Shown: positions 1 to 64,000 of the stretch, one piece after another
Position numbering within the stretch: the first letter of the stretch is position 1
Layout: each line of letters opens with the position of its first letter
Assembly: GCA_030626025.1 (NCBI GenBank)
Contig: DAOUPT010000003.1
Span: forward strand, 1 to 64,000
Origin: Anderseniella sp.
GTDB lineage: Bacteria; Pseudomonadota; Alphaproteobacteria; Rhizobiales; Aestuariivirgaceae
Reading direction: 5' to 3'
Length of the DNA stretch: 64,000 bases
Translations under genes and position numbers: made by a program
The notes under the pieces: model-generated
The model's input: only the letters and a program-made list of their open reading frames with translations
What the model was told of the DNA's origin: nothing
Databases searched by the model: none

Positions 1-1
1 C

Positions 2-145
2 CAGCATGCCGAAAACAATATATCTGCAATGCAAAATCAAGGCGATCAGGGCGAGCGTTCAGCCAATATGAACAAGCCAGATATCGTTCAGAGCTGGATT
101 GCCAAAATTTACAATATGTTCAACTCACCGCGCCTTGCAGGTTGA
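2..145 (+). CDS. C-terminal end of an unidentified protein (partial)
   Basis: An open frame enters from the left edge and runs 47 codons to a TGA. The visible residues are polar and Asn/Gln-rich at first (QHAENN, MQNQGDQGE) and end in an aromatic stretch, SWIAKIYNMF, followed by NSPRLAG. A perfect hairpin lies about 40 bases downstream, which fits the end of a transcription unit. I do not recognise the family. The gene start lies outside the window, so no function can be given. Confidence 0.5.
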   Translation, partial: QHAENNISAMQNQGDQGERSANMNKPDIVQSWIAKIYNMFNSPRLAG

Positions 146-531
146 AACCGCAGGCAAGCAGTCAATCCATAACCTCACATCACCGGCAGCACGGTTAATA
201 CCAAACGTGCTGCCGATGCTTTGTTAAATCGCAAAATTTGTTGCTGGGTAATATTTGGATTGCCTGCTGTGAATGTCGCCTATTGGCACAAAGCGGTAAG
301 AAATTTGGAATCACCATTCCGTCTGTAGTTGACCCGAAGCGGTCATTACCGGGCCAAATTGAACGTGTTCATTCAATCTAAAACAGTTACGCTGGCAGCA
401 TCAAACTTGAAAAAAGAGTGATCTATGCTACTTTGACGGGTCGGTGCTATTTCATGGGAGAACGTTGATTGGTCTAAATGTAACGAATTATTTGAATGTT
501 TTAACAGAAAAACAAACGGAGGGAGAACAAA
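146..531. other. Gene-free stretch before the DUF1326 gene
   Basis: Apart from the hairpin at 184-215, no convincing coding frame or RNA gene is visible. Part of it (about 255-360) reads like decayed coding sequence but cannot be tied to a family. The promoter of the downstream DUF1326/DUF2182 pair should lie in its right-hand part; a clean ribosome-binding site (GGAGGGAG) is at about 519-526. Confidence 0.4.
184..215 (+). terminator. Probable terminator hairpin after the left-edge gene
   Basis: A perfect 10-bp inverted repeat (CGGCAGCACG at 184-193, CGTGCTGCCG at 206-215) with a 12-base loop is followed by a weak T-rich stretch. It sits about 40 bases after the stop codon of the left-edge gene. 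The loop is long and the T-run is poor, so termination strength is uncertain. Confidence 0.5.
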
Positions 532-1209
532 ATGACTGATGTAAAATGGCATATGGAAGGAAAATACGTTGAATACTGCAGCTGCGATCACGGTTGCCCG
601 TGTGAAGCAATGGCTCCACCGACGCAAGGCCATTGTACTGGTCTGGTAGCCTTCCAAGTTGATGAGGGATATTTTGGTGATGTGCAGCTTGATGGTGTGG
701 TTTTTGGGGCGACATATTATTTCCCACGCGCCATTCATCATGGCGGCGGCCACATGCAACCGATCCTGTCAGATCAAACGAGCGAGGAGCAGCGCGGGGC
801 AATTTTTACTATCCTTTCTGGAGAGGGACAGCCCGCTGGAACGATGTTCAACATCTTCAGCATCATTGTGGAGCATCTTCACGACCCGCTTTTCCTGCCT
901 ATTGGCTTCGAATGGGATGTGAAGAAAAGAACTTGCAAGATTGATATTCCCGGAATTGCCCGTGCCGAGACTAGCCCCATTCTTAATCCCGTAACAGACA
1001 GCGAAGTGCAGATTAGAACCGTACTACCTGATGGCTGGGTATTCTATGAAGCGGAGGTAGGGTCGGGGGCTGCCAAAGGTGTCGGTGATATCAAGTTCGA
1101 TTACACGCAGTGCCATTCTTCGCTTTCCTATTTTGCTTTCAACAACGATGGCATGGCTTATTCATACGAAGAAGCGAATGCGCGGTATGGCCTCGATAAA
1201 GTAGCGTAG
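532..1209 (+). CDS. DUF1326 domain protein
   Basis: A 225-residue soluble protein of the DUF1326 family. The family signature is visible at the N-terminus: a W-H-M-E-G-K-Y-x-E-Y start, then cysteines at 16, 18, 22 and 24 in a C-S-C-x3-C-P-C arrangement, and a further Cys at 35. A His/Gly patch (HHGGGH) follows near residue 67. The cysteine pattern suggests metal or redox binding, but the family's biochemical role is not established. A strong GGAGGGAG ribosome-binding site fixes the start. The next gene, a DUF2182 membrane protein, follows after 12 bases; these two families commonly travel as a pair, so a shared complex or pathway is likely. Confidence 0.85.
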   Translation: MTDVKWHMEGKYVEYCSCDHGCPCEAMAPPTQGHCTGLVAFQVDEGYFGDVQLDGVVFGATYYFPRAIHHGGGHMQPILSDQTSEEQRGAIFTILSGEGQPAGTMFNIFSIIVEHLHDPLFLPIGFEWDVKKRTCKIDIPGIARAETSPILNPVTDSEVQIRTVLPDGWVFYEAEVGSGAAKGVGDIKFDYTQCHSSLSYFAFNNDGMAYSYEEANARYGLDKVA

Positions 1210-1221
1210 AAAGGACGCACC

Positions 1222-2097
1222 GTGAGCATGCCAAGACGTGGCTTGGAGCACGTGCTTCTCAGAGACCGGGTTGTAGTAATAACAGCACTGTTCCTTGTTA
1301 TTGCTGCCTGCTGGATATATATCTTTGCCGGTGCGGGAATGGGCGTACCTGCTCTGGATATGACGTCCCTGTCCATGGCTCTGGGATGGGCCGATCAAAA
1401 AGAGATGGGGGATATGTCGTCAGGCATGGTAAGCGCTATGACCTCAATGGCAACGCCTGCTGTTTGGACACTGGGCTATGCCATTCTCATGTTCTTCATG
1501 TGGTGGGTTATGATGCTTGCCATGATGTTGCCGAGTGCAGCGCCGATGATCTTGCTGCATGCAATGGTCGCGCGCAAAACCCGACAACGGACAGGTGAGA
1601 ATGTTGGGCTATTATCAACAGCAGCATTCTCCCTTGGTTACATTTTGATCTGGGGCCTCTTTAGCGTTAGTGCCGTATCTTTACAATGGGCGTTCGAATG
1701 GTTGGGTATTCTTTCGCCATCGATGATGAACGCCACTAACGCCCTCTTTGCAAGCGCCATTCTTATTTTTGCCGGAGTTTATCAACTTACACCGGTCAAG
1801 CGGGCGTGTCTCAAGCATTGTCAGGGACCGCTTCAGTTTTTGACGCAACACTGGCGCTCAGGTACTTCGGGTGCTTTCAAGATGGGATTGCACCATGGCG
1901 CATACTGTATTGGCTGCTGTTGGGGTCTCATGGGGGTTCTGTTTTTTGGCGGCATCATGAACCTCTACTGGATCATCGGCCTAGCATTTGTGGTGCTTTT
2001 AGAAAAAGTCATGCCAATAGGACCTCGGCAAAGCACTATCACCGGCGGCTTGTTGCTGATCTGGGGTGTTGTGTTCGCTTATACTGCGCTGGTTTGA
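1222..2097 (+). CDS. DUF2182 predicted metal-binding membrane protein
   Basis: A 291-residue polytopic membrane protein of the DUF2182 (COG5486) type. Hydrophobic spans are visible near residues 18-38, 85-110, 130-155, 168-190 and 230-290. A conserved Cys/His core, HHGAYCIGCCWG (about 224-235), and a C-x3-C pair at 196 and 200 suggest metal binding. An extracytoplasmic loop after the first span carries five methionines in 15 residues (62-76), a pattern often seen in copper-handling proteins; that link is inference. GTG at 1222 is used as start; ATG at 1228 is an alternative. It lies 12 bases after the DUF1326 gene, so the two are co-transcribed. Confidence 0.83.
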   Translation: MSMPRRGLEHVLLRDRVVVITALFLVIAACWIYIFAGAGMGVPALDMTSLSMALGWADQKEMGDMSSGMVSAMTSMATPAVWTLGYAILMFFMWWVMMLAMMLPSAAPMILLHAMVARKTRQRTGENVGLLSTAAFSLGYILIWGLFSVSAVSLQWAFEWLGILSPSMMNATNALFASAILIFAGVYQLTPVKRACLKHCQGPLQFLTQHWRSGTSGAFKMGLHHGAYCIGCCWGLMGVLFFGGIMNLYWIIGLAFVVLLEKVMPIGPRQSTITGGLLLIWGVVFAYTALV

Positions 2098-2441
2098 GGT
2101 TGAGTTTTCTTCAATAGAGACGGAGTTTAACGGCAGAGCTCTATGAATCGATACACGAGAAAGAAGAAAACAAATGTTTGGTGTTAGCCGAGGGTGTGTG
2201 GAAGTACTAAAGCGTGTCACCTTTAACAGGCGCGTGCTATGCGGTCACGATATCCGCCTTGAGGCCTTCAAGAAAGGCCATCACCTCGCCACCTTCATCA
2301 GGGCCAACGCCCATATCACCGGCAACACTGACCACGATCTCGATAAACCGGGTCCAATCGCTGAAGGCCGCAACTGACGATTATGTGGGTAAAAAACTCA
2401 TCTCATTTCAGAGATTAACACGCATGATCGCCAGCGCTCTA
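2098..2441. other. Intergenic stretch between DUF2182 and MFS genes
   Basis: The two flanking genes converge here. The only structured content I see is the minus-strand coding remnant at 2237-2380. Short plus-strand frames in this stretch are shadows of that remnant. Confidence 0.5.
2237..2380 (-). pseudogene. Remnant of a protein C-terminus (47 codons, no start)
   Basis: Read on the minus strand, 47 codons end at TAG (2237-2239). The residues look like genuine protein: FSDWTRFIEIVVSVAGDMG, followed by an acidic linker and MAFLEGLKADIVTA. An in-frame TAA lies immediately upstream (2381-2383), and there is no plausible start codon with a ribosome-binding site. It is therefore best read as the surviving tail of a deleted gene. 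The end faintly recalls the C-terminal helix of truncated haemoglobins, but that is only an impression. Confidence 0.45.
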
Positions 2442-3653
2442 TTATTGTAGAACCAATTGACGTGGACCTCGTGTTTTGCGCCAGAGGCTGCTGACCACAA
2501 TCAAATTAAGAATACCAGCTGCTAGCGCCGCTGCGTAGGCAGCTGTATAGTTTCCGGTAATGTCATACAGAGCACCACCCTGATACCCACCAATAGCATG
2601 GCCGAACCAGCCGAACATGACAACAATGCCAAGTGCCGAGGCGCGTCGTGAGGGTGGAGTAAGTTCTCGAATTGAGGTGAGAACTCCGGTCATAACTCCG
2701 GCATAACCAAAGCCGTAGACCACTGCATAAATGTAAAATGATTGGAGTTTTTCGATATAAGTGAATCCAAAAACCATTAGCGTCATCCACGCTGTTGCGG
2801 TCATATACGCTGGTAAAGCGCCAATAATATCTGCCAACTTACCAAAAACCAGTCGCCCAAGAATAGCAACAAGCAGCATTGCAAATATGACGCTGCTAGC
2901 TTCTTCCGGAGCAAAACCGCGATCCTGAATCAATGGGACAAGATGTATTAGTGGTACAGACATACAAATGCAGCACAGAATGATTGCTGCACTCATTCTG
3001 AAAACCACAACGTTTGTTGGTAAAGCTGTTTCTTCCTCAACGGCTTTTGCCTTGCTTTGTTCAACGTTTAAAGCTGGCGGCTGACGAAGGAGTAGCGCCA
3101 GCGGTATAAGAGATATTAGCATGATCACACCGGTCGTCCTGAGAGCCCCATCAATTCCGAATTCCTCGATCAGAAGCGAAGACGCAAATGGCACGCCCCC
3201 TTGCCCGAGAGCCTGACCAGCCGTTACGATTCCAATCGCCATACCAGCTCCCACATAGAACCAGTTGCCAACTGCAGCCATTACCGGTGAGAAAATAGCC
3301 CCTGCACCAAAAAAACCTGCCAGGAAAAACAAAAGATACAACTGCCAGAGCATCGTTACAAAGGACGCCGCCAGATAACACAGGCCCAATATGATTACGC
3401 CAAACAGCACTACCGGACGAGTTCCTCTGCGGTCAGCCAGAGGCCCCATGACTAACCCGCCAAAGGCCAATCCCATGATCCCCGAAAAATTAATGAGTGC
3501 CACATCCCCCCGTTGCCAGCCAAAGGTGTCTTGCATTGGTACGATAAAAGCCGAAATTCCGTTGACGATTGCTCCCATCGATATAGCCAGAATCAATGCA
3601 GAGGCGGATACTATCACCCATCGATATGTGGGTTGTTGCGAAACTTTACTCAT
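2442..3653 (-). CDS. MFS transporter (monocarboxylate/oxalate-formate type)
   Basis: A 403-residue major facilitator with about twelve hydrophobic spans in two halves, separated by a charged central loop near residues 195-212. The N-terminal pattern, with W-Q-R-G-D-V after span 1 and G-P-L-A-D-R-R-G-T-R-P between spans 2 and 3, resembles the monocarboxylate/oxalate:formate antiporter branch. The substrate is unknown; small organic acids are the likeliest guess. Its start overlaps the stop of the upstream hydrolase gene by four bases (ATGA), so the two are translationally coupled. Import of a compound that the hydrolase processes, or export of its product, is a reasonable inference. Confidence 0.85.
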   Translation of the reverse strand: MSKVSQQPTYRWVIVSASALILAISMGAIVNGISAFIVPMQDTFGWQRGDVALINFSGIMGLAFGGLVMGPLADRRGTRPVVLFGVIILGLCYLAASFVTMLWQLYLLFFLAGFFGAGAIFSPVMAAVGNWFYVGAGMAIGIVTAGQALGQGGVPFASSLLIEEFGIDGALRTTGVIMLISLIPLALLLRQPPALNVEQSKAKAVEEETALPTNVVVFRMSAAIILCCICMSVPLIHLVPLIQDRGFAPEEASSVIFAMLLVAILGRLVFGKLADIIGALPAYMTATAWMTLMVFGFTYIEKLQSFYIYAVVYGFGYAGVMTGVLTSIRELTPPSRRASALGIVVMFGWFGHAIGGYQGGALYDITGNYTAAYAAALAAGILNLIVVSSLWRKTRGPRQLVLQ

Positions 3654-4468
3654 ACTCTGTCCCCCTCGTCGCTGTGAATCGTGGCATAGTATGCCATATG
3701 CCTGTCAATAATTTTTGCACAGTCTTCCGGGTGGGTGGAAATCAAAAAATGGCCCGATCCTTTGACAACATGCAAAGAGCTATCTGGAATTTCTCGTGAA
3801 ACTCCGTCAGTGATGTCAACAATTGCCTGATTGGCGAATTCGCCACGCACAACGGTGCAAGGCATGTCTATAGCCGCATACTCCGAGAAATAGGGCGTAA
3901 AGCCAGCAACTGAACGCCAATCAAGGATATTTGTGGATGCAGTTGATCGGCAATAGTCTTGAAATTGATCGGGCATCGAGCGAAAAACACCCGGTTGGCT
4001 CCAGTAGTCTATTATTATTCCGGCGGCATCTGGATCATCCGATGCAAAAGCTCCTTCAAACTGCTGTACCATATCCAGCATATCTATCATCCATGAAAAT
4101 TCAACATCACCTAATTGTGAGTATACTGGATTTCCTTCAAATGTGATTAAGCTAAGCAACGGGACCTTTCTGCTTAGTGCTGCGGCGTAGGTGACAGTCC
4201 CCCCATAGGAATGGCCGATCAGATGGACCGGTTCGCCGACATGGTTGACGACATCAGCAACGAAATTGGACATAAGAGACATGTCGCACACGGCATCGTC
4301 GCGAACCTCCTTACTGCCACCATATCCCGGCAGGCTGGTGGAGATCATCCTGTAGGATCCTTTGAGCGCCTTTTGAACACCCTTCCAGGCTGCATGGTTG
4401 CTGTATGACCCCGGTAGAAACAATAAAGTCGGCCCTGCTCCTACATCTGTGAAATCGAAATCCACCAA
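3650..4468 (-). CDS. Alpha/beta hydrolase
   Basis: A 272-residue alpha/beta-hydrolase-fold protein. The oxyanion region is seen early (LFLPGSYSNHAAW, about 16-28), the nucleophile elbow GHSYGG places Ser at residue 87, and the catalytic His lies in GSGHFLIS near the C-terminus. The acid is probably in the VVRGEFA strand, where Glu would replace the usual Asp. The start is GTG at 4468, supported by a very strong upstream GGAGGAAGG. No signal peptide is present, so it acts in the cytoplasm. The substrate is not predictable. It is coupled to the MFS gene downstream. Confidence 0.85.
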   Translation of the reverse strand: MVDFDFTDVGAGPTLLFLPGSYSNHAAWKGVQKALKGSYRMISTSLPGYGGSKEVRDDAVCDMSLMSNFVADVVNHVGEPVHLIGHSYGGTVTYAAALSRKVPLLSLITFEGNPVYSQLGDVEFSWMIDMLDMVQQFEGAFASDDPDAAGIIIDYWSQPGVFRSMPDQFQDYCRSTASTNILDWRSVAGFTPYFSEYAAIDMPCTVVRGEFANQAIVDITDGVSREIPDSSLHVVKGSGHFLISTHPEDCAKIIDRHMAYYATIHSDEGDRV

Positions 4469-5018
4469 GCCCTTCCTCCAATCGGCAACAGTTTCCTGAT
4501 GTGCAGTAGAGTCAAGGTAACCTTAAGGGAGATGCTTGTCTACATCGTAAAATCAATGGTTTTTCAACGAGGTTGATCGTTTTTTCGGCTACGTGAAGCT
4601 TCTCTTATTGGCACTTTTGAGACATGTCCAGGGTCCAAATTGACGTCTGCATTACCTTAAATAACGGACATAGAACGCATTTGCTGATCATCTCGGTTTG
4701 GGTAATAAGTATTCAGCCTAATCTAAAATTCAAAATTTTCAAAAAAAATTTATGAGCAAACAAGTATGTAGCACCCCCTTGCTCAATCCACTCCCCCCTT
4801 ACCCCGTCTGAGCAGAAAAAGAATTCTTTTTGCAAAAGCACCACCGGTGAGGTCGGCATGGTAGTTATGATTAAAGAGTTACGCTGACCTTCGCCAAGTC
4901 GTTAGAAAACCCGCAGGCGTCTGACTAACGCCCACTCATAAAGGGTGGACTCAAAGGGGGATTAATTTCCATAAAACAAGAGTAACACATTGATAATACT
5001 TGTTTTTTTATTTATTTA
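4469..5018. other. Gene-free stretch between the hydrolase gene and tRNA-Leu
   Basis: About 550 bases without a coding frame I can support. It contains the palindrome at 4514-4524, an AT-rich section at about 4720-4760, and short pyrimidine-rich runs near 4790. It is also the region downstream of the minus-strand tRNA. No mobile element or repeat was recognised. Confidence 0.4.
4514..4524. promoter_or_regulatory. Palindrome AAGGTAACCTT upstream of the hydrolase-MFS operon
   Basis: A perfect 11-base palindrome lies 46 bases upstream of the hydrolase start. On the minus strand it overlaps a TTGACT (4515-4510), a plausible -35 element. Position and symmetry fit a regulator site controlling the hydrolase-MFS operon; MerR-type operators often have this ACCTT/AAGGT look. 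No -10 element of good quality was found at standard spacing. Confidence 0.35.
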
Positions 5019-5105
5019 TGGTGCGGGCGGGGGGACTTGAACCCCCACGGGCATACGCCCAACGGATTTTAAGTCCGGCCTGTCTACCAATTCCAGCACG
5101 CCCGC
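5019..5105 (-). tRNA. tRNA-Leu (anticodon UAA)
   Basis: Read on the minus strand, a 7-bp acceptor stem (GCGGGCG paired with CGCCCGC) closes the molecule, followed by A and an encoded CCA end. The anticodon loop CTTAAAA carries TAA, decoding UUA leucine codons. A long variable arm (GTTGGGCGTATGCCCGT region) is present, as expected for a class II tRNA-Leu. The T arm GTTCAAGTC is intact. The 3' CCA is genomically encoded (5019-5021). Confidence 0.95.
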
Positions 5106-5387
5106 AATATTTCGATTATCAAAACAACCGAAAAGACCAAATCCAGCCCGTTTCTGTCACAGCTGCAATGATTTGTCACCGCCTTTGTCGATTGCATCAT
5201 CGATTTTTTCATCCCTGTGACAACTAACCCGGTTTTCACCCCTTAGAATCTACAATAAAACCGCCGCAACTCTAGTATATTGGCCAAGACGACATCGGTG
5301 CTTTCGCACCATATTGCCGCCCCCGACCTTCAAAAATCTAACATTTTCAAGTGCACCGCCACCAACGAGTTGCACAGGTTATTTATT

Positions 5388-7166
5388 ATGGCTGATCGGA
5401 CACACAAATTTCCCTCAGAATGGCTCAACAAGCTGATTGTGGTGTTCCCCTTTCTGGCCTGGCTACCACTGGTTAATGCCAAAACCCTCAAAGCTGACAT
5501 GTTCGCCGGCATTACCGGTGCCGTAATCGTCCTGCCACAAGGCGTGGCTTTCGCCTTCATCGCCGGGCTACCGGCTCAATATGGCTTGTATACTGCAATG
5601 ATCACCCCGATCATCGCAGCCTTGTTCGGCTCATCCCGTCATCTTATCTCGGGCCCGACCACAGCTATCTCAATTGTGGTTTTCTCTGCCGTGTCAGGCC
5701 ATGCCCAACCCGGCACGCCTGAATTCATCTCGCTCGCTCTCACCCTGACCTTTCTGGCCGGGGTCTACCAATTGGCTTTTGGTCTTGCCCGTCTCGGGGT
5801 TTTGGTAAATTTTGTTTCACACACAGTGGTCATCGGTTTTACCGCCGGCGCGGCAATTTTAATTGCCACCAGCCAAACCAAGAACGTTCTCGGCGTTCAT
5901 GTGCCCAAAGGCGAATCATTTATACATACCTGGCAAGACATTTTTCTCCAGCTCGACCAAATCAATTACGATGTTCTGGCCATTGCTGCACTGACCCTAA
6001 TGACAGCCTTGCTGGTCAAGAAATTTGCCAAGGCAATCCCCAATTTGTTGATCGCTCTTGTTGTTGGCAGCCTGTTTGCCTGGTATATCAATGACGGCAC
6101 CAAAGGTATTGATCTGGTGGGAGAAATTCCAGCCGGATTGCCGCCATTCTCGATACCCAATTTCTCTTTTACCACCATCAAAGCCATTGCTCCTGATGCC
6201 TTCGCTGTTGCCCTGCTGGGATTGATCGAAGCGGTCTCAATCAGCCGGGCCATCGCCTCAAAATCTCATCAGCGCATTGATGGTAATCAGGAGTTCATCG
6301 GCCAGGGCCTGTCCAACATCGTTGGCAGTTTCTTTTCAAGCTATGCCGGTTCAGGTTCATTCACCCGCTCGGGCCTCAACTATGAATCTGGTGCTCAAAC
6401 ACCGATGTCGGCAATATTTTCCGCCGGTTTCCTTGTACTGATATTATTGTTGGTCGCCCCGCTGACCGCTTATCTGCCCATAGCCGCGATGGGCGGTGTT
6501 ATCATGATGGTTGCCTACAATCTGATCGATCGCAACAAGATCAAGCATGTATTCGACTCCAGCCCAAGCGAAACAGTCATTCTGATCGCGACATTCCTTG
6601 CCACCCTGTTTCTTGAGCTTGAATTTGCGATTTATCTCGGCGTTATTCTTTCGCTGCTGTTTTTCCTTGGCCGCACATCGGTACCGGAAATTGCAACTCT
6701 CGCCCCTGATATCGACACCCGCTACAACAAGCTGATTCTAACCGACACCGACAGCAAACCGCTGGAAGAGTGCCCTCACCTCAAAATCATCCGCATTGAT
6801 ATGTCTGTGTATTTCGGTTCGCTGAATTACATCCAGTCAAAAATCTACAAGATTAGCGAGCATGAAAACCGTAAGCACATTGTTGTCGTCAGCGATGGCA
6901 TTAACTTCATTGATCTGGCCGGTGCCGAAATGCTGTGTGAAGAAGCTGACCGGCTGGAAGAAGAAGGCGGCGGGCTATATTTTACAGGTCTGAAACCAGC
7001 AGTTTATCAATCATTCGGCAGAACCCACGCCATCAAGCACATCGGCAACAATCACTTCTTTGACGAAAAAAGGGCTACTTTCAAAACCCTCCATCGCCTG
7101 CTGCGTAAGCAAGGTAAATGTGAGGGTTGCACCCTGAAAGTTTTTGCTGAATGTAAGGAAGACTAA
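5388..7166 (+). CDS. SulP/SLC26-family anion transporter with STAS domain
   Basis: A 592-residue inner-membrane anion permease. The membrane domain (about 1-430) has the SulP signature: DMFAGITGAVIVLPQGVAFA, GLPAQYGLYTAMI and SSRHLISGPTTAISIV. A cytoplasmic STAS domain follows (about 470-570). The start at ATG 5388 is preferred; the frame is open further upstream to a TTG at 5280 but that extension is not family-like. The last 20 residues carry three cysteines (CEGC followed by C), an unusual addition that could bind metal or respond to redox. Substrate could be sulfate or bicarbonate; it cannot be decided from sequence. It converges with gpt, with one base between stops. Confidence 0.88.
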   Translation: MADRTHKFPSEWLNKLIVVFPFLAWLPLVNAKTLKADMFAGITGAVIVLPQGVAFAFIAGLPAQYGLYTAMITPIIAALFGSSRHLISGPTTAISIVVFSAVSGHAQPGTPEFISLALTLTFLAGVYQLAFGLARLGVLVNFVSHTVVIGFTAGAAILIATSQTKNVLGVHVPKGESFIHTWQDIFLQLDQINYDVLAIAALTLMTALLVKKFAKAIPNLLIALVVGSLFAWYINDGTKGIDLVGEIPAGLPPFSIPNFSFTTIKAIAPDAFAVALLGLIEAVSISRAIASKSHQRIDGNQEFIGQGLSNIVGSFFSSYAGSGSFTRSGLNYESGAQTPMSAIFSAGFLVLILLLVAPLTAYLPIAAMGGVIMMVAYNLIDRNKIKHVFDSSPSETVILIATFLATLFLELEFAIYLGVILSLLFFLGRTSVPEIATLAPDIDTRYNKLILTDTDSKPLEECPHLKIIRIDMSVYFGSLNYIQSKIYKISEHENRKHIVVVSDGINFIDLAGAEMLCEEADRLEEEGGGLYFTGLKPAVYQSFGRTHAIKHIGNNHFFDEKRATFKTLHRLLRKQGKCEGCTLKVFAECKED

Positions 7167-7167
7167 C

Positions 7168-7683
7168 CTAACCAGTTGCCCCATCGGTAATTGGTGGCGC
7201 AAACTGCAGGGACATATCCCACGGTAGATAAATCCAGGTATCCTGACTGACTTCAGTAATAAATGTGTCAACCAGTTCAACCCCCTGCGGCTTGGCATAA
7301 ACCGTTGCAAAATGAGCATTTGGCAACAGGCTTCGAACAACCTTGGCCGTCGCTCCGGTATCAACCAGATCATCAACGATCAACACACCTTCGCCGCCAT
7401 TTGCAGCAATCTCGTCGCTTGGTCCTTTCAAAACCTGCATCTCTCCCTGCTTTCCGTATTCATAGGAAGCAATACACACCGTTTCAATGACCCGAACTCC
7501 CAGTTCGCGGGCCACAATTGCAGCCGGAACCAGTCCGCCACGGGTAACTGCAACAACTTTTTCAAATGGCCCCAATCCGTTCAACCGCAGAGTCAAAACC
7601 CGAGCATCGCGGTGAAACTGGTCCCAGGAGACATGAAATCCCATATGATAACGGTCATCAACATCACCATCCTGCTTGGCCAT
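7168..7683 (-). CDS. gpt: Xanthine phosphoribosyltransferase
   Basis: A 171-residue type I phosphoribosyltransferase that converts xanthine or guanine plus PRPP to the nucleotide in purine salvage. The PRPP-binding loop [13 protein letters not shown] lies at residues 100-112. Upstream, [13 protein letters not shown] (43-55) contributes the pyrophosphate loop. The C-terminal WIYLPWD (150-156) matches the Gpt purine-binding region. The length is slightly more than the usual 152-165 residues. It is a single gene, convergent with the SulP gene. Confidence 0.92.
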
Positions 7684-7805
7684 TCTCTCGTCCTTTTCAA
7701 AATTTTTAATTCAGTGACAATGCCGGTTTGCCGGCAATTGTAAACCCGCTATTCACCATTTTATGAATAAATGTGCTCACAACAACAGTTTACGGATCAG
7801 ATTAC

Positions 7806-10181
7806 ATGTCCTTTCCCAATGGAACCATCGGTGAAATTATCAAGGTTCTTGATATGGCAGGCGTTGAAATGCTGGCTATTTCCCTGCCGGACTCGCGCAT
7901 TGTAGATGTTACCGGCAGTCTTGCCAAAACATGGGAATGTTCAAAATACGCAGTCATTGGCCAGCAATTGTCACAATCTGAAACCAGCCCATTTTATGCC
8001 CATTATGTCAATACGGACCTTACTGGCCTTGACGGTAATGCCGAACTGCAAGTGGAAATCATAAAACAACAGGACAGCGGCTCAAAAATTACCAGAAAAT
8101 TCAAGCCCAAACACCACAAGGATGGCAACTCAGAATACCTGCTGTTGATCGGCAAACAGGCGGCCAAAGTTGAACTTCAGCAACAAGATGAAAATCTCAC
8201 GCGGCTGAAACTTGCAGTCGAGGCCGGTGGCTATTCTAGTTTTCAAGCAAATTATACCAGCAATGAAATGGTAGCCGATGACGAAATCATGCGCATGCTG
8301 GGATTCGACCCCAAAGCCGACCACTTAACGATTTCAAAATGGATGGCCCTTGTTCATCCACAGGACTCGCGCCGCACTTTGGTTGCGATTGCCAACAATG
8401 CCAAAGGTAAGCAAAAGTTCCTGCAATCAAACTATCGGGTCAAACACAAAGATGGCCACTATCTATGGATAGAGGTGATTGCCAGAATAATTAACGACCC
8501 AATTACCCAGGAAATGGCAAAAATTATTGGCTTGTGTCGCGATATCTCTCAGGAAATGCATGAGCGCCATCAAACTGAAACCAGCGAACAGAACTTGGCC
8601 CGCTCACAAGCACTCGCCAAAATGGGCAGTTGGGTAATGAATCTCAAAGACCAGACCGTCGATTGGTCCGCTTACATGTATCAGCTGATTGGCGTTGAAA
8701 AGAGCAGTGAAGCAAAACATAACTTTGAATCTCTCACCGCTCTGATGGATGACGCCGAAAAAGAAAAATGGCAGGAAAGCCTTGAATTTGCAAAGCTCGG
8801 CCAGTCGATATCCGGGTTGGAATGCGAGTTCAATCACCCCGGTGGCAATAAACATCGCATCGCAATACACATAGATATCGAATACGATTCAAACGGCCAG
8901 CCCACCAAGCTGCACGGGATTTGTCAGGACATCACCGACCAGACCCTGCTGGAGAGAAAGTTCTTGCAAGCCCAGAAAATGGAGTCCGTCGGCCAGCTGA
9001 CCGGTGGCATCGCCCATGATTTCAACAATCTTTTGATGGTCGTCCTGGGTAATTTGCAACTCATCGAAAAACTTACTGAAGGCGACGAAAAAGCCAGTTC
9101 GCGTTTAAACACCGCCATAGACGCCGTTAATAAAGGTTCTGAACTAACCAAACGGTTATTGGCATTTTCCCGTCAGCAGACACTTGAAGATGACATAATC
9201 GAAGTCAACGAACTGATAAATAATACCACCGACATGCTGGCCCGTGCCATTACCAGTGATATCGAACTGAAAATCCAACCCGGTAACGATATCTGGACGA
9301 TTAAGGCCGATAAAACTCAACTCGAGACAGCAATTTTAAATCTGGCAATAAACGCTCGTGACGCCATGAAAGATGGCGGAACCCTCATTATTGAAACCGA
9401 AAATAGAACCCTTGATGCAGAATACACCAAACAGCATGAAGACCTCACTCCGGGCGACTATGTGGTAATTTCGGTATCAGACACCGGCCACGGCATGCCT
9501 GAAGACATCATCGATAAAGTCTTACAGCCGTTTTTTACAACCAAAGCCCCCGGTTCAGGCAGCGGACTCGGCTTGAGTATGATTTATGGTTTTGTCAAAC
9601 AATCCAAGGGTAATATGTGTATCCACAGCACAGAAAATGTAGGAACAACCATACGCATTTGCCTCCCCCGCTGTCATGAAAATATTGACCAGCAACCCGA
9701 CACAGCCACGCCACAAGTTAGTCAGCAATCACCACAGGCTCCTGTAGAACAGCAACCCGAAACAGTGTCGGAAACCGTGGCTGAACAACCACAAAAAACC
9801 CCGATCGTTCTGATTGCAGAAGACAATGATCCAGTGCGCGATGTCGCCGTGGCGATGATTGAGGATATGGGCTACATTGTCTTTGATGCCTGCGATGGAG
9901 AAAAAGCTCTGGAAATTATCAAACAACGCGATGACATCGATCTTTTGTTGTCAGATGTTGTGATGCCCGGCATGAACGGCCCTGAACTGGCCGCCGCTGC
10001 CCTCAAAATCCGGCCGGATCTGAAAGTCCTGTTTGCGTCGGGCTACACGCAAGGCACCGCCGAAGAAATGCACGAGTTACCCAACTTCATTGAATTGATA
10101 GACAAACCCTTCACCCAGGATGATCTGACTAGAAAAGTGCGCGCTGCCGTTGAAAACCAGCTTAAAAAAGACGTCGCATAA
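7806..10181 (+). CDS. Hybrid PAS sensor histidine kinase/response regulator
   Basis: A cytoplasmic hybrid kinase, 791 residues from ATG 7806 (GTG at 7773 would add eleven). No membrane span is visible. Two or three PAS-type sensor modules occupy residues 1-380, two of them ending in the PAC-like motifs GLCRDIS and GICQDIT. The dimerisation/phosphoacceptor box GGIAHDFNN places His near residue 404. An ATPase domain follows, with N-box [10 protein letters not shown] and G-boxes DTGHGMP and GSGSGLGLS. After a Gln/Pro-rich linker (about 630-665), a receiver domain has acidic residues AEDND and the phosphoacceptor Asp near 717 in [13 protein letters not shown]. The kinase resembles the HWE-unrelated, FixL/CckA-like group. 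No dedicated response regulator lies next to it. Confidence 0.88.
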
Positions 10182-10189
10182 AAGCAGAT

Positions 10190-10915
10190 TCAAACCAGTT
10201 TTTCGACCTCAGCCAGTGCCGCAATCAGCATAGTTTCGTCACGGCCACGCAACACAATGTTAGCCCCAAACACTCCGTTTTCCTTAAATGGATACGAACC
10301 GATCGCCACATCACCATAGCGGCTTTGGATATCAGCCAGCGGCATCGCAAGATCACCCTCCCCGCGTTCAATCCGCACCGAACGTGACAGCATCACCGCC
10401 CCGCCCTCTACCAGATCGCCAACCACTTCGAGCATCAAAACCATAATGTGCGGCACACCGGCCATAACAAACACATTATCAATACGAAAACCCGGTGCCT
10501 TGATTTTTTCATTGATCAACAGCTCTGCCCCGTCAGGCACCCGCGCCATCCGCATGCGCGCCTCATTGGGCTCAACCCCGATTTCAGTAAATAATTGATG
10601 CAGGCTTTTAACCGCTTGCGGGTGCTCGATAATTTCCACCCCAAATGCCTTGGCAATTGCATCAGCAGTAATGTCATCATGAGTCGGACCAATGCCACCG
10701 GTGGTCAAAACATAGGTATAACGCTGCCGCAATGCGTTAACCGCCGCAACGATATCATTTTCAACGTCAGACACCACCCTGACCTCACAAAGATCGATGC
10801 CTCGTTCGGTCAGGAACTTTGCAATCACCGGAAAGTTCTTGTCCTGCGTGCGCCCCGATAAAAGCTCATCGCCTATCAACAATAGAGCAGCGCTGGGTTG
10901 ACCCTGTTCATCCAT
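10190..10915 (-). CDS. CinA-like molybdopterin-binding domain protein
   Basis: A 241-residue protein consisting of a MoCF/MoaB-like domain as in the N-terminal half of CinA. The signature GDELLSGRTQDKN (15-27) and TTGGIGPTHDD (71-81) are clear. The C-terminal nicotinamide-nucleotide amidase domain of full-length CinA (usual total about 410) is missing, so this is the short stand-alone type common in alphaproteobacteria. Its in vivo substrate is unsettled; nucleotide pyrophosphatase activity is known for CinA N-domains. It converges with the histidine kinase gene and is divergent from the secreted-protein gene. Confidence 0.85.
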   Translation of the reverse strand: MDEQGQPSAALLLIGDELLSGRTQDKNFPVIAKFLTERGIDLCEVRVVSDVENDIVAAVNALRQRYTYVLTTGGIGPTHDDITADAIAKAFGVEIIEHPQAVKSLHQLFTEIGVEPNEARMRMARVPDGAELLINEKIKAPGFRIDNVFVMAGVPHIMVLMLEVVGDLVEGGAVMLSRSVRIERGEGDLAMPLADIQSRYGDVAIGSYPFKENGVFGANIVLRGRDETMLIAALAEVEKLV

Positions 10916-10979
10916 GGTTCACTTGCCTTTTCTTATTCTTGATGCCAAGTTATCACAAGAATTTTTGAGAGCAACAATT

Positions 10980-11726
10980 ATGCAAAAACTGACAGGGTTT
11001 CTTTTTGCCGCACTAATATCTGTGTCGGCAACCACAGCAATATCAACCACAGCAAGTGCCGGTCAGTCGGTTTGGAACCATAATGGTTCACAAATGCTGC
11101 TCGACTCCAACGGCAACAGGCGGGTTATTTCGTATCTTCACCCCCGCCCTGGTATTAGTGCCCAACCCGGTCAGATGTTATTTGAAGGCCGCCGCGTCGG
11201 CAATCACTATGAAGGAACAGCCTATACATTTCGCCGTGGCTGTCAGCCCGCCGCTTACGATGTCTATGGTCAACTAGGCTCTGAAACCCGTATTGTTTTG
11301 CGCGGGGCGGCGCCAAAACGCGTTGGCTGTCAAATCGTTGGATATTCCGAGCATTCCGGCAACGCCCGGCTGGTTTTTACTTATATGCGCAAAGCTGAGG
11401 GTCAGGATTATGGCAGTGACACTCAGGAAGGGCCACAAGCTGGACCGGTTCAGCGTATCGTAAAATCCATTCCCGGTGGCAAAGTTATTTTCCGCATGCA
11501 AGATCAAGATGAACCGGCCGCTCAACCAATCCGCATAGACATTACCGCCCGGTGCTCTAACGGCCAGACTATCAAAATAAAAACCAACTACCGTGCTTGT
11601 GCTTTTCAAGGAATAACCACATTGCCTGGTGGCCGCGGATTTATCCTGCGACAACTCGATTATGATGGCCAAGCCTGTAGCATTCCCTTAGCATCACGTA
11701 TCCAGACCTATGACATCTGCCAATGA
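10980..11726 (+). CDS. Secreted protein of unknown function
   Basis: A 248-residue protein with a signal peptide of about 25-30 residues (MQKLTGFLFAALIS core, likely cleavage after TASA). The mature part has two portions: about 30-130, with an YEGTAYTFRRGC stretch, and about 170-248, rich in cysteines (six in the last 75 residues), suggesting disulfides in the periplasm. The start at 10980 is chosen because it has a GAGAG ribosome-binding site and begins the signal peptide. The family is not recognised. It stands 31 bases ahead of sfsA on the same strand. Confidence 0.75.
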   Translation: MQKLTGFLFAALISVSATTAISTTASAGQSVWNHNGSQMLLDSNGNRRVISYLHPRPGISAQPGQMLFEGRRVGNHYEGTAYTFRRGCQPAAYDVYGQLGSETRIVLRGAAPKRVGCQIVGYSEHSGNARLVFTYMRKAEGQDYGSDTQEGPQAGPVQRIVKSIPGGKVIFRMQDQDEPAAQPIRIDITARCSNGQTIKIKTNYRACAFQGITTLPGGRGFILRQLDYDGQACSIPLASRIQTYDICQ

Positions 11727-11757
11727 TGCCTCATGAAAACAGATCACGACCTCACCA

Positions 11758-12480
11758 ATGAAATTTGATAAGCCGCTCGTAACAGGCACCCTGATCAAGC
11801 GCTACAAACGCTTCCTGACTGATGTCAAACTGGCCGATGGCAGCACAATAACGGCCAGCTGCCCCAATACCGGTTCCATGTCCGGTCTGCTCAACCCCGG
11901 CAACCGCGTCTGGCTTTCCACCTCAGACAATCCCAAGCGCAAATACCGCCATACGTGGGAAATGCTGGAATGCGGTGATCTGCCAAAAAATCCTATGGTC
12001 GGTATAAACACCCATTTGCCAAACAAGCTGGTGGCGCAAGCCATAGAAGATGGTTTGGTCCCAGAACTTGCCGGTTATACCTCCCTGCGCCGCGAAGTAA
12101 AATACGGTCAAAACAGCCGCATAGACCTGTTTCTTGAATCAAAAGACCAACCGCCCTGCTACGTCGAAATCAAGAATGTCACCCTTTTACGCCAGCCCGG
12201 TCTGGCCGAATTTCCCGATACTGTAACTGTCCGCGGCACCAAACATCTCACCGAATTATCGGCAATGGTGGCCAACGGTGCCCGTGCGGTGATGTTTTAT
12301 CTCGTCCAACGCGACGATGCGCAGCGATTTTCTCTGGCCAGTGATGTTGATCCAACCTATTTTAATGCTTACAATAAGGCAAAGGCAGCAGGCGTTGAAA
12401 CGCTGGCATGGTCTTGTAAATTGGATGAAACAGGGATTGAGCTTGATAAAGCCCTTCCGGTGGAAATAGAAAATAAATGA
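11758..12480 (+). CDS. sfsA: SfsA family DNA/RNA nuclease-like protein
   Basis: A 240-residue SfsA protein. The N-terminal OB-like part (RYKRFLTDV, TASCPNTGSMSGLL) and the PD-(D/E)XK-like core (RREVKYGQNSRIDLFL with YVEIKNVTL, about 104-144) are family hallmarks. SfsA was named for sugar-fermentation stimulation in E. coli and has nuclease-like features; its physiological role is unclear. Its stop overlaps the start of map by four bases, so sfsA, map and radC form a coupled operon. Confidence 0.93.
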   Translation: MKFDKPLVTGTLIKRYKRFLTDVKLADGSTITASCPNTGSMSGLLNPGNRVWLSTSDNPKRKYRHTWEMLECGDLPKNPMVGINTHLPNKLVAQAIEDGLVPELAGYTSLRREVKYGQNSRIDLFLESKDQPPCYVEIKNVTLLRQPGLAEFPDTVTVRGTKHLTELSAMVANGARAVMFYLVQRDDAQRFSLASDVDPTYFNAYNKAKAAGVETLAWSCKLDETGIELDKALPVEIENK

Positions 12481-13289
12481 ATTATATAGATGCGGCCAGC
12501 GCGCCGGTTATCAACAACGGCCAGATAAAACTGCACGGCCCCGAAGGGTTTGCCGGCATGCGCAAAGCTGGTCGCCTTGCGGCCGAAGCCCTCGACATGC
12601 TGTCTGGTTACGTCAAACCGGGCGTTTCCACGCAAAGGCTGGATGATCTGGCCTTTCAATTCTCGCGCGATAACAACGCCATTCCGGCCACCCTCAATTA
12701 TCGCGGTTTCAAGCACTCCCTGTGCACCTCGATCAACCATGTGGTCTGTCATGGTATTCCTGGCCCAAAACCGATGCGCGAAGGTGATATCATCAACATC
12801 GACATCACCCTGATTGTCGATGGCTGGCACGGTGATACCAGCCGCATGTATCCGGTTGGCAAAATCAACCGCAAGGCAGAGCGCCTGTGCGAAATCACCT
12901 ATGAAAGCCTGATGCGCAGTATCGCAGTGGTAAAACCGGGTGCAACATTGGGCGACATTGGCCACGCCATCCAGTCCTATGCCGAAAGCGAACGCTGCAC
13001 TGTGGTGCGTGATTTCTGCGGCCACGGCCTTGGCAAACTGTTCCATGATGTCCCCAACATCCTCCATTACGGCACAGCCGGTCAGGGAACCGAACTGCGC
13101 CAGGGCATGATTTTCACCATCGAACCAATGATCAATCTGGGCCGACCGGCGGTAAAAATTCTCTCCGACGGCTGGACTGCCGTCACTCGCGATAAATCGC
13201 TGACCGCGCAATATGAACACTCAATCGGCGTCACCAAAGATGGTTGCGAGATTTTCACCCTGTCACCGGCAGGTTTAAACCAGCCATGA
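12477..13289 (+). CDS. map: Type I methionine aminopeptidase
   Basis: A 270-residue cytoplasmic metalloprotease that removes N-terminal methionine from nascent proteins. All five metal ligands of the pita-bread fold align with the E. coli enzyme: Asp109, Asp120, His183, Glu216 and Glu247; the substrate-binding His is His92. The length matches type I enzymes with a short N-terminal extension. It overlaps sfsA by ATGA at its start and radC at its end. Confidence 0.96.
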
Positions 13290-14002
13290 ATAACGGCTTC
13301 AAGGAAGCCCCGATAAAGGCCGAGAAATCAAAACCCGGCTACCTTGGCCATCGCGAACGCCTGCGCCAGCGTTTCGTTTCCGGGGGCGCTGATGCCCTGC
13401 CCGACTATGAACTGCTCGAACTGGTACTGTTCCGCTCCCTGCCCCGCCGTGACACCAAACCGATTGCCAAAGCCCTGATCGAAAAATTCGGTTCCTTCGC
13501 CGAAGTCATCAGCGCCACGCCTGAACGCCTGACCGAAGTAAAAGGCATCGGCGATAGTGTCGTCATCGACCTCAAACTAGTGCAAGCAGCAGCCCTGCGC
13601 CTGTCCAAAGGCTCGGTCCTGAAAAAAACCGCCCTCCACTCATGGTCACAACTTATCGACTATTGCCGCGCCTCAATGGCCTACAAAAACACCGAACAAT
13701 TCCGCATACTTTTTCTTGATAAAAAGAATTATTTGATGGCCGACGAAGTGCAAGGCGAAGGCACCGTAGACCACACCCCGGTCTACACCCGCGAAGTCAT
13801 AAAACGTGCCCTAGAGCTATCGGCTTCCTCAATAATCCTCGTCCACAACCACCCAAGCGGCGATGTAACCCCATCACACGCCGACATAGAAATGACCAAC
13901 AAAATCATCGAAGCGGCAGAAAAACTAAACATAGTCGTCCACGACCACATAATAGTAGGCCGCGATGGCCATGCAAGTTTTCGTGGTTTGAAATTGATAT
14001 AA
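13286..14002 (+). CDS. radC: RadC family JAB/MPN domain protein
   Basis: A 238-residue RadC protein. A helix-hairpin-helix-like N-terminal part (about 20-105, with EVKGIGD) precedes a JAMM metalloprotease-like domain. The metal motif [14 protein letters not shown] puts ligands at His187, His189 and Asp200. Despite the historic name, a role in recombinational repair is doubtful. The start ATG at 13286 overlaps the map stop by four bases; an upstream in-frame start at 13244 lies inside map and is not needed. Confidence 0.93.
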
Positions 14003-14014
14003 GCCCCATTTTTT

Positions 14015-14038
14015 ATCTCCCCCCCTTGCGGGGGAGAT
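14015..14038. repeat. Hairpin ATCTCCCCC/GGGGGAGAT between radC and mocA
   Basis: A perfect 9-bp inverted repeat (14015-14023 and 14030-14038) with a 6-base loop lies between the two convergent genes. The run of T lies on the 5' side of the plus-strand hairpin, so it is not a canonical intrinsic terminator in either direction. C-rich hairpins of this shape are frequent intergenic repeats in rhizobial-type genomes; that origin is inference. Confidence 0.55.
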
Positions 14039-14043
14039 TGAAA

Positions 14044-14643
14044 TCAGGAGGGTTTTTGCATCTTATCCAAATCACCCGCCGTATCAACATCCCGCAATAT
14101 CCCGTCACCCGACATTTCAACCTCAACCACTCGGTCAGAATGCTCCTGCAACAACTCCCGCGCACCTTTGTCGCCTTCCAACTCCTGCAACTCGGCAAAA
14201 TATTCCCGCCCCCATAGCACCGGATTACCGCGCTTGCCTTTCCAGACTGGCAGGCAGATATCAGCACGGCCTTTGAACGCCGCAACCAATGCCGCAATAT
14301 CAGACACACCGACCAATGGCATGTCGCCAAGGATAATCAGTACCCCATCAATATTATCACCAACGGCGCTTACACCAGCGATGACCGAGGCGGACAGGCC
14401 GTTTTGATAATTCTCATTGTGTACAAACCGGACATCATGCCCGGACAACACCGCACGGACATCTTCCGCCTGATGACCGATAACCACATAGATCGGCTCA
14501 ATGCCAGTCGCCTCCACCTGCGCCAGTGCCCGCGCCAGCATCGGCTCACCGTCAAAACCCGCCAGGAGCTTGTTAACATCGCCCATCCGGATAGAACGCC
14601 CAGCGGCCAAAACAATCGCAGCAATTTTCGGCGCATCACTCAT
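14044..14643 (-). CDS. mocA: MocA-like molybdenum cofactor nucleotidyltransferase
   Basis: A 199-residue NTP-transferase-fold protein. The nucleotide-binding signature LAAGRSIRMG (16-25), followed by NKLL, is the MobA/MocA motif. ILGDMPLVG supplies the metal-binding Asp. It probably attaches CMP to molybdopterin to give the cytosine dinucleotide cofactor that CO-dehydrogenase-type hydroxylases use. It is the last gene of the cox operon, one base after the molybdopterin-binding gene, which supports this assignment over GMP transfer. Confidence 0.85.
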   Translation of the reverse strand: MSDAPKIAAIVLAAGRSIRMGDVNKLLAGFDGEPMLARALAQVEATGIEPIYVVIGHQAEDVRAVLSGHDVRFVHNENYQNGLSASVIAGVSAVGDNIDGVLIILGDMPLVGVSDIAALVAAFKGRADICLPVWKGKRGNPVLWGREYFAELQELEGDKGARELLQEHSDRVVEVEMSGDGILRDVDTAGDLDKMQKPS

Positions 14644-14644
14644 G

Positions 14645-15643
14645 TCATCCCTCGCGCGGACGAGGCCGCGACGGAATCTCTTTCAGCAAGCCACCAACCC
14701 CCATGCCTTGCAAATTAGCGCCCGTAACGCTGATCCCGGCCAGCAAACGCTCCAGCACCCAGTCAAAACCGTTGCGTTTCAACGATCGCGCACAGGTTGG
14801 CACGCCGATCACCGGCATTTCGCCGACATGGGCAAGCATCAACAGATTTCCCGGATCAACCGGCATACCCAGATGCTCAATCTCACCACCCACCTGCTTT
14901 ACCGCCACCGGCACCACATCAGCCCGATCGACAATTGCTGCGGCCCCGAACACCAGCGCCAGATCATGGTGAGGTATGATAGTATTCAAGGCCAGCGATA
15001 TTGCATTGGGATCATGGTTGACCACGCTGACACGGCCAATCTCGCTACCCATCCCCTGCACCCGTTCCGTCATAACCTGTTCGGTTTTATCAACCAGCGA
15101 CTGCTTGGTGTGAGCAAGGCGGGTGATAATCAGCCCAACCCGTTTTTTGGAAAACGCCCGTAACCGTACCGGCGCCGTGTCGCTAATAATAGCCAGCCCG
15201 ACATTCATGGTATTTTTCGGCACTGCATAGGGAATAATTTTTACAGTCGCCAGCATTTGGCCCTTCTTAACCCGCTCAAACGGCATCAGCGTTGCAACCG
15301 TCAGGCTTTCATCGAGCTGGTTAAGCTGATCCAAACGCACCACATTCAGTTCAACCACCCCGGCTTCTCTGGCAAACAGGTTCACCCGCCCCGTCGAAGC
15401 GACCTCAACCTTAACGCCGTCACCAGCAAGCGCCGCTCCGATGGCCGCTGCTGCCTCGTCTTCGCTGACATCGTCATCACCAAGCCGGGCGGCATAAACG
15501 CTTTCGATATTACTGTCTGCCAGCAAAGAAATATCGCCAGCATCAAGCACGGTACCTTTCTTTAAAACACCATCATTCAAACCAACCGAATGGCCTAAAA
15601 TAGCGCCCTCCGCATCAGCACTTGGTATTTTCCCGAACTCCAT
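14645..15643 (-). CDS. Molybdopterin-binding (MoCF domain) protein
   Basis: A 332-residue protein with a MoeA/MoaB-like molybdopterin-binding domain in its C-terminal half (about 165-320, with VNHDPNAISLALNTI). The N-terminal part (1-160) is of the kind found fused to, or next to, MocA in hydroxylase clusters. It likely presents or modifies molybdopterin for the neighbouring MocA. It is placed 1 base before mocA and 3 bases after xdhC, inside the same operon. The precise step is not known. Confidence 0.8.
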   Translation of the reverse strand: MEFGKIPSADAEGAILGHSVGLNDGVLKKGTVLDAGDISLLADSNIESVYAARLGDDDVSEDEAAAAIGAALAGDGVKVEVASTGRVNLFAREAGVVELNVVRLDQLNQLDESLTVATLMPFERVKKGQMLATVKIIPYAVPKNTMNVGLAIISDTAPVRLRAFSKKRVGLIITRLAHTKQSLVDKTEQVMTERVQGMGSEIGRVSVVNHDPNAISLALNTIIPHHDLALVFGAAAIVDRADVVPVAVKQVGGEIEHLGMPVDPGNLLMLAHVGEMPVIGVPTCARSLKRNGFDWVLERLLAGISVTGANLQGMGVGGLLKEIPSRPRPREG

Positions 15644-15646
15644 CGC

Positions 15647-16630
15647 CTATTCACCCTGCCGCAAGGCGCTGGTCATCTTGGCCATAATCGAAATGGCAAT
15701 TTCCGGTGCACCACGCCCACCAATATCCAACCCGATAGGCCCATCAATCCGCTCAAGATTATCCACATCCTTCAACCGCTCCAATCGCGCCGCATGGGTC
15801 CGGCGCGACCCAAGCGCCCCAATATAAAAACACTGGCTAGCCAGTGCAATTCGCAAGGCGGGATCATCGATCTTGGGGTCGTGGGTGAGCGCCACAAAGG
15901 CTGTCCGGCTATCAAGATCAAACCCGTCCAGCACCTCATCGGGCCATTCCGCTATCAATTGCACACCCTCAAACCGCGCATCACTGGCAAATGCCCCGCG
16001 CGGATCAATCACCGTCACATCATAGCCGGTCAACAGCGCAATCGGCACCACGGCTTGAGCGATATGGACCGCACCAACAATCACCAGCTTCAAAGCCGGA
16101 TTGAAAATGTTGATAAAAACCTCGCCTTCATCACCAACCACCCCGCTTTTATCAAACCGGAAACCATTGGCCAGCTCGACTGCAAGCGGATCGCCCTCAA
16201 CATCTGGCGCCATAACCAGCCGTTGCTCGCCACTGTCCAGATTGGTAATTTGAGCCATCGCCACACGGCCCCGCCGCGCCTTAACAATCGCCTTTAAGTT
16301 TTCAGCTTTAAGCTGTTCAATAGACTCAACAAAAACCCTGATCGTGCCACCGCAGGCCAACCCCACTTCCCAGGCTGTTTCATCAGCCACACCAAATTTC
16401 ATCAACGAAGGCTTACCGGTTTCAATGACCTCGATGGCCTCAGTAATCACCGCCCCCTCAACACAGCCGCCAGACACCGAACCAAGGAACTCACCCGCGC
16501 TGTCGATCAACAATTGCGAGCCGACCGGTTGCGGGGCCGATCCCCAGGTCTGCACCACCGTCGCCAGCGCAATCTTGCGGCCCTCTTCAAGCCACTTCAA
16601 TGCGCTTTTTAATATGCTGGGGTCACTCAA
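15647..16630 (-). CDS. XdhC/CoxI family maturation factor
   Basis: A 327-residue XdhC-family protein. The N-terminal XdhC_CoxI domain includes TWGSAPQPVGSQLL and the conserved SVSGGCVEG (about 53-61). The C-terminal Rossmann-like part contains LVIVGAVHIAQAV (about 187) and the family motif IGALGSRRTHAARLERL. XdhC proteins hold the molybdenum cofactor, promote its sulfuration and hand it to the apo-hydroxylase. It lies between coxE and the molybdopterin-binding gene, as expected for a chaperone for the CoxL-type enzyme. Confidence 0.9.
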   Translation of the reverse strand: MSDPSILKSALKWLEEGRKIALATVVQTWGSAPQPVGSQLLIDSAGEFLGSVSGGCVEGAVITEAIEVIETGKPSLMKFGVADETAWEVGLACGGTIRVFVESIEQLKAENLKAIVKARRGRVAMAQITNLDSGEQRLVMAPDVEGDPLAVELANGFRFDKSGVVGDEGEVFINIFNPALKLVIVGAVHIAQAVVPIALLTGYDVTVIDPRGAFASDARFEGVQLIAEWPDEVLDGFDLDSRTAFVALTHDPKIDDPALRIALASQCFYIGALGSRRTHAARLERLKDVDNLERIDGPIGLDIGGRGAPEIAISIMAKMTSALRQGE

Positions 16631-16633
16631 TTT

Positions 16634-17854
16634 TCAGGTTCCATGTTTTAACCAATTTTGCGGATTGTGCGCCGGTTTGCAGCTTCCTGCAAGTACTGAC
16701 GCCAGTTCTTCCAAACTCTCAAGCGAATGCACTGGACGAAACTCATCCACATGCGCCATGATTGTCCGCACCCCGCTGGCTCTGGCCTCAAACCCGTCAA
16801 ACCGCAACAGCGGATTAAGCCACACAATCCTTTTGGCTGCCCGGTGCAGGCGCGCCATTTCAAGCTCCAACACCCCATCTTCATCCCGCTCAAGCCCGTC
16901 ACTCATCAACAAGACATGGGCATTTTGAGCCAAAACCCGCCGCGACCATTTATAGTTGAACTCGTGCAAACATTCACCAATGCGCGTCCCGCCAGACCAG
17001 TCATCCACGGCACTGGAAACCTTGGCCAGCGCTTCATCCACATCGCGCCGGGCCAGTTGCCGGGTGATATTGGTCAGCCGGGTGCCAAACACAAACACCT
17101 GAACCCGGTCGCGGTCATTCATCAGCGCATGGAGAAAATGCAGTAACATGCGCGAATAATTGGTCATCGACCCCGATATATCGAGCAACACCACCAGCGG
17201 CGGTTCACGGCGTCCGGGCCTTTTAAATTTAAGATCAATCACCGCCCCGCCTGAGCGCATCGAAGCACGCAGGGTTCGGCGCATATCAATCAACCCACGC
17301 CTTTTAACCGCCTGCATACGCCTGACAGGAATCTCCACCCTTTTCAACCGCATCCGGGCAATCGCTCGCAGCGCCGCACTCTCTTCTGCCGCAGACATCT
17401 GTTCAAAATCCTTGGCCCGCAACACCTCGCGATCAGAGGCCGTATAAGTCGCCTCCACCTCAATTGCCCCTGTATCAACCTCACGCATTGAGCTTTGGTG
17501 CTTTTGGTCAAACATCGCATTGGCCAGGCGTCGATAACCCGATTGTTTGGGTTTGTCCGTATTGCCGGAAAGCGCAATCTGCTGAAAAAACATCTGCATC
17601 ATCTGCTCCAGCATTTTCGGCTTGCGCCAGAACACATGAAACGCCTGATCAAACAAGACGCTGTGCGCCTTGGTTTTGACCATCACACAATGCAGCGTCC
17701 AGTAAAAATCATCGCGATGGGTGATCGTCTCGGCACTAACGGCATCCAACGCATCCAGCACAGTCCCCGGCCCCACCGGCACCCCCGCATGCCGCAACAC
17801 CCGGCCAAAGTGCATAATGTTTTCAGCCAGTTTTCCGGTACCTTTGGCCATCAC
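16634..17854 (-). CDS. coxE: CoxE-like VWA domain protein
   Basis: A 406-residue cytoplasmic protein with a C-terminal von Willebrand A domain; the MIDAS motif reads DISGSM (about residue 225) with later SGGTRIG and MSDGLERDE elements. CoxE works with the AAA+ protein CoxD in assembling the copper- or sulfur-containing active site of CO dehydrogenase in Oligotropha; in form II systems the equivalent role is presumed. Its start overlaps the stop of the upstream coxD gene by four bases. Confidence 0.88.
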   Translation of the reverse strand: MMAKGTGKLAENIMHFGRVLRHAGVPVGPGTVLDALDAVSAETITHRDDFYWTLHCVMVKTKAHSVLFDQAFHVFWRKPKMLEQMMQMFFQQIALSGNTDKPKQSGYRRLANAMFDQKHQSSMREVDTGAIEVEATYTASDREVLRAKDFEQMSAAEESAALRAIARMRLKRVEIPVRRMQAVKRRGLIDMRRTLRASMRSGGAVIDLKFKRPGRREPPLVVLLDISGSMTNYSRMLLHFLHALMNDRDRVQVFVFGTRLTNITRQLARRDVDEALAKVSSAVDDWSGGTRIGECLHEFNYKWSRRVLAQNAHVLLMSDGLERDEDGVLELEMARLHRAAKRIVWLNPLLRFDGFEARASGVRTIMAHVDEFRPVHSLESLEELASVLAGSCKPAHNPQNWLKHGT

Positions 17855-18759
17855 CCCAACGCCGCGATCTCGGATTTTATCTGGTCCAGCATCCGTTTGG
17901 CTTCCGACCCTTCCATCTTGGCAATATCATCCTGATATTTCAGCAATACACCCAGCGTATCGTTCACCGTTTGCGGATCTAGTGAGATGGCATCCAGTTC
18001 ATGCAAAGCGCTTACCCAATCAATGGTTTCAGCCACACCGGGCAGCTTGAACAAATCGCTCTGGCGCAAAGCATGGACAAAGGACACCACTTCGCGGGCA
18101 AGGCGGTCCGATACATCAGGCTGCCGGATTTTGACGATTTCCAGTTCACGTTCGGCCGACGGATACCCCACCCAATGGTACAGGCATCGCCGTTTCAGCG
18201 CATCATGCACCTCACGGGTGCGGTTGGAGGTTATGATAACAATCGGAGGGTTCTTGGCCTTGATGGTGCCAAGTTCCGGGATTGATATCTGATATTCCGA
18301 CAAAACCTCTAGCAGATAAGCCTCAAACGCTTCATCGGTGCGATCAAGCTCGTCAATCAGCAAAACCGGCGCATCGCCTTCAAGTGCTTGCAGCAAGGGC
18401 CGCTTGATCAGAAATGTCTCGTCATAGATATGACTTTCTAGATCGCTGGCCTCGCGAGGCCCCTCAGCCTCGGCCATGCGAATGGCAATCATCTGGCGTG
18501 AGTAATTCCACTCATAAACCGCCGATGAAATGTCCAGACCTTCATAACATTGCAACCGGATCAACCGCTTGCCCAGCGCCTTTGCAAGCACCTTGGCAAT
18601 CTCGGTCTTGCCAACCCCGGCCTCGCCTTCAAGGAACAACGGGCGTCCCATTTTCAGGCTAAGGAATACCACCGTAGCAATAGCCCGATCAGCGATATAA
18701 TCAGCACCAGACAGCAGTTCGAGGGTTTCGTCGATGGATGCGGGGATTTTGTTTTTCAT
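17851..18759 (-). CDS. coxD: MoxR-type AAA+ ATPase (CoxD-like)
   Basis: A 302-residue MoxR-family AAA+ ATPase. Walker A is EGEAGVGKTE (about 41-50) and Walker B is VLLIDELDRTDE (about 132-143), followed by sensor 1 IITSNRTREVHDALKRR. MoxR proteins act with VWA partners as metal-insertion chaperones. Gene overlap with coxE and location behind coxSLM make it the CoxD of this cluster. Confidence 0.9.
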   Translation of the reverse strand: MKNKIPASIDETLELLSGADYIADRAIATVVFLSLKMGRPLFLEGEAGVGKTEIAKVLAKALGKRLIRLQCYEGLDISSAVYEWNYSRQMIAIRMAEAEGPREASDLESHIYDETFLIKRPLLQALEGDAPVLLIDELDRTDEAFEAYLLEVLSEYQISIPELGTIKAKNPPIVIITSNRTREVHDALKRRCLYHWVGYPSAERELEIVKIRQPDVSDRLAREVVSFVHALRQSDLFKLPGVAETIDWVSALHELDAISLDPQTVNDTLGVLLKYQDDIAKMEGSEAKRMLDQIKSEIAALG

Positions 18760-18792
18760 TTTTCTTATTGTATCCCCGCTACCTGTCTCGCG

Positions 18793-19584
18793 TTACTTCG
18801 CCGCCTTGAGCGCCCGTTTGGCCATTACGCCGACCAGATGGGCACGGTATTCAGCGCTGGCGTGCATATCCTCATTAAGGTCATCAACCTTGGTCGCAAT
18901 ACCCGCAACTGCATCAGCAGAAAAGTCTTTAGCCAATACCCGCTCCATTGCCTTTTGCCGAAACACGCCCGGCCCGGCACCGGTCACCCCAACCCGCACC
19001 GCTTTGCCGTGATTGGCTACAAACACCCCGACAATCGCATAACGCGAAGCCGGATTGGCAAATTTGGCATAGCCGGCTTTTTCAGGGATCGGGAAATCCA
19101 CAGCCGTCACGATTTCACCGCGTCGCAAAGACGTCTCGAACAGGCCCTTAAAGAACTTGTCAGCCGCAATCGCTCGCTTGTTGGTAATGATTGTGGCATC
19201 AAGGGCCATCAGAGCTGCCGGATAGTCGGCAGCTGGATCATTATTGGCAATTGAACCACCAAGAGTACCTTTGTGGCGCACATGCGGGTCACCAATCTCA
19301 CCGGCAAGAACCGCCAGCGCCGGGATTGCCTTCTTGAGATCGCCAGATTTTGCAACCTCAGCATGGGTCGTGCCTGCCTTGATCGTGACTTTGGTCTTCA
19401 TCACCTTAATCCCGACATTGCCAAGACCGGATAAATCCACCACATCACTAGGGGCAGCAAGCCCCTGCTTCATGGTCGGCAGAAGCGTCATGCCGCCGGA
19501 CATCAACACCCCTTCCTTTTGTTTGGCGATTATTTTTTCTGCATCTGCCAGTTTGGCAGGACGATGGTAATCAAAATTTTCCAT
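18793..19584 (-). CDS. coxM: CO-dehydrogenase-type medium subunit (FAD-binding)
   Basis: A 263-residue flavoprotein subunit of a molybdenum hydroxylase. The two FAD-pyrophosphate motifs are SGGMTLLPTMKQ (29-40) and TLGGSIANNDPAAD (107-120). It passes electrons from the 2Fe-2S subunit to the final acceptor. The frame is open upstream, but ATG 19584 with AAGGAAC eight bases ahead gives the normal N-terminus. It lies ten bases after coxL. Confidence 0.92.
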   Translation of the reverse strand: MENFDYHRPAKLADAEKIIAKQKEGVLMSGGMTLLPTMKQGLAAPSDVVDLSGLGNVGIKVMKTKVTIKAGTTHAEVAKSGDLKKAIPALAVLAGEIGDPHVRHKGTLGGSIANNDPAADYPAALMALDATIITNKRAIAADKFFKGLFETSLRRGEIVTAVDFPIPEKAGYAKFANPASRYAIVGVFVANHGKAVRVGVTGAGPGVFRQKAMERVLAKDFSADAVAGIATKVDDLNEDMHASAEYRAHLVGVMAKRALKAAK

Positions 19585-19594
19585 TTTTTGTTCC

Positions 19595-21961
19595 TTACTC
19601 TGCTGCCTGTTTAGCGTTAGCTTGAATTGCGTTCCAGACCTTGTTAGGCGTGGCTGGCATGGAGATATCTTCTGTGCCAAGCGCATCGGTCACAGCATTG
19701 ATCACCGCAGCCGGTGCCGCAATGGCTCCAGCTTCCCCGCAGCCTTTCACACCCAACGGGTTTGAAGGACATGCGGTTTCGGTAAAGCCAAGATCATAAG
19801 ATGGCAGATCATCGGCTCTGGGCATACAATAATCCATAAATGAACCGGTAATCAGCTGGCCTGAATCAGGGTCGTAAATACAGGCCTCTGTCAGCGCCTG
19901 CCCCACTCCCTGAGCAATGCCGCCATGCACCTGACCTTCAACAATCATCGGATTGATAATTTTGCCAAAGTCATCCACCGCCGTCCATTTAACGATCTTG
20001 GTAACACCGGTTTCAGCATCAATTTCAACTTCGCAAATGTGACAGCCAGCCGGGAAGGTAAAGTTGGATGGATCATGAAACGCCCCCTCTTTCAAGCCCG
20101 GTTCGGTATCTTCAGGCATATTGTGGGCCACATAGGCTGCCAGCGCGACTTCACCAAAGGCCAGCGACTTGTCGGTGCCCTTAACGGTAAAATTACCACC
20201 GGAAAACTCCACATCACTTTCCGATGCTTCCATCAGATGCGAGGCAATTTTACGAGCCTTGGCTTCCACCTTGTCAATCGCTTTGGAAATCGCCGTCATG
20301 CCAACCGCACCAGAGCGAGAACCATAGGTTCCCATGCCCATCTGCACTTTGTCAGTGTCGCCATGGACAATCGATACCTGCTCGAGTGGAATACCCAAAC
20401 GGTCTGAAACCAGTTGGGCAAAGGTTGTTTCATGACCCTGTCCGTGACTGTGGCTGCCGGTCAGAACTTCAACCGTGCCGACCGGATTAACCCGAACCTC
20501 GGCAGACTCCCAAAGTCCGACACCGGCACCAAGTGAACCAACCGCTGCTGATGGCGCAATGCCACAAGCTTCGATATAGTTAGAGAAGCCGATACCGCGC
20601 AATTTGCCTTGCCGGGCCGCTTTTTTGCGCCGATCTTCAAAGCCTTTATAGTCAGCCATTTCCATAGCCATATCCAGCGAGGCGTCGAAATCACCAGTGT
20701 CATAACACATGATAACCGGGGTTTGATGCGGAAACTCCCGAACGAAATTGCGCCTGCGCAATTCAGCCGGGTCAACCCCGGTTTCACGGGCTGCAACTTC
20801 CAACAACCGCTCAACCACAAAACAGGCCTCGGGACGCCCTGCCCCGCGATAGGCATCAACCGGTGCTGTGTGGGTGTAAACCGCATCAACTTCAGCATAG
20901 ATGTTGGCGATATTGTATTGGCCTGACAACAACGTGGCATAGAGGTACGTCGGAACCGCCGAAGCAAAGGTCGACAAATACGCCCCCATATTGGCTGTTG
21001 TATGAGCCCGAAGTCCAAGAATTTTGCCATCCTTGTCCAAGGCTAGCTCAGCCGTTGTTTCATGGTCACGCCCATGAGCATCACACAAAAACGCCTCAGA
21101 GCGGTCAGAAGTCCATTTCACCGGACGCCCGCCAATGCGTTTTGACGCCCACAAACAAACTGTTTCCTCGGCATAAACGAAAATTTTCGAGCCAAACCCG
21201 CCCCCCACATCAGGGGCAATCACCCGCAGCTTGTTTTCCGGTGCCATGCCGATAAAGGCTGACAGAATAAGCCGCGCCACATGCGGGTTCTGGCTGGTAG
21301 TATAAAGAGTGAAATGCTCTTCAGCCGGTTCATATGATCCCAGCGCTACCCGTGGTTCCATTGGGTTGGCCACCAGCCGGTTGTTGGTTATATTTAGCTT
21401 GGTAACGTGATCCGCCTTGGCAAAAGCCTTGTCGGTGGCATCTTTTTCACCAATTGCCCACTCATAGCAGGTGTTCTTGGCAATCTCGTCATGAACCCGT
21501 GGCATGCCGCGCTTGCGCGCTTTGCCCACTTCGACAACCGCATCAAGCTCTTTGTATTTGACATCAACAAGCTCGGCCCCTGCTCTGGCCTCTGCCAGAC
21601 TTTCACCAATCACAACGGCCACATGATCACCCACATGGCGAACCTTGTCCGTGGCCAAGGCCGGATGTGCTCCCGCTTTCATTGGCGAGCCGTCTTTGTT
21701 GTTGATAGACCAACCGCAGATCAGCCCCCCAAGTCCGTCTTCAGCCAAATCAGCGCCGGTCAGAACAGCGACAACCCCGGGTGATTTTTCCGCTTTTTTA
21801 GCATTGATTTTAACAATCTTTGCATGGGCGTGCGGTGAACGCACAAAATACGCATATGTCTGATTGGCAAGATTGATATCATCACAATACTTGCCCCTGC
21901 CGGTCAAAAACCGGTTGTCTTCTTTTCGTACTACGCGGGCACCAATGCCTGTGTCACTCAT
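19595..21961 (-). CDS. coxL: CO-dehydrogenase-type large subunit, form II
   Basis: The 788-residue molybdopterin-cytosine-dinucleotide subunit of a xanthine-oxidase-family hydroxylase. The active-site loop reads AYRGAGR at residues 370-376. This is the form II signature; true form I CO dehydrogenases have AYxCSFR, in which Cys binds copper. The cysteine is absent here. The catalytic Glu lies in the GCGEAGAI motif near the C-terminus, and DVGGGFGSK (251-259) is intact. Form II enzymes are of uncertain substrate: some oxidise CO weakly, others may act on aldehydes or heteroaromatics. The operon order S-L-M-D-E differs from the M-S-L order of classic form I. Confidence 0.9.
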
Positions 21962-22016
21962 AATAAATCTCCTTGAAGGAAAAACTTTTTTAAACTGAAG
22001 CCATCAAAGACCCGGC

Positions 22017-22481
22017 CTACATCTTTGATGCGCCGTCCTGGATGGATTTAACGATATTGTGGTAACCGGTGCAGCGGCAGATATTGCCCTCCAGCTCGGC
22101 CCTTATCGTTTCTTCTTTCAGTTTTTTGCCGCGCCGCTTGACGATATCAAGTCCGGCCATCACCATGCCCGGTGTACAAAAACCACACTGCAATCCGTGA
22201 TTCGCTTTAAACGCCGCTTGCATTGGGTGCAGTTCGCCATTTCTGGCAACACCTTCAATGGTGGTGACTTTGGCCCCTTCGGCAGACAAAGCCAACGTGG
22301 AACAAGACTTAACCGCCTTGCCGTCCACATGCACGACACAAGCCCCGCACTGGCTGGTATCACAGCCCACATGGGTGCCTGTCAGGCTTAAGTTTTCCCG
22401 CAAGAACTCTACCAGCAATGTCCGTCCTTCAACGTCACCGCTAACGTCCTTACCATTCACATTCATGGTAACAATTGGCAT
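22017..22481 (-). CDS. coxS: CO-dehydrogenase-type small subunit (2Fe-2S)
   Basis: A 154-residue iron-sulfur subunit. The plant-type 2Fe-2S cluster ligands are Cys40, Cys45, Cys48 and Cys60; the second, helical-bundle cluster uses Cys99, Cys102, Cys135 and Cys137. All eight are present in normal spacing. It carries electrons from the molybdenum site to the CoxM flavin. It is the first gene of the eight-gene minus-strand operon running to 14044. Confidence 0.95.
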
Positions 22482-22817
22482 TTATGCCTTCTCCCTATGC
22501 TTATTATTCCCGTTTCGACACTTCTGTTGAGTGTTGGCGCCGCTTCCGAGTGTTTTGGATTCGACAATAACTTGCGACATATGAATAGTCAGGTCAAGGC
22601 ATCGACAGGAATTTGGCCACCAAAATATTTTCCCATTCTTATTTATTTTACGTTTACGTAAAAGTTATATTTCTTTTCAAGTATAGAATCATGTGTTATG
22701 CTGCACCGCACACTTAGCCGTTACGCAGCCGTTACTTGGCTGCTCACGCAAAACGTGTAAAAATGATGGAAACACGCCGGACTTAAGTATCCGGCTCGAT
22801 TCGGGAGCCTATATGCC
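22482..22817. other. Divergent control region between coxS and fadE
   Basis: This 336-base stretch must hold the promoters of both the cox operon (leftward) and the fad operon (rightward). It contains an AT-rich middle and the palindromic element at 22647-22662. I see no coding sequence or RNA gene in it. Confidence 0.5.
22647..22662. promoter_or_regulatory. TTTACGTTTACGTAAA operator-like element
   Basis: A direct repeat TTTACG TTTACG runs into a perfect 10-base palindrome TTTACGTAAA (22653-22662). From memory it resembles the operator described for LiuR, the MerR-type regulator of branched-chain and fatty-acid catabolism in proteobacteria. It lies about 155 bases ahead of fadE and 165 ahead of coxS, so either operon could be the target. 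The regulator gene itself is not in the window. Confidence 0.4.
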
Positions 22818-25091
22818 ATGAGCAACGACCTCACCCTTCGCCAGAAATTCATCACCAAACCAATGCTCAACTGGGTCCGCAAGGTCTTGCCGACCATGTC
22901 AAATACCGAGCGTGAGGCCCTGGCTGCTGGCACCATTTGGTGGGACGCCGACCTGATGCGCGGCAATCCCGACTTTAAAAAACTGCTCGATACTCCGGTT
23001 CACAAGCTTTCCGACGAAGAACAGGCCTTTATCGACGGCCCGACCAAACGCCTCTGCGATATTGCCGACGACTGGACCACCACATTTGTTGACAAAGATA
23101 TCTCCCCTGAAATCTGGGATATCGTCAAAAAAGAAGGTTTTCTCGGCCTGATCATCCCCAAAGAATATGGCGGCAAGGGTTTTTCCTCTACCGCGATTTC
23201 CGAAATTGTCATGAACATCGCCTCGCGCGGCTCATCCGTTGCAGTTACGGTCATCGTACCCAACTCCCTCGGCCCCGGCGAACTGCTGATGATGTTTGGC
23301 ACCGAAGATCAAAAAAACCACTACCTTCCCCGCCTCGCCGATGGCCGCGATATTCCCGCTTTTGCCCTGACTTCAGAAAATGCCGGGTCTGACGCCACCA
23401 ACATGACCGACATTGGTGTCGTTTGCTATCAGACTTATAAGGGGAAAAAGACCCTCGGTATGCGGGTAAACTGGTCAAAACGCTTTATCTCCCTTGGTCC
23501 GGTCTGCACCGTGCTTGGCTTGGCTTTCATTCTCACCGACCCCGATCACATTCTCGGCGACGAAGAAAACCTCGGTATTACTCTGGCATTGGTGCCAACC
23601 GACACCAAAGGCGTCACCATTGGTCGCCGCCACATCCCTTCCAATCAGGCATTCCCCAACGGCCCAAATCAGGGTGAATACGTCTTTATGCCCATGGACT
23701 GGATTATCGGTGGTCAGGAGCGCATTGGTCAGGGTTGGCGCATGCTGGTCACCGCCCTTGCCGCTGGTCGGGGAATCATGTTGCCAGGTATGTCGGTCGC
23801 TGGCATGAAAGTCGCCGCTTTTTCAACCGGCGCTTATGGCCGGGTTCGCGAGCAGTTTAACCTGCCGATCTCGCGCTTTGAGGGCATTCAGGAAGTTGCC
23901 GCCAATATCGCCGGTGAAACCTATAAAATGGACGCCGCCCGCCGCCTCACCCTGCAAGCCCTTGATATGGGCGAAAAACCCGCTGTTATCTCGGCCATCA
24001 TGAAATACCACGCCACCGAGCGCATGCGTAAAGCTGTTAATGACGCTATGGACGTGCATTCCGGTAAAGCGGTCATTGATGGCCCGAAAAACTACCTGTC
24101 CTCAGCCTATCGTGGCATTCCCATTGCCATCACCGTTGAGGGGGCAAATATCATGACCCGTTCCCTGATGATTTACGGCCAGGGCTCGATCCGCTGTCAC
24201 CCATATATTCAGGCCGAAATTGATGCCGCCCAAAATGAAGATCGTGAGCAGGCTGTACAGGATTTTGACGACATCCTGTTCCGCCACGCGCTGTTTTTCA
24301 CCAAAAACAAACTTCGCGCCACATTCCGCGCATGGACATTCGGCCTCTTGTCATCAAGCCCTGTGGATGGCGAAACCGCCCGCTATTACAAGCAGGTCAA
24401 ACGCATATCCGCTGCCCTTGCCTATCTCAGCGAAACTTTAATGATTGTTCTGGGCGGCTCACTCAAACGCAAGGAAATGCTTTCAGCTCGTCTTGGCGAT
24501 GTACTGTCCGAACTCTATCTGGCGACAGCAACACTGAAACGTTTTGAAGACACCGGTCGTCCGGCTGAAGACTTGCCGCTGGTACATTACGCCTGTCAGA
24601 CATCTCTGAATGCGGCTGACAATGCCCTGCATGATGTCCTGCGCAACTTCCCCAATACAATACTGGGCTGGTTTCTGCGCCTGCAATTACAACCCCTTGG
24701 CGTGCGTTGCAAATTGCCTAAAGACCGGCTGACCACAAAAGTTTCCAACACCATTTCAGAACCAACCGCTGCCCGTGATCGCCTGACGCAAGGCATTTAT
24801 GTTGGTGAGGACACTGAATTGTTCCGCGTTGATGAGGCCATGCGCCTGATGGTCGAGCTTGATCCGGTAAAACAAAAAATGCGCAAAGCCCGCATTCGCG
24901 ATGCCGATGAAGCCCTCGAAAAAGGCATCATCAGCGAGAATGAAGCCGCCCGCATGAAAGACGCGCTGGAAAAAGTCGGCGAAGTGGTCCGGGTTGATGA
25001 TTTCAGCCTCGAAGAAATCACCGGTAAGCCAGCAAAAGGCAAAAAAGCACCGGTTAAACGCCCGGTTAAACGAAAAGGCAAAGCCGCATGA
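22818..25091 (+). CDS. fadE: Acyl-CoA dehydrogenase, FadE type
   Basis: A 757-residue acyl-CoA dehydrogenase, first oxidation step of fatty-acid beta-oxidation, with FAD. The acyl-CoA dehydrogenase N- and middle-domain motifs are visible (GLIIPKEYGGKG, about 111-122; ALTSENAGSDATN, about 184-196), followed by the long C-terminal extension (DUF1974) typical of FadE. Length is close to E. coli FadE (814). The last 24 residues are a Lys/Pro/Ala-rich basic tail (KPAKGKKAPVKRPVKRKG), not part of the family core. The next gene overlaps by four bases. Confidence 0.92.
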   Translation: MSNDLTLRQKFITKPMLNWVRKVLPTMSNTEREALAAGTIWWDADLMRGNPDFKKLLDTPVHKLSDEEQAFIDGPTKRLCDIADDWTTTFVDKDISPEIWDIVKKEGFLGLIIPKEYGGKGFSSTAISEIVMNIASRGSSVAVTVIVPNSLGPGELLMMFGTEDQKNHYLPRLADGRDIPAFALTSENAGSDATNMTDIGVVCYQTYKGKKTLGMRVNWSKRFISLGPVCTVLGLAFILTDPDHILGDEENLGITLALVPTDTKGVTIGRRHIPSNQAFPNGPNQGEYVFMPMDWIIGGQERIGQGWRMLVTALAAGRGIMLPGMSVAGMKVAAFSTGAYGRVREQFNLPISRFEGIQEVAANIAGETYKMDAARRLTLQALDMGEKPAVISAIMKYHATERMRKAVNDAMDVHSGKAVIDGPKNYLSSAYRGIPIAITVEGANIMTRSLMIYGQGSIRCHPYIQAEIDAAQNEDREQAVQDFDDILFRHALFFTKNKLRATFRAWTFGLLSSSPVDGETARYYKQVKRISAALAYLSETLMIVLGGSLKRKEMLSARLGDVLSELYLATATLKRFEDTGRPAEDLPLVHYACQTSLNAADNALHDVLRNFPNTILGWFLRLQLQPLGVRCKLPKDRLTTKVSNTISEPTAARDRLTQGIYVGEDTELFRVDEAMRLMVELDPVKQKMRKARIRDADEALEKGIISENEAARMKDALEKVGEVVRVDDFSLEEITGKPAKGKKAPVKRPVKRKGKAA

Positions 25092-25423
25092 ATGAAGATC
25101 GTTTTGCCAAAACACCAAAACCACCCTACTACGCGGTGATTTTCACCAACCAGCTCAATTCAGATGATGGGAGCTATGGTGAGACAGCCGATCGTATGGT
25201 TGAGCTGGCACAAACCATGCCCGGATTTTTAGGCGTTGAATCAACCCGCGATGAAACCGGCCTCGGTATTACGGTGTCCTATTGGCAAGATGAAAAATCA
25301 ATCGCCAACTGGAAAGCCAATGGCGAGCATATTGAGGCCCGACGCGGTGGAAACGAAAAATGGTACGAGCACTACGAACTACGCGTCGCGAAAATAGAAC
25401 GGGCCTATGACGGGCCGCGATGA
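25088..25423 (+). CDS. Antibiotic biosynthesis monooxygenase-fold protein
   Basis: A 111-residue protein of the ABM dimeric alpha/beta-barrel superfamily. The motif MPGFLGVESTRDE (about 44-56), then ITVSYWQDEKSIANWKANGEH (57-79 region), is typical. Members include small cofactor-free monooxygenases and haem-degrading enzymes, but most are uncharacterised. It starts inside the fadE stop (ATGA), so it is translationally coupled to beta-oxidation; a role in dealing with a side product is possible but unproven. Confidence 0.8.
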   Translation: MNEDRFAKTPKPPYYAVIFTNQLNSDDGSYGETADRMVELAQTMPGFLGVESTRDETGLGITVSYWQDEKSIANWKANGEHIEARRGGNEKWYEHYELRVAKIERAYDGPR

Positions 25424-25458
25424 CAAAAACGAAAACGAATGACTGATCGGAAGACACC

Positions 25459-26853
25459 ATGGTAAAAACAGTAAAGAAAACAGCGGCAAAGAAAGCACCC
25501 GCTAAAAAGGCCGCACCAAAAAAAACGGCCGTAAAAGCCCCCGCCATCAAGCGCCAAAGCAAACTTGGCACCATTGGCCGCCCGGTTTACATTATCGATG
25601 GTGCCCGTACCCCGATGATCAAGGCCGGCAACAAGGCAGGCCCCTTCACCCCGGTTGATCTGGCTGTCGAAGCCGGTCGCCCACTGCTGGCCCGCCAACC
25701 CTTCGACCCACGTGAAATCGATGACGTCATCCTCGGACTGGTCAATGTCCACCCCGATGAAGTGAACCCCGGTCGTGTAGCAGCCCTCCGTCTTGGTTGC
25801 GGTGCTGAAGTTCCCGGCTGGACTGTTCAACGCAACTGTGCCTCAGGTCAGCAATCCATCGATACCGCATGGAAATACATCGCTTCCGGCAATGCCGATC
25901 TTATTCTGGCCGGTGGTGCCGAAGCCCTGTCCCATGCCCCCCTGCTCTTTACCCAAAAAGCCGCCGCGTGGTTCGGACAATTCATGTCAGCCAGATCAAC
26001 AGCGCAAAAACTGGCCGCTTTCCAGAAATTCCGCCCCGATATGCTGCAACCTTCCATCGGCTTGCTGCGCGGCCTGACTGACCCGGTCGCCAAGGTCAAC
26101 ATGGGCGTAACCGCTGAAATCCTTGCCCACCGCTTTGGCATTTCACGCACCGATGCCGACACCTATGCTGTCCAAAGCCATCACCGCCTCGCGGCCGCCC
26201 ACAAAAATGGCCATCTCGAAGAAATGCATTCAATGATCGACCGCAAAGGCAATCTCTATGATCATGATGATGGTGTACGCCCCGACAATTCAGTCGAACA
26301 TCTGGCCAAACTGCGGCCGGCATTCGAAAAACCCTATGGCAAAGTCACTGCCGGTAATTCATCACAAATCACCGATGGCGCCTCATGGACCATTCTGGCC
26401 TCAGAGGACGCGGTTAAGAAATACAAACTCAAACCCATGGCCCGCATCGTAGATTGCGACTGGTCTTCATTAGGCCCCGAAGTCATGGGACTTGGCCCGG
26501 CGCTGGCCTCTGCCAATATGCTGACCCGCAACGGCTTGAAACAAAAAGACGTCGGCGCTTGGGAAATCAACGAAGCCTTTGCTGCTCAAGTTCTTTCATG
26601 CCTGAAAGCCTGGACCGAAAAAGACTTCTGCAAAAACATCCTTGGCCTTGATGAGCCCTTTGGCGAGCTTGATCAGGACATCTTGAACATTGATGGCGGT
26701 GCCATTTCCATGGGCCACCCGGTTGGCACCTCGGGTAACCGCATCACCCTCCATTCCATTCACGCAGCCCGCCGTTTGAACAGCCAGCTTGCCGTTGCTT
26801 CTGAATGCATCGGCGGCGGCATGGGCGGTGCCATGCTGTTAGAAATTCTTTAA
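25459..26853 (+). CDS. Acetyl-CoA acetyltransferase (beta-oxidation thiolase) with basic N-terminal tail
   Basis: A 464-residue thiolase for the last beta-oxidation step. The acyl-accepting Cys is residue 127 in QRNCASG; the later GHPVGTSGNR and CIGGGMGGA hold the catalytic His and second Cys. A family-like start (RPVYIIDGARTP) only begins at residue 41. The first 37 residues are a Lys/Ala/Pro repeat (KKTAAKKAPAKKAAPKK) resembling histone H1 or AlgP tails. ATG 25459 is the annotated start; no other ATG precedes the core domain closely, so the tail seems real. It is followed 12 bases later by the FadB/J-type gene. Confidence 0.9.
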   Translation: MVKTVKKTAAKKAPAKKAAPKKTAVKAPAIKRQSKLGTIGRPVYIIDGARTPMIKAGNKAGPFTPVDLAVEAGRPLLARQPFDPREIDDVILGLVNVHPDEVNPGRVAALRLGCGAEVPGWTVQRNCASGQQSIDTAWKYIASGNADLILAGGAEALSHAPLLFTQKAAAWFGQFMSARSTAQKLAAFQKFRPDMLQPSIGLLRGLTDPVAKVNMGVTAEILAHRFGISRTDADTYAVQSHHRLAAAHKNGHLEEMHSMIDRKGNLYDHDDGVRPDNSVEHLAKLRPAFEKPYGKVTAGNSSQITDGASWTILASEDAVKKYKLKPMARIVDCDWSSLGPEVMGLGPALASANMLTRNGLKQKDVGAWEINEAFAAQVLSCLKAWTEKDFCKNILGLDEPFGELDQDILNIDGGAISMGHPVGTSGNRITLHSIHAARRLNSQLAVASECIGGGMGGAMLLEIL

Positions 26854-26865
26854 GGGAACAAGATC

Positions 26866-28989
26866 ATGAGACAAATTAGCGAACCACGCCTTGCAGCCCT
26901 TGCCGAACTAACTGTTTCGGACCTTGCCATGCCCAACGCAGCAGACAACCAGCCAAAGGGCCTGTCCACCTACAAACACTGGCGCCTTGTCATGGACAAG
27001 GACAACATCCTCTGGGTGTTGATTGACAAAGACAACGAAAGCGCCAACACGCTGGCCGAACCGGTTTTGCGCGAACTAGACAAACTTCTCGACGAAGCCA
27101 AAACCGTAGGCCCCAAAGCCCTCGTCCTGCGCTCGGCCAAAACATCCGGTTTTATCGCCGGTGCCGAGATATCAGAATTCGTCAACATGACCGATGAAAA
27201 TGAGGTCCGCGCTCAGCTCACTGACGCCCTGACAATACTGGACAAACTCGAAAACTTCCCGGCCCCGACCATCGCCCTGTTGCACAAATATTGCCTCGGT
27301 GGCGGCCTCGAACTGGCCCTGGCCTGCAAATACCGCATTGCCACCCCCGATACCAAGCTCGGCTTCCCCGAAGTCCTGCTCGGCCTGCACCCCGGCCTTG
27401 CCGGTGTCTGGCGTTCCCTGCGTATCATGGACCCGGTCAATGCCATGACCATGATGCTGACCGGCAAAAACCTGATTGCCAAAAAAGCCAAACGGCAAGG
27501 TTTGGTTGATCTGGTCACCGAGGAGCGTCACTTTGCCGATGCGGTGCGCGCCGCCGCCAATGGCAAGCTGAAAAAAACCGATGCCAAAGGCACCAAAGGC
27601 ACTGTGCTCAATTTCGGCCCGGCCCGCTCGCTGGTCGCCAGCCAGATGGAGAAACAAACCGCCTCCAAAGCAAAAAAACAACACTACCCTGCCCCATTCT
27701 CCCTGATAGATATCTGGCGCGAGCACGGTGATGATGCGCAAGCAATGCGCAAGGCCGAAACCGATAGTTTCGTCAAACTGATGGTTGGCGACACTTCCAA
27801 AAATCTCGTCCGCGCCTTTTTCCTGCGTGAAAAACTCAAAGCCTATTCCAAAGGCACTGTTCACAACATCAAGCACGTTCACGTAATTGGTGCCGGTGTA
27901 ATGGGCGGCGACATTGCTGCATGGTCAGCAATGCGCGGCTTCACCGTTACCTTGCAAGACCGCGAGATCAAATACATCGCCCCCGCCATCAAACGCGCCA
28001 ATGAGCTATTCAAAAAACGCATTTACACCGAAGGCGAACGCCGCGCTGCCAATGACCGTCTGATGCCCGATGTGAAAGGCGATGGCATTACCAAAGCTGA
28101 CCTGATCATCGAAGTGGTACCCGAAAACCCCGACATTAAAGCCAGCGTTTATGCCGATTGCGAAAAGCGCATGAAGCCCGGTGCCATTCTGGCCACCAAC
28201 ACATCATCGATTTTGCTCGAAACCCTGACCAAAACCCTGAAAAACCCCAAGCGTTTCTGCGGCATCCACTTCTTTAATCCAGTTGCAAAAATGCCGCTGG
28301 TTGAAATCATCACCCACGACAAGCTCGACCCAAAAGTCACCAAGCGCGTCCTCGGTTTCCTCAACGCCATCGACAAGCTGCCCCTGCCGGTCAAATCGGC
28401 TCCCGGCTTCCTCGTCAACCGGGCGCTAACGCCCTATATGGTCGAAGCTTTTCTGGCCTATTCAGAAGGCGTCAAACCCGAACTTATCGACAAGGTCATG
28501 GAAGATTTCGGCATGCCCATGGGGCCCATCGAGCTGGCTGATACGGTCGGCCTTGATGTTGGCCTGCATGTTGCCAAAGTCCTCCAACGCGACCTCAAAC
28601 GCGAAACCCCTGATGCCCCCGACTGGCTCGAAAAGCTGGTCGAAAAAGGCGACCTCGGCAAAAAAACCGGCAAAGGCATCTACAAATGGGTCAACGGCAA
28701 AGCCAAAAAACAAAAAACCGATGATCAGCCCCCCGTTGGCCTAACCGACCGCCTGATCCTCCCCCTCCTCAACGCCGTAGCTGATTGCATGGCCGAAGAT
28801 CTGATCGAGGATAACGATGCCGCCGACGCTGGCATGATTTTTGGCACCGGCTTTGCCCCCTTCACCGGCGGCCCCATAAACTACGCCAAAAAACGCGGCG
28901 TAGATGAGATTGTTGAAAAACTGCAAGCACTGGAAGGAAAATACGGCGCACGGTTTGCAGTATCAAAGGGATGGGAAAAACTGAAGTAG
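26866..28989 (+). CDS. fadJ: Fused enoyl-CoA hydratase/3-hydroxyacyl-CoA dehydrogenase
   Basis: A 707-residue bifunctional beta-oxidation enzyme. The N-terminal crotonase domain has the oxyanion segment SGFIAGAEI (94-102) and both catalytic glutamates, Glu149 (GGGLELALA) and Glu169 (FPEVLLGLHPG). The NAD-binding motif GAGVMGGDI lies at 342-350, followed by the 3-hydroxyacyl-CoA dehydrogenase domains, with HFFNPV and the C-terminal repeat. It forms a complex with the thiolase next door. The gene could equally be called fadB; the missing N-terminal leader of FadB and the neighbourhood favour the FadJ-like alphaproteobacterial type. Confidence 0.92.
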   Translation: MRQISEPRLAALAELTVSDLAMPNAADNQPKGLSTYKHWRLVMDKDNILWVLIDKDNESANTLAEPVLRELDKLLDEAKTVGPKALVLRSAKTSGFIAGAEISEFVNMTDENEVRAQLTDALTILDKLENFPAPTIALLHKYCLGGGLELALACKYRIATPDTKLGFPEVLLGLHPGLAGVWRSLRIMDPVNAMTMMLTGKNLIAKKAKRQGLVDLVTEERHFADAVRAAANGKLKKTDAKGTKGTVLNFGPARSLVASQMEKQTASKAKKQHYPAPFSLIDIWREHGDDAQAMRKAETDSFVKLMVGDTSKNLVRAFFLREKLKAYSKGTVHNIKHVHVIGAGVMGGDIAAWSAMRGFTVTLQDREIKYIAPAIKRANELFKKRIYTEGERRAANDRLMPDVKGDGITKADLIIEVVPENPDIKASVYADCEKRMKPGAILATNTSSILLETLTKTLKNPKRFCGIHFFNPVAKMPLVEIITHDKLDPKVTKRVLGFLNAIDKLPLPVKSAPGFLVNRALTPYMVEAFLAYSEGVKPELIDKVMEDFGMPMGPIELADTVGLDVGLHVAKVLQRDLKRETPDAPDWLEKLVEKGDLGKKTGKGIYKWVNGKAKKQKTDDQPPVGLTDRLILPLLNAVADCMAEDLIEDNDAADAGMIFGTGFAPFTGGPINYAKKRGVDEIVEKLQALEGKYGARFAVSKGWEKLK

Positions 28990-29219
28990 TTCAACCACCA
29001 CTGGTCTGACTTTGTATTCTGGACCGAAATCGTTCATGCCATTACCTTAACCCAAATCAAAACTGGTTCCCCATCGTTGACGCTGCACAACCGTCAAACT
29101 GTGACAAATTAAACACAATGCTAACAAATCACAAAAGCCCAGAGTCCGTTACATCTATTTTCGTTGACATTATTGTGTTAGAGATTCGTTAACATTTGGC
29201 ATTAATCACGGAGTTCGAT

Positions 29220-29903
29220 ACGAAAAAATTACTACTGGCCAGTGCTTGTGCAGCAACGATAACCCTGAGCATGTCAACGATTGCCCAGTCAGCTGATCTG
29301 GATGACCCAGGTTTTGATTGGACAGGTTTTTATGCTGGTGCCCACCTTGGGTACGGCTGGGGTGAAGCAAGATGGACAACTGTCGGTGGAAATCGCCGCA
29401 CTCATAATGTCGATGGCATTTTGGGCGGCATTCAGGCCGGTTACAACTTCCAGATGGATTCGATTGTTTTTGGTCTTGAAGGTGACTTTTCAGGAACTGG
29501 AATAGATGGTGGTACCTCTTGGATTGCGGGAGCTCCTCTTGCCGCTTTCCCTCGCAACGCAAGTCTAGACATCAACTGGCTGGCCACGATAGCCGGGCGT
29601 GTGGGTATGACTATGGATCGTACTTTGTTTTATGCTAAAGGCGGGCTGGCATTAGCTGGTGTGGATTATCGGCATCTTTCAGCTAATGGAGTACGTAAAG
29701 GCGATGCAACACGCACAGGCTGGTTGATAGGCGCTGGCGTTGAGCATGCATTTAATGACGCATGGTCTGCCAAGATTGAGTACAACTACATGGACTTTGG
29801 TTCCAAAGGTATCACAATGAAAGTGACTGGATTCCCAGATAGAGTACTTCCGGTAAAACAACACGTTAACGTGATCAAAGTTGGCGTGAACTATCATTTC
29901 TAA
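29220..29903 (+). CDS. Outer-membrane beta-barrel porin-like protein (Omp25/31 type), unusual start
   Basis: An outer-membrane beta-barrel protein of the Omp25/Omp31 family: after a signal peptide (KKLLLASACAATITLSMS, cleavage after AQSA) come DWTGFYAGAHLGYGWG, GGIQAGYNF, and the closing strand VNVIKVGVNYHF. A good ribosome-binding site, CACGGAG, lies at 29207-29213, and seven bases later the frame reads ACG AAA AAA TTA, exactly where an ATG AAA AAA would be expected. The only conventional alternative is TTG at 29196, which has no ribosome-binding site. I therefore place the start at ACG 29220; it could also be a mutated ATG or a read error. Confidence 0.8.
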   Translation, partial: TKKLLLASACAATITLSMSTIAQSADLDDPGFDWTGFYAGAHLGYGWGEARWTTVGGNRRTHNVDGILGGIQAGYNFQMDSIVFGLEGDFSGTGIDGGTSWIAGAPLAAFPRNASLDINWLATIAGRVGMTMDRTLFYAKGGLALAGVDYRHLSANGVRKGDATRTGWLIGAGVEHAFNDAWSAKIEYNYMDFGSKGITMKVTGFPDRVLPVKQHVNVIKVGVNYHF

Positions 29904-29942
29904 GAACCTGTAGGATCCTAGAAACGATACAGTCAGGATAAG

Positions 29943-29973
29943 CGGTATTTCAATCGTATTTTGAATAATACCG
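29943..29973 (+). repeat. Inverted repeat after the porin gene
   Basis: CGGTATT (29943-29949) pairs with AATACCG (29967-29973), with a further TCAA/TTGA pairing inside. It lies between the porin stop and the terminator at 30000. It may protect the transcript 3' end. Confidence 0.35.
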
Positions 29974-29999
29974 TCTATCAAGTGAGTAAGATTTTAAAG

Positions 30000-30033
30000 C
30001 AGTCGGTGAGATATCTCATCGGCTGTTTTGTTT
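30000..30033 (+). terminator. Rho-independent terminator of the porin gene
   Basis: CAGTCGGTGAG (30000-30010) pairs with CTCATCGGCTG (30015-30025), eleven pairs including two G-T wobbles, with a 4-base ATAT loop, followed by TTTTGTTT. It lies about 97 bases after the porin stop codon. Confidence 0.75.
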
Positions 30034-30074
30034 ATTCAAGCTGCTGAGGTGACAGTTTCCTCAATATACCAACC

Positions 30075-30248
30075 TCATCGCAACAAACCATCAAACATCC
30101 CAACCGCCTTCTCAAACTTGTCCCGGCACCCGGTATTGCAAAAGCCTACTACATGGCCCTTGTAAAGGGCCAGCGAGGTCTCAACCACCGGTTTGCCAGA
30201 CCATGGGCAGGTCTCATTAATGCAATCTTCCAGTTTAAGGTCACTCAT
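30075..30248 (-). CDS. Small Cys-rich YHS-like protein
   Basis: A 57-residue protein: MSDLKLEDC, then ETCPWSGKP, YKGHVVGFCNTGCRDKF and a hydrophobic end. The two cysteine groups (C9, C14 and C38, C41 in FCNTGC) and the GFCN...CRDKF motif are those of YHS-like metal-binding mini-domains found in small rhizobial proteins often labelled glutathione S-transferase. Its ATG overlaps the stop of the ArsR gene by four bases, so it is the last gene of that unit. The role is unknown; metal binding is likely. Confidence 0.75.
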   Translation of the reverse strand: MSDLKLEDCINETCPWSGKPVVETSLALYKGHVVGFCNTGCRDKFEKAVGMFDGLLR

Positions 30249-30568
30249 TCAGTCCCTCCATCTGCATTTTTGCGCTTGAAAACTTTTGCCGCATAGCTGG
30301 CCACTACATCTTCCCAGAAACCATCCAGATACTTGCGCAACTTTTCAATCCCCTCTCGGCGCAGCGAATAGAAACGCCGGGTGCCGATGGCTTCGACATT
30401 GACCAGTCCTGCCTCTTGCAACACTTTTAAATGCTGGGAAACAGCTGGCCGACTGACCGGCATGTCGTTGGCAATATCAGCTACAGTCCGCGGTTTTCCC
30501 TTGAGCTTTTCAAGGACAATCCGCCGGGTCGGATCAGCCATTGCGGTAAATATTTTTTGGTAAGCCAC
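30245..30568 (-). CDS. ArsR-family transcriptional regulator
   Basis: A 107-residue winged-helix repressor. MADPTRRIVLEKL (10-22) and the recognition helix VSRPAVSQHLKVLQEAGLV are typical of the ArsR group that lacks metal-binding cysteines and is usually linked to SRPBCC (AHSA1-like) genes, as here. The start is GTG at 30568. An inverted repeat GGTAAG/CTTACC covers the start codon, which suggests autoregulation. Confidence 0.9.
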   Translation of the reverse strand: MAYQKIFTAMADPTRRIVLEKLKGKPRTVADIANDMPVSRPAVSQHLKVLQEAGLVNVEAIGTRRFYSLRREGIEKLRKYLDGFWEDVVASYAAKVFKRKNADGGTE

Positions 30569-30576
30569 AACTTACC
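30559..30576. promoter_or_regulatory. Inverted repeat over the arsR start codon
   Basis: GGTAAG (30559-30564) and CTTACC (30571-30576) are perfect inverted arms separated by 6 bases that include the GTG start complement. A repressor bound here would block its own gene; alternatively the hairpin limits translation. Confidence 0.4.
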
Positions 30577-30631
30577 GTATTCCAGTGTTTATGAAAACAC
30601 AATAGCCAAAACTTTGCTGATTCCTGCCAAT

Positions 30632-31168
30632 CTACGACTGATTTTCAACGACCACCTTAAGGGCTTTCAAGCCTTTTTCGTAATCTTTGCCGATCCAGCC
30701 GTCAAACAACAACCCCATCCAGCGCATCATCGGATTACTGCCAACATCGGTTGAAAAAGACCAGACAATCTTAGTTCCCGAACCTTCACCAGACAAGTTC
30801 CATGATGCAATCGCATTGCCCTGCTCGCCAAAATCCAGTCTGGTGGCCACAAATTTATCGACCACACTGTCAGTAATTTTCTGACTACCCGACCCGACAT
30901 TAGGGTCGTTGCTGGTCCAGCTCATCACCTGTCCCTTGCCCTTTTCGGCACCGGAATAAACCGTTTTCATATCAGAATCAATCGCCGCCCATGGCGACCA
31001 GACCTGAAACTTCCTCAAATCATTCAAATGAGGAAAAACCTTGGCTGCTGGCGCATCGATTACGATGTCACGCGACACTGACACTTGCGCGGGCAAAACG
31101 TAAGCCCCGGCCAGAAACACCACGATCAGGATAACCACCGCAAACAACATATTCCGAATGAACGACAT
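30632..31168 (-). CDS. Membrane-anchored SRPBCC family protein
   Basis: A 178-residue polyketide-cyclase/SRPBCC-type protein with one N-terminal membrane span (MLFAVVILIVVFLAGAYV region, about 6-24) and a ligand-binding domain behind it (DIVIDAPAAKVFPHLNDL, then FQVWSPWAAID). The start at 31168 has an AGGGAG ribosome-binding site; a longer frame to 31201 is not needed. SRPBCC proteins bind hydrophobic ligands; the substrate is not known. It lies between the DUF695 gene and arsR, all on minus. Confidence 0.83.
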   Translation of the reverse strand: MSFIRNMLFAVVILIVVFLAGAYVLPAQVSVSRDIVIDAPAAKVFPHLNDLRKFQVWSPWAAIDSDMKTVYSGAEKGKGQVMSWTSNDPNVGSGSQKITDSVVDKFVATRLDFGEQGNAIASWNLSGEGSGTKIVWSFSTDVGSNPMMRWMGLLFDGWIGKDYEKGLKALKVVVENQS

Positions 31169-31187
31169 TAAAACACTCCCTGAAAGG

Positions 31188-31676
31188 CTAGGCCCCACCA
31201 CTTTCTTCCAAAACCTGCTTCAAATCCTTGTAGGCAGCCCAGCCCTCGGCCTCATACCCCTGAATTTCCACAGGAAAAGGCGGAAGCTCGTTAAGCGCAT
31301 TGCTGAAACCTTCAATCCAGTTGTCCGGGTTCTTAGCATACCACAACCACTCTTTACGCCCGTTACCGGTCACCACCACCATATGTTCGCTGGCCCCGCC
31401 CTCTTCGATAAATGCATCCAGCGCATCTTCAAACAACGCCTGTTGCTCGGCAACTTCACCGCCGGGCATGCCATTGCCAACAGCCGTATCATATTCCCAC
31501 ACCACACAGATCAGGTTTGGAAATTCCGCAATATCCACATGAGCAGGGATATTCTGGCGAACCCGGTAAATCATCGGCATACCGTCTTCGTCAGTTTCCG
31601 CAACCAACCAGGGGTCTTGCTCCTCACCGGGCTTTTGCTCAAATTGGTCTAAAAAATCGTTCACAGAAAACTCCAT
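31188..31676 (-). CDS. DUF695-like protein
   Basis: A 162-residue acidic cytoplasmic protein. The pattern of DUF695 is visible: DPWLVAETDEDGMPMIYRVR (about 21-40), FPNLICVVWEY, an LFEDALDAFIEE helix and MVVVTGNGRKEWLWYA (about 98-113). Function unknown. The start at ATG 31676 has only a weak ribosome-binding site; a further upstream start at 31733 encodes an unlikely Gly-rich leader. It is 19 bases upstream of the SRPBCC gene. Confidence 0.7.
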   Translation of the reverse strand: MEFSVNDFLDQFEQKPGEEQDPWLVAETDEDGMPMIYRVRQNIPAHVDIAEFPNLICVVWEYDTAVGNGMPGGEVAEQQALFEDALDAFIEEGGASEHMVVVTGNGRKEWLWYAKNPDNWIEGFSNALNELPPFPVEIQGYEAEGWAAYKDLKQVLEESGGA

Positions 31677-31802
31677 CTTTGTCTTTTGATATTTCGTACA
31701 GAATAGAGCCCCGCCCCCACCACCACAAGACAATTGATCGAAATCAGGTGCGCCAATTTTGCCCAGCTCTCATGGCCCAAATGGGCTTGAATTGTCAAAA
31801 TC

Positions 31803-31833
31803 TTGACATATTTATATTAGAGATATCTAATAT
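31803..31833 (+). promoter_or_regulatory. Promoter with operator-like palindrome ahead of the usp gene
   Basis: A perfect -35 hexamer TTGACA (31803-31808) is followed by a perfect inverted repeat, ATATTAGA (31814-31821) and TCTAATAT (31826-31833) around a GATA centre. The -10 region must lie inside the second arm (TAATAT at 31828-31833 with 19-bp spacing, or TCTAAT with 17). A dimeric repressor or a spacing-sensitive activator binding here would control the universal stress gene. Confidence 0.55.
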
Positions 31834-31885
31834 AGATTCTATCGCTTCAAAAAAAACCAGAAAACGAAGCACAAGAGGTAACAAA

Positions 31886-32413
31886 ATGAATAAAATTCTA
31901 GTCGCCATTGATGGCGCACAACATTCTGATAAGACCCTGAAATCTGCCGCCGAAATGGCTAAAGACAAAGGCAGCGAACTGGTCATTCTTTATGCTTGCA
32001 GTCAGAGCGCACCAAGCGAAAATCAACTAAATTTCGCCGAGAAGGCCTGTGGTCGGCAATTCCGCAATCTGGTAACTGGCAAAGAGTTGCCAACTTTCAG
32101 CGTTGAAGACGGCGATGGCGAAAAATCCATCTCTGAGTATATGAAAGCTCGCGAAAAGCTGTGTGAAATGTATGGTACAGAGGTACTTGAACGCGCAGCG
32201 ATCACCGTTAAAGACGCCGGTGCCAACACCGTTAAAACCCGCATGGAACGTGGTGATATCGTCAAAACCATCCTTAACGTCGCCAACAACGAAACCGCCG
32301 ATACTATCGTCATTGGCAACTGCCACAGAAACAAGGTGGCCCAGTTTTTTGCCGGTTGCACGGCCAAAGAAGTCCTTAAAAAAGCTAATTGCAAAGCGGT
32401 AATCGTTGATTAG
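31886..32413 (+). CDS. Universal stress protein family
   Basis: A 175-residue UspA-fold protein. MNKILVAIDGAQHSDKTLKSA at the start and the C-terminal TIVIGNCHRNKVAQFFAGC, AVIVD segment match the family. The usual ATP-binding G-x2-G-x9-G pattern is changed: GNCHRN has Cys/His where a second Gly is expected, so nucleotide binding is doubtful. A 45-residue insert (about 40-90) makes it longer than the usual 140-150, and six cysteines are present. The start is chosen by the AGAGGT ribosome-binding site. Confidence 0.85.
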   Translation: MNKILVAIDGAQHSDKTLKSAAEMAKDKGSELVILYACSQSAPSENQLNFAEKACGRQFRNLVTGKELPTFSVEDGDGEKSISEYMKAREKLCEMYGTEVLERAAITVKDAGANTVKTRMERGDIVKTILNVANNETADTIVIGNCHRNKVAQFFAGCTAKEVLKKANCKAVIVD

Positions 32414-32445
32414 CGACAGGCACTAAACAACGTCCTTGACAGGTA

Positions 32446-32495
32446 CGACAGGTTATACGAACCTGCCGCAAAATCTTAAGAAAACCTGTCGAGGA
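32446..32495 (+). promoter_or_regulatory. Leader with alternative hairpins ahead of the aldehyde dehydrogenase gene
   Basis: CGACAGGTT (32446-32454) can pair either with nearby AACCTG (32460-32465) or perfectly with AACCTGTCG (32483-32491). The second partner abuts the GAGGA ribosome-binding site at 32491-32495, six bases before the ATG. The two pairings exclude each other, a layout seen in translational attenuators. Confidence 0.45.
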
Positions 32496-32500
32496 TAATC

Positions 32501-33934
32501 ATGTCTAACAATAAAAATTTCTACATCAACGGCGCCTGGGTCGCCCCTGCAATCACCAACGATTTCGCAGTCATAAACCCGGCCAATGAGCAGACAGCCG
32601 CCACTATTTCGCTCGGTTCGCAAGCCGATGTCGATACCGCTGTTGCCGCCGCAAAAACCGCCTTTGAAACTTGGAGCCTGACCAGCAAGCAGGAGCGAAT
32701 CGACCTCCTTACCCGCCTTACTGATATCTATGCCTCACGCATGGATGAAATGGCCAAAGCCATCTCGACAGAAATGGGTGCGCCCATCGATATGGCAACC
32801 AATGCCCAGGCCGCATCAGGTCTTGGCAACATCAAATCCTTCATCAAGGCTCTGGAAACCTTTGAACCAGAGCATCAACTACGCCAAGGCGATGATCGTT
32901 TCCTGATTGCCCATGAGCCGGTCGGCGTCTGCGCCCTGATTACCCCGTGGAACTGGCCGATGAACCAGGTTGCCCTGAAAGTCGGCGCGGCGCTGGCAGC
33001 TGGTTGCACCATGGTCCTTAAACCTTCTGAAATCGCCCCGCTCTCAGCCCTGCTATTTGCCGAAATGATCGACGAAGCCGGCTTCCCGGCTGGCGTATTC
33101 AACCTGGTCAATGGCGATGGTCCCGGCGTTGGCTCAGCCCTAACCAGCCACCCCGACATCGACATGGTCTCCTTCACCGGCTCAACCCGCGCCGGCATTC
33201 TGGTCACCAAAGCTGGTGCCGAGTCAGTCAAACGCATCGCACTGGAATTGGGCGGCAAATCCCCCAACATCGTCTTTGCCGATGCTGATATTGAAAAGGC
33301 TGTCAAAACCGGTGTCCTGCATTGTTTCAACAACACCGGCCAGTCCTGCAACGCTCCAACCCGCATGCTGGTTGAAGAAAGCATCTATGATCAGGCGGTT
33401 GAGATTGCCAAAAACACCGCGGCAAAAGTCTCTGTTGGCGACCCGGCAGAACCCGGTCGTCACCTAGGCCCCCTCATCTCGCAAACCCAATTCGACAAGG
33501 TCCAGGGCCTCATTCAGGTGGCCATCGACGAAGGCGCTGAAACCGTTACTGGCGGAACCGGAAAACCCGAAGGGTTCGAGACCGGCTATTACGTCCGCCC
33601 AACCATCTTTTCCGGCGTCAACAACCAGATGACCATTGCCCGCGAAGAAGTCTTTGGCCCGGTCCTTGCCATGATCCCCTTCAAGGACGAGGAAGATGCC
33701 ATCAAAATCGCTAACGACACGCCTTACGGTCTGGCAGCCTATTTCCACACCGGCGACAGCGACCGGGCCAAACGGGTCTCGCGCCAACTCAAAGCCGGCA
33801 TGGTCCTGCTCAACGGCGCCCCTCACCCGTCTGATGCCCCCTTTGGCGGCTACAAGCAGTCGGGCATAGGCCGCGAAGGCGGCAAATGGGGAATGGAAGA
33901 CTTTCTCGAAACCAAATCAATTTCGATTGGTTAG
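32501..33934 (+). CDS. NAD(P)-dependent aldehyde dehydrogenase
   Basis: A 477-residue class I-type aldehyde dehydrogenase oxidising an aldehyde to the acid. The catalytic Glu249 (LELGGKSPN) and Cys283 (GQSCNAPTR) are present, as are TPWNWPMNQ (148-156) and FTGSTRAG (225-232) for the cofactor fold. Substrate specificity cannot be read. The leader has possible regulatory hairpins. A truncated peroxidase-like gene follows 23 bases downstream on the same strand. Confidence 0.92.
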   Translation: MSNNKNFYINGAWVAPAITNDFAVINPANEQTAATISLGSQADVDTAVAAAKTAFETWSLTSKQERIDLLTRLTDIYASRMDEMAKAISTEMGAPIDMATNAQAASGLGNIKSFIKALETFEPEHQLRQGDDRFLIAHEPVGVCALITPWNWPMNQVALKVGAALAAGCTMVLKPSEIAPLSALLFAEMIDEAGFPAGVFNLVNGDGPGVGSALTSHPDIDMVSFTGSTRAGILVTKAGAESVKRIALELGGKSPNIVFADADIEKAVKTGVLHCFNNTGQSCNAPTRMLVEESIYDQAVEIAKNTAAKVSVGDPAEPGRHLGPLISQTQFDKVQGLIQVAIDEGAETVTGGTGKPEGFETGYYVRPTIFSGVNNQMTIAREEVFGPVLAMIPFKDEEDAIKIANDTPYGLAAYFHTGDSDRAKRVSRQLKAGMVLLNGAPHPSDAPFGGYKQSGIGREGGKWGMEDFLETKSISIG

Positions 33935-33957
33935 ACCAATAAAGGTAGGCTAGCCCC

Positions 33958-34140
33958 ATGGCGCTGTTCCCCAGCTTGTCAGAAAACCCGCATCTGGCCG
34001 ACGTGTTCAAAAAATTCCCCGAACACGTCCGCCCCCTGCTGGAATATCACGACCTACTGCTGCGCGGCGACAGCCCGCTAACCATTGCCGAACGCGAACT
34101 GATCGCCGCCTATGTTTCGGGCCTCGTGGGGGGGGGATAG
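33958..34140 (+). pseudogene. Truncated peroxidase-related (AhpD-like) gene
   Basis: Sixty residues of the N-terminus of a carboxymuconolactone-decarboxylase/AhpD-type peroxidase-related protein: NPHLADVFKKFPEHVRPLL, then LTIAERELIAAYVSGL. Family members continue with a segment holding the reactive C-x-x-C, followed by about 110 further residues. Here the frame runs into a run of nine G (34128-34136) and stops at TAG. The rest of the gene is not found downstream, where a palindromic patch begins. It is therefore a disrupted gene, not a complete small protein. Confidence 0.7.
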
Positions 34141-34178
34141 GTGTGTTTAATGTTTGCCCGGTCCAACCCCACAAAAGT

Positions 34179-34334
34179 CGTCATTCCAGCGCAGGCTGGA
34201 ATCCACAAATCCGCTTGATTGTTGCATGAGGTATCGAATTCTGCGGGAGGTGTTGGCGGAGAATACTGTTGGGTGGGTGGTGTTTTGGCAGACGGATAGT
34301 TGGTTTTTGGATTCCAGCCTGCGCTGGAATGACG
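34179..34334. repeat. REPIN-like element with 27-bp inverted ends
   Basis: Two perfect 27-base inverted copies lie at 34179-34205 and 34308-34334, about 102 bases apart. Each copy is itself a hairpin (ATTCCAGC-GCAG-GCTGGAAT). Paired inverted REP hairpins are the structure of a REPIN, a short element mobilised by a RAYT (TnpA_REP) transposase; the hallmark sequence CAGCCTGCGCTGGAATGACG is a widespread bacterial repeat. No RAYT gene lies in the window. Confidence 0.75.
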
Positions 34335-34447
34335 AAGGAGAGAGCTGGGAATGGGTGAAATGAATATGGAGAGATTTGAGTGTTTTGGCTGGATGAATAC
34401 GGAGAGGTTTGGGGTGCGCTCACGGCGTATCTTCGCTGCGCTCAGGC

Positions 34448-34604
34448 CTCCGCGGGGGCGGCGCATTAGCGCCGAGCCGCAGTCGCGGCTAGTCCTCGCT
34501 GGCGCTCGTCCGGCTGCGGTTTCAAAACGAACTTGAGAATCCGCAGCCGGACGAGGGACTAGTCCCGAGGACCCCGGCGCTTAATAGCGCCGCCCTCCCG
34601 GAGG
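34448..34604. repeat. 157-bp GC-rich nested palindromic element
   Basis: A large imperfect palindrome. Outer arms at 34448-34462 and 34590-34604 match at 14 of 15 positions. Inside are mirrored 6-bp hairpins CGGCGC/GCGCCG (34459-34474 and 34575-34592), a 12-base palindrome GGGACTAGTCCC (34555-34566) and a central perfect 15-bp stem (34505-34519 with 34541-34555) around a 21-base loop. Its GC content is clearly higher than that of the neighbours. It resembles the mosaic intergenic elements of rhizobia in style; no exact family is claimed. Confidence 0.65.
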
Positions 34605-34636
34605 CCCGACCGAAGGGAGGAATAGCCGTGAGGGGT

Positions 34637-35290
34637 CTAAAAAGTAAGCACCATGCCACCACCCGATTCAACACCAAGCTGCGAGATTTCCTTAATCACC
34701 CACGTCGCTGCCCCCAACTCATCAACCGGGTGCGTACTGGCCACGGCAACCACTTGCATTCCAGCCGCCAGTCCAGCCTCAATGCCGGGAAGTGCGTCTT
34801 CGATGACCACGCACTTGTCGTGTGGCACCTTCAGCGCGTTAGCAGCTTTTTGATAGCCTTGCGGAGAGGGTTTGCCGCTGGTGATATCATCAGCGCAAAT
34901 CAGTATCTCTGGAACCAGCAGACCAAGCCGCTCCAGCCGGTCCACAGCGATGCTCCGCGGGGCCGAGGTGACAATTGCCCATTTCCCGGTCGGCAGAGCA
35001 CGCAGCAGTGCAGCAACACCGGCAAAAGACTTCGGCCCTTCCTGGTCCTCAAGCTCCTGCCGGATCAGCACCTGCCATTCCTTGTAGGCATCAAGGTGCG
35101 GTGCAACCATCCTGATGGTATCCATCGCGGTGCGGCCGTGGATCAGTTCCATCAACTGCTCCTGATCAATGCTGTGGTGAACAGCCCACTTGCGCCAACT
35201 ACGTTCAATAATCACGGTGGAGTCCACAAGCACCCCGTCCATGTCAAACAAAACAGCCTGACACGGAATTTTCACCGGCGTTGTCGTCAT
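34637..35290 (-). CDS. HAD-superfamily phosphatase (subfamily IA)
   Basis: A 217-residue HAD hydrolase. Motif I FDMDGVLVD has the nucleophile Asp16 and acid/base Asp18; motif II is IVTSAPRS (Thr/Ser near 107), and the K-loop and motif IV read SGKPSPQGY and VIEDALPGIEAG. A helical cap follows motif I. It is like phosphoglycolate, beta-phosphoglucomutase or sugar-phosphate phosphatases. It follows a sugar nucleotidyltransferase-like gene by 3 bases, so a sugar phosphate substrate is a fair inference. Confidence 0.87.
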   Translation of the reverse strand: MTTTPVKIPCQAVLFDMDGVLVDSTVIIERSWRKWAVHHSIDQEQLMELIHGRTAMDTIRMVAPHLDAYKEWQVLIRQELEDQEGPKSFAGVAALLRALPTGKWAIVTSAPRSIAVDRLERLGLLVPEILICADDITSGKPSPQGYQKAANALKVPHDKCVVIEDALPGIEAGLAAGMQVVAVASTHPVDELGAATWVIKEISQLGVESGGGMVLTF

Positions 35291-35293
35291 ACC

Positions 35294-36424
35294 CTAATGT
35301 CCCTTGTTCCGGCCATACAGACCGTTCCAGATATAGTCGGAAATCTCGAAAAATGCCTGCGAAGGCACCTCGCCCCGGCGGGCAAAAATCGTCCGGCAAT
35401 CATTCTGGAACCGGTCAATATCATACACTTCGCCTTGCCCGCCCTGTCCTCCCCAAGAGAACGGCGCCAGATAACTCGGCACATCCATATTAAACACGTT
35501 GCACCCCATATCAATAATCGTCCCGGTATTGAGCCGCATACCGATACCAATTTTGGCGCAGTCAGAAATAATCGAGCCAAATTTGATTGCATCGGTTTCA
35601 ACACTCTGCAATCCGGCACCGGGATGATCGAGAAACCCGACCGGCGCACTCAAACGCACTTGCCCATAATTGTTTTTCAAATCAGAAGTCGTTGCCAGCG
35701 CGCCGATATTAACCCAGCGCCCGACAAAGCTATGACCCAAAAATCCTTCATGATGCTTGTTGGAAAAGTCGCCGAAAATACTGGCCTCAATTTCACCGCC
35801 AACCCGGCAATTGTGCCCGATTACCACCGGCCCAAGCAGGCGGCAATTATCAACATGAGTTTCCTTGCCCACATACACCGGTCCGGACAAAAACGAAAAC
35901 TGCCCGACTTCAGCACCCGCATCAATAATCACCGGCCCATCACGAACGTCAAAAATCGTACCCGGCAAAATCGCAGCACTTTTATGAACCAGCACATCAG
36001 ATTTATCTCCGACAACAAACACACCTGGCCCGTTGTCATCCAGCATTTGGTATTCATCATCAGATTTCAGTGCTTCAAAGTCCTGCCCTATCTGCTTCGC
36101 CAGGCTGTCCAAAACACGCTGTGGGGCAAGATCGCGAGAATCTACAATTGTCGAAAACCGCGCCCGAAGTGCAGCCTCATTGCCGTTAATAAAGTCAAAC
36201 GCTTCTTTCTCGGGAACCTCACTGCGCAACGGCAGCACGCCCAACAATTCAGCCGCCAGCGCCTCATAAACAGCATAAGGATGAAAGTAGAAAACCTGTC
36301 CGTCACCGCCCTGCTGCACCCGCTCAAGCGGCGAATAAACCCCGTCACGACAAGAAAAAACCGTCCAAATCCGGCTGCAATACCGCGTATCCGGCAAATC
36401 ACGATCAAGAAGGAGTGTTGGCAT
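35294..36424 (-). CDS. Putative sugar nucleotidyltransferase with left-handed beta-helix (GlmU-like)
   Basis: A 376-residue protein resembling the NTP_transf_4/GlmU-like group best known from Bacteroidetes. The N-terminal half has a degenerate nucleotidyltransferase fold (R-x-G-type loops absent). The C-terminal part from about 140 is a hexapeptide-repeat helix (VIIDAGAEVGQFSFLSGPVYVG, CRVGGEIEASIFGDFSNKHHEGFLGHSFVG). The segment SNKHHEGFLGHSFVGRWVNIGA is the conserved core. It may join sugar phosphate activation and acetylation, but neither activity is shown. It is encoded just upstream of the HAD phosphatase. Confidence 0.75.
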   Translation of the reverse strand: MPTLLLDRDLPDTRYCSRIWTVFSCRDGVYSPLERVQQGGDGQVFYFHPYAVYEALAAELLGVLPLRSEVPEKEAFDFINGNEAALRARFSTIVDSRDLAPQRVLDSLAKQIGQDFEALKSDDEYQMLDDNGPGVFVVGDKSDVLVHKSAAILPGTIFDVRDGPVIIDAGAEVGQFSFLSGPVYVGKETHVDNCRLLGPVVIGHNCRVGGEIEASIFGDFSNKHHEGFLGHSFVGRWVNIGALATTSDLKNNYGQVRLSAPVGFLDHPGAGLQSVETDAIKFGSIISDCAKIGIGMRLNTGTIIDMGCNVFNMDVPSYLAPFSWGGQGGQGEVYDIDRFQNDCRTIFARRGEVPSQAFFEISDYIWNGLYGRNKGH

Positions 36425-36488
36425 AAAAACTAATCCGTTCTGTAATTTTCACAAACAGGCCCAAGACTTAACACCCATTGCTCTAAAA

Positions 36489-37403
36489 TTACGTAAACTC
36501 CACCCGCTCCTGCGAAAAGAAAAACAGCGACTGGACACTGTCGTCCATTTTGCCAGAGGTCGTTTCAAGCAGGGTTTTCATAGATTCCTTACGCCCTAAA
36601 AGAGCCGTCTGAAAATCATCCTCAATTAACTTTTTGGTACCGACATCAGCCAAACTCTTTTTCAGGTTCATATACAATTCCAGCGAACCAAAAATATAAA
36701 TCGATTCATAAAGAATCTTGGAGGCAATTTTTTGATGGATATCCTTATAAGTAAACTGCCCGATCATTTTCGATTGCGGTTTGAAAATAAAATCGATTTC
36801 CTCCTTGTAACCGGAGCTTTTCAGGATCAGGAATTTGATTTTGAGGAACTTCTCATCAATCGCCTTGATTCGTTCTTCATCAATCCCATCGCGATAAACC
36901 AGGATAATATCAATGTCCGACCCGCTCATGATCTTGCCAAGACTCTTGCTTTCACGCGGTTCTTCATGGGCCAGAAAATAGGCAATATCACCAGCCAAAA
37001 AAGCGCAGGTATTTTGAGCCAGAAAATCCCTGTCCTCTTCGTCCAGATGAAAAAACGTTTCCATCGCAATCTGCATTTTTTTGATGCTGATTTCCCGGTG
37101 AGCGTTGCTGAGAAAAACCTGCCGGTCAATCACAGCGTTGCGCTGGTGCGGCAGTGACAAGATGGTAAAAGAGAGGAAATCTCTCAATATCGACGGACTC
37201 AGGCGGATGAATTCTTCACGCGAAATATCGTAGCGCAGATAATACCGGGCAAAATGTGAAATCTGCAAAAACCCGGAATTAAAACAAGCTTTCCACACTG
37301 CCAGATAGTCGCCAGTATGAAGTTTTTCCATCAACTCCTTACCCAACAAGGGACCATTGGCATTGATGGCATCAATAATCGCAGACTCGGTCGAACCGGG
37401 CAT
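36489..37403 (-). CDS. Nucleotidyltransferase-fold protein of unknown role
   Basis: A 304-residue protein. The motif GSDIDIILVY (161-170) followed by Asp204 in EEIDFIF is the G-S-x-D-x-D...D metal triad of DNA polymerase beta-like nucleotidyltransferases. The N-terminal 150 residues are helical and without recognisable motif. The start is ATG 37403, directly behind a strong AGGAGGAGAGG ribosome-binding site; a GTG seven codons upstream overlaps that site and is unlikely. It is 64 bases upstream of the sugar nucleotidyltransferase gene on the same strand. It could nucleotidylate a protein, RNA or small molecule; it has no obvious HEPN partner. Confidence 0.65.
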   Translation of the reverse strand: MPGSTESAIIDAINANGPLLGKELMEKLHTGDYLAVWKACFNSGFLQISHFARYYLRYDISREEFIRLSPSILRDFLSFTILSLPHQRNAVIDRQVFLSNAHREISIKKMQIAMETFFHLDEEDRDFLAQNTCAFLAGDIAYFLAHEEPRESKSLGKIMSGSDIDIILVYRDGIDEERIKAIDEKFLKIKFLILKSSGYKEEIDFIFKPQSKMIGQFTYKDIHQKIASKILYESIYIFGSLELYMNLKKSLADVGTKKLIEDDFQTALLGRKESMKTLLETTSGKMDDSVQSLFFFSQERVEFT

Positions 37404-37446
37404 GTCACCTCTCCTCCTGGCCACCCTAAAAGGTGACGCTCGTTAG

Positions 37447-37468
37447 TTGCAGAACCATTGTACTGCAA
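37447..37468. promoter_or_regulatory. TTGCAG/CTGCAA inverted repeat ahead of the TRAP operon
   Basis: Perfect 6-base arms at 37447-37452 and 37463-37468 with a 10-base spacer, in the divergent region between the nucleotidyltransferase-fold gene and dctP. A third ATTGCAGG copy occurs further right near 37526. It may be an operator for the TRAP transporter. Confidence 0.3.
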
Positions 37469-37613
37469 TCCAACTTTGATGGGCGACAAAAATCGACCAA
37501 CACCAAATTTCTTGACTTGTCTTGCGATTGCAGGAACATTGCTCACTTAATCAACAGCACCGCCAAGAGTGCAAAACAACAATATGCCAGCAATCCGGCA
37601 AAGGGAGAGTTTC

Positions 37614-38609
37614 ATGAAATCGCTATTTTTAAAATCCATATTAGGTGCCGCTTCGCTATTGTACGGCGTCAGCGCTGTGAGTGCCGCTGACATTGAGCTG
37701 CGCGCTTCACATCAATGGAACACCAAAGATGTTCGTCACAAAATGGTGCAGATTATCGCCGATGAACTGGCTAAAGCCAATACCGGTGTAACAGCCAAAG
37801 TATTTCCGTCAAAATCTCTTTATAAGCCGAAAGAACAATGGGGTCCGCTGACCACTGGCGAACTTGACATCTCTGCATTCCCGCTGGCCTATGCAGCCAA
37901 GCGTCATCCTGCTTTTGATGCCACACTAATGCCCGGTCTGGTCAAGAACCATGATCATGCAACCCGTTTCAACGATTCGCCCTTTATGGCCGACATCAAG
38001 AAAATTATCGATGACGCTGGTGTGATGGTGATCTCGGATGCCTGGCTTGCCGGTGGCTTTGCCTCAAAGGACAAATGCGTGCTTGACCCTGCTGATGTTA
38101 AGGGCAAGGTTTTCCGCGCTGCCGGTAAAGCCTTTAACAGAATGCTGCAAGGTGCCGGTGCTTCGATCCAATCGATGCCTTCATCCGAAATTTATACAGC
38201 CTTGCAACAAGGCGTGCTTGACGGTGCCAACACCTCTTCAGGTTCATTTGTATCATACCGCATTTATGAGCAGGTAAAATGTCTGACCGCTCCCGGCGCC
38301 CATGCGCTGTGGTTCATGTATGAGCCAATTTTGATGTCCAAAGCATCATTTGCCAAACTCAACGATGCCCAGAAAAAAGCCGTTATGGCCGCCGGTCAGG
38401 TGGCTGAAGACTGGTTTGCCAAAAAAGCAGCAGGTCTTGATAAGACAATGACCGATACCTTTGCCAAAGCCGGTGTTAAAGTTGTGACCATGACTGCTGA
38501 ACAGGCCACCGCCTGGAAAGACATCGCCGACAAAACCTCCTATGCAGCATTTGCCAAAAAGGTTAAGGGCGGCAAGGAGCTTATTGCCAAGGCTCTTGCT
38601 GTTAAATAA
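37614..38609 (+). CDS. dctP: TRAP transporter substrate-binding protein (DctP family)
   Basis: A 331-residue periplasmic binding protein. A signal peptide (MKSLFLKSILGAASLLYG, cleavage after VSAA) precedes the DctP fold; LRASHQWNTKDVRHKMVQ and GKVFRAAGKAFNRMLQGAG, then SSEIYTALQQGVLDGANTS, are the family ligand-binding elements. The ligand is probably a carboxylate, held by the Arg in KVFRAAG. AAGGGAGAG precedes the start. The two permease genes follow, after an intercistronic hairpin. Confidence 0.92.
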   Translation: MKSLFLKSILGAASLLYGVSAVSAADIELRASHQWNTKDVRHKMVQIIADELAKANTGVTAKVFPSKSLYKPKEQWGPLTTGELDISAFPLAYAAKRHPAFDATLMPGLVKNHDHATRFNDSPFMADIKKIIDDAGVMVISDAWLAGGFASKDKCVLDPADVKGKVFRAAGKAFNRMLQGAGASIQSMPSSEIYTALQQGVLDGANTSSGSFVSYRIYEQVKCLTAPGAHALWFMYEPILMSKASFAKLNDAQKKAVMAAGQVAEDWFAKKAAGLDKTMTDTFAKAGVKVVTMTAEQATAWKDIADKTSYAAFAKKVKGGKELIAKALAVK

Positions 38610-38631
38610 GCATTCCCTTTTCTCGAAACAG

Positions 38632-38664
38632 ACTGGAAACAATCTCATAACGATTGTTTCCAGT
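38632..38664 (+). terminator. Intercistronic hairpin between dctP and dctQ
   Basis: A perfect 13-bp inverted repeat (38632-38644 and 38652-38664) with a 7-base loop lies 23 bases after the dctP stop. There is no T-run after it. Such hairpins between binding-protein and permease genes usually stabilise the upstream message or cause partial termination, giving more binding protein than permease. Confidence 0.7.
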
Positions 38665-38694
38665 ATTTGACTGTCAATCACTCACAGGAGACAA

Positions 38695-39195
38695 ATGATG
38701 GTGTCCTTCATTGAACGCCTGTCGATCATAGCTGGCGTTATCGCCTCTTTGCTTGTCGCAATCGCCATCATCATCGTCTGCCAGATGGTTTTCATCCGCT
38801 ATGTATTGGTTGGCTCAACAGCCTGGCAAACAGAAGTTGTGACCTTTTCTCTGGTTGCCGCCACCCTGCTTGGCAGCGCCTGGGTGATGAAGGAACGCGG
38901 ACATGTAGCCGTTGGTCTGGTAACAGAATATTCAGCCCCAAACGTCCGGCGCATCATGTTGATCATGGCTGACCTGGTAACCTTCCTGTTTGCCGCAATT
39001 ATGTTCTGGAAAGGCCTTGAAGTCACGCTGGAAGCCTGGCACGGAGACTGGACAAGCGACTCGATTTACGAGTTTCCAATGTGGATTCCCTACTCCGCCA
39101 TGCCCATCGGGTTTGGTTTGCTAGCCCTGCAATCCCTCGCCTGCATGACCAAGGTCTGGCATAACCGCGATACAGTTCAAGTAGGAGGGCACTAG
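38695..39195 (+). CDS. dctQ: TRAP transporter small permease (DctQ family)
   Basis: A 166-residue membrane protein with four hydrophobic spans (about 13-38, 50-70, 90-108, 132-150). The family segment VFIRYVLVGSTAWQTEVVTFSLVAATLLGSAWVMKERGHVAV region is plain. It forms the membrane complex with DctM. An AGGAGA ribosome-binding site precedes ATG 38695; ATG 38698 is equally possible. Three bases separate it from dctM. Confidence 0.9.
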   Translation: MMVSFIERLSIIAGVIASLLVAIAIIIVCQMVFIRYVLVGSTAWQTEVVTFSLVAATLLGSAWVMKERGHVAVGLVTEYSAPNVRRIMLIMADLVTFLFAAIMFWKGLEVTLEAWHGDWTSDSIYEFPMWIPYSAMPIGFGLLALQSLACMTKVWHNRDTVQVGGH

Positions 39196-39198
39196 GCT

Positions 39199-40512
39199 AT
39201 GGAACCTGGCACAATTGGTCTTCTGATCGGACTCGCTCTGGTCGTCCTGCTGTCCATTCGCGTACCGGTAGCCTTTGCTCTGGCAATTACAGCAATCCTG
39301 TTTCCAGTATTTTTCAAAGGCACCCTCGCAATCTCGACACTCGGTGAACAATTTTTTGCCGGGCTTGCCGAATTCACTTTGCTGTCGATCCCGATGTTTA
39401 TCGTCATGGGCGCAGCGGTTGCTGCCTCACCGGCCGGCAAAGACCTTTACGAAGCGCTTGACCGCTGGCTTAACCGGCTTCCCGGCGGGTTGATTATTTC
39501 CAATATCGGCGCTTGCTCGATCTTTGCTGCCCTGTCGGGGTCATCGCCTGCAACCTGCGCCGCTATCGGCAAAATGGGCATCCCGGAAATGCGCAAGCGT
39601 GGTTACCCCGATGGCGTGGCAACCGGGTCAATTGCAGCCGGTGGCACGCTTGGCATTTTGATCCCGCCATCAATCACCATGATTGTCTATGGCATTGCCA
39701 CCCAGACATCAATCGGTCGCCTGTTCCTTGCCGGACTATTGCCGGGTATCTTGTTGATGATACTCTTCATGGCCTGGTCGTTGTTTGCCGCCTGGCGTTC
39801 AGGTTATAGTTTTTCAGGCGGAAGAACCGTCAGCTGGCGGGACCGTTTTGTTATCCTGCCTCGAGTGCTGCCGTTTTTAGCCATCATCGTTGGCGTCCTG
39901 TGGGTACTCTATGGTGGTGTGGCTACCCCCTCAGAAGCAGCAGGTGTCGGTGCCGCATTTTGCGTATTGCTGGCCGTTGTCATTTACAAAATGTGGCAAC
40001 CAAAACACATCTGGTCAATTCTTTCCACTTCAATGAAAGAAAGCGTAATGATCCTGATGATCATTGGCTGCTCAGCCCTTTTTTCCCAGATGCTGTCCTC
40101 ATTCTACATTACCCAGACCGTCGCGGAATCCATCGCAACTGCCGGACTTGATCAATGGACGCTAATGATCACCATCAACATATTTCTGCTGGTTGCCGGG
40201 TTCTTCCTGCCGCCAGTCGCGGTGATTTTAATGACCGCACCAATCCTGTTGCCGATTGTAACACACGCCGGATTTGACCCCTATTGGTTCGCCGTGGTCT
40301 TTACCATCAATATGGAAATCGGACTGATTACCCCACCAGTAGGACTCAATCTTTATGTCATCAACGGCATCGCCCCGGATATTCCACTGGCAACCGTACT
40401 CAAAGGCGCCTTCCCCTACATGTTGTGCATGGTTGCAGCCATTATTCTACTGTCAATCTTTCCTCAGATAGCAACATGGCTGCCCGAATATTGGATGGGA
40501 CCGGCACAGTGA
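39199..40512 (+). CDS. dctM: TRAP transporter large permease (DctM family)
   Basis: A 437-residue protein with about twelve membrane spans. Family motifs include SGSSPATCAAIGKMGIPEM (about 114-132) and AGGTLGILIPPSITMIVYG (about 147-165). This subunit couples substrate uptake to the sodium or proton gradient. It completes the dctPQM operon. Confidence 0.94.
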   Translation: MEPGTIGLLIGLALVVLLSIRVPVAFALAITAILFPVFFKGTLAISTLGEQFFAGLAEFTLLSIPMFIVMGAAVAASPAGKDLYEALDRWLNRLPGGLIISNIGACSIFAALSGSSPATCAAIGKMGIPEMRKRGYPDGVATGSIAAGGTLGILIPPSITMIVYGIATQTSIGRLFLAGLLPGILLMILFMAWSLFAAWRSGYSFSGGRTVSWRDRFVILPRVLPFLAIIVGVLWVLYGGVATPSEAAGVGAAFCVLLAVVIYKMWQPKHIWSILSTSMKESVMILMIIGCSALFSQMLSSFYITQTVAESIATAGLDQWTLMITINIFLLVAGFFLPPVAVILMTAPILLPIVTHAGFDPYWFAVVFTINMEIGLITPPVGLNLYVINGIAPDIPLATVLKGAFPYMLCMVAAIILLSIFPQIATWLPEYWMGPAQ

Positions 40513-40584
40513 TCTCCCGATAACCGCACAACCCGCCACCATTCTGATCCGAATATTAGCAGCCATTTGCCCTGTTTCTGAATT

Positions 40585-40935
40585 TCAGGCCGGTGGCAGT
40601 AATCGTTTCAGATAGCAATTTCGGTTCATGTCCCTGATATCAATGCTTATACTGGTTACAGTGCTGAGATAATCTGCCAGATTACCACGCAATAATTCGC
40701 TCACCTTAGTCTTTTGATCATCGCTACGCCCATCCAGCAAAAACACCGTCACATGCACAAAGCTGTCACCTTCTTCAAGCAATCGATAGTAGTCATAGGG
40801 ACGGGCCCGCACTTTTATATCTGCCGGGGCCATTACACCGCTGGCAACACCGCTGTCATAAGCAATCTGCATGACTTTCTTGATGTCATATTCTTCTTCA
40901 ACATCGCGCGAATGTTCAATAACAAAATGCGGCAT
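40585..40935 (-). CDS. 5-carboxymethyl-2-hydroxymuconate isomerase-like protein
   Basis: A 116-residue protein of the CHMI branch of the tautomerase superfamily. The N-terminal MPHFVIEHS starts with the catalytic Pro2, and VRARPYDYYRL, FVHVTVFLLDGRSDDQK and ISIDIRDMNRN correspond to the family fold. CHMI works in homoprotocatechuate degradation; no other hpa genes are in the window, so the substrate may differ. It is 2 bases downstream of the AlaDH/PNT-family gene, on the same strand, so they are co-expressed. Confidence 0.83.
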   Translation of the reverse strand: MPHFVIEHSRDVEEEYDIKKVMQIAYDSGVASGVMAPADIKVRARPYDYYRLLEEGDSFVHVTVFLLDGRSDDQKTKVSELLRGNLADYLSTVTSISIDIRDMNRNCYLKRLLPPA

Positions 40936-40937
40936 GA

Positions 40938-42347
40938 TCAGTTGTCTCCTGCTTCAAAGGGCCCACAAACCAGCGCCCGCTGTACACCAGCTGTCAGGTC
41001 ACTCAATCCATCCAATAATCTTTCGCACCCGGTCAAAACATCCACTATCTGACCGGAATACACCACCGCCGTCTCGCGCATCATACCCAGCATCGGCCAG
41101 CCCCACAAAGCAGAAACCGTCACCCCATCCCGAACAAAATGCGGTTCACTCAAGAATGTACACGACAACACCGGCTCAACCGGCGACCGGTTGGTCGGAC
41201 TGCCGCCAACCAGATCAATAATCACTGATCCATCGGGGATAATAGTCTTGAGATGCTCATTTCTGACCAGATAGTTTTTGCCCCGAAGGTGCTCGGGCTG
41301 ATCAGCCCCGTTGACCACCAGATCAACGCCTTTCAACCAATAATCTATGCGTCCTGTATTGGTATGGGTGCGTCCCAAAACACTGACCATTTCAACCCCA
41401 TGATCATAAATCTCATGCAAAGCGCCCTGCCCAACATTACCGTAGCCAAGCACCACTACTTTGGCTTTTGCCAGATCAAGATCCGGCTTGTTCTCTTGCA
41501 AAAGCTTTAAACCATAACGGACACCGGCCTGCCCTGTTTGATGCAGGCATTGAATGCGTCGTAAGCCAAATTCGTGCGGCGGGTGTTCGCGGGACCAGTC
41601 GGCAATAGCTTGCTCACCCTCTTCCTGCTCAAACAAGGCCAGATCAAACAGATGGCTACCACTTTCTAGCAACGCAGCAATAAGCTTATCGTTACCAAGC
41701 GACCTGCTATCATAAAAATACAAAGTATCAGACCCAACCGCATCCAGTTCTTCAAAACTGATATTACCCTGCACCAGTTTCAGCGATTTCGGATCACGGT
41801 TTCCGGCCCGCCGAATGGCCGGTGCGGTTTTTGACGTCCATTCCAGCACCCGCACCCGCAAGCCGCCAAGGGCGTTTTTATCAGCAAATGGCTGCAATGC
41901 TGCCGCCATTGCAGTACGTGCCAAAATGGTTTCATCGGTCGTAACTTTCGGCGACTCCAGTATTTCTTCCATCGCCACCACATTGATCATACGCTGTTCA
42001 AGCAACCGTGCCCGGTCAGGAAACGATCCAAAATGCGCCATGCACAACAAAGTACATCCCGATCGCATCTGCCCGATACTCTCAAGCGACGGCCCCTTGA
42101 ACTTGATAATCAGGTCTTTGTTTTTGTATATTTCATCGCCGCTCTGCAACACCGCGCCAGCCGCCACATATTCGCTATCGTCAAACCCGACACCATCACC
42201 GGCACCCTCTTCGACAAACACCGAGACGCCGGTTTTGATCAACCGGTCAACATCATCAGGAACAACAGAAACGCGCTTTTCCAACCCGCCGGGATTTTCC
42301 GGAGATTCTACTTCACGAACAACAGCAATAGTTTTAAAACCCGGCAT
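40938..42347 (-). CDS. Alanine/saccharopine dehydrogenase family (AlaDH/PNT fold) enzyme
   Basis: A 469-residue enzyme with the AlaDH/PNT N-terminal domain (about 5-150, with EKRVSVVPDDVDRLI) and a NAD-binding domain with VVLGYGNVGQGAL (about 297-309). The substrate-binding Arg/Lys and His region (MAHFGSFPDRA) is typical of lysine-forming saccharopine dehydrogenase-like proteins. The length exceeds that of alanine dehydrogenase (about 370), fitting the lysine/saccharopine type. It shares an operon with the CHMI-like gene, an unusual pair. Confidence 0.75.
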   Translation of the reverse strand: MPGFKTIAVVREVESPENPGGLEKRVSVVPDDVDRLIKTGVSVFVEEGAGDGVGFDDSEYVAAGAVLQSGDEIYKNKDLIIKFKGPSLESIGQMRSGCTLLCMAHFGSFPDRARLLEQRMINVVAMEEILESPKVTTDETILARTAMAAALQPFADKNALGGLRVRVLEWTSKTAPAIRRAGNRDPKSLKLVQGNISFEELDAVGSDTLYFYDSRSLGNDKLIAALLESGSHLFDLALFEQEEGEQAIADWSREHPPHEFGLRRIQCLHQTGQAGVRYGLKLLQENKPDLDLAKAKVVVLGYGNVGQGALHEIYDHGVEMVSVLGRTHTNTGRIDYWLKGVDLVVNGADQPEHLRGKNYLVRNEHLKTIIPDGSVIIDLVGGSPTNRSPVEPVLSCTFLSEPHFVRDGVTVSALWGWPMLGMMRETAVVYSGQIVDVLTGCERLLDGLSDLTAGVQRALVCGPFEAGDN

Positions 42348-42389
42348 AAAATGACCCTACCCTGAAAAAACAACAGCCTTTTCCTGACA

Positions 42390-43652
42390 CTAAATCACTA
42401 CCTTATCAACCTTCATCCGTGTCTTTTCCAACTGCCGCAGTTCTTCTTCACCTTGAGCAATATAATCACGTGTAAAAGGCACCATATCTTGATGCTTGGC
42501 CAGTATGATTTGAAAAATCATAAAGCGGTGATGCCGAAAAGCCACTTCGGATGCGGCCAGATACAATTCCCACATTCGGCAGAAACGCTCATCATAAAGC
42601 TCGGCTGCTTTATCCCAATTGGCAACAAATCTCTCACGCCACATCCGACAGGTTTTGGCATAATGGATCGGCAGAATTTCTATGTCTCTTATCAGAAATC
42701 CCGCCTGCTCAATTGCTGGCACCACCTGTCCGACCGAAGGCACATAGGCTCCGGGAAATATGTATTTATCGTTGAACCGGTCCTGCGTCAGCGCCCCTTT
42801 CGGTCGCCCGATCGCATGGACCACCATCACGCCCTCTTTTTTCAATAATTCATAGGACTTTTTAAACATCACATCATAGTTTTGCCGCCCCACATGCTCG
42901 AGCATACCGATGGAAATAATCCGGTCAAAAGTTCCCTGCACATCGCGGTAATTCTGCAACCGAAACTCTGTCAAATCGCTCAAACCACGGTTTTTGGCCC
43001 TTTGCTTTGCGACTTTTACCTGATTTTCGCTCAGCGTAACACCGGTTACATGGGAACCGGACATCTCGGCAATGTAGAGCGCCAACCCGCCCCAACCACA
43101 TCCCATTTCCAGGACGCGATCACCTGACCCGGCCCGTAGCTTGGCCGTAACATGCCTCTTTTTGGCCAATTGCGCTTGTTCAAGGGTCTGATCGTCATTT
43201 TCAAAATAGGCGCATGTGTATTGCCAGTCATCGTCCAGAAATAATTCAAACAACCGGTCATCAAGATCATAATGATGAGCAACATCACGTTTTTCCACCT
43301 GCTTGCGCCACAAATTCCTTACCCGGTCAGTAAAATAAAACCCTGCCCCCAGAACTTTAATCGGCCACGGCGTCTGTCGTTTGGCCCCGTTTCGGGCCAT
43401 TAGCGACAAAAAATCATAGATGGTCCCTTCTTCAACAATGAACTCGCCATCCATATAGCATTCACCCAGCCGTAAGGCAGGGTTAAGAGCAATGCCGCGC
43501 TCAGCGCTTTTGTTGGCAAAGCGGACTGCGACAGGCTTACCTCCACCATCACCAAAACTGCGCTTGTTACCAGAAGCAAAAGTTATATCCAACTGGTCGA
43601 TCTTGACCACTTTGGAAAAAAATCCCGCCAGCAATTTTTCTACTATGCTCAA
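42390..43652 (-). CDS. cfa: Cyclopropane-fatty-acyl-phospholipid synthase
   Basis: A 420-residue SAM-dependent methyltransferase that adds a methylene bridge to unsaturated acyl chains of membrane lipids. The SAM-binding motif VLEMGCGWGGLAL is at about 195-207; ISIGMLEHVGRQNY and the C-terminal bicarbonate/lipid-binding pattern CRMWRERF, YLAASEVAFRHH are conserved. It raises membrane acid and solvent tolerance. A small lipoprotein-like gene is upstream. Confidence 0.92.
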   Translation of the reverse strand: MSIVEKLLAGFFSKVVKIDQLDITFASGNKRSFGDGGGKPVAVRFANKSAERGIALNPALRLGECYMDGEFIVEEGTIYDFLSLMARNGAKRQTPWPIKVLGAGFYFTDRVRNLWRKQVEKRDVAHHYDLDDRLFELFLDDDWQYTCAYFENDDQTLEQAQLAKKRHVTAKLRAGSGDRVLEMGCGWGGLALYIAEMSGSHVTGVTLSENQVKVAKQRAKNRGLSDLTEFRLQNYRDVQGTFDRIISIGMLEHVGRQNYDVMFKKSYELLKKEGVMVVHAIGRPKGALTQDRFNDKYIFPGAYVPSVGQVVPAIEQAGFLIRDIEILPIHYAKTCRMWRERFVANWDKAAELYDERFCRMWELYLAASEVAFRHHRFMIFQIILAKHQDMVPFTRDYIAQGEEELRQLEKTRMKVDKVVI

Positions 43653-43671
43653 AGGTCACCCATTTTCAGGT

Positions 43672-44040
43672 TTACCCGCAACGCGCTTGCATATTCCAGG
43701 AACCACCAGCATGTTGGGTTGTACCGGGAAGCACCACCGCTTTTTGACCACGGGCACAGGCAAAATGGCGTATAGCAGATGAAACCACATCGCTAACAAT
43801 TTTTTGGTCACCCGGCTTGTTGCCAAGCTTCCGCCCGCCCTTACCGATGATATTGACCGCATAAGCATCGCGGTGCGCCCGATATTTAAAACGCAACTTG
43901 TAATGTTTGCCATTATAAAAAACCGGCTCGGAATGATTAACACCATCTGCATAGGGCGAAGATACAACCCGTGGTTTGTTTTGAGCACACGCCCCTGTCA
44001 TTACCGCTATTAAAGCCATTAATACCGCATACCGCATCAT
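43672..44040 (-). CDS. Small putative lipoprotein of unknown function
   Basis: A 122-residue exported protein. A short signal peptide ends in MTGAC, which reads as a lipobox with Cys18, although the -3 residue (Thr) is atypical. The mature domain (HYKLRFKYRAHRDAYAV, then DVVSSAIRHFACARGQKAVVLPG) is not recognised. It lies 19 bases upstream of the cfa gene on the same strand and divergent from aatA. Confidence 0.6.
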   Translation of the reverse strand: MMRYAVLMALIAVMTGACAQNKPRVVSSPYADGVNHSEPVFYNGKHYKLRFKYRAHRDAYAVNIIGKGGRKLGNKPGDQKIVSDVVSSAIRHFACARGQKAVVLPGTTQHAGGSWNMQARCG

Positions 44041-44116
44041 TTGTTGTGTCTCTGCCTTTAGCGCGTTAAATTAAGGAATCAGTCGCCATCATTCATCAAT
44101 ATATTAAGACCGTACT

Positions 44117-45322
44117 ATGACCACATTCAATCCGCAAAGCATATTGTCATCACGCACCGCAGCTGTTGAAGAAGCCATCATCATTCGCATGTCACAAAAA
44201 GCCCGTGAAATGAAAGCTCAGGGTCACGACGTAATCTCGCTTACCATTGGGGAGCCCGATTTCGATACACCTCAACACATTCGCGACGCAGCCTACCAGG
44301 CCATGAATGACGGCTACACCCATTATGCCCCTATTCCAGGCATGCCAGAGCTTAGAAAGGCGCTGGCTAAAAAGCTCAAGAAGGAAAACCAACTGGATTA
44401 TGACTGGAGCGAAATTGTTGTTTCCAACGGTGCCAAACAGTCGATCACCAACGCGATTTTTGCAACTGTCGACGAGGGTGACGAAGTCATCCTTCTGGCC
44501 CCTTTCTGGGTTGCCTATGAAGGTGTCATTCGCATGGCTGGCGGCAAACCCATAATAATCTTTGCCGGGCTTGAAGACAATTTCAAACCACCGGCATCCC
44601 GGCTCAAAGCAGCCATGACGGCCAAAACCAAGCTGGTCATTCTCAACTCTCCAAACAACCCTACCGGCGCGATGTTCAACACGGATGAACTGGCGGAATT
44701 CGCAGCCGTTATTTGCGATCACCCACGCGCCATGGTTATCTCTGATGAGATTTACGAGTACATCAATTTTGATGAGGAACATGTCTCCATTGCTTCCCTG
44801 CCCGGCATGCAGTCACGCACCATCACCGTCAATGGGTTTTCCAAGGGCTTTGCCATGACCGGCTGGCGTTTGGGTTATGCGGCGGCCCCGGGTCCCATAG
44901 TCAAAGCAATGTCAAAGGTGCAAGGCACATTTACCGCTGGTGCCAATGCATTTGTTCAAATGGCCGCCGTTACAGCACTTGAAGGACCGCGCGATGATGT
45001 GGAGCATATGCGCCAAACCTATCTGGCCCGGCGCAATCTTGTGGTTGACGGGTTAAACGCCATTGACGGTATACAAGCGCCAAAACCGGCCGGTACATTT
45101 TATGTTTTTGCCGATGTCAGCAAATTGTTCGGCAAAACCCTGAGCAACCACAAGATTGATAACGTAGATGATTTATGCAATTGGCTACTCGAAGTCCATC
45201 ACGTGGCAACAGTTCCCGGCTCAGCCTTCGGCGATGCCAAATCCCTGCGCATTTCTTTTGCCACCAGCACTGAAAACCTGACCGAGGCAATAAAAAGGAT
45301 TGCCTGGGCTGTTAACCCGTGA
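44117..45322 (+). CDS. aatA: Aspartate/aromatic aminotransferase (class I)
   Basis: A 401-residue PLP-dependent aminotransferase. The Schiff-base Lys is residue 243 in FSKGFAMTGWRLGY; NSPNNPTGA (177-185), Asp210 and Tyr213 bind PLP. It matches the subgroup Ib aspartate transaminases common in alphaproteobacteria, which exchange aspartate and oxaloacetate. Convergent with the TadG-like gene, with 26 bases between them. Confidence 0.93.
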   Translation: MTTFNPQSILSSRTAAVEEAIIIRMSQKAREMKAQGHDVISLTIGEPDFDTPQHIRDAAYQAMNDGYTHYAPIPGMPELRKALAKKLKKENQLDYDWSEIVVSNGAKQSITNAIFATVDEGDEVILLAPFWVAYEGVIRMAGGKPIIIFAGLEDNFKPPASRLKAAMTAKTKLVILNSPNNPTGAMFNTDELAEFAAVICDHPRAMVISDEIYEYINFDEEHVSIASLPGMQSRTITVNGFSKGFAMTGWRLGYAAAPGPIVKAMSKVQGTFTAGANAFVQMAAVTALEGPRDDVEHMRQTYLARRNLVVDGLNAIDGIQAPKPAGTFYVFADVSKLFGKTLSNHKIDNVDDLCNWLLEVHHVATVPGSAFGDAKSLRISFATSTENLTEAIKRIAWAVNP

Positions 45323-45348
45323 CAATCCATTTTAAGCCTGTGTTCTGT

Positions 45349-46770
45349 TTACTGAGCAATCCGCAACAGTGCCAGTGATTTGGCAATCTTCTGAAAGGAA
45401 CTCGACAGCTCGGCTGAGTTATCGGCATTAAAGAAATGCGAAGGACTCGTTGCACAACTACGCAACATGCTGCGTGTACTAGTATCACTCACTTCAAAAG
45501 CAACTGTGTAGACAGTAATTTTTTCACCGGAATCCTTGATGTTTTGACAAATCTGCGATGTAAGCATGTCGGCTCTGGTTTTACTGCCACCACGGTGGTC
45601 CGGATATGTCGGGCTGACAGTGTTCTCACCATCTGTCATCAAAACAATTGCCCGCTGATGACTTGTCTTGCTGCCTCCGGTAGTGAAGTTGCCATTATTA
45701 TTGTTACCACTGCTGCTACCTGATGAATTGTTGGCAAATGGTTCTTCGCCTGACACCACACGCCACCCCCACATCAAACCAGCAGGAATATAGGTCGCAC
45801 CATTATCTGTCATCGCATCAATTTCTCTGACAATCTTATTCTTGTCTGCTGTCATCTCTGTAAGAGGGCGAGCACAGCTGCGGTTCATAATTCCAGGAAT
45901 TTTAAGGCTTGGACGCTCGTCGCGAGTATTCCAGGGATAATTACGTGAACCAACACAACCATACCAGCGAACATTCGTGGTCTGCCAATATGTTTGGCGA
46001 TAACGCGGACCATACCGATATTGGCACTGCTTATAACGATAGCTTTTTCGCTTGCCATCACGGTAATAATAGCGCGTCTTCCAACGGCAATTATAACGCT
46101 TGATAACCTTGCGAGCCCATCTGGTTTTACGCACTCTTTTAGTGCTATCTGGATCAATATCAGCCCATGAAGCATTTCTGTTTTTCATACCGATATTTAC
46201 ATAGTCAGCAAATGGCACCAGTCCAAACCTGATCTCACTATCGCGGCCCTTAGAATCGCGCAGCGTATTTACCAGCTCTTTGGATGCTTTTTTGAGCGTA
46301 CTTAATTTTCGCCCCCCCATCGACCCGGTATTATCCAGAACAAGAGCAACATCCATATCACCATATTCTCTTGAGACAATTGAGGTGGCCGATACTTTTA
46401 TCGAGTTTTGCCCGACAATCCTCATCATACTCGTGCTCATATTGGTATTGAGAGAGATCTTAAGGTTGCCATTGTCAAGCGTAACAACTTTAACAGTCGG
46501 CGGAGGAAAATTTCCCGTCAATGCACCATTTTTCTTGAGGTAATCTTTAACGATCTTGTTCAATGCTGCGTCATCACTGGCATCTGAAGACGCCGCTGCC
46601 AGACCGGCATTATCTGCCGCCATCAGAAATTTGGCTTGTAGTTGCGAAGCCTGGACATAATCCAACGCAACCCCCATCGCCATCACAATCGGCACCGCCG
46701 CCACGCCAAATGTAAGCGCGATAGTACCGTTTGTATCTTTGAAAAACTTTTTAAACAACTGCATCTTCAT
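45349..46770 (-). CDS. TadG-like VWA protein with Tyr/Arg-rich insert
   Basis: A 473-residue secreted/anchored protein. An N-terminal TadE/TadG segment (TNGTIALTFGVAAVPIVMAMG, about 13-33) inserts in the membrane. A VWA domain follows with MIDAS motif DNTGSM (146-151). Between about 211 and 275 lies a basic, aromatic insert (TRYYYRDGKRKSYRYK, QYRYGPRYRQTYW) with four cysteines, far from normal VWA sequence. The distal part contains a Ser/Gly/Asn linker (about 350-370), MTDGENT and a C-terminal amphipathic helix. Tad proteins make Flp pili, but no tad genes are nearby, so adhesion is an inference. Confidence 0.8.
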   Translation of the reverse strand: MKMQLFKKFFKDTNGTIALTFGVAAVPIVMAMGVALDYVQASQLQAKFLMAADNAGLAAASSDASDDAALNKIVKDYLKKNGALTGNFPPPTVKVVTLDNGNLKISLNTNMSTSMMRIVGQNSIKVSATSIVSREYGDMDVALVLDNTGSMGGRKLSTLKKASKELVNTLRDSKGRDSEIRFGLVPFADYVNIGMKNRNASWADIDPDSTKRVRKTRWARKVIKRYNCRWKTRYYYRDGKRKSYRYKQCQYRYGPRYRQTYWQTTNVRWYGCVGSRNYPWNTRDERPSLKIPGIMNRSCARPLTEMTADKNKIVREIDAMTDNGATYIPAGLMWGWRVVSGEEPFANNSSGSSSGNNNNGNFTTGGSKTSHQRAIVLMTDGENTVSPTYPDHRGGSKTRADMLTSQICQNIKDSGEKITVYTVAFEVSDTSTRSMLRSCATSPSHFFNADNSAELSSSFQKIAKSLALLRIAQ

Positions 46771-46959
46771 TACTCACTACTTAAACTGACAAACTCTAGA
46801 TCAATTATCTTTCTGCTTATATTCCCAACTATAACTCCCAAGACCTAACACCGGCTTATCAAAGGTGCTAAAAAATGTTTAAAGGTTCCGGTGATCAGGC
46901 GCGGTTGCAAAACGCCTCGTTAACCATTTCAGCCAGCAATCCGACAAGCATAATGTTTG

Positions 46960-47787
46960 TCAGAGTTCTTGCAGATCGGCAAAACCAGGCACGCCCTTCA
47001 TGAAACGGAAATCACCGTGATCTGCGATTGATGTCATCACATCACCCAAGTTTCCCATAACCGCCTGCATTGGTCGTGGACCGGTTGAGATGCGGGCAAT
47101 TCCGGCCGTCGACAACTGCGCAATCGATGGTGTGTTTTCATCCATAACAATAACACTAACCGGGCCCCCAATTGCCGTTACCAGTTTGCTGATGATATCA
47201 ATATCAGCAACTCCCGGCACAAAAACACAATCCGCACCAGCTTCAAGCCAGGCCTTTCCCCGTGTTATGGTGTCTTTGAAAACCTCATCACCTTTCAAGC
47301 CAAGTAAATACCCATCCGCGCGTGCGTTAATATAGATGTCAATGTCAGCCTTCACACCAGCCTGCCGGGCAGCGGAAAGTCGCGCCTGCATGTCGGCAAT
47401 TGATCTTTGTTGGCCACCAGCAATGCTGTCTTCTATGTTAACCCCGATGGCCCCCGACTCAATCACCGCCGCAATGGATTGACCAACTTCGTCAGCTGTC
47501 TCGCCAAATCCCTTTTCCATATCGGCACTGACCGGCACATCGACGCTGTTGCAAATCAGCGAAACCGTATCAAGCATCTGCTCAAGACTTAATCCTTCAC
47601 CATCAGGCACACCGCGAGCCCATGAAATACTGGCGCTTGCAGTCGCTATTGCCGGTGCTCCGGAATGTTGCAGCACTTTAGCGCTGATAACATCCCAGCA
47701 ATTGGGCAATACAAGTAGTTTATCGCCATGATGGAGCGATCTGAAAACTCTGGCTTTGTCCTGCTGTTGCACTTTACTTCGTTGCAT
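46960..47787 (-). CDS. Isocitrate lyase/PEP mutase family protein
   Basis: A 275-residue TIM-barrel of the PEP mutase/methylisocitrate lyase family. The metal-binding acidic residues are in VSADMEKGFGET (about 78-90) and GVNIEDS (133-139), and YINARADGYL holds the conserved Arg/Asp. The KKCGH lyase loop of true isocitrate lyases is not seen. A carboxyphosphoenolpyruvate-like or 2,3-dimethylmalate-type substrate is possible. It stands alone, divergent from the ABC operon. Confidence 0.85.
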   Translation of the reverse strand: MQRSKVQQQDKARVFRSLHHGDKLLVLPNCWDVISAKVLQHSGAPAIATASASISWARGVPDGEGLSLEQMLDTVSLICNSVDVPVSADMEKGFGETADEVGQSIAAVIESGAIGVNIEDSIAGGQQRSIADMQARLSAARQAGVKADIDIYINARADGYLLGLKGDEVFKDTITRGKAWLEAGADCVFVPGVADIDIISKLVTAIGGPVSVIVMDENTPSIAQLSTAGIARISTGPRPMQAVMGNLGDVMTSIADHGDFRFMKGVPGFADLQEL

Positions 47788-47927
47788 TTAAATGACTCCC
47801 GGAAGGTCTTTGTACCAATTGCCCAACACTACCCACACATTTACACCGGTACAATCCATATTTTCGTTGTTTTCCGCCCCGATTTTGCGTAAAAACCCAG
47901 AAAAACACGTTCCTTAAGGGGGGAGCT

Positions 47928-48710
47928 TTGTCAGCAGGGATTACAGTAAGCAGCGTCTCAAAATTGTTTGGCGGTATAAGAGCGGTAAATAACTGCAGCC
48001 TCGAGGTCGAAGCAGGATCGGTTACTGGCCTCATCGGCCCCAACGGTGCTGGCAAAACCACCCTGTTTAATATGGTCGCCGGTGCTTTTGCACCGACATC
48101 GGGCCAGATTTTTTTTGATGGCGAGGACATTACTGGCCTTCCTTCAAACGTGCTGTTCGGCAAAGGCCTCTTGCGAACTTTTCAAATCGCTCACGAGTTT
48201 TCAAACATGACAGCCTTTGAAAACCTGATGATGGTTCCCGGCGACCAGCCCGGGGAAAATATCATCACCGCATGTTTTCGTCCTTCGCTGGTCCGCGATC
48301 GCGAAACCGAAATCAAGGCTCGCGCTAATGAGGTGATTGATTTTCTGTCCATCGCCCACATCAAAAACGAACTGGCCGGCAACCTTTCCGGTGGCCAAAA
48401 AAAACTGCTCGAACTTGGCCGTACCATGATGGTCGATGCCAAAACAGTTTTACTTGATGAGGTTGCAGCCGGTGTCAATCGTACCTTATTGCAAAATCTG
48501 ACTGACAATATCCAGCGCATGAACCGCGAACTCGGCTATACGTTTTTTGTTATCGAACACGACATGGACATGATCGCCAAACTTTGTGACCCGGTTATTG
48601 TCATGGCCCAGGGCACAGTAATGACCACCGGCCATATTGATGAAATTCGTGCCAATCCAAAGGTTATCGAAGCCTATTTCGGCTCACCGCCCAAACAGGG
48701 AGCTGCTTGA
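47928..48710 (+). CDS. livG: Branched-chain amino acid-type ABC transporter ATPase
   Basis: A 260-residue LivG-type ATPase. Walker A is GPNGAGKTT (about 37-45), the signature is LSGGQKKLLELGR and Walker B VLLDEVAAGVN. The start is TTG at 47928, right after a very strong AAGGGGGGAG ribosome-binding site; no better ATG exists. First gene of an operon that continues with livF, livH, livM and a glyoxalase-cupin gene. The high-affinity substrate may not be leucine. Confidence 0.93.
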   Translation: MSAGITVSSVSKLFGGIRAVNNCSLEVEAGSVTGLIGPNGAGKTTLFNMVAGAFAPTSGQIFFDGEDITGLPSNVLFGKGLLRTFQIAHEFSNMTAFENLMMVPGDQPGENIITACFRPSLVRDRETEIKARANEVIDFLSIAHIKNELAGNLSGGQKKLLELGRTMMVDAKTVLLDEVAAGVNRTLLQNLTDNIQRMNRELGYTFFVIEHDMDMIAKLCDPVIVMAQGTVMTTGHIDEIRANPKVIEAYFGSPPKQGAA

Positions 48711-49414
48711 TGGCGCTGCTTGAAGCAAAAGGCCTGTATGCCGGTTATGGCGGCATGAATATTCTCAACGGTGTCGATGCTGTTATCGATGCCGATGAAA
48801 TCGGCGTTATAATCGGAGCCAACGGCGCCGGTAAATCCACTCTGCTCAAAGCCATTTTCGGCCTGCTGCATGTCTCGCAAGGCACAGTTAAACTTGCTGG
48901 CAAGGACATCACCAACATGGCCCCGGACAAGTTGGTTCGGGCCGGAATGGCTTTTGTGCCGCAAGAGCAAAATATTTTCCCCTCCCTGAGCGTTGAGGAA
49001 AATCTCGAGATGGGTGCCTTTGTCCGCCGTGATGACTTTTCCCATTTGATCGAACAAATCTACGGTTACTTCCCCGACCTCGCCGAAAAGCGCAATCAGC
49101 CAGCCGGTGAACTTTCAGGCGGTCAGCGCCAGATGGTCGCCATGGGTCGCGCTTTGATGATTGAACCCTCTCTGCTGCTGCTTGATGAACCCACCGCCGG
49201 ACTGTCACCACGCTATATGAATGAAATTTTTGAACGGATTATTGCCATCAACAAAACCGGCGTCGGGGTATTGATGGTCGAGCAAAACGCCAAGCAAGCG
49301 CTTGCCATAGCCCATAAAGGCTTTGTCCTGGCCAATGGCCGCAATCGTTTCACTAACACCGGAGAGGCTCTCCTCAACGATCCGGAAGTTGCAAAAAGCT
49401 TCCTGGGAGGATAG
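48710..49414 (+). CDS. livF: Branched-chain amino acid-type ABC transporter ATPase
   Basis: A 234-residue LivF-type ATPase with Walker A GANGAGKST, signature LSGGQRQMVAMGRAL and Walker B LLLLDEPTAGLSP. The start ATG shares one base with the livG stop (TGATG). A TTG one codon earlier is possible. It pairs with LivG as the second nucleotide-binding subunit. Confidence 0.93.
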   Translation: MALLEAKGLYAGYGGMNILNGVDAVIDADEIGVIIGANGAGKSTLLKAIFGLLHVSQGTVKLAGKDITNMAPDKLVRAGMAFVPQEQNIFPSLSVEENLEMGAFVRRDDFSHLIEQIYGYFPDLAEKRNQPAGELSGGQRQMVAMGRALMIEPSLLLLDEPTAGLSPRYMNEIFERIIAINKTGVGVLMVEQNAKQALAIAHKGFVLANGRNRFTNTGEALLNDPEVAKSFLGG

Positions 49415-49426
49415 TGGAGAACAGCC

Positions 49427-50440
49427 ATGAATGAACTGATTTTTTTCTTTAACAAAGTCATTGTCGCCGGATCTGTGATCGGCTCCATCTATGCGATGGG
49501 CGCAATCGGCGTCACACTGGTCTTTGCAATCTTGCGCTTTGCTCATTTCGCCCATGCCGATCTGATGACACTGGGGGCGTTTTTCTCCTACATTCTCGTC
49601 GTCGCCTTCCCCGAGCTGGGCGGATTTGTAGGACTACCAACCGGTTTTGTGGTGTTACCTGTAGCCATGGTTTTGACCGCGATTTTTGCCATCGGTCTTG
49701 ACAAGACCTTCTATAAGCCGTTGCGTGACAAGAATGTAAAACCTGTCGTCATCGTCATCGCATCGGTTGGCGTTACCCTGATGATCCAGGGTGTGATCCG
49801 CCTTTTTGCCGGCACCACATCGCGCAATTTCTTTTCTGTCGATGGTGTCGCTGGCAAGGATATTTTCCGTATCAAACTGCCCTTTGAAGCCGCCAGCCGG
49901 AAAATTTTCATTACCGAACCACAAATATTACTATTCATATTCCTCATCCTTGCTGTGGGCCTGTTGCATTACTTTCTGACCCGCACCCGATTGGGCAAGG
50001 CCATGCGGGCCATGTCTGATAATCCGGACCTTGCCAGGGTTTCGGGCATCAATACAAATGTTGTTGTCTGGACCACATGGATTATCGCCGGTGGCCTTGC
50101 TGCTGCAGCCGGTACCTTGTTATCAATGGACGTTATTCTCAAACCGGACCTGAGTTTCAATATTCTGTTACCGATATTTGCTGCTGCCATTGTCGGTGGC
50201 GTTGGCCAGCCATATGGTGCAATCGCCGGTGGCTTTGTCGTCGGCTTTGCCGAAACCCTGTCAGTGTTTAACTGGGCCATCCTGCTGCGACCGTTCAGGG
50301 ACTCCATACCGGAATGGATTGAGCTCCCTTCGAAAATCGCCTTCGTACCAACCGAATACAAGATCATCGTCCCCTTTGTTCTATTGATCGCGATTCTGGT
50401 TTGGAAACCGACCGGGATCTTTAAGGGGAAAGTATTGTGA
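49427..50440 (+). CDS. livH: ABC transporter permease, LivH type
   Basis: A 337-residue membrane protein with about eight spans. GSIYAMGAIGVTLVFAILRFAHFAHADLMTLGAF is the LivH start pattern, and GGVGQPYGAIAGGFVVGFAETL is the EAA-like region. The length is slightly longer than usual (about 300). Its end overlaps livM by one base. Confidence 0.93.
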   Translation: MNELIFFFNKVIVAGSVIGSIYAMGAIGVTLVFAILRFAHFAHADLMTLGAFFSYILVVAFPELGGFVGLPTGFVVLPVAMVLTAIFAIGLDKTFYKPLRDKNVKPVVIVIASVGVTLMIQGVIRLFAGTTSRNFFSVDGVAGKDIFRIKLPFEAASRKIFITEPQILLFIFLILAVGLLHYFLTRTRLGKAMRAMSDNPDLARVSGINTNVVVWTTWIIAGGLAAAAGTLLSMDVILKPDLSFNILLPIFAAAIVGGVGQPYGAIAGGFVVGFAETLSVFNWAILLRPFRDSIPEWIELPSKIAFVPTEYKIIVPFVLLIAILVWKPTGIFKGKVL

Positions 50441-51714
50441 TGACTTCACTCACCTCAGTCAAACGCGAAATAGTCCTTTTTTCCGGCCTCGGTCTTTTCC
50501 TCGCCCTGATCTTTTTTCAAATGGGCACCGCCTTTTCCCTGCGCATGTTAATTGAAGCTGCCTGCTATGCCATCATTGCATTAGGGCTTACAATTCAATG
50601 GGGTTACGCCGGATTGTTCAACACCGGCATCATGGGGTTTATCGCTGTCGGTGGTTTCTTCACCGTGTTGATATCTTTTCCGGTCAACGACAAATTCTGG
50701 AACTCTGATGGTCCAGCTGAACTAGGCGTGGTTGGCCTGTATCTGCTGGCAGGTATCGCCATCACCTGGGCAGTCAGCAAAAGTCACCGCTTTGGCTTCC
50801 CCAAAAAGCTGGTCACTTTTCTGACGGTTTTAACCTTTGCCATTTCATATCTTGTCGTTATTTCAGCCCTTGAACCAGCCGCCGACAAAATTGAATCCGG
50901 GGCCGGTTTCATCGGCGGGTTAGGTTTGCCCGTTTTTGCCGGATGGATCATCGGTGCCCTTGGCGCCGGCGTTGTTGCCTATTATGTCGGACGCATTTGC
51001 CTTGGCCTGCGCAGTGACTATCTTGCCATTGCCACACTCGGTATTGCAGAAATCATCAAGGCAGTTTTTAAGAACGCCGACTGGTTGACACAGGGAACCC
51101 TCACCGTATCACCCCTGCCCTGGCCGGTCCCTACCCCCAACGATATCGGCTTTGTGGCTGCCCGTGCCGGTTATTTGACCGTTACCGCCATCATTGTTGT
51201 GGTTATTTTATTCTTCCTGCAACGCGCTTATAACGCCCCATGGGGTCGGATGATGCGGGCCATTCGTGACAATGAAGTTTCATCATCGGCCATGGGCAAA
51301 GACGTCAACAAGCGCCGCCTTGAGATTTTCATCCTCGGCTGCATGCTGATGGGGCTTGGCGGCGCCGCGCTGGTAACCTCGACACGGATTTTTGACCCCT
51401 CAGGATTTTTGCCGCTCAACCACACTTTTCTGATTTGGGTGATGGTGATCCTCGGTGGCTCCGGCAACAATCTGGGTGCCATTTTTGGTGCTATATTTGT
51501 TTATATTATCTGGACAATTTCAGAGCCGATGGCAATTTTGATATTCGAGGCCGTCAAGGTTTACGGCAATGACTGGTTCGGCTGGCAGGCCCCGTCCGAC
51601 CTGATGGCTCGCGCCCTGCAAATGCGGGTTTTCGTTATCGGCCTGACCATCACGCTGGTCTTGCGCTATGCACCCCAAGGTGTGTTGCCGGAAAAAGTTA
51701 TCCACCATGGCTGA
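50440..51714 (+). CDS. livM: ABC transporter permease, LivM type
   Basis: A 424-residue LivM-type permease. ALGLTIQWGYAGLFNTGIMGFIAVGGFF near the start and GRMMRAIRDNEVSSSAMGKDVNKRRLEIF in the cytoplasmic coupling loop identify it. ATG 50440 follows AAGGGGAAAG; GTG 50437 also fits. Its end overlaps the next gene by eight bases, tying that gene into the operon. Confidence 0.92.
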   Translation: MTSLTSVKREIVLFSGLGLFLALIFFQMGTAFSLRMLIEAACYAIIALGLTIQWGYAGLFNTGIMGFIAVGGFFTVLISFPVNDKFWNSDGPAELGVVGLYLLAGIAITWAVSKSHRFGFPKKLVTFLTVLTFAISYLVVISALEPAADKIESGAGFIGGLGLPVFAGWIIGALGAGVVAYYVGRICLGLRSDYLAIATLGIAEIIKAVFKNADWLTQGTLTVSPLPWPVPTPNDIGFVAARAGYLTVTAIIVVVILFFLQRAYNAPWGRMMRAIRDNEVSSSAMGKDVNKRRLEIFILGCMLMGLGGAALVTSTRIFDPSGFLPLNHTFLIWVMVILGGSGNNLGAIFGAIFVYIIWTISEPMAILIFEAVKVYGNDWFGWQAPSDLMARALQMRVFVIGLTITLVLRYAPQGVLPEKVIHHG

Positions 51715-52798
51715 ACCGGTACTGGACATACAGGCAGCAGAAATAATTCTCGGTTGCAACGATATCGCCGAAGCGCTTGAGTTCTTCCAGACCCGCCTCG
51801 GTTTCCAGCTGCAAACAATTTTCCCGTCAGATGACCCCCAGGTAGTAGTGCTTTCCGGCTATGGCATTTCAATAAGGTTGAACCGCAACCATCAAGGTGA
51901 CCCCGGTGTAATCCGGCTCCTGAGCAACGACCCCGACCTGATCGGCACCACGCTTACCGCCCCGAACGGCACGGAAATCATTTTCGCAGATGCCAATCCA
52001 AAGCTGGTTGTCCCGCCACCAACCAACGAACTGGTAGTTTCAAAACTGCGCGATAACTCCCGCAACCGCCCACAATGGCAAACGGGTCGGGCCGGTATGC
52101 AATACCGCGACCTGATCCCCTCACGCCTTGGCGGCCATGTCATCGCCTCACACATTGCCATTCCAACCGGCGGTCCGGTGGGCGATTACGTCCACTATCA
52201 CAAAGTCCATTTCCAGATGATCTTCTGCTTCAAGGGCTGGGTGAAAGTCTATTATGAAGACAATGGTGATATGCTGACGATTACTCCCGGCGACTGCTTT
52301 TTACAGCCACCGGAAATCCGCCATCAGGTCATGGAGTCATCAGATGGTCTTGAAGTCATTGAGGTCACGATTCCCTCGGCTCATATGACCTTTCCTGACA
52401 ACCACATGACGCTACCCTCGCCTGACTTGCGCCCGGACCGCCAATATGCCGGTCAGAAATTCGTCCACCACATTGCCCACACAGCGCCCTGGAAACCCTG
52501 GCGCTTCGACGGTTTTGAGGCTCGCGATGTCGAAATCAATGCCGCCACCAATGGCGTTGCAGATGTCAAAGTTGCCCGCCCGATCTCACCATCCGACAGT
52601 GTCACCCTGAGCCACAATTGCCCGATGCTTTTTAATTTTGTTCTGGCCGGACAACTGAACTTTGATGGCGACACCCTTAAATCCGGCGACAGCTTCGTCA
52701 TACCATCAGACCGCAAATACACCTTGTCAGCGTTTTCTGACGACCTTCAATTGCTCGAAGTGGCTGTTCCTGCGGGTTTCGAGACAACGCTCTACTAA
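51707..52798 (+). CDS. Glyoxalase-fold plus bicupin fusion protein
   Basis: A 363-residue cytoplasmic protein. Residues about 8-95 show a VOC/glyoxalase-like fold (ILGCNDIAEALEFFQTRLGFQLQ). Two cupin domains follow: the first (about 140-220) has HYHKVHFQMIFCFKGWVKVYYED with metal-binding His and later FLQPPEIRHQV; the second (about 285-360, NFVLAGQLNFDG, SGDSFVIPSDRKYTL) lacks the full His set. Dioxygenase or isomerase activity is possible. It starts inside livM, eight bases before its stop, so it is transcribed with the importer and likely acts on the imported compound. Confidence 0.78.
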   Translation: MAEPVLDIQAAEIILGCNDIAEALEFFQTRLGFQLQTIFPSDDPQVVVLSGYGISIRLNRNHQGDPGVIRLLSNDPDLIGTTLTAPNGTEIIFADANPKLVVPPPTNELVVSKLRDNSRNRPQWQTGRAGMQYRDLIPSRLGGHVIASHIAIPTGGPVGDYVHYHKVHFQMIFCFKGWVKVYYEDNGDMLTITPGDCFLQPPEIRHQVMESSDGLEVIEVTIPSAHMTFPDNHMTLPSPDLRPDRQYAGQKFVHHIAHTAPWKPWRFDGFEARDVEINAATNGVADVKVARPISPSDSVTLSHNCPMLFNFVLAGQLNFDGDTLKSGDSFVIPSDRKYTLSAFSDDLQLLEVAVPAGFETTLY

Positions 52799-52815
52799 AA
52801 AACACTCTGTTAAAC

Positions 52816-52848
52816 AAAAAAACCCGGGGCGCGAACCCCGGGTTTTTG
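52816..52848. terminator. Bidirectional terminator between the liv operon and the livJ-like gene
   Basis: A-run, then AACCCGGGG (52821-52829), a 6-base loop, CCCCGGGTT (52836-52844), then T-run. The perfect 9-bp stem with A/T tails on both sides serves both converging genes. Confidence 0.92.
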
Positions 52849-52868
52849 AAATTGTATCGGCAAATGCC

Positions 52869-54080
52869 TTATTTAGCAGGGCCAATATCGACAAAGGTTT
52901 TACCCTTTACCGTTGCTTCCACGATAACACCTGGCACATCACCATTGGCATCAAATTCGTGGCTGCCTGAAGCCCCTTCATAGTTAATGTCTTTACCAGC
53001 TGCGATCAGTTTTTTGGCTTTTTCCCATTCGCCCGGCAAAATCACTTCGCCCGGTGCTGAAGAAATAGCCCGCAATGCCTTGTTCACACCGGCACGCTCG
53101 GACGAACCGTTCTTCTCAATCGCCAGCGCCAGCATGAATGCAGCGTCATAAGCTTGTGCCGCAAATGGTGCTTTGGGATCAAGTTTTGCAGCTTTTGCAG
53201 CAGCAGTGAAGTTAGCCGTCCCAGCAATTTCAGGTGACCCGACACGGGTTGCAACCATTCCATCCAGTTTGCCTTCACCGACATTTTCAATCAGCTTGTC
53301 GCCAACGATACCATCACCACCGGCAAATTTGGTAAAGTCGCCACCTTCAAGGGCCTGACGGATAATTGTACCGCCTGAGCCGCCAAGATAGGCCAGAACC
53401 ACCAGAATATCATCGGCACCATGTGAAGCCAGTGATCCAATTTCAGCCCGGTAGTCAGCTTTGCCATCTTCATGAGCTTCACTGGCAGAAACCTTGCCGC
53501 CATTTTTTTCAAATTCGGCTTTAACCGCAGCAGCAAATCCTTTGCCGTAGTCATTGTTCACATAGGTGATAACAATGTTTTTATAGCCTTTGGCTTTCAA
53601 CAAACGAGCCATAGAACCGCCCTGATAGGCATCAGAAGGCGCAGTACGGAAAACAAGATCCTTGTCGTCCATGCCTGACAGTTTTGGTGAGGTAGAGGCA
53701 GGTGAAATCATGGTAACGCCAGCAGGAATTGCCGCGTTGTTAGCAGAAGCAATTGTTGCACCCGAACACTGGGCACCAACGATGGCGACAACTTTTTCAG
53801 TATTGACCAGACGGTCAGCCGCATTGGCAGCTTTGGTTGAATCTGCGCAACTGGTGTCACCAGTAACATAGATGATTTTACCCTGACTGGTACCGCCCTG
53901 CTTGTTTACCTGCTTGATCGCCAGTTCGGCGCCAGCAGAAATTGGTGGCATCAGACTTTCAATCGGTCCGGTAAAGCCACCCAAAAATCCGATTTTCACA
54001 TCAGCTTGCGCCGCAACCGGTGCCAGCAATGCACCAACCGCAACAGCGGTCAGCAAAGTTTTTTTAAGATTAAGTTTCAT
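52869..54080 (-). CDS. livJ: ABC transporter substrate-binding protein (LivJ family)
   Basis: A 403-residue periplasmic binding protein. A signal peptide (KKTLLTAVAVGALLAPVA, cleavage after AQA) is followed by ADVKIGFLGGFTGPIESLMPP, the type I binding-protein opening. ISPASTSPKLSGMDDKDLVFRTAPSD contains the Ser/Thr ligand-contact loop. It lies on the opposite strand to livGFHM and converges with it, and presumably feeds that importer. Gene order is unusual; SBPs normally lead the operon. Confidence 0.92.
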   Translation of the reverse strand: MKLNLKKTLLTAVAVGALLAPVAAQADVKIGFLGGFTGPIESLMPPISAGAELAIKQVNKQGGTSQGKIIYVTGDTSCADSTKAANAADRLVNTEKVVAIVGAQCSGATIASANNAAIPAGVTMISPASTSPKLSGMDDKDLVFRTAPSDAYQGGSMARLLKAKGYKNIVITYVNNDYGKGFAAAVKAEFEKNGGKVSASEAHEDGKADYRAEIGSLASHGADDILVVLAYLGGSGGTIIRQALEGGDFTKFAGGDGIVGDKLIENVGEGKLDGMVATRVGSPEIAGTANFTAAAKAAKLDPKAPFAAQAYDAAFMLALAIEKNGSSERAGVNKALRAISSAPGEVILPGEWEKAKKLIAAGKDINYEGASGSHEFDANGDVPGVIVEATVKGKTFVDIGPAK

Positions 54081-54220
54081 AAGATCAATTCTCCCTGGTT
54101 TTATGAGGCTTGAAACCTAGCACGATCTTTACTGCAATTTCAAAGACAAACAGCCCTCGTTGTCAAAATTGGTTAAACTCAATACTTGACCATCTCGCCT
54201 GCACCGCAGATAAAGACTGC

Positions 54221-54230
54221 ATACAGTTTT
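54221..54230. promoter_or_regulatory. Half-site ATACAGTTTT between livJ and the Lrp-like gene
   Basis: ATACAGTTTT is the exact reverse complement of AAAACTGTAT found in both paa control regions. Upstream context (AAAGACTG then CATA then CAGTTTTT, 54212-54231) also resembles the paaI inverted repeat. It may be a site for the same regulator. Confidence 0.35.
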
Positions 54231-54249
54231 TCTCTAACAGGTGCGTTCC

Positions 54250-54486
54250 ATGAAAGCCTTTTTTGTCCAAATAAAAACCGAACTCGGTAAAGCCTATGAT
54301 GTGGCAACCGCCATTGCCGATGCTGAAATCGCGTCCGAGGTATATTCAACCGCTGGCGGTTACGATTTGCTGGTCAAATTCTACCTCGAAGAAGACCAGG
54401 ACATCGGCCATTTCGTCAACGAAAAACTCCATCCGATCACCGGCATCAAGGACACCCATACAATTACCACCTTCCGGGCTTTTTAG
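54250..54486 (+). CDS. Lrp/AsnC ligand-binding domain protein (no DNA-binding domain)
   Basis: A 78-residue stand-alone RAM/Lrp-AsnC effector domain: MKAFFVQIKTELGKAYDVA, then VYSTAGGYDLLVKF and THTITTFRAF. The DNA-binding half of normal Lrp proteins (about 150 residues) is absent, so it would act as a small-molecule-binding oligomer. The start is ATG 54250 behind ACAGGTG. A nupC-like gene follows 43 bases downstream. Confidence 0.83.
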   Translation: MKAFFVQIKTELGKAYDVATAIADAEIASEVYSTAGGYDLLVKFYLEEDQDIGHFVNEKLHPITGIKDTHTITTFRAF

Positions 54487-54529
54487 TACATGCTGCACCC
54501 AATCATGCTCATCAGGCAAGAGGGAAATA

Positions 54530-55780
54530 ATGACGGGAAATTTTCAAAGTGTGGCGGGATTGATCATTCTGCCTTTGCTTGCCTGGTTGATGTGCACAAA
54601 AGTCAAAAGACTACCACCCATCGAGGCTTTTCGGCTGGTTGCGGTGGGTATCGGGTTGCAATTTGTTATTGCCGGGGCATTTTTTCTCATTCCACAACTG
54701 ACCTATGTTTTTGACCTTCTGACCCGCGCTGTTAACGCCCTTCAAGCGGCAACCAATGAAGGCATGAAACTGGTTTTTGGTTATCTGGCTGGAGGTCCGT
54801 CACCTTTTGAAGCGGTCAATCCCCACAATGGCTTTGTTTTGGCAACCCAGGCCCTGCCGCTTATTCTTGTCGTGTCAGTATTATCGAAACTGCTCTATCA
54901 CTTTGGCATTCTGCAAAGAGTTGTCGCCGTGTTTGCCTGGGGCCTCAACAAGACCCTTGGTGTTTCAGGCGCATTGAGCACGGCAACGGCTGCCAATATA
55001 TTTGTCGGCATGGTTGAAGCCCCACTGCTGATCAAACCCTATTTTTCTACCATGAGCCGCGGTGCGTTATTTGCCACCATGACCGCCGGTATGGCAACAG
55101 TGGCCGGAACTGTGCTGGCCCTTTATGCCGCGCTGCTTGAAACAAAGATACCCGGCGCTGCCGGACACGTATTGGTGGCCTCAGTGATGAGTGCCCCGGC
55201 AGCCATTGTCATTGCAAAACTGATGGAACCATGGAGTGCTGGCGATGATCAGGAAACCCTCAGCAATCAGGGCATTGAAACCAGTGGAGTGATGGAGGCA
55301 ATCAGTCAAGGGACATCGGACGGCCTGAAACTGCTTGCCTATGTGATTGCCATGTTGGTGGTGATGGTATCGCTGGTGGCGCTGTTGAATATGATGCTCG
55401 GGTTGTTGCCATGGGGTTTGACAATCGAGCGGATATTTGGCTGGCTGGCGGCACCGCTGGCTTGGCTGATCGGCATTGAGTGGAAAGAAGCACTCGTTGC
55501 TGGCGAGCTGATTGGCACCAAGACGGTAATCAATGAATTTCTCGCCTATCTCAAACTGGCAGCGATACCCGACGAAGCACTGTCAGAGCGCTCAAGAGTT
55601 ATTCTGACCTATGCCTTGTGCGGCTTTGCCAATCCCGGATCGCTTGGTATTATGACCGGCGGCCTCATCGCCATGGCACCAGAGCGCCGGGCTGACATTC
55701 TATCACTGGGTCCGCGCTGTCTGATTTCAGGAACACTGGCCACATTGATGACTGGTGCGGTTATCGGGGTGGTGAGTTAA
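54530..55780 (+). CDS. Concentrative nucleoside transporter (NupC/CNT family)
   Basis: A 416-residue CNT-family permease. The hallmark GMVEAPLLIKPY and ATMTAGMATVAGTVLALYAALL, plus the later VAGELIGTKTVINEFLAY with the conserved Glu and Asn-Glu, and CGFANPGSLGIM, identify it. It imports nucleosides with protons or sodium. The start ATG 54530 is behind AGAGGGA; upstream in-frame codons overlap the Lrp-like gene and are unlikely. Confidence 0.9.
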   Translation: MTGNFQSVAGLIILPLLAWLMCTKVKRLPPIEAFRLVAVGIGLQFVIAGAFFLIPQLTYVFDLLTRAVNALQAATNEGMKLVFGYLAGGPSPFEAVNPHNGFVLATQALPLILVVSVLSKLLYHFGILQRVVAVFAWGLNKTLGVSGALSTATAANIFVGMVEAPLLIKPYFSTMSRGALFATMTAGMATVAGTVLALYAALLETKIPGAAGHVLVASVMSAPAAIVIAKLMEPWSAGDDQETLSNQGIETSGVMEAISQGTSDGLKLLAYVIAMLVVMVSLVALLNMMLGLLPWGLTIERIFGWLAAPLAWLIGIEWKEALVAGELIGTKTVINEFLAYLKLAAIPDEALSERSRVILTYALCGFANPGSLGIMTGGLIAMAPERRADILSLGPRCLISGTLATLMTGAVIGVVS

Positions 55781-55790
55781 AGGCACCGCC

Positions 55791-56870
55791 CTACCCGTCA
55801 TAATCAACAACAATCCGCTTGGATTTTGGTTTCGAAGAACAGGTCAGAATATAACCGGCCTCGATTTCATCTGGTTCCAGCCCTTGCACTTTGCCCATTT
55901 CCACCTCGCCTTCAACCAGCTTGGCCCGGCAGGTCGAACAAATGCCGGACTTGCAGCTGAACGGCGCATCGATTTTGGATTCAAGCGCGAACTCCAGAAT
56001 ATTGGGGGTATCAAATGGCATTTTTAATCGGGTTCGGGTGCCATCCAGAATAATATCCACTTCGGCCATTTCCTTATCTTCAGTCGCAACTTTCGGCACC
56101 GGATTTTTACCAACCACCGGGCGATTACCGAAAGACTCAATCTTGATACGGCTTTCTTCAACCCCAAGCGCCAACAGAGCAGCTTTGCCGCCATCCATCA
56201 TCGGTCCCGGCCCACAGATAAAGTATTGATCAACCTCAAGCGGCGAAACCAGTTTGGTGATCAGTTCAGTGACTTTTTCCGGAGTCATCATCCCCTCAAA
56301 CAGTGGCACATCAGGGACGTCATCCGACAGCACATGAAAAACCCTTAAACGTTCCATATAGGCATTTTTCAGATCAGCGAGTTCCTCCCGGAAAATAATA
56401 TCGCGGCGAGTTTTATTGCCATAAAACAGGGTGACTTCCGACTCAAGTTCCTGTTCCAGTATCGCCCTGATGTTCGACATGATCGGTGTAACCCCCGAAC
56501 CACCGGCTATCATCACGTAGGACTTAGCCCGACCAGGCTCAATCGGTGCATAAAACCGCCCCATCGCCTTGCGCATCACACCCAGACTATCACCGACTTT
56601 CAGTACATCATTAACAAAGCCCGAAAACCTACCCATCGGATCACGTTTCACACACACCCGCCATTCGCCCGATGACGGTGCCACACAAACCGAATAAGGC
56701 CGACGCAGTTCCTCACCATTGACCGTAGCCCGCAACGTCAGATACTGGCCCTGCACAAAAACCAGTTCTTCTTTCAAGTCATCAGGAACCGTAAACGCCA
56801 CTGATTTTGTATCATGGGTTTCAGCCCGGACATCGCAAACCGTAAGGTCATAAAATTGCGGTCTCGCCAT
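55791..56870 (-). CDS. paaE: Phenylacetyl-CoA epoxidase reductase subunit
   Basis: A 359-residue iron-sulfur flavoprotein reductase that passes electrons from NADPH to the PaaA di-iron site. The N-terminal FAD part has LRRPYSVC, the NAD part IAGGSGVTPIMSNI and YICGPGPMMDGG; the C-terminal plant-type 2Fe-2S motif is CKSGICSTCRAK plus a fourth Cys in YILTCSS. It is the last gene of the paaABCDE operon, 27 bases after paaD. Confidence 0.93.
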   Translation of the reverse strand: MARPQFYDLTVCDVRAETHDTKSVAFTVPDDLKEELVFVQGQYLTLRATVNGEELRRPYSVCVAPSSGEWRVCVKRDPMGRFSGFVNDVLKVGDSLGVMRKAMGRFYAPIEPGRAKSYVMIAGGSGVTPIMSNIRAILEQELESEVTLFYGNKTRRDIIFREELADLKNAYMERLRVFHVLSDDVPDVPLFEGMMTPEKVTELITKLVSPLEVDQYFICGPGPMMDGGKAALLALGVEESRIKIESFGNRPVVGKNPVPKVATEDKEMAEVDIILDGTRTRLKMPFDTPNILEFALESKIDAPFSCKSGICSTCRAKLVEGEVEMGKVQGLEPDEIEAGYILTCSSKPKSKRIVVDYDG

Positions 56871-56897
56871 AAAAATTCTCCCAACGGGTTTAAACCC

Positions 56898-57401
56898 CTA
56901 AATACATTTGAAATAGTCAAAGGGCTCACCGCATCCATTGCACTTCCAAAGTGCCTTGCAAGCAGTCGAGCCAAATTCGCTCACCAGTGTGGTTTCTGTA
57001 CTGTCACAATGGGGACACGGCACCGGCATTTCAATACCAAACAATGCTCGCTTGCCCGGTTTTCCAACCGGTGGCGCAATGCCAAACTCCTTTAGCGCCG
57101 CGCGACCCTTTTCACTGATCCAGGCGCTCGTCCATGCTGGTGCCAGCCGCGTTTCCAGACCGGCATCAGTAAAACCAGCCTCATCCAGCGCCGCCCTGAT
57201 ATCATCTTCGATTTGAACCGTTGCCGGGCAACCCGAATAAGTTGGTGTGATCACCACGTTGAAATGCTTATCATCCTGACAAACATCACGCACAATACCC
57301 AGATCGACCACCGAAATGACCGGCACCTCGGGATCCATCACCCCGTCCAGCACCTGCCATATTTTTGCCCGCCGATCGCTCATTACCCCAGAATCTCTCA
57401 T
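56898..57401 (-). CDS. paaD: Phenylacetyl-CoA epoxidase assembly subunit PaaD
   Basis: A 167-residue MIP18-family protein for iron-sulfur cluster delivery to the epoxidase. VMDPEVPVISVVDLGIVRDV near the N-terminus and YSGCPATVQIEDDI match the family; the C-terminal Cys set is CPHCDSTET then CKALWKCNGCGEPF. ATG 57401 overlaps the paaC stop (TAATG); ATG 57383, six codons later, is an alternative start. Confidence 0.92.
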   Translation of the reverse strand: MRDSGVMSDRRAKIWQVLDGVMDPEVPVISVVDLGIVRDVCQDDKHFNVVITPTYSGCPATVQIEDDIRAALDEAGFTDAGLETRLAPAWTSAWISEKGRAALKEFGIAPPVGKPGKRALFGIEMPVPCPHCDSTETTLVSEFGSTACKALWKCNGCGEPFDYFKCI

Positions 57402-58150
57402 TACCACTGCGTACCGGGATATGTGCGGGGCAAGACCTGCATTTCTGTCAGCAGATAGCTCAAATGCTCGCTGTGAACGCCCTCACGACCGCCACCGGGC
57501 TGCCATCCATCCTCATTGATGATTAAACCGGCACGTTCAAAAACCTCACCAAGGGATTCCATCCACTGCTTTTTAATCGTTTCAGCATCAGGTAAAACGT
57601 CCTGCCTGACCATTTTTTCATCCACAGCATCGTAAGCAAACAATTCATGGCTCCAGGGCCATAAAAAATCCAGCGCTTTCTGACTGCGGGCATGGCTTTC
57701 TTCGGTGCCATCGCCAAGCCTGATCACCCATTCGCCCGCATGGCGAAAATGATAGGCCATCTCTTTCTGGCCCTTGGCCGCTATTGCAGCAAGGTCATCA
57801 TTGCTGCCTTTGGCCATAAAATCAAAAACGATATCCGCATAGGCGGCATAAAGCACCTGACGCATAACCGTTTGGGCAAAGTCGCCATTGGGTTGCTCGA
57901 CCAATTGCACATTGTAATATTCATCGGCACCGCGCAAAAATGCCAGATCATCGGCACTGCGACCTTTGCCTTCAAGACGCCCGGCCAGCTCATAAAACAA
58001 ATTGGCCTGGCCGATCAAATCCAGCGCCTGATTGGCAAAACCCACATCAAGTTCAATCGTCGGTGAACGGCTGACCCAACGACCCAGCCGCTGGCCCAAA
58101 ACCATTGCATTATCGCCAAATCGCAAGGCTGTTGCTATTACCGCGTCCAT
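57401..58150 (-). CDS. paaC: Phenylacetyl-CoA epoxidase structural subunit PaaC
   Basis: A 249-residue ferritin-fold subunit that forms the inactive-core partner of PaaA. LRFGDNAMVLGQRLGRWV at the start and KEMAYHFRHAGEWVIRLGDGTEESH near the centre are family motifs. Stop and start joins show tight coupling with paaB and paaD. Confidence 0.94.
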   Translation of the reverse strand: MDAVIATALRFGDNAMVLGQRLGRWVSRSPTIELDVGFANQALDLIGQANLFYELAGRLEGKGRSADDLAFLRGADEYYNVQLVEQPNGDFAQTVMRQVLYAAYADIVFDFMAKGSNDDLAAIAAKGQKEMAYHFRHAGEWVIRLGDGTEESHARSQKALDFLWPWSHELFAYDAVDEKMVRQDVLPDAETIKKQWMESLGEVFERAGLIINEDGWQPGGGREGVHSEHLSYLLTEMQVLPRTYPGTQW

Positions 58151-58450
58151 CTACAGGCACTCAACATCATCAGGCACATCATAAAACGTCGGATGGCGAT
58201 AAATCTTGCTCTCGGACGGTTCAAAAAACGCCCCCTTTTCTTCCGGCGAAGACGCTGTCACCGCCGCCGAAGGCACCACCCACAAGGAACATCCTTCATT
58301 GCGCCGGGTATAAACATCACGGGCATTTTCCAGCGCCATGCGCGCATCAGCAGCGTGCAGACTACCGGCATGCACATGGGAAACCCCCTGTTTGGAGCGA
58401 ATAAAAACCTCAAATAACGGCCATTCCTGTTCTGTCTGATCCTGGCTCAT
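58151..58450 (-). CDS. paaB: Phenylacetyl-CoA epoxidase subunit PaaB
   Basis: A 99-residue subunit bridging the PaaAC heterodimers. WPLFEVFIRSKQGVSHVHAGSLHAADA and NARDVYTRRNEGCSLWVVPS are diagnostic. The frame is open further upstream into paaA, but ATG 58450, four bases after the paaA stop, is the right start. Confidence 0.94.
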   Translation of the reverse strand: MSQDQTEQEWPLFEVFIRSKQGVSHVHAGSLHAADARMALENARDVYTRRNEGCSLWVVPSAAVTASSPEEKGAFFEPSESKIYRHPTFYDVPDDVECL

Positions 58451-58454
58451 ATTC

Positions 58455-59399
58455 CTACGCTGCCGCCTTTTCTGATTTTTGTTGTTGTTTATTGGCAAAT
58501 GCCATCGCTGCTTCACGCACCCATGCACCCTCATCATGGGCCTTGCGCCGGTGCGTCATCCGCTGGCGATTGCACGGGCCTTTGCCCTTGACCACCGCCC
58601 AGAACTCATCCCAGTCAATCGGACCGGTCTGCCAATGGCCGGTTTCTTCGTTTAATTTCAAATCGGGATCGGGAATTTCGAGTCCAAGGGCTTGTGCCTG
58701 TATGACCGCCATATCAATAAACTTTTGCCGTAATTCATCATTGCTGAACCGCTTGATTTTCCAGGCCATGCTTTGCGCTGAATGAGGACTGTCATCATCG
58801 GGTGGCCCGAACATGGCGATCGATGGCCACCACCAGCGATCAAGCGCCCCTTGCGCCATTGCCTTTTGCTCAGACGTTCCCTTGGCCAGCGCCATCATGC
58901 CTTCAAAGCCCTGGCGTTGATGAAAGGCCTCTTCCTTGCACACCCGCACCATGGCCCGTGCATAAGGCCCGTAAGAGCACCGGCACAACGGAATTTGATT
59001 GGTAATCGCCGCACCATCAACCAGCCAGCCGATGGCTACCGCATCGGCCCAGGTCAGTGTCGGATAATTAAAAATCGAGGAATACTTCGCCTTGCCTGAA
59101 AGCAAAGCCTGATCCATCTCACCACGCGAAACACCCAGAGTTTCGGCCGCTGAATACAAATAAAGACCATGCCCGGCCTCATCTTGCACTTTCGCCAGTA
59201 AAATCATCTTGCGGCGCAAAGACGGCGCCCGGGAAATCCAGTTGCCTTCCGGCTGCATGCCGATAATTTCAGAATGAGCATGTTGTGAAATCTGCCGAAT
59301 TAAAGTCTGCCGGTAATTGTCAGGCATCCAGTCTTTCGGCTCAACCTTGCCCTCACCGGCCACATGACTGTCAAACGCCTCAAGTTGCTTGCTGTCCAT
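58455..59399 (-). CDS. paaA: Phenylacetyl-CoA epoxidase catalytic subunit
   Basis: The 314-residue catalytic di-iron subunit that epoxidises the ring of phenylacetyl-CoA. The iron-binding residues are in [13 protein letters not shown] (about 70-82) and [15 protein letters not shown] (about 153-167); the phenylacetyl-binding pattern near [20 protein letters not shown] is conserved. First gene of paaABCDE. paaG, paaH, paaJ and paaZ, needed for later steps, are not in this window. Confidence 0.96.
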
Positions 59400-59427
59400 C
59401 TATATCTCCCTCGATAGGAGAGAAAAT

Positions 59428-59468
59428 GTGACACAGTTTTCGGCTCAAAGCAACAAAAACTGTATCAC
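59428..59468. promoter_or_regulatory. Inverted-repeat operator upstream of paaA (PaaX-type candidate)
   Basis: GTGACACAGTTTT (59428-59440) and AAAACTGTATCAC (59456-59468) are inverted copies with one mismatch in 13, separated by 15 bases. The same right-hand sequence, continuing CTTTA, occurs ahead of paaI. The site lies 29 bases upstream of paaA. PaaX, encoded 2.4 kb away, is the natural candidate binder. A third related palindrome, TAAACTGTTTA, is at 59485-59495. Confidence 0.7.
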
Positions 59469-59520
59469 TTTAGTGTCAGTGTATTAAACTGTTTATTTGC
59501 GCGGTTTTATTTGCGCCCGT

Positions 59521-59922
59521 TTATTTGCGCCAAGTCTGGCTTTTACAAATCAGGCCACCAAACACACAACCGGCCAGCTTCATACTGGAGCCGGTTATCT
59601 TGCTGATTTTACCGGTATAGGTTTTGCCATCGTTAGGATTGTAGAGTTTCCCTGAATAACTTGATCCAGATTTTTTCATGCTCCAGATCATCCGAACACC
59701 TACCATTTTGCGTTTCCGCAACGCCTTATTGGGGTTTTTGACGTCTCTATCCTTTGTCCCGCCAACGACCTTGCCGCAATAAGATGAGCCGCATTTATAC
59801 ATTTTGACCTTCCAGCCTTTTTGCGTCCGCCAAACGCCATCAATACTTGCAGCCTGGGCAACGCCCATGGACAAAAACAACCCGGCCATCATGCCCACGC
59901 CCAATTTCGCTATTTTTCTCAT
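59521..59922 (-). CDS. Secreted DUF2147 protein
   Basis: A 133-residue exported protein. A signal peptide (ends VAQA) is followed by the DUF2147 domain: SIDGVWRTQKGWKVKMYKCGSSYCGKVVG, then DVKNPNKALRKRKMVGVRM, YNPNDGKTYTGKI and a closing QTWRK with paired cysteines. The protein is very basic. Function is unknown; it sits between paaA and paaI, both reading outwards, but may simply be inserted there. Confidence 0.83.
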   Translation of the reverse strand: MRKIAKLGVGMMAGLFLSMGVAQAASIDGVWRTQKGWKVKMYKCGSSYCGKVVGGTKDRDVKNPNKALRKRKMVGVRMIWSMKKSGSSYSGKLYNPNDGKTYTGKISKITGSSMKLAGCVFGGLICKSQTWRK

Positions 59923-59988
59923 TATCTCAATACTCCCTTAATTACCACAAGTTGTATTGTGCAAGAAAAGCACCCGCATGAAAAGAAT

Positions 59989-60044
59989 AAAAACTGATAC
60001 ACAGTTTTTTACTTCACATATAAAACTGTATCGCTTTATAGTGG
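59989..60044. promoter_or_regulatory. Operator/promoter region of paaI-paaK-paaX (PaaX-type candidate)
   Basis: AAAAACTG (59989-59996) and CAGTTTTT (60002-60009) form perfect 8-base inverted arms. Further right, AAAACTGTATCGCTTTA (60022-60038) differs by one base from the copy upstream of paaA. It lies between a plausible -35 (TTCACA, 60013-60018) and -10 (TATAGT, 60037-60042) for paaI, so binding would block this promoter. Confidence 0.65.
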
Positions 60045-60065
60045 CCGGTGAGGGAAACATCGGGA

Positions 60066-60536
60066 ATGCAAAATCAACAAATGACAGAACAACACAAGAC
60101 TGACCAGCAGATTGCCGAGCAATGCGCGGCGATAATGCTGGAAAATGATGAAGCATCCAAAAGCAAGGGTCTGTCCATTCAAGCCATTGGCCCCGGACAT
60201 GCAACGATGGCAATGATTGTCACCACCAAAATGTTGAACGGCAACAAAACCTGCCATGGCGGGTCTATCTTTTCGTTGGCCGACAGCACTTTTGCCCTTG
60301 CCTGTAACAGTTACAATAAAACTGCAGTAGCAGCTTTTTGTGACATTTCCTTTGTCAGACCGGCCCATGCCGGTGACAAGCTGACCGCGATCGCAACCGA
60401 AAAGTACAAAGCCGGACGCAATGGCATTTACGATGTCATCATCACCGATCAAAACGGTGAAATCATTGCGCTGTTTCACGGCAAATCGCGGGTAATTTCA
60501 AGAACAGGACCATTAGATGAAAATGAAACCAGCTGA
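60066..60536 (+). CDS. paaI: Phenylacetyl-CoA pathway thioesterase PaaI
   Basis: A 156-residue hotdog-fold thioesterase that rescues CoA from dead-end ring-hydroxylated intermediates. NGNKTCHGGSIFSLADSTFALACNS includes the catalytic Asp and HGG loop; the closing GEIIALFHGKSRVI is typical. Start assigned to ATG 60066 near GAGGGA; ATG 60081 is possible. It overlaps paaK by 20 bases. Confidence 0.93.
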   Translation: MQNQQMTEQHKTDQQIAEQCAAIMLENDEASKSKGLSIQAIGPGHATMAMIVTTKMLNGNKTCHGGSIFSLADSTFALACNSYNKTAVAAFCDISFVRPAHAGDKLTAIATEKYKAGRNGIYDVIITDQNGEIIALFHGKSRVISRTGPLDENETS

Positions 60537-61839
60537 ACAACTTGCTGCCAACCCAGCCGATCTTGACCCAATAGAAATCGCCAGTCGCGATGAAATATCA
60601 GCTTTGCAGCTGACCCGCCTGCGCTGGTCTCTCAAACACGCCTATGACAACGTTCCCCATTATAAAAAGGCCTTTGACAACAAGGGCATTCATCCCGACG
60701 ATCTTAAAACCCTTGCCGATCTGGCTAAATTCCCGTTCACCGTAAAGTCCGACCTACGCGACAACTATCCCTATGACATGTTTGCCGTGCCGCGCGAAAA
60801 GGTCGTGCGCATTCACGCATCATCAGGAACGACCGGCCAGCCAACAGTTGTCGGCTACACTCGAAATGACATCGAAATGTGGTCAGGTGTCATGGCCCGC
60901 TCCCTGCGCGCAGCCGGTACAAAACCCGGCGACATTGTCCATGTCGCCTATGGCTATGGCCTGTTCACCGGTGGCCTTGGCGCTCACTATGGGGCAGAAA
61001 AACTTGGCTGTACGGTTATTCCGGTATCAGGCGGCATGACCGCTCGGCAGGTGCAACTGATTGTCGATTTTAAACCGCGCGTCATCATGGTCACCCCGTC
61101 TTATCTTTTGAATATTCTGGATGAGATGGAACGTCAGGGCGTCACCCCGCAAGACACCCATCTGGAAGTCGGCGTGTTTGGCGCCGAGCCCTGGACCAAC
61201 GAAATGCGCCAGCAGATTGAACAGCGCAGCAACCTCCATGCGGTCGACATTTATGGCCTGTCAGAAGTCATCGGACCGGGCGTTGCCAGCGAGTGCATCG
61301 AAACTAAAGACGGGCTCCATGTCTGGGAAGATCATTTTTATCCCGAAATCATCGACCCCGAAACCGGTGAGGTCCTGCCCGATGGCGAATTTGGCGAACT
61401 GGTTTTCACTTCACTGACCAAGGAAGCTTTTCCGATCATCCGCTACCGTACCCGCGACCTGACCCGGCTGTTGCCCGGCACCGCCCGTTCCATGCGCCGT
61501 ATTGAAAAAATTACCGGCCGCTCCGATGACATGCTGATTATTCGCGGGGTCAACCTTTTCCCCACCCAGATTGAGGAAATTCTGGTTCAACTGGACGCTT
61601 TATCCCCCCACTACCAGCTCGAACTGTACAAAAAAGGCAATCTGGATGCGGTCAAAGTCCACTGCGAACGCTCCCCCCAGGCCGACAACGAAGCTGGCCT
61701 TGCAGCCGCCTCTCAACTGGCAAAAACCGTAAAGGCCACCATCGGCGTTAGCATTGAGCCGGTTATTCATGATCCGGGCAGTGTTGCCCGTTCAGAAGGC
61801 AAGGCCCAACGGGTGATTGACAAACGCAATGAGACATAA
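60517..61839 (+). CDS. paaK: Phenylacetate-CoA ligase
   Basis: A 440-residue adenylating ligase that converts phenylacetate, ATP and CoA to phenylacetyl-CoA, the first pathway step. HASSGTTGQPTVVGYT (about 99-114) is the ATP-binding P-loop-like motif, VDIYGLSEVIGPGV the A5-type motif, and YRTRDLTRLLPG and GRSDDMLIIRGVN the hinge region. Upstream gene overlap gives coupled expression with paaI; paaX begins right after its stop. Confidence 0.96.
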   Translation: MKMKPAEQLAANPADLDPIEIASRDEISALQLTRLRWSLKHAYDNVPHYKKAFDNKGIHPDDLKTLADLAKFPFTVKSDLRDNYPYDMFAVPREKVVRIHASSGTTGQPTVVGYTRNDIEMWSGVMARSLRAAGTKPGDIVHVAYGYGLFTGGLGAHYGAEKLGCTVIPVSGGMTARQVQLIVDFKPRVIMVTPSYLLNILDEMERQGVTPQDTHLEVGVFGAEPWTNEMRQQIEQRSNLHAVDIYGLSEVIGPGVASECIETKDGLHVWEDHFYPEIIDPETGEVLPDGEFGELVFTSLTKEAFPIIRYRTRDLTRLLPGTARSMRRIEKITGRSDDMLIIRGVNLFPTQIEEILVQLDALSPHYQLELYKKGNLDAVKVHCERSPQADNEAGLAAASQLAKTVKATIGVSIEPVIHDPGSVARSEGKAQRVIDKRNET

Positions 61840-62730
61840 ATGGTAATAAAGACAACAGCTGCCAGTCTTTTAGACAAAGTAAGCCCGCGCGCCGGACCGC
61901 TGATCATCACGGTTTTTGGCGACACCATCGCTCCGCGCGGCGGTTCCATCTGGCTCGGCAGTCTGATTGATCTGATGCAACCACTTGGCCTGTCAGAACG
62001 GCTGGTACGCACCGGTGTTTATCGCCTGGCCCGCGAAGGCTGGCTGACCGCACGGCAAGAAGGCCGTCGCAGCTTTTACACCATTACCAAAGAGGGCCTA
62101 AACTCTTTTGCCGAAGCCGATGCCCGCATATATACAGCATCCCCCATGCCCTGGAACGGTCAATGGGTTATCGTCCAGACCCTGCCTGAGGCCACCCCGC
62201 AGACTCGCAAGAAAATACGTGAATTGCTCACCTGGCATGGCTTTGGCCAACTCTCGCCTACCATGATGATCAAGCCCGGCACCGATACCAAAACAGTAAA
62301 TCAGGTTTTAACCGCATCCAGACTGTCCACCTCCAGTATAATTTTTACCAGCCAGCTCGATAACCATGACGACACCGGATTGATCGTTACCAATGGCTGG
62401 AATCTGGAAGACCTGTCGATGGCCTATTCCCGACTGTTACAATGTTTCACGGCACCCGATAAAACAACCCGAAACAATGCGCACGACGCTTTTGTTGTCC
62501 GTACATTGTTGATCCATCAATACCGCCGCATTCTGCTCAAGGACCCGCAACTGCCAGTCGAGTTATTACCCTCAAGCTGGAGCGGAACAAAGGCCCGCCA
62601 ACTGGTTGCCGATGCCTATCACGCCCTGGCCCCGTCAGCAGACCGTTTCATAATTGAAACAATGCAATTTGGTGACAACAAATGCCCCACCCCGACCCAA
62701 TCCTACCACAATCGTTTTAGTGGTAGCTGA
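61840..62730 (+). CDS. paaX: Phenylacetate degradation repressor PaaX
   Basis: A 296-residue PaaX-family regulator with an N-terminal winged helix (GSIWLGSLIDLMQPLGLSERLVRTGVYRLAREGWL, about 32-66) and the PaaX C-terminal effector domain. In E. coli it represses paa operons until phenylacetyl-CoA binds. It starts directly after the paaK stop. The repeats ahead of paaA and paaI are its likely targets. Confidence 0.94.
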   Translation: MVIKTTAASLLDKVSPRAGPLIITVFGDTIAPRGGSIWLGSLIDLMQPLGLSERLVRTGVYRLAREGWLTARQEGRRSFYTITKEGLNSFAEADARIYTASPMPWNGQWVIVQTLPEATPQTRKKIRELLTWHGFGQLSPTMMIKPGTDTKTVNQVLTASRLSTSSIIFTSQLDNHDDTGLIVTNGWNLEDLSMAYSRLLQCFTAPDKTTRNNAHDAFVVRTLLIHQYRRILLKDPQLPVELLPSSWSGTKARQLVADAYHALAPSADRFIIETMQFGDNKCPTPTQSYHNRFSGS

Positions 62731-62790
62731 GTCCCGGTAACCTAGCGGTATATACTTGCCAGATTCGTTGTTTTCTGTCAGTATAACAAT

Positions 62791-63507
62791 ATGATACGCA
62801 CATTCCTTGCACTCGTTTTTACGATCTTGCTAAGCACAGCAGGTTTTGCTGGCGATACGGCACAACGCAATATCATCGGTTTTTCTGATGACGGTGGATG
62901 GTTCGCCTTTGAGGAATTTGGCACATCTGATGGTACCGGCGCGCCCTATACCAACATTTATGTGATCAACGTCGATGATGACAAATGGGCCCAAGGCACG
63001 CCGATCCGTGTCAACTACGGCGAGCAAGTGGTTCCACTGTCAAAGGCCCGCCGCGAGGCCATGGCCAAAGCCCAAGCCATTCTCGACCGGCTTGGCATTG
63101 GCGAAGCGGGTAATTTGCTGGCTTCAAACCCGGTAACCGAAATTTCCACCAACCCGCGTCGGGTGGATTTTTACCGCAACAAAAACCTCAAGGACCCGGC
63201 TCACAAATTGTCTTATGTGTTGAAGGAAATCAACTTTCCCGACAACAAAACCTGCAAATCCTTTGGTGTTGAGGAAAAAGGCTTTTCCCTTTCCCTGACC
63301 AAAGGCGGCTCGCCATTAACGCAGGTTTACAAAGACAAAAACGTTCCGACCTCGCGCCACTGCCCGTCCGCTTACGCGATTTCTGACATCATAGAATACA
63401 ACCCCTCGGCTGGCCCATCCCGCCATATCGTGCTTATCCACATGTTCTCGCTCGGCTTTGAAGGCCCCGACAGCCGTTTTCTGGCCGTCCCGGTGACGCT
63501 GCCCTAA
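62791..63507 (+). CDS. Secreted DUF2259 protein
   Basis: A 238-residue exported protein with a signal peptide (ends GFAG) and the DUF2259 domain: NIIGFSDDGGWFAFEEFGTSDGTGAPYTNIYVINVDDDKW and a C-terminal VLIHMFSLGFEGPDSRFLAVP. Predicted periplasmic; function unknown. In many alphaproteobacteria it is found close to purB, as here. Confidence 0.85.
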   Translation: MIRTFLALVFTILLSTAGFAGDTAQRNIIGFSDDGGWFAFEEFGTSDGTGAPYTNIYVINVDDDKWAQGTPIRVNYGEQVVPLSKARREAMAKAQAILDRLGIGEAGNLLASNPVTEISTNPRRVDFYRNKNLKDPAHKLSYVLKEINFPDNKTCKSFGVEEKGFSLSLTKGGSPLTQVYKDKNVPTSRHCPSAYAISDIIEYNPSAGPSRHIVLIHMFSLGFEGPDSRFLAVPVTLP

Positions 63508-63607
63508 AACTTCATTTGATACCTTGATGACACATTGAGCATTCACCGCAGGTCTGCTAAGTGCATGTTCGAATCTTCTCCTGTTTTATCGAGTGAAAGA
63601 GCTGCAA

Positions 63608-64000
63608 ATGATCCCGCGTTATTCCAACGACGAAATGACCGCCATATGGTCCCCCGAAACCAAATTCCGCATCTGGTTTGAAATCGAAGCCCACGCGGCA
63701 GATGCACAAGCCGAGCTGGGTGTGATCCCCAAAGAAGCAGCTAAAATCGTCTGGGAGAAAGGCAATGCGGCAGAGTTCGATGTCACCCGCATTGATACCA
63801 TTGAAGCTGAAGTCAAACATGACGTCATCGCCTTCCTCACCCACCTGTCAGAAATCGTCGGCCCCGAGGCCCGTTTCGTCCATCAGGGCATGACCTCATC
63901 TGATGTGCTCGACACCTGCTTTAACCTCCAGCTTGTCAAAGCCAGCGACCTGCTGATGAAAGACCTCGACAATCTGCTCGCAGCCCTGAAAAAACGTGCC
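63608..64000 (+). CDS. purB: Adenylosuccinate lyase, N-terminal part (cut by window edge)
   Basis: 131 codons of PurB are visible. MIPRYSNDEMTAIWSPETK is the typical start, VKHDVIAFLTHL and FVHQGMTSSDVLDTC the conserved first signature that holds the catalytic-site His and Ser. The enzyme cleaves SAICAR and adenylosuccinate in purine synthesis. The remaining two thirds lie to the right of the window. Confidence 0.95.
   Translation, partial: MIPRYSNDEMTAIWSPETKFRIWFEIEAHAADAQAELGVIPKEAAKIVWEKGNAAEFDVTRIDTIEAEVKHDVIAFLTHLSEIVGPEARFVHQGMTSSDVLDTCFNLQLVKASDLLMKDLDNLLAALKKRA

Follow-up and report, generated by a model that had tools for sequence, protein, structure and literature searches.

Disordered polycationic tails on FadE and the trifunctional-enzyme thiolase of an Anderseniella operon, and probable AUC starts of the thiolase in related bacteria

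In a 64,000-nucleotide stretch of Anderseniella DNA (the window), two beta-oxidation enzymes of one operon carry tails that are short, intrinsically disordered polycationic appendages, typical of one Hyphomicrobiales clade. We regard it as rather probable that the thiolase of Alphaproteobacteria ancestrally used an infC-like AUC start, with IF3 discrimination limiting thiolase relative to FadE, that the window's lineage changed this start to AUG, and that in the Hyphomicrobiales clade the thiolase N-terminal region set by that start and the FadE C-terminus became paired polycationic tails.

The operon includes a FadE-type acyl-CoA dehydrogenase of 757 aa (22818..25091; all features lie on the forward strand), which has the Pfam Acyl-CoA_dh N, M and 1 domains followed by ACDH_C (PF09317), as expected of a long acyl-CoA dehydrogenase. 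It scores 1047.8 bits against NCBIfam PRK13026 (cut-off 608), and its predicted fold is nearest to ACAD9/VLCAD. Its stop codon overlaps, in ATGA, the start of a gene for an ABM-domain protein (111 aa, 25088..25423, PF03992); the window shares a gene of this kind, placed between those for FadE and thiolase, with L051, L052 and L093 only. The thiolase (464 aa, 25459..26853) is a FadI/PRK08170-type 3-ketoacyl-CoA thiolase and the beta subunit of a trifunctional enzyme (TFE). It scores 685 bits against PRK08170 (cut-off 593), contains Thiolase_N and Thiolase_C with a catalytic Cys, the GHP His and a second Cys, and has C127, H420 and C450 invariant across 27 orthologues. Its best fold match is human mitochondrial TFE beta (6dv2), and mature human TFE beta also aligns with it by sequence, including the Lys-containing N-terminus of the human protein and a 20-residue insert. 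In predicted structures, the pair has the VLCAD and TFE beta folds of a membrane-associated beta-oxidation complex. The adjoining gene (26866..28989) encodes a FadJ-like TFE alpha subunit, an enoyl-CoA hydratase and 3-hydroxyacyl-CoA dehydrogenase with ECH_1, 3HCDH_N and 3HCDH domains; on inspection of its sequence it has no basic tail comparable to those of its neighbours. A thiolase of the FadI/PRK08170 neighbourhood next to a FadJ-like alpha gene recalls E. coli FadIJ. Unlike E. coli FadIJ, however, the window has a basic tail on the thiolase, FadE upstream in the operon, and thiolase scores under the FadI equivalog cut-offs (295 against 560 bits for PRK08963, 234 against 712 for TIGR02446).

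FadE ends in ...DDFSLEEITGKPAKGKKAPVKRPVKRKGKAA, of which 22-24 residues are Lys/Ala/Pro-rich; the tail itself, GKPAKGKKAPVKRPVKRKGKAA, has 22 residues and a net charge of +10 (25023..25088). An earlier note on this DNA had started the last 24 residues at 25013. They are indeed basic, but that position is out of frame and their codons are 25017-25088. The thiolase starts with MVKTVKKTAAKKAPAKKAAPKKTAVKAPAIKRQSKLGTIGRPVYIIDG, about 40 Lys/Ala/Pro-rich residues, and residues 1-40 (25459..25578) carry a net charge of +14 with Arg41 included. Both tails lie beyond the enzyme cores, as the note had held: ACDH_C stops at residue 729 of FadE and Thiolase_N begins at residue 43. In the AlphaFold models, residues 1-30 of the thiolase have a mean pLDDT of 37-51, strands and helices appear in it only from residue 43 onward, and residues 741-757 of FadE fall below 50. 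Both tails are also extreme for this genome. Among the 633 ORFs that reach 100 aa in 680 kb, the first 37 residues of the thiolase have the highest number of Lys (12) and of K+R+A+P (25). For the last 24 residues of FadE, only three of the 633 reach at least 8 Lys, and the net charge of +10 ranks seventh. A filter for K/R/A/P segments was passed by only six of the 633 ORFs. Similar K/A/P stretches occur in the same genome on trigger factor (at the C-terminus), NuoE, ribosomal L21 and CoxG, and so the habit is wider than the FadE-thiolase operon.

Most close relatives have basic tails on both enzymes, and these cannot be aligned. To judge from the sequences, what is kept among relatives is composition, K/R with A/P spacers, and not sequence; tail length and tail sequence both change fast. 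With a threshold of +4 or more, 13 of 44 genomes have both tails, two only that of the thiolase, seven only that of FadE, and 22 neither. About 17 genomes form a clade in which tail charge is kept, and there it is higher than in shuffles of each genome's own tail DNA (Stouffer z 4.9 and 5.0 for the two tails); in distant orthologue groups it is at or below the shuffled expectation. Frames that are merely GC-driven are thus ruled out in the close clade, but not in the distant groups. The earlier note's view that normal FadEs and thiolases have no such tails is right for the gammaproteobacterial FadEs, for most gammaproteobacterial thiolases and for genomes of Bradyrhizobium-like size. It does not hold for the window lineage's own relatives or for the thiolases of L065 and L066, which have short basic tails. 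Both tails are absent from L052, of the same genus, and from L132/L133, and were lost jointly in these two lineages. Relatives without tails were to have counted against a shared function, and one congener does lack both, although most close relatives do not.

Whether the two tails evolve as a pair is less clear. The tails co-vary across genomes (raw rho 0.77), but independent contrasts reduce this to r 0.30 (p 0.06), and to 0.24 inside the clade (not significant), so strong co-evolution was rejected. Two or three independent pairs agree in direction and none is opposed, a number too small for a test. Paired evolution is therefore only suggestive after correction for phylogeny, and with p at 0.06 a joint function is plausible and nothing stronger; the claim that the tails are conserved together stands as co-presence in most close relatives rather than as a proven pairing. 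Tails of one genome are slightly more alike than tails of different genomes (p 0.024), mostly owing to the window and L093. Both tails of L093 contain GRPRKA, an AT-hook-like core. We found no evidence of duplication between the tails, since their best local DNA alignment (22 bases, score 27) lies within the range of shuffles (mean 17, maximum 30). An origin by slippage was also rejected: TRF (minimum score 30) gave one 12-nt unit in 1.9 copies and no array beyond it. Poor conservation, which the earlier note had named along with slippage, applies to the sequence of the tails and not to their composition.

We propose, with a little less than even confidence, that the tails act by electrostatics, seating FadE and TFE on an anionic membrane, steering acyl-CoA, or both. 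FadE and the thiolase-containing TFE would be held by their tails on the anionic phospholipid (cardiolipin/PG) of the inner membrane, the site of FAD/NADH re-oxidation, and the tails may locally concentrate polyanionic acyl-CoA intermediates or steer them from FadE to TFE. Bacteria would then have a counterpart of the cardiolipin-bound VLCAD and TFP (HADHA/HADHB). The mitochondrial enzymes have the closest folds and, like the window pair, catalyse successive steps of long-chain beta-oxidation; they are peripheral membrane proteins on cardiolipin (PMC4374878, PMC8513871). The lysines by which VLCAD binds cardiolipin sit in a partly disordered segment, and binding is lost when they are acylated (PMC4374878); that segment is internal, while FadE of the window has its polycation at the C-terminus. 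TFP also binds cardiolipin, but this binding is insensitive to lysine acylation (PMC8513871), which counts against our proposal. Human TFE and the E. coli anaerobic TFE (anEcTFE) are reported to be membrane-associated, and Lys/Arg surfaces have been proposed to steer anionic acyl-CoA (PMC11301753). The place of FadE in bacterial cells, and whether FadE and TFE form a single membrane-bound assembly, have been listed as open (PMC9329746). We infer a membrane or acyl-CoA role, and cooperation of the two tails, because the tails are real, disordered and extreme for the genome, because clade charge exceeds shuffled DNA and losses were joint, and because the folds are those of TFE beta and ACAD9/VLCAD. 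The proposal is weakened because tail sequence is not kept, joint evolution is not significant, and similar stretches occur on ribosome-associated proteins. We found no beta-oxidation enzymes with lysine tails in the literature. Since one clade encodes removable charged tails on just these two enzymes, FadE and TFE beta, and a close relative lacks both, localization and joint assembly can be tested directly.

It is also possible, though rather doubtful, that K/A/P-rich disordered ends build up on abundant proteins throughout the lineage with no operon-specific function, whether for reasons of solubility, through a weak affinity for polyanions in general, or because constraint is low. This would account for the stretches on trigger factor, NuoE, L21 and CoxG, for fast-varying tails, and for co-variation that is weak once phylogeny is corrected. 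It fits poorly with two basic tails in one operon when so few ORFs pass the segment filter, with a clade charge above shuffled DNA that distant orthologues do not share, and with the joint losses. A role in binding DNA, RNA or polyphosphate, or in anchoring FadE and the thiolase to PHA granules or to the nucleoid, like that of the histone H1-like KPAA tails of AlgP and PhaF, seems to us unlikely. Those tails are likewise disordered polycations, rich in Lys/Ala/Pro and of one class with the window tails by composition. AlgP is associated with polyP granules and KPAA peptides are DNA-binding (PMC9239181); the GRPRKA cores of L093 point the same way. However, the window tails have 22-40 residues against the 154-residue repeat domain of AlgP, lack tandem KPAA repeats, and sit on metabolic enzymes with no phasin-like or nucleoid-protein domain. 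The label 'histone H1-like' in the earlier note therefore suits their composition and not their architecture, and with a single TRF unit and no long KPAA domain we rejected membership of the histone H1/PhaF type. We know of no established nucleic-acid role for FadE or a TFE thiolase.

It is very improbable that the thiolase tail results from a misannotated start, the true one lying downstream, and that the FadE tail is a chance read-through. The Shine-Dalgarno-like GGAAG (25449..25453), 5 nt upstream of the thiolase ATG, is indeed weak, but relatives have a start with a Shine-Dalgarno sequence at the equivalent position. In the window thiolase, no other standard start codon occurs from residue 1 to the first core strand, and the only other candidates are ATC/ATT without a Shine-Dalgarno sequence. 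Moreover, tail charge exceeds that of shuffled DNA, and in most close relatives a VDDFxxEExTG junction, which is conserved, precedes the FadE tail.

The AUC starts surfaced unexpectedly while the thiolase tails were traced through relatives. Sixteen thiolase loci have no ATG, GTG or TTG anywhere from the preceding stop codon to the core, which excludes a standard start there, and all have AUC, AUU or AUA just after a Shine-Dalgarno sequence. With L061 and three more genomes, about 20 relatives probably initiate thiolase at AUC, rarely at AUU or AUA. In the window the thiolase gene starts with ATG (25459), and the non-AUG start appears to be ancestral in Alphaproteobacteria and changed to AUG in the window's lineage. 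These starts resemble those of infC (AUU/AUC/AUA) and Streptomyces sigR (GUC) (PMC5472188), but the candidate here is a beta-oxidation enzyme and not a translation or sigma factor. Our literature search found no beta-oxidation enzymes with AUC starts. If true, the AUC start would add a metabolic enzyme to a very short list of conserved non-AUG-start genes, and gene callers limited to ATG/GTG/TTG would cut the thiolase N-terminus short or put it in the wrong place. At the AUC loci, the FadE and FadJ-like genes have standard start codons wherever the N-terminus falls inside the locus, and infC of the same genomes, located by tblastn, has near-AUG start codons.

The four genes lie on the forward strand in the order FadE (22818-25091), an ABM-domain protein (25088-25423, whose start codon shares an ATGA with the FadE stop), thiolase (25459-26853) and a FadJ-like alpha subunit (26866-28989) of the trifunctional enzyme (TFE). 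The thiolase scores above the NCBIfam PRK08170 cut-off and below that of the FadI equivalog, and its top fold match is human mitochondrial TFE beta. Thus, it is of the TFE-beta type. The top fold matches of FadE are ACAD9 and VLCAD. Apart from the window, only its closest relatives (loci L051, L052 and L093) have an ABM-domain gene separating FadE from the thiolase; outside this group, the two genes nearly adjoin or overlap.

In the window, the last residues of FadE are GKPAKGKKAPVKRPVKRKGKAA, and those of the thiolase that precede its first core strand (RPVYIIDG) are MVKTVKKTAAKKAPAKKAAPKKTAVKAPAIKRQSKLGTIG. The matching basic tails described in an earlier note are real: they fall outside the Pfam domains of both proteins, they lack secondary structure at a pLDDT of roughly 30-50 in AlphaFold models built from shallow alignments of 27 and 23 sequences, and they are extreme for the genome. 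In a survey of 680 kb (GC 0.50; about 18% of the genome) that covered 633 ORFs no shorter than 100 aa, the thiolase N-terminus came first for both Lys and K+R+A+P, and the FadE C-terminus ranked seventh by charge. The start that the note gave for the FadE tail, 25013, does not lie in the reading frame, the final 24 codons being 25017-25088.

We compared orthologues at 64-88% thiolase identity from Hyphomicrobiales/Aestuariivirgaceae and other alphaproteobacterial genomes, most of them metagenome assemblies; where a locus offered several thiolase starts, one was picked by rule. Both ends are usually basic in this group, as in L056 (FadE GKPAKRKPRKAPKAPARARRRSTEPAAE; thiolase (I/M)AAREIKAKPAPRRRRTGSG) and L061 (FadE GRKPRQKRKKATAKT; thiolase ARQAASPNKKPAARKPRAKVLASRG), yet they are unalignable. 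In the close group, the tails carried a higher net charge than their own DNA gave when shuffled (Stouffer z: thiolase 4.9, FadE 5.0); this was not so in more distant groups. Because the tails cannot be aligned but remain charged beyond shuffled DNA in the close group, what is maintained is charge and not sequence. The ends are short or uncharged in gammaproteobacterial and Bradyrhizobium-sized-genome orthologues, except that the thiolases of L065 and L066 have short basic tails. As side observations, L093 has the hexapeptide GRPRKA, an AT-hook-like core, in both tails, and in alphaproteobacterial FadE orthologues a variable linker is very commonly followed by a terminal ...AAE or ...AA (L040-L048, L056, L063, L148, L155, L156, L158 and others), possibly a conserved C-terminal signal.

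The congener G003 (locus L052) lacks both tails (FadE ...EQIKSGKTR; thiolase MAQSSPPAGR), and both charges are also absent in L132 and L133. The two tail charges correlated across 47 genomes (raw rho 0.77) and in the 21 closest (0.46, p 0.037). Contrasts on a phylogeny built from both cores gave r 0.30 (p 0.06), and within the clade r 0.24, which was not significant. Independent pairs in which both tails differed always did so in the same direction, but number only two to three. These results fit a single origin at the level of the clade and two losses shared by both tails; they are suggestive of a shared role, not proof.

What might this role be? The mitochondrial counterparts of the pair bind cardiolipin (PMC4374878; PMC8513871); VLCAD does so by way of lysines and no longer binds once these are acylated (PMC4374878). 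Membrane association is reported for human TFE and for E. coli anaerobic TFE, and positive surfaces have been proposed to steer anionic acyl-CoA (PMC11301753). Based on this literature, and because VLCAD/ACAD9 and human TFE beta are the closest folds to the window enzymes, we tentatively favour a model in which the tails would seat FadE and TFE electrostatically on anionic membrane and/or steer acyl-CoA, at somewhat less than even odds. Where FadE and FadIJ reside in bacterial cells is a stated open question (PMC9329746). The main rival is that K/A/P stretches are a general habit of the lineage rather than specific to this operon; the same genome carries them on trigger factor (L182, 11006-12445, reverse strand), a NuoE-like 2Fe-2S protein (L184, 3735-4838), ribosomal L21 (L185, 907-1581) and CoxG (L201, 4016-4744, reverse strand). 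It is less likely that the tails bind DNA or polyP in the manner of AlgP and PhaF (PMC9239181), as they are short and a search in them found no tandem KPAA repeats.

The window thiolase starts with ATG; an apparent non-AUG start is a property of its relatives. A scan of 60 codons found 16 orthologous loci in which the stretch from the last in-frame stop to the core holds no ATG, GTG or TTG; all 16 have AUC (AUU in L062, AUA in L131) with a Shine-Dalgarno (SD) match of at least four bases at 4-11 nt, typically ATC GCN in place of the ATG GCN of other orthologues. By simple substring match, an SD precedes 16/19 in-frame ATC codons of these loci versus 78/501 other codons (AUC/AUU/AUA pooled, Fisher p 5e-10). 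The pattern recurs in L061 and in L215-L217, three more species that share a genus; within that genus, the codons after ATC are conserved (ATC GAG GAA TCC GCG) and those before it less so. Altogether, such candidate starts occur in L006, L056, L058-L064, L131, L140, L147, L152, L159, L162-L164 and L215-L217. A literature search of partial coverage found no paper describing them.

Parsimony made the alphaproteobacterial ancestor non-AUG, with six changes (mean when labels were shuffled, 14.6), L156 and L158 being entered as non-AUG though each has a downstream ATG/GTG. Thus, the non-AUG start is apparently ancestral in Alphaproteobacteria. It seems to have been replaced in later lineages, by AUG in the window's clade and by a TGATG overlap of FadE stop and thiolase start in Bradyrhizobium-sized genomes (L143, L149, L150, L153, L166, L167, L169, L170), which suggests translational coupling there.

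FadE and FadJ-like genes of the non-AUG loci have standard start codons wherever their N-terminus lies in the locus. We propose that the AUC start likely provides IF3-sensitive, deliberately weak thiolase initiation relative to FadE, similar to the weak, IF3-sensitive initiation of infC and sigR. infC is known to start with AUU in E. coli and with AUC in Streptomyces (PMC5472188). As a control, infC had an AUU/AUA/AUC candidate preceded by a purine-rich SD-like sequence in 19/19 readable genomes (L218-L236), including an AUU candidate near 1450 of L236, from the window's own genome (G000).
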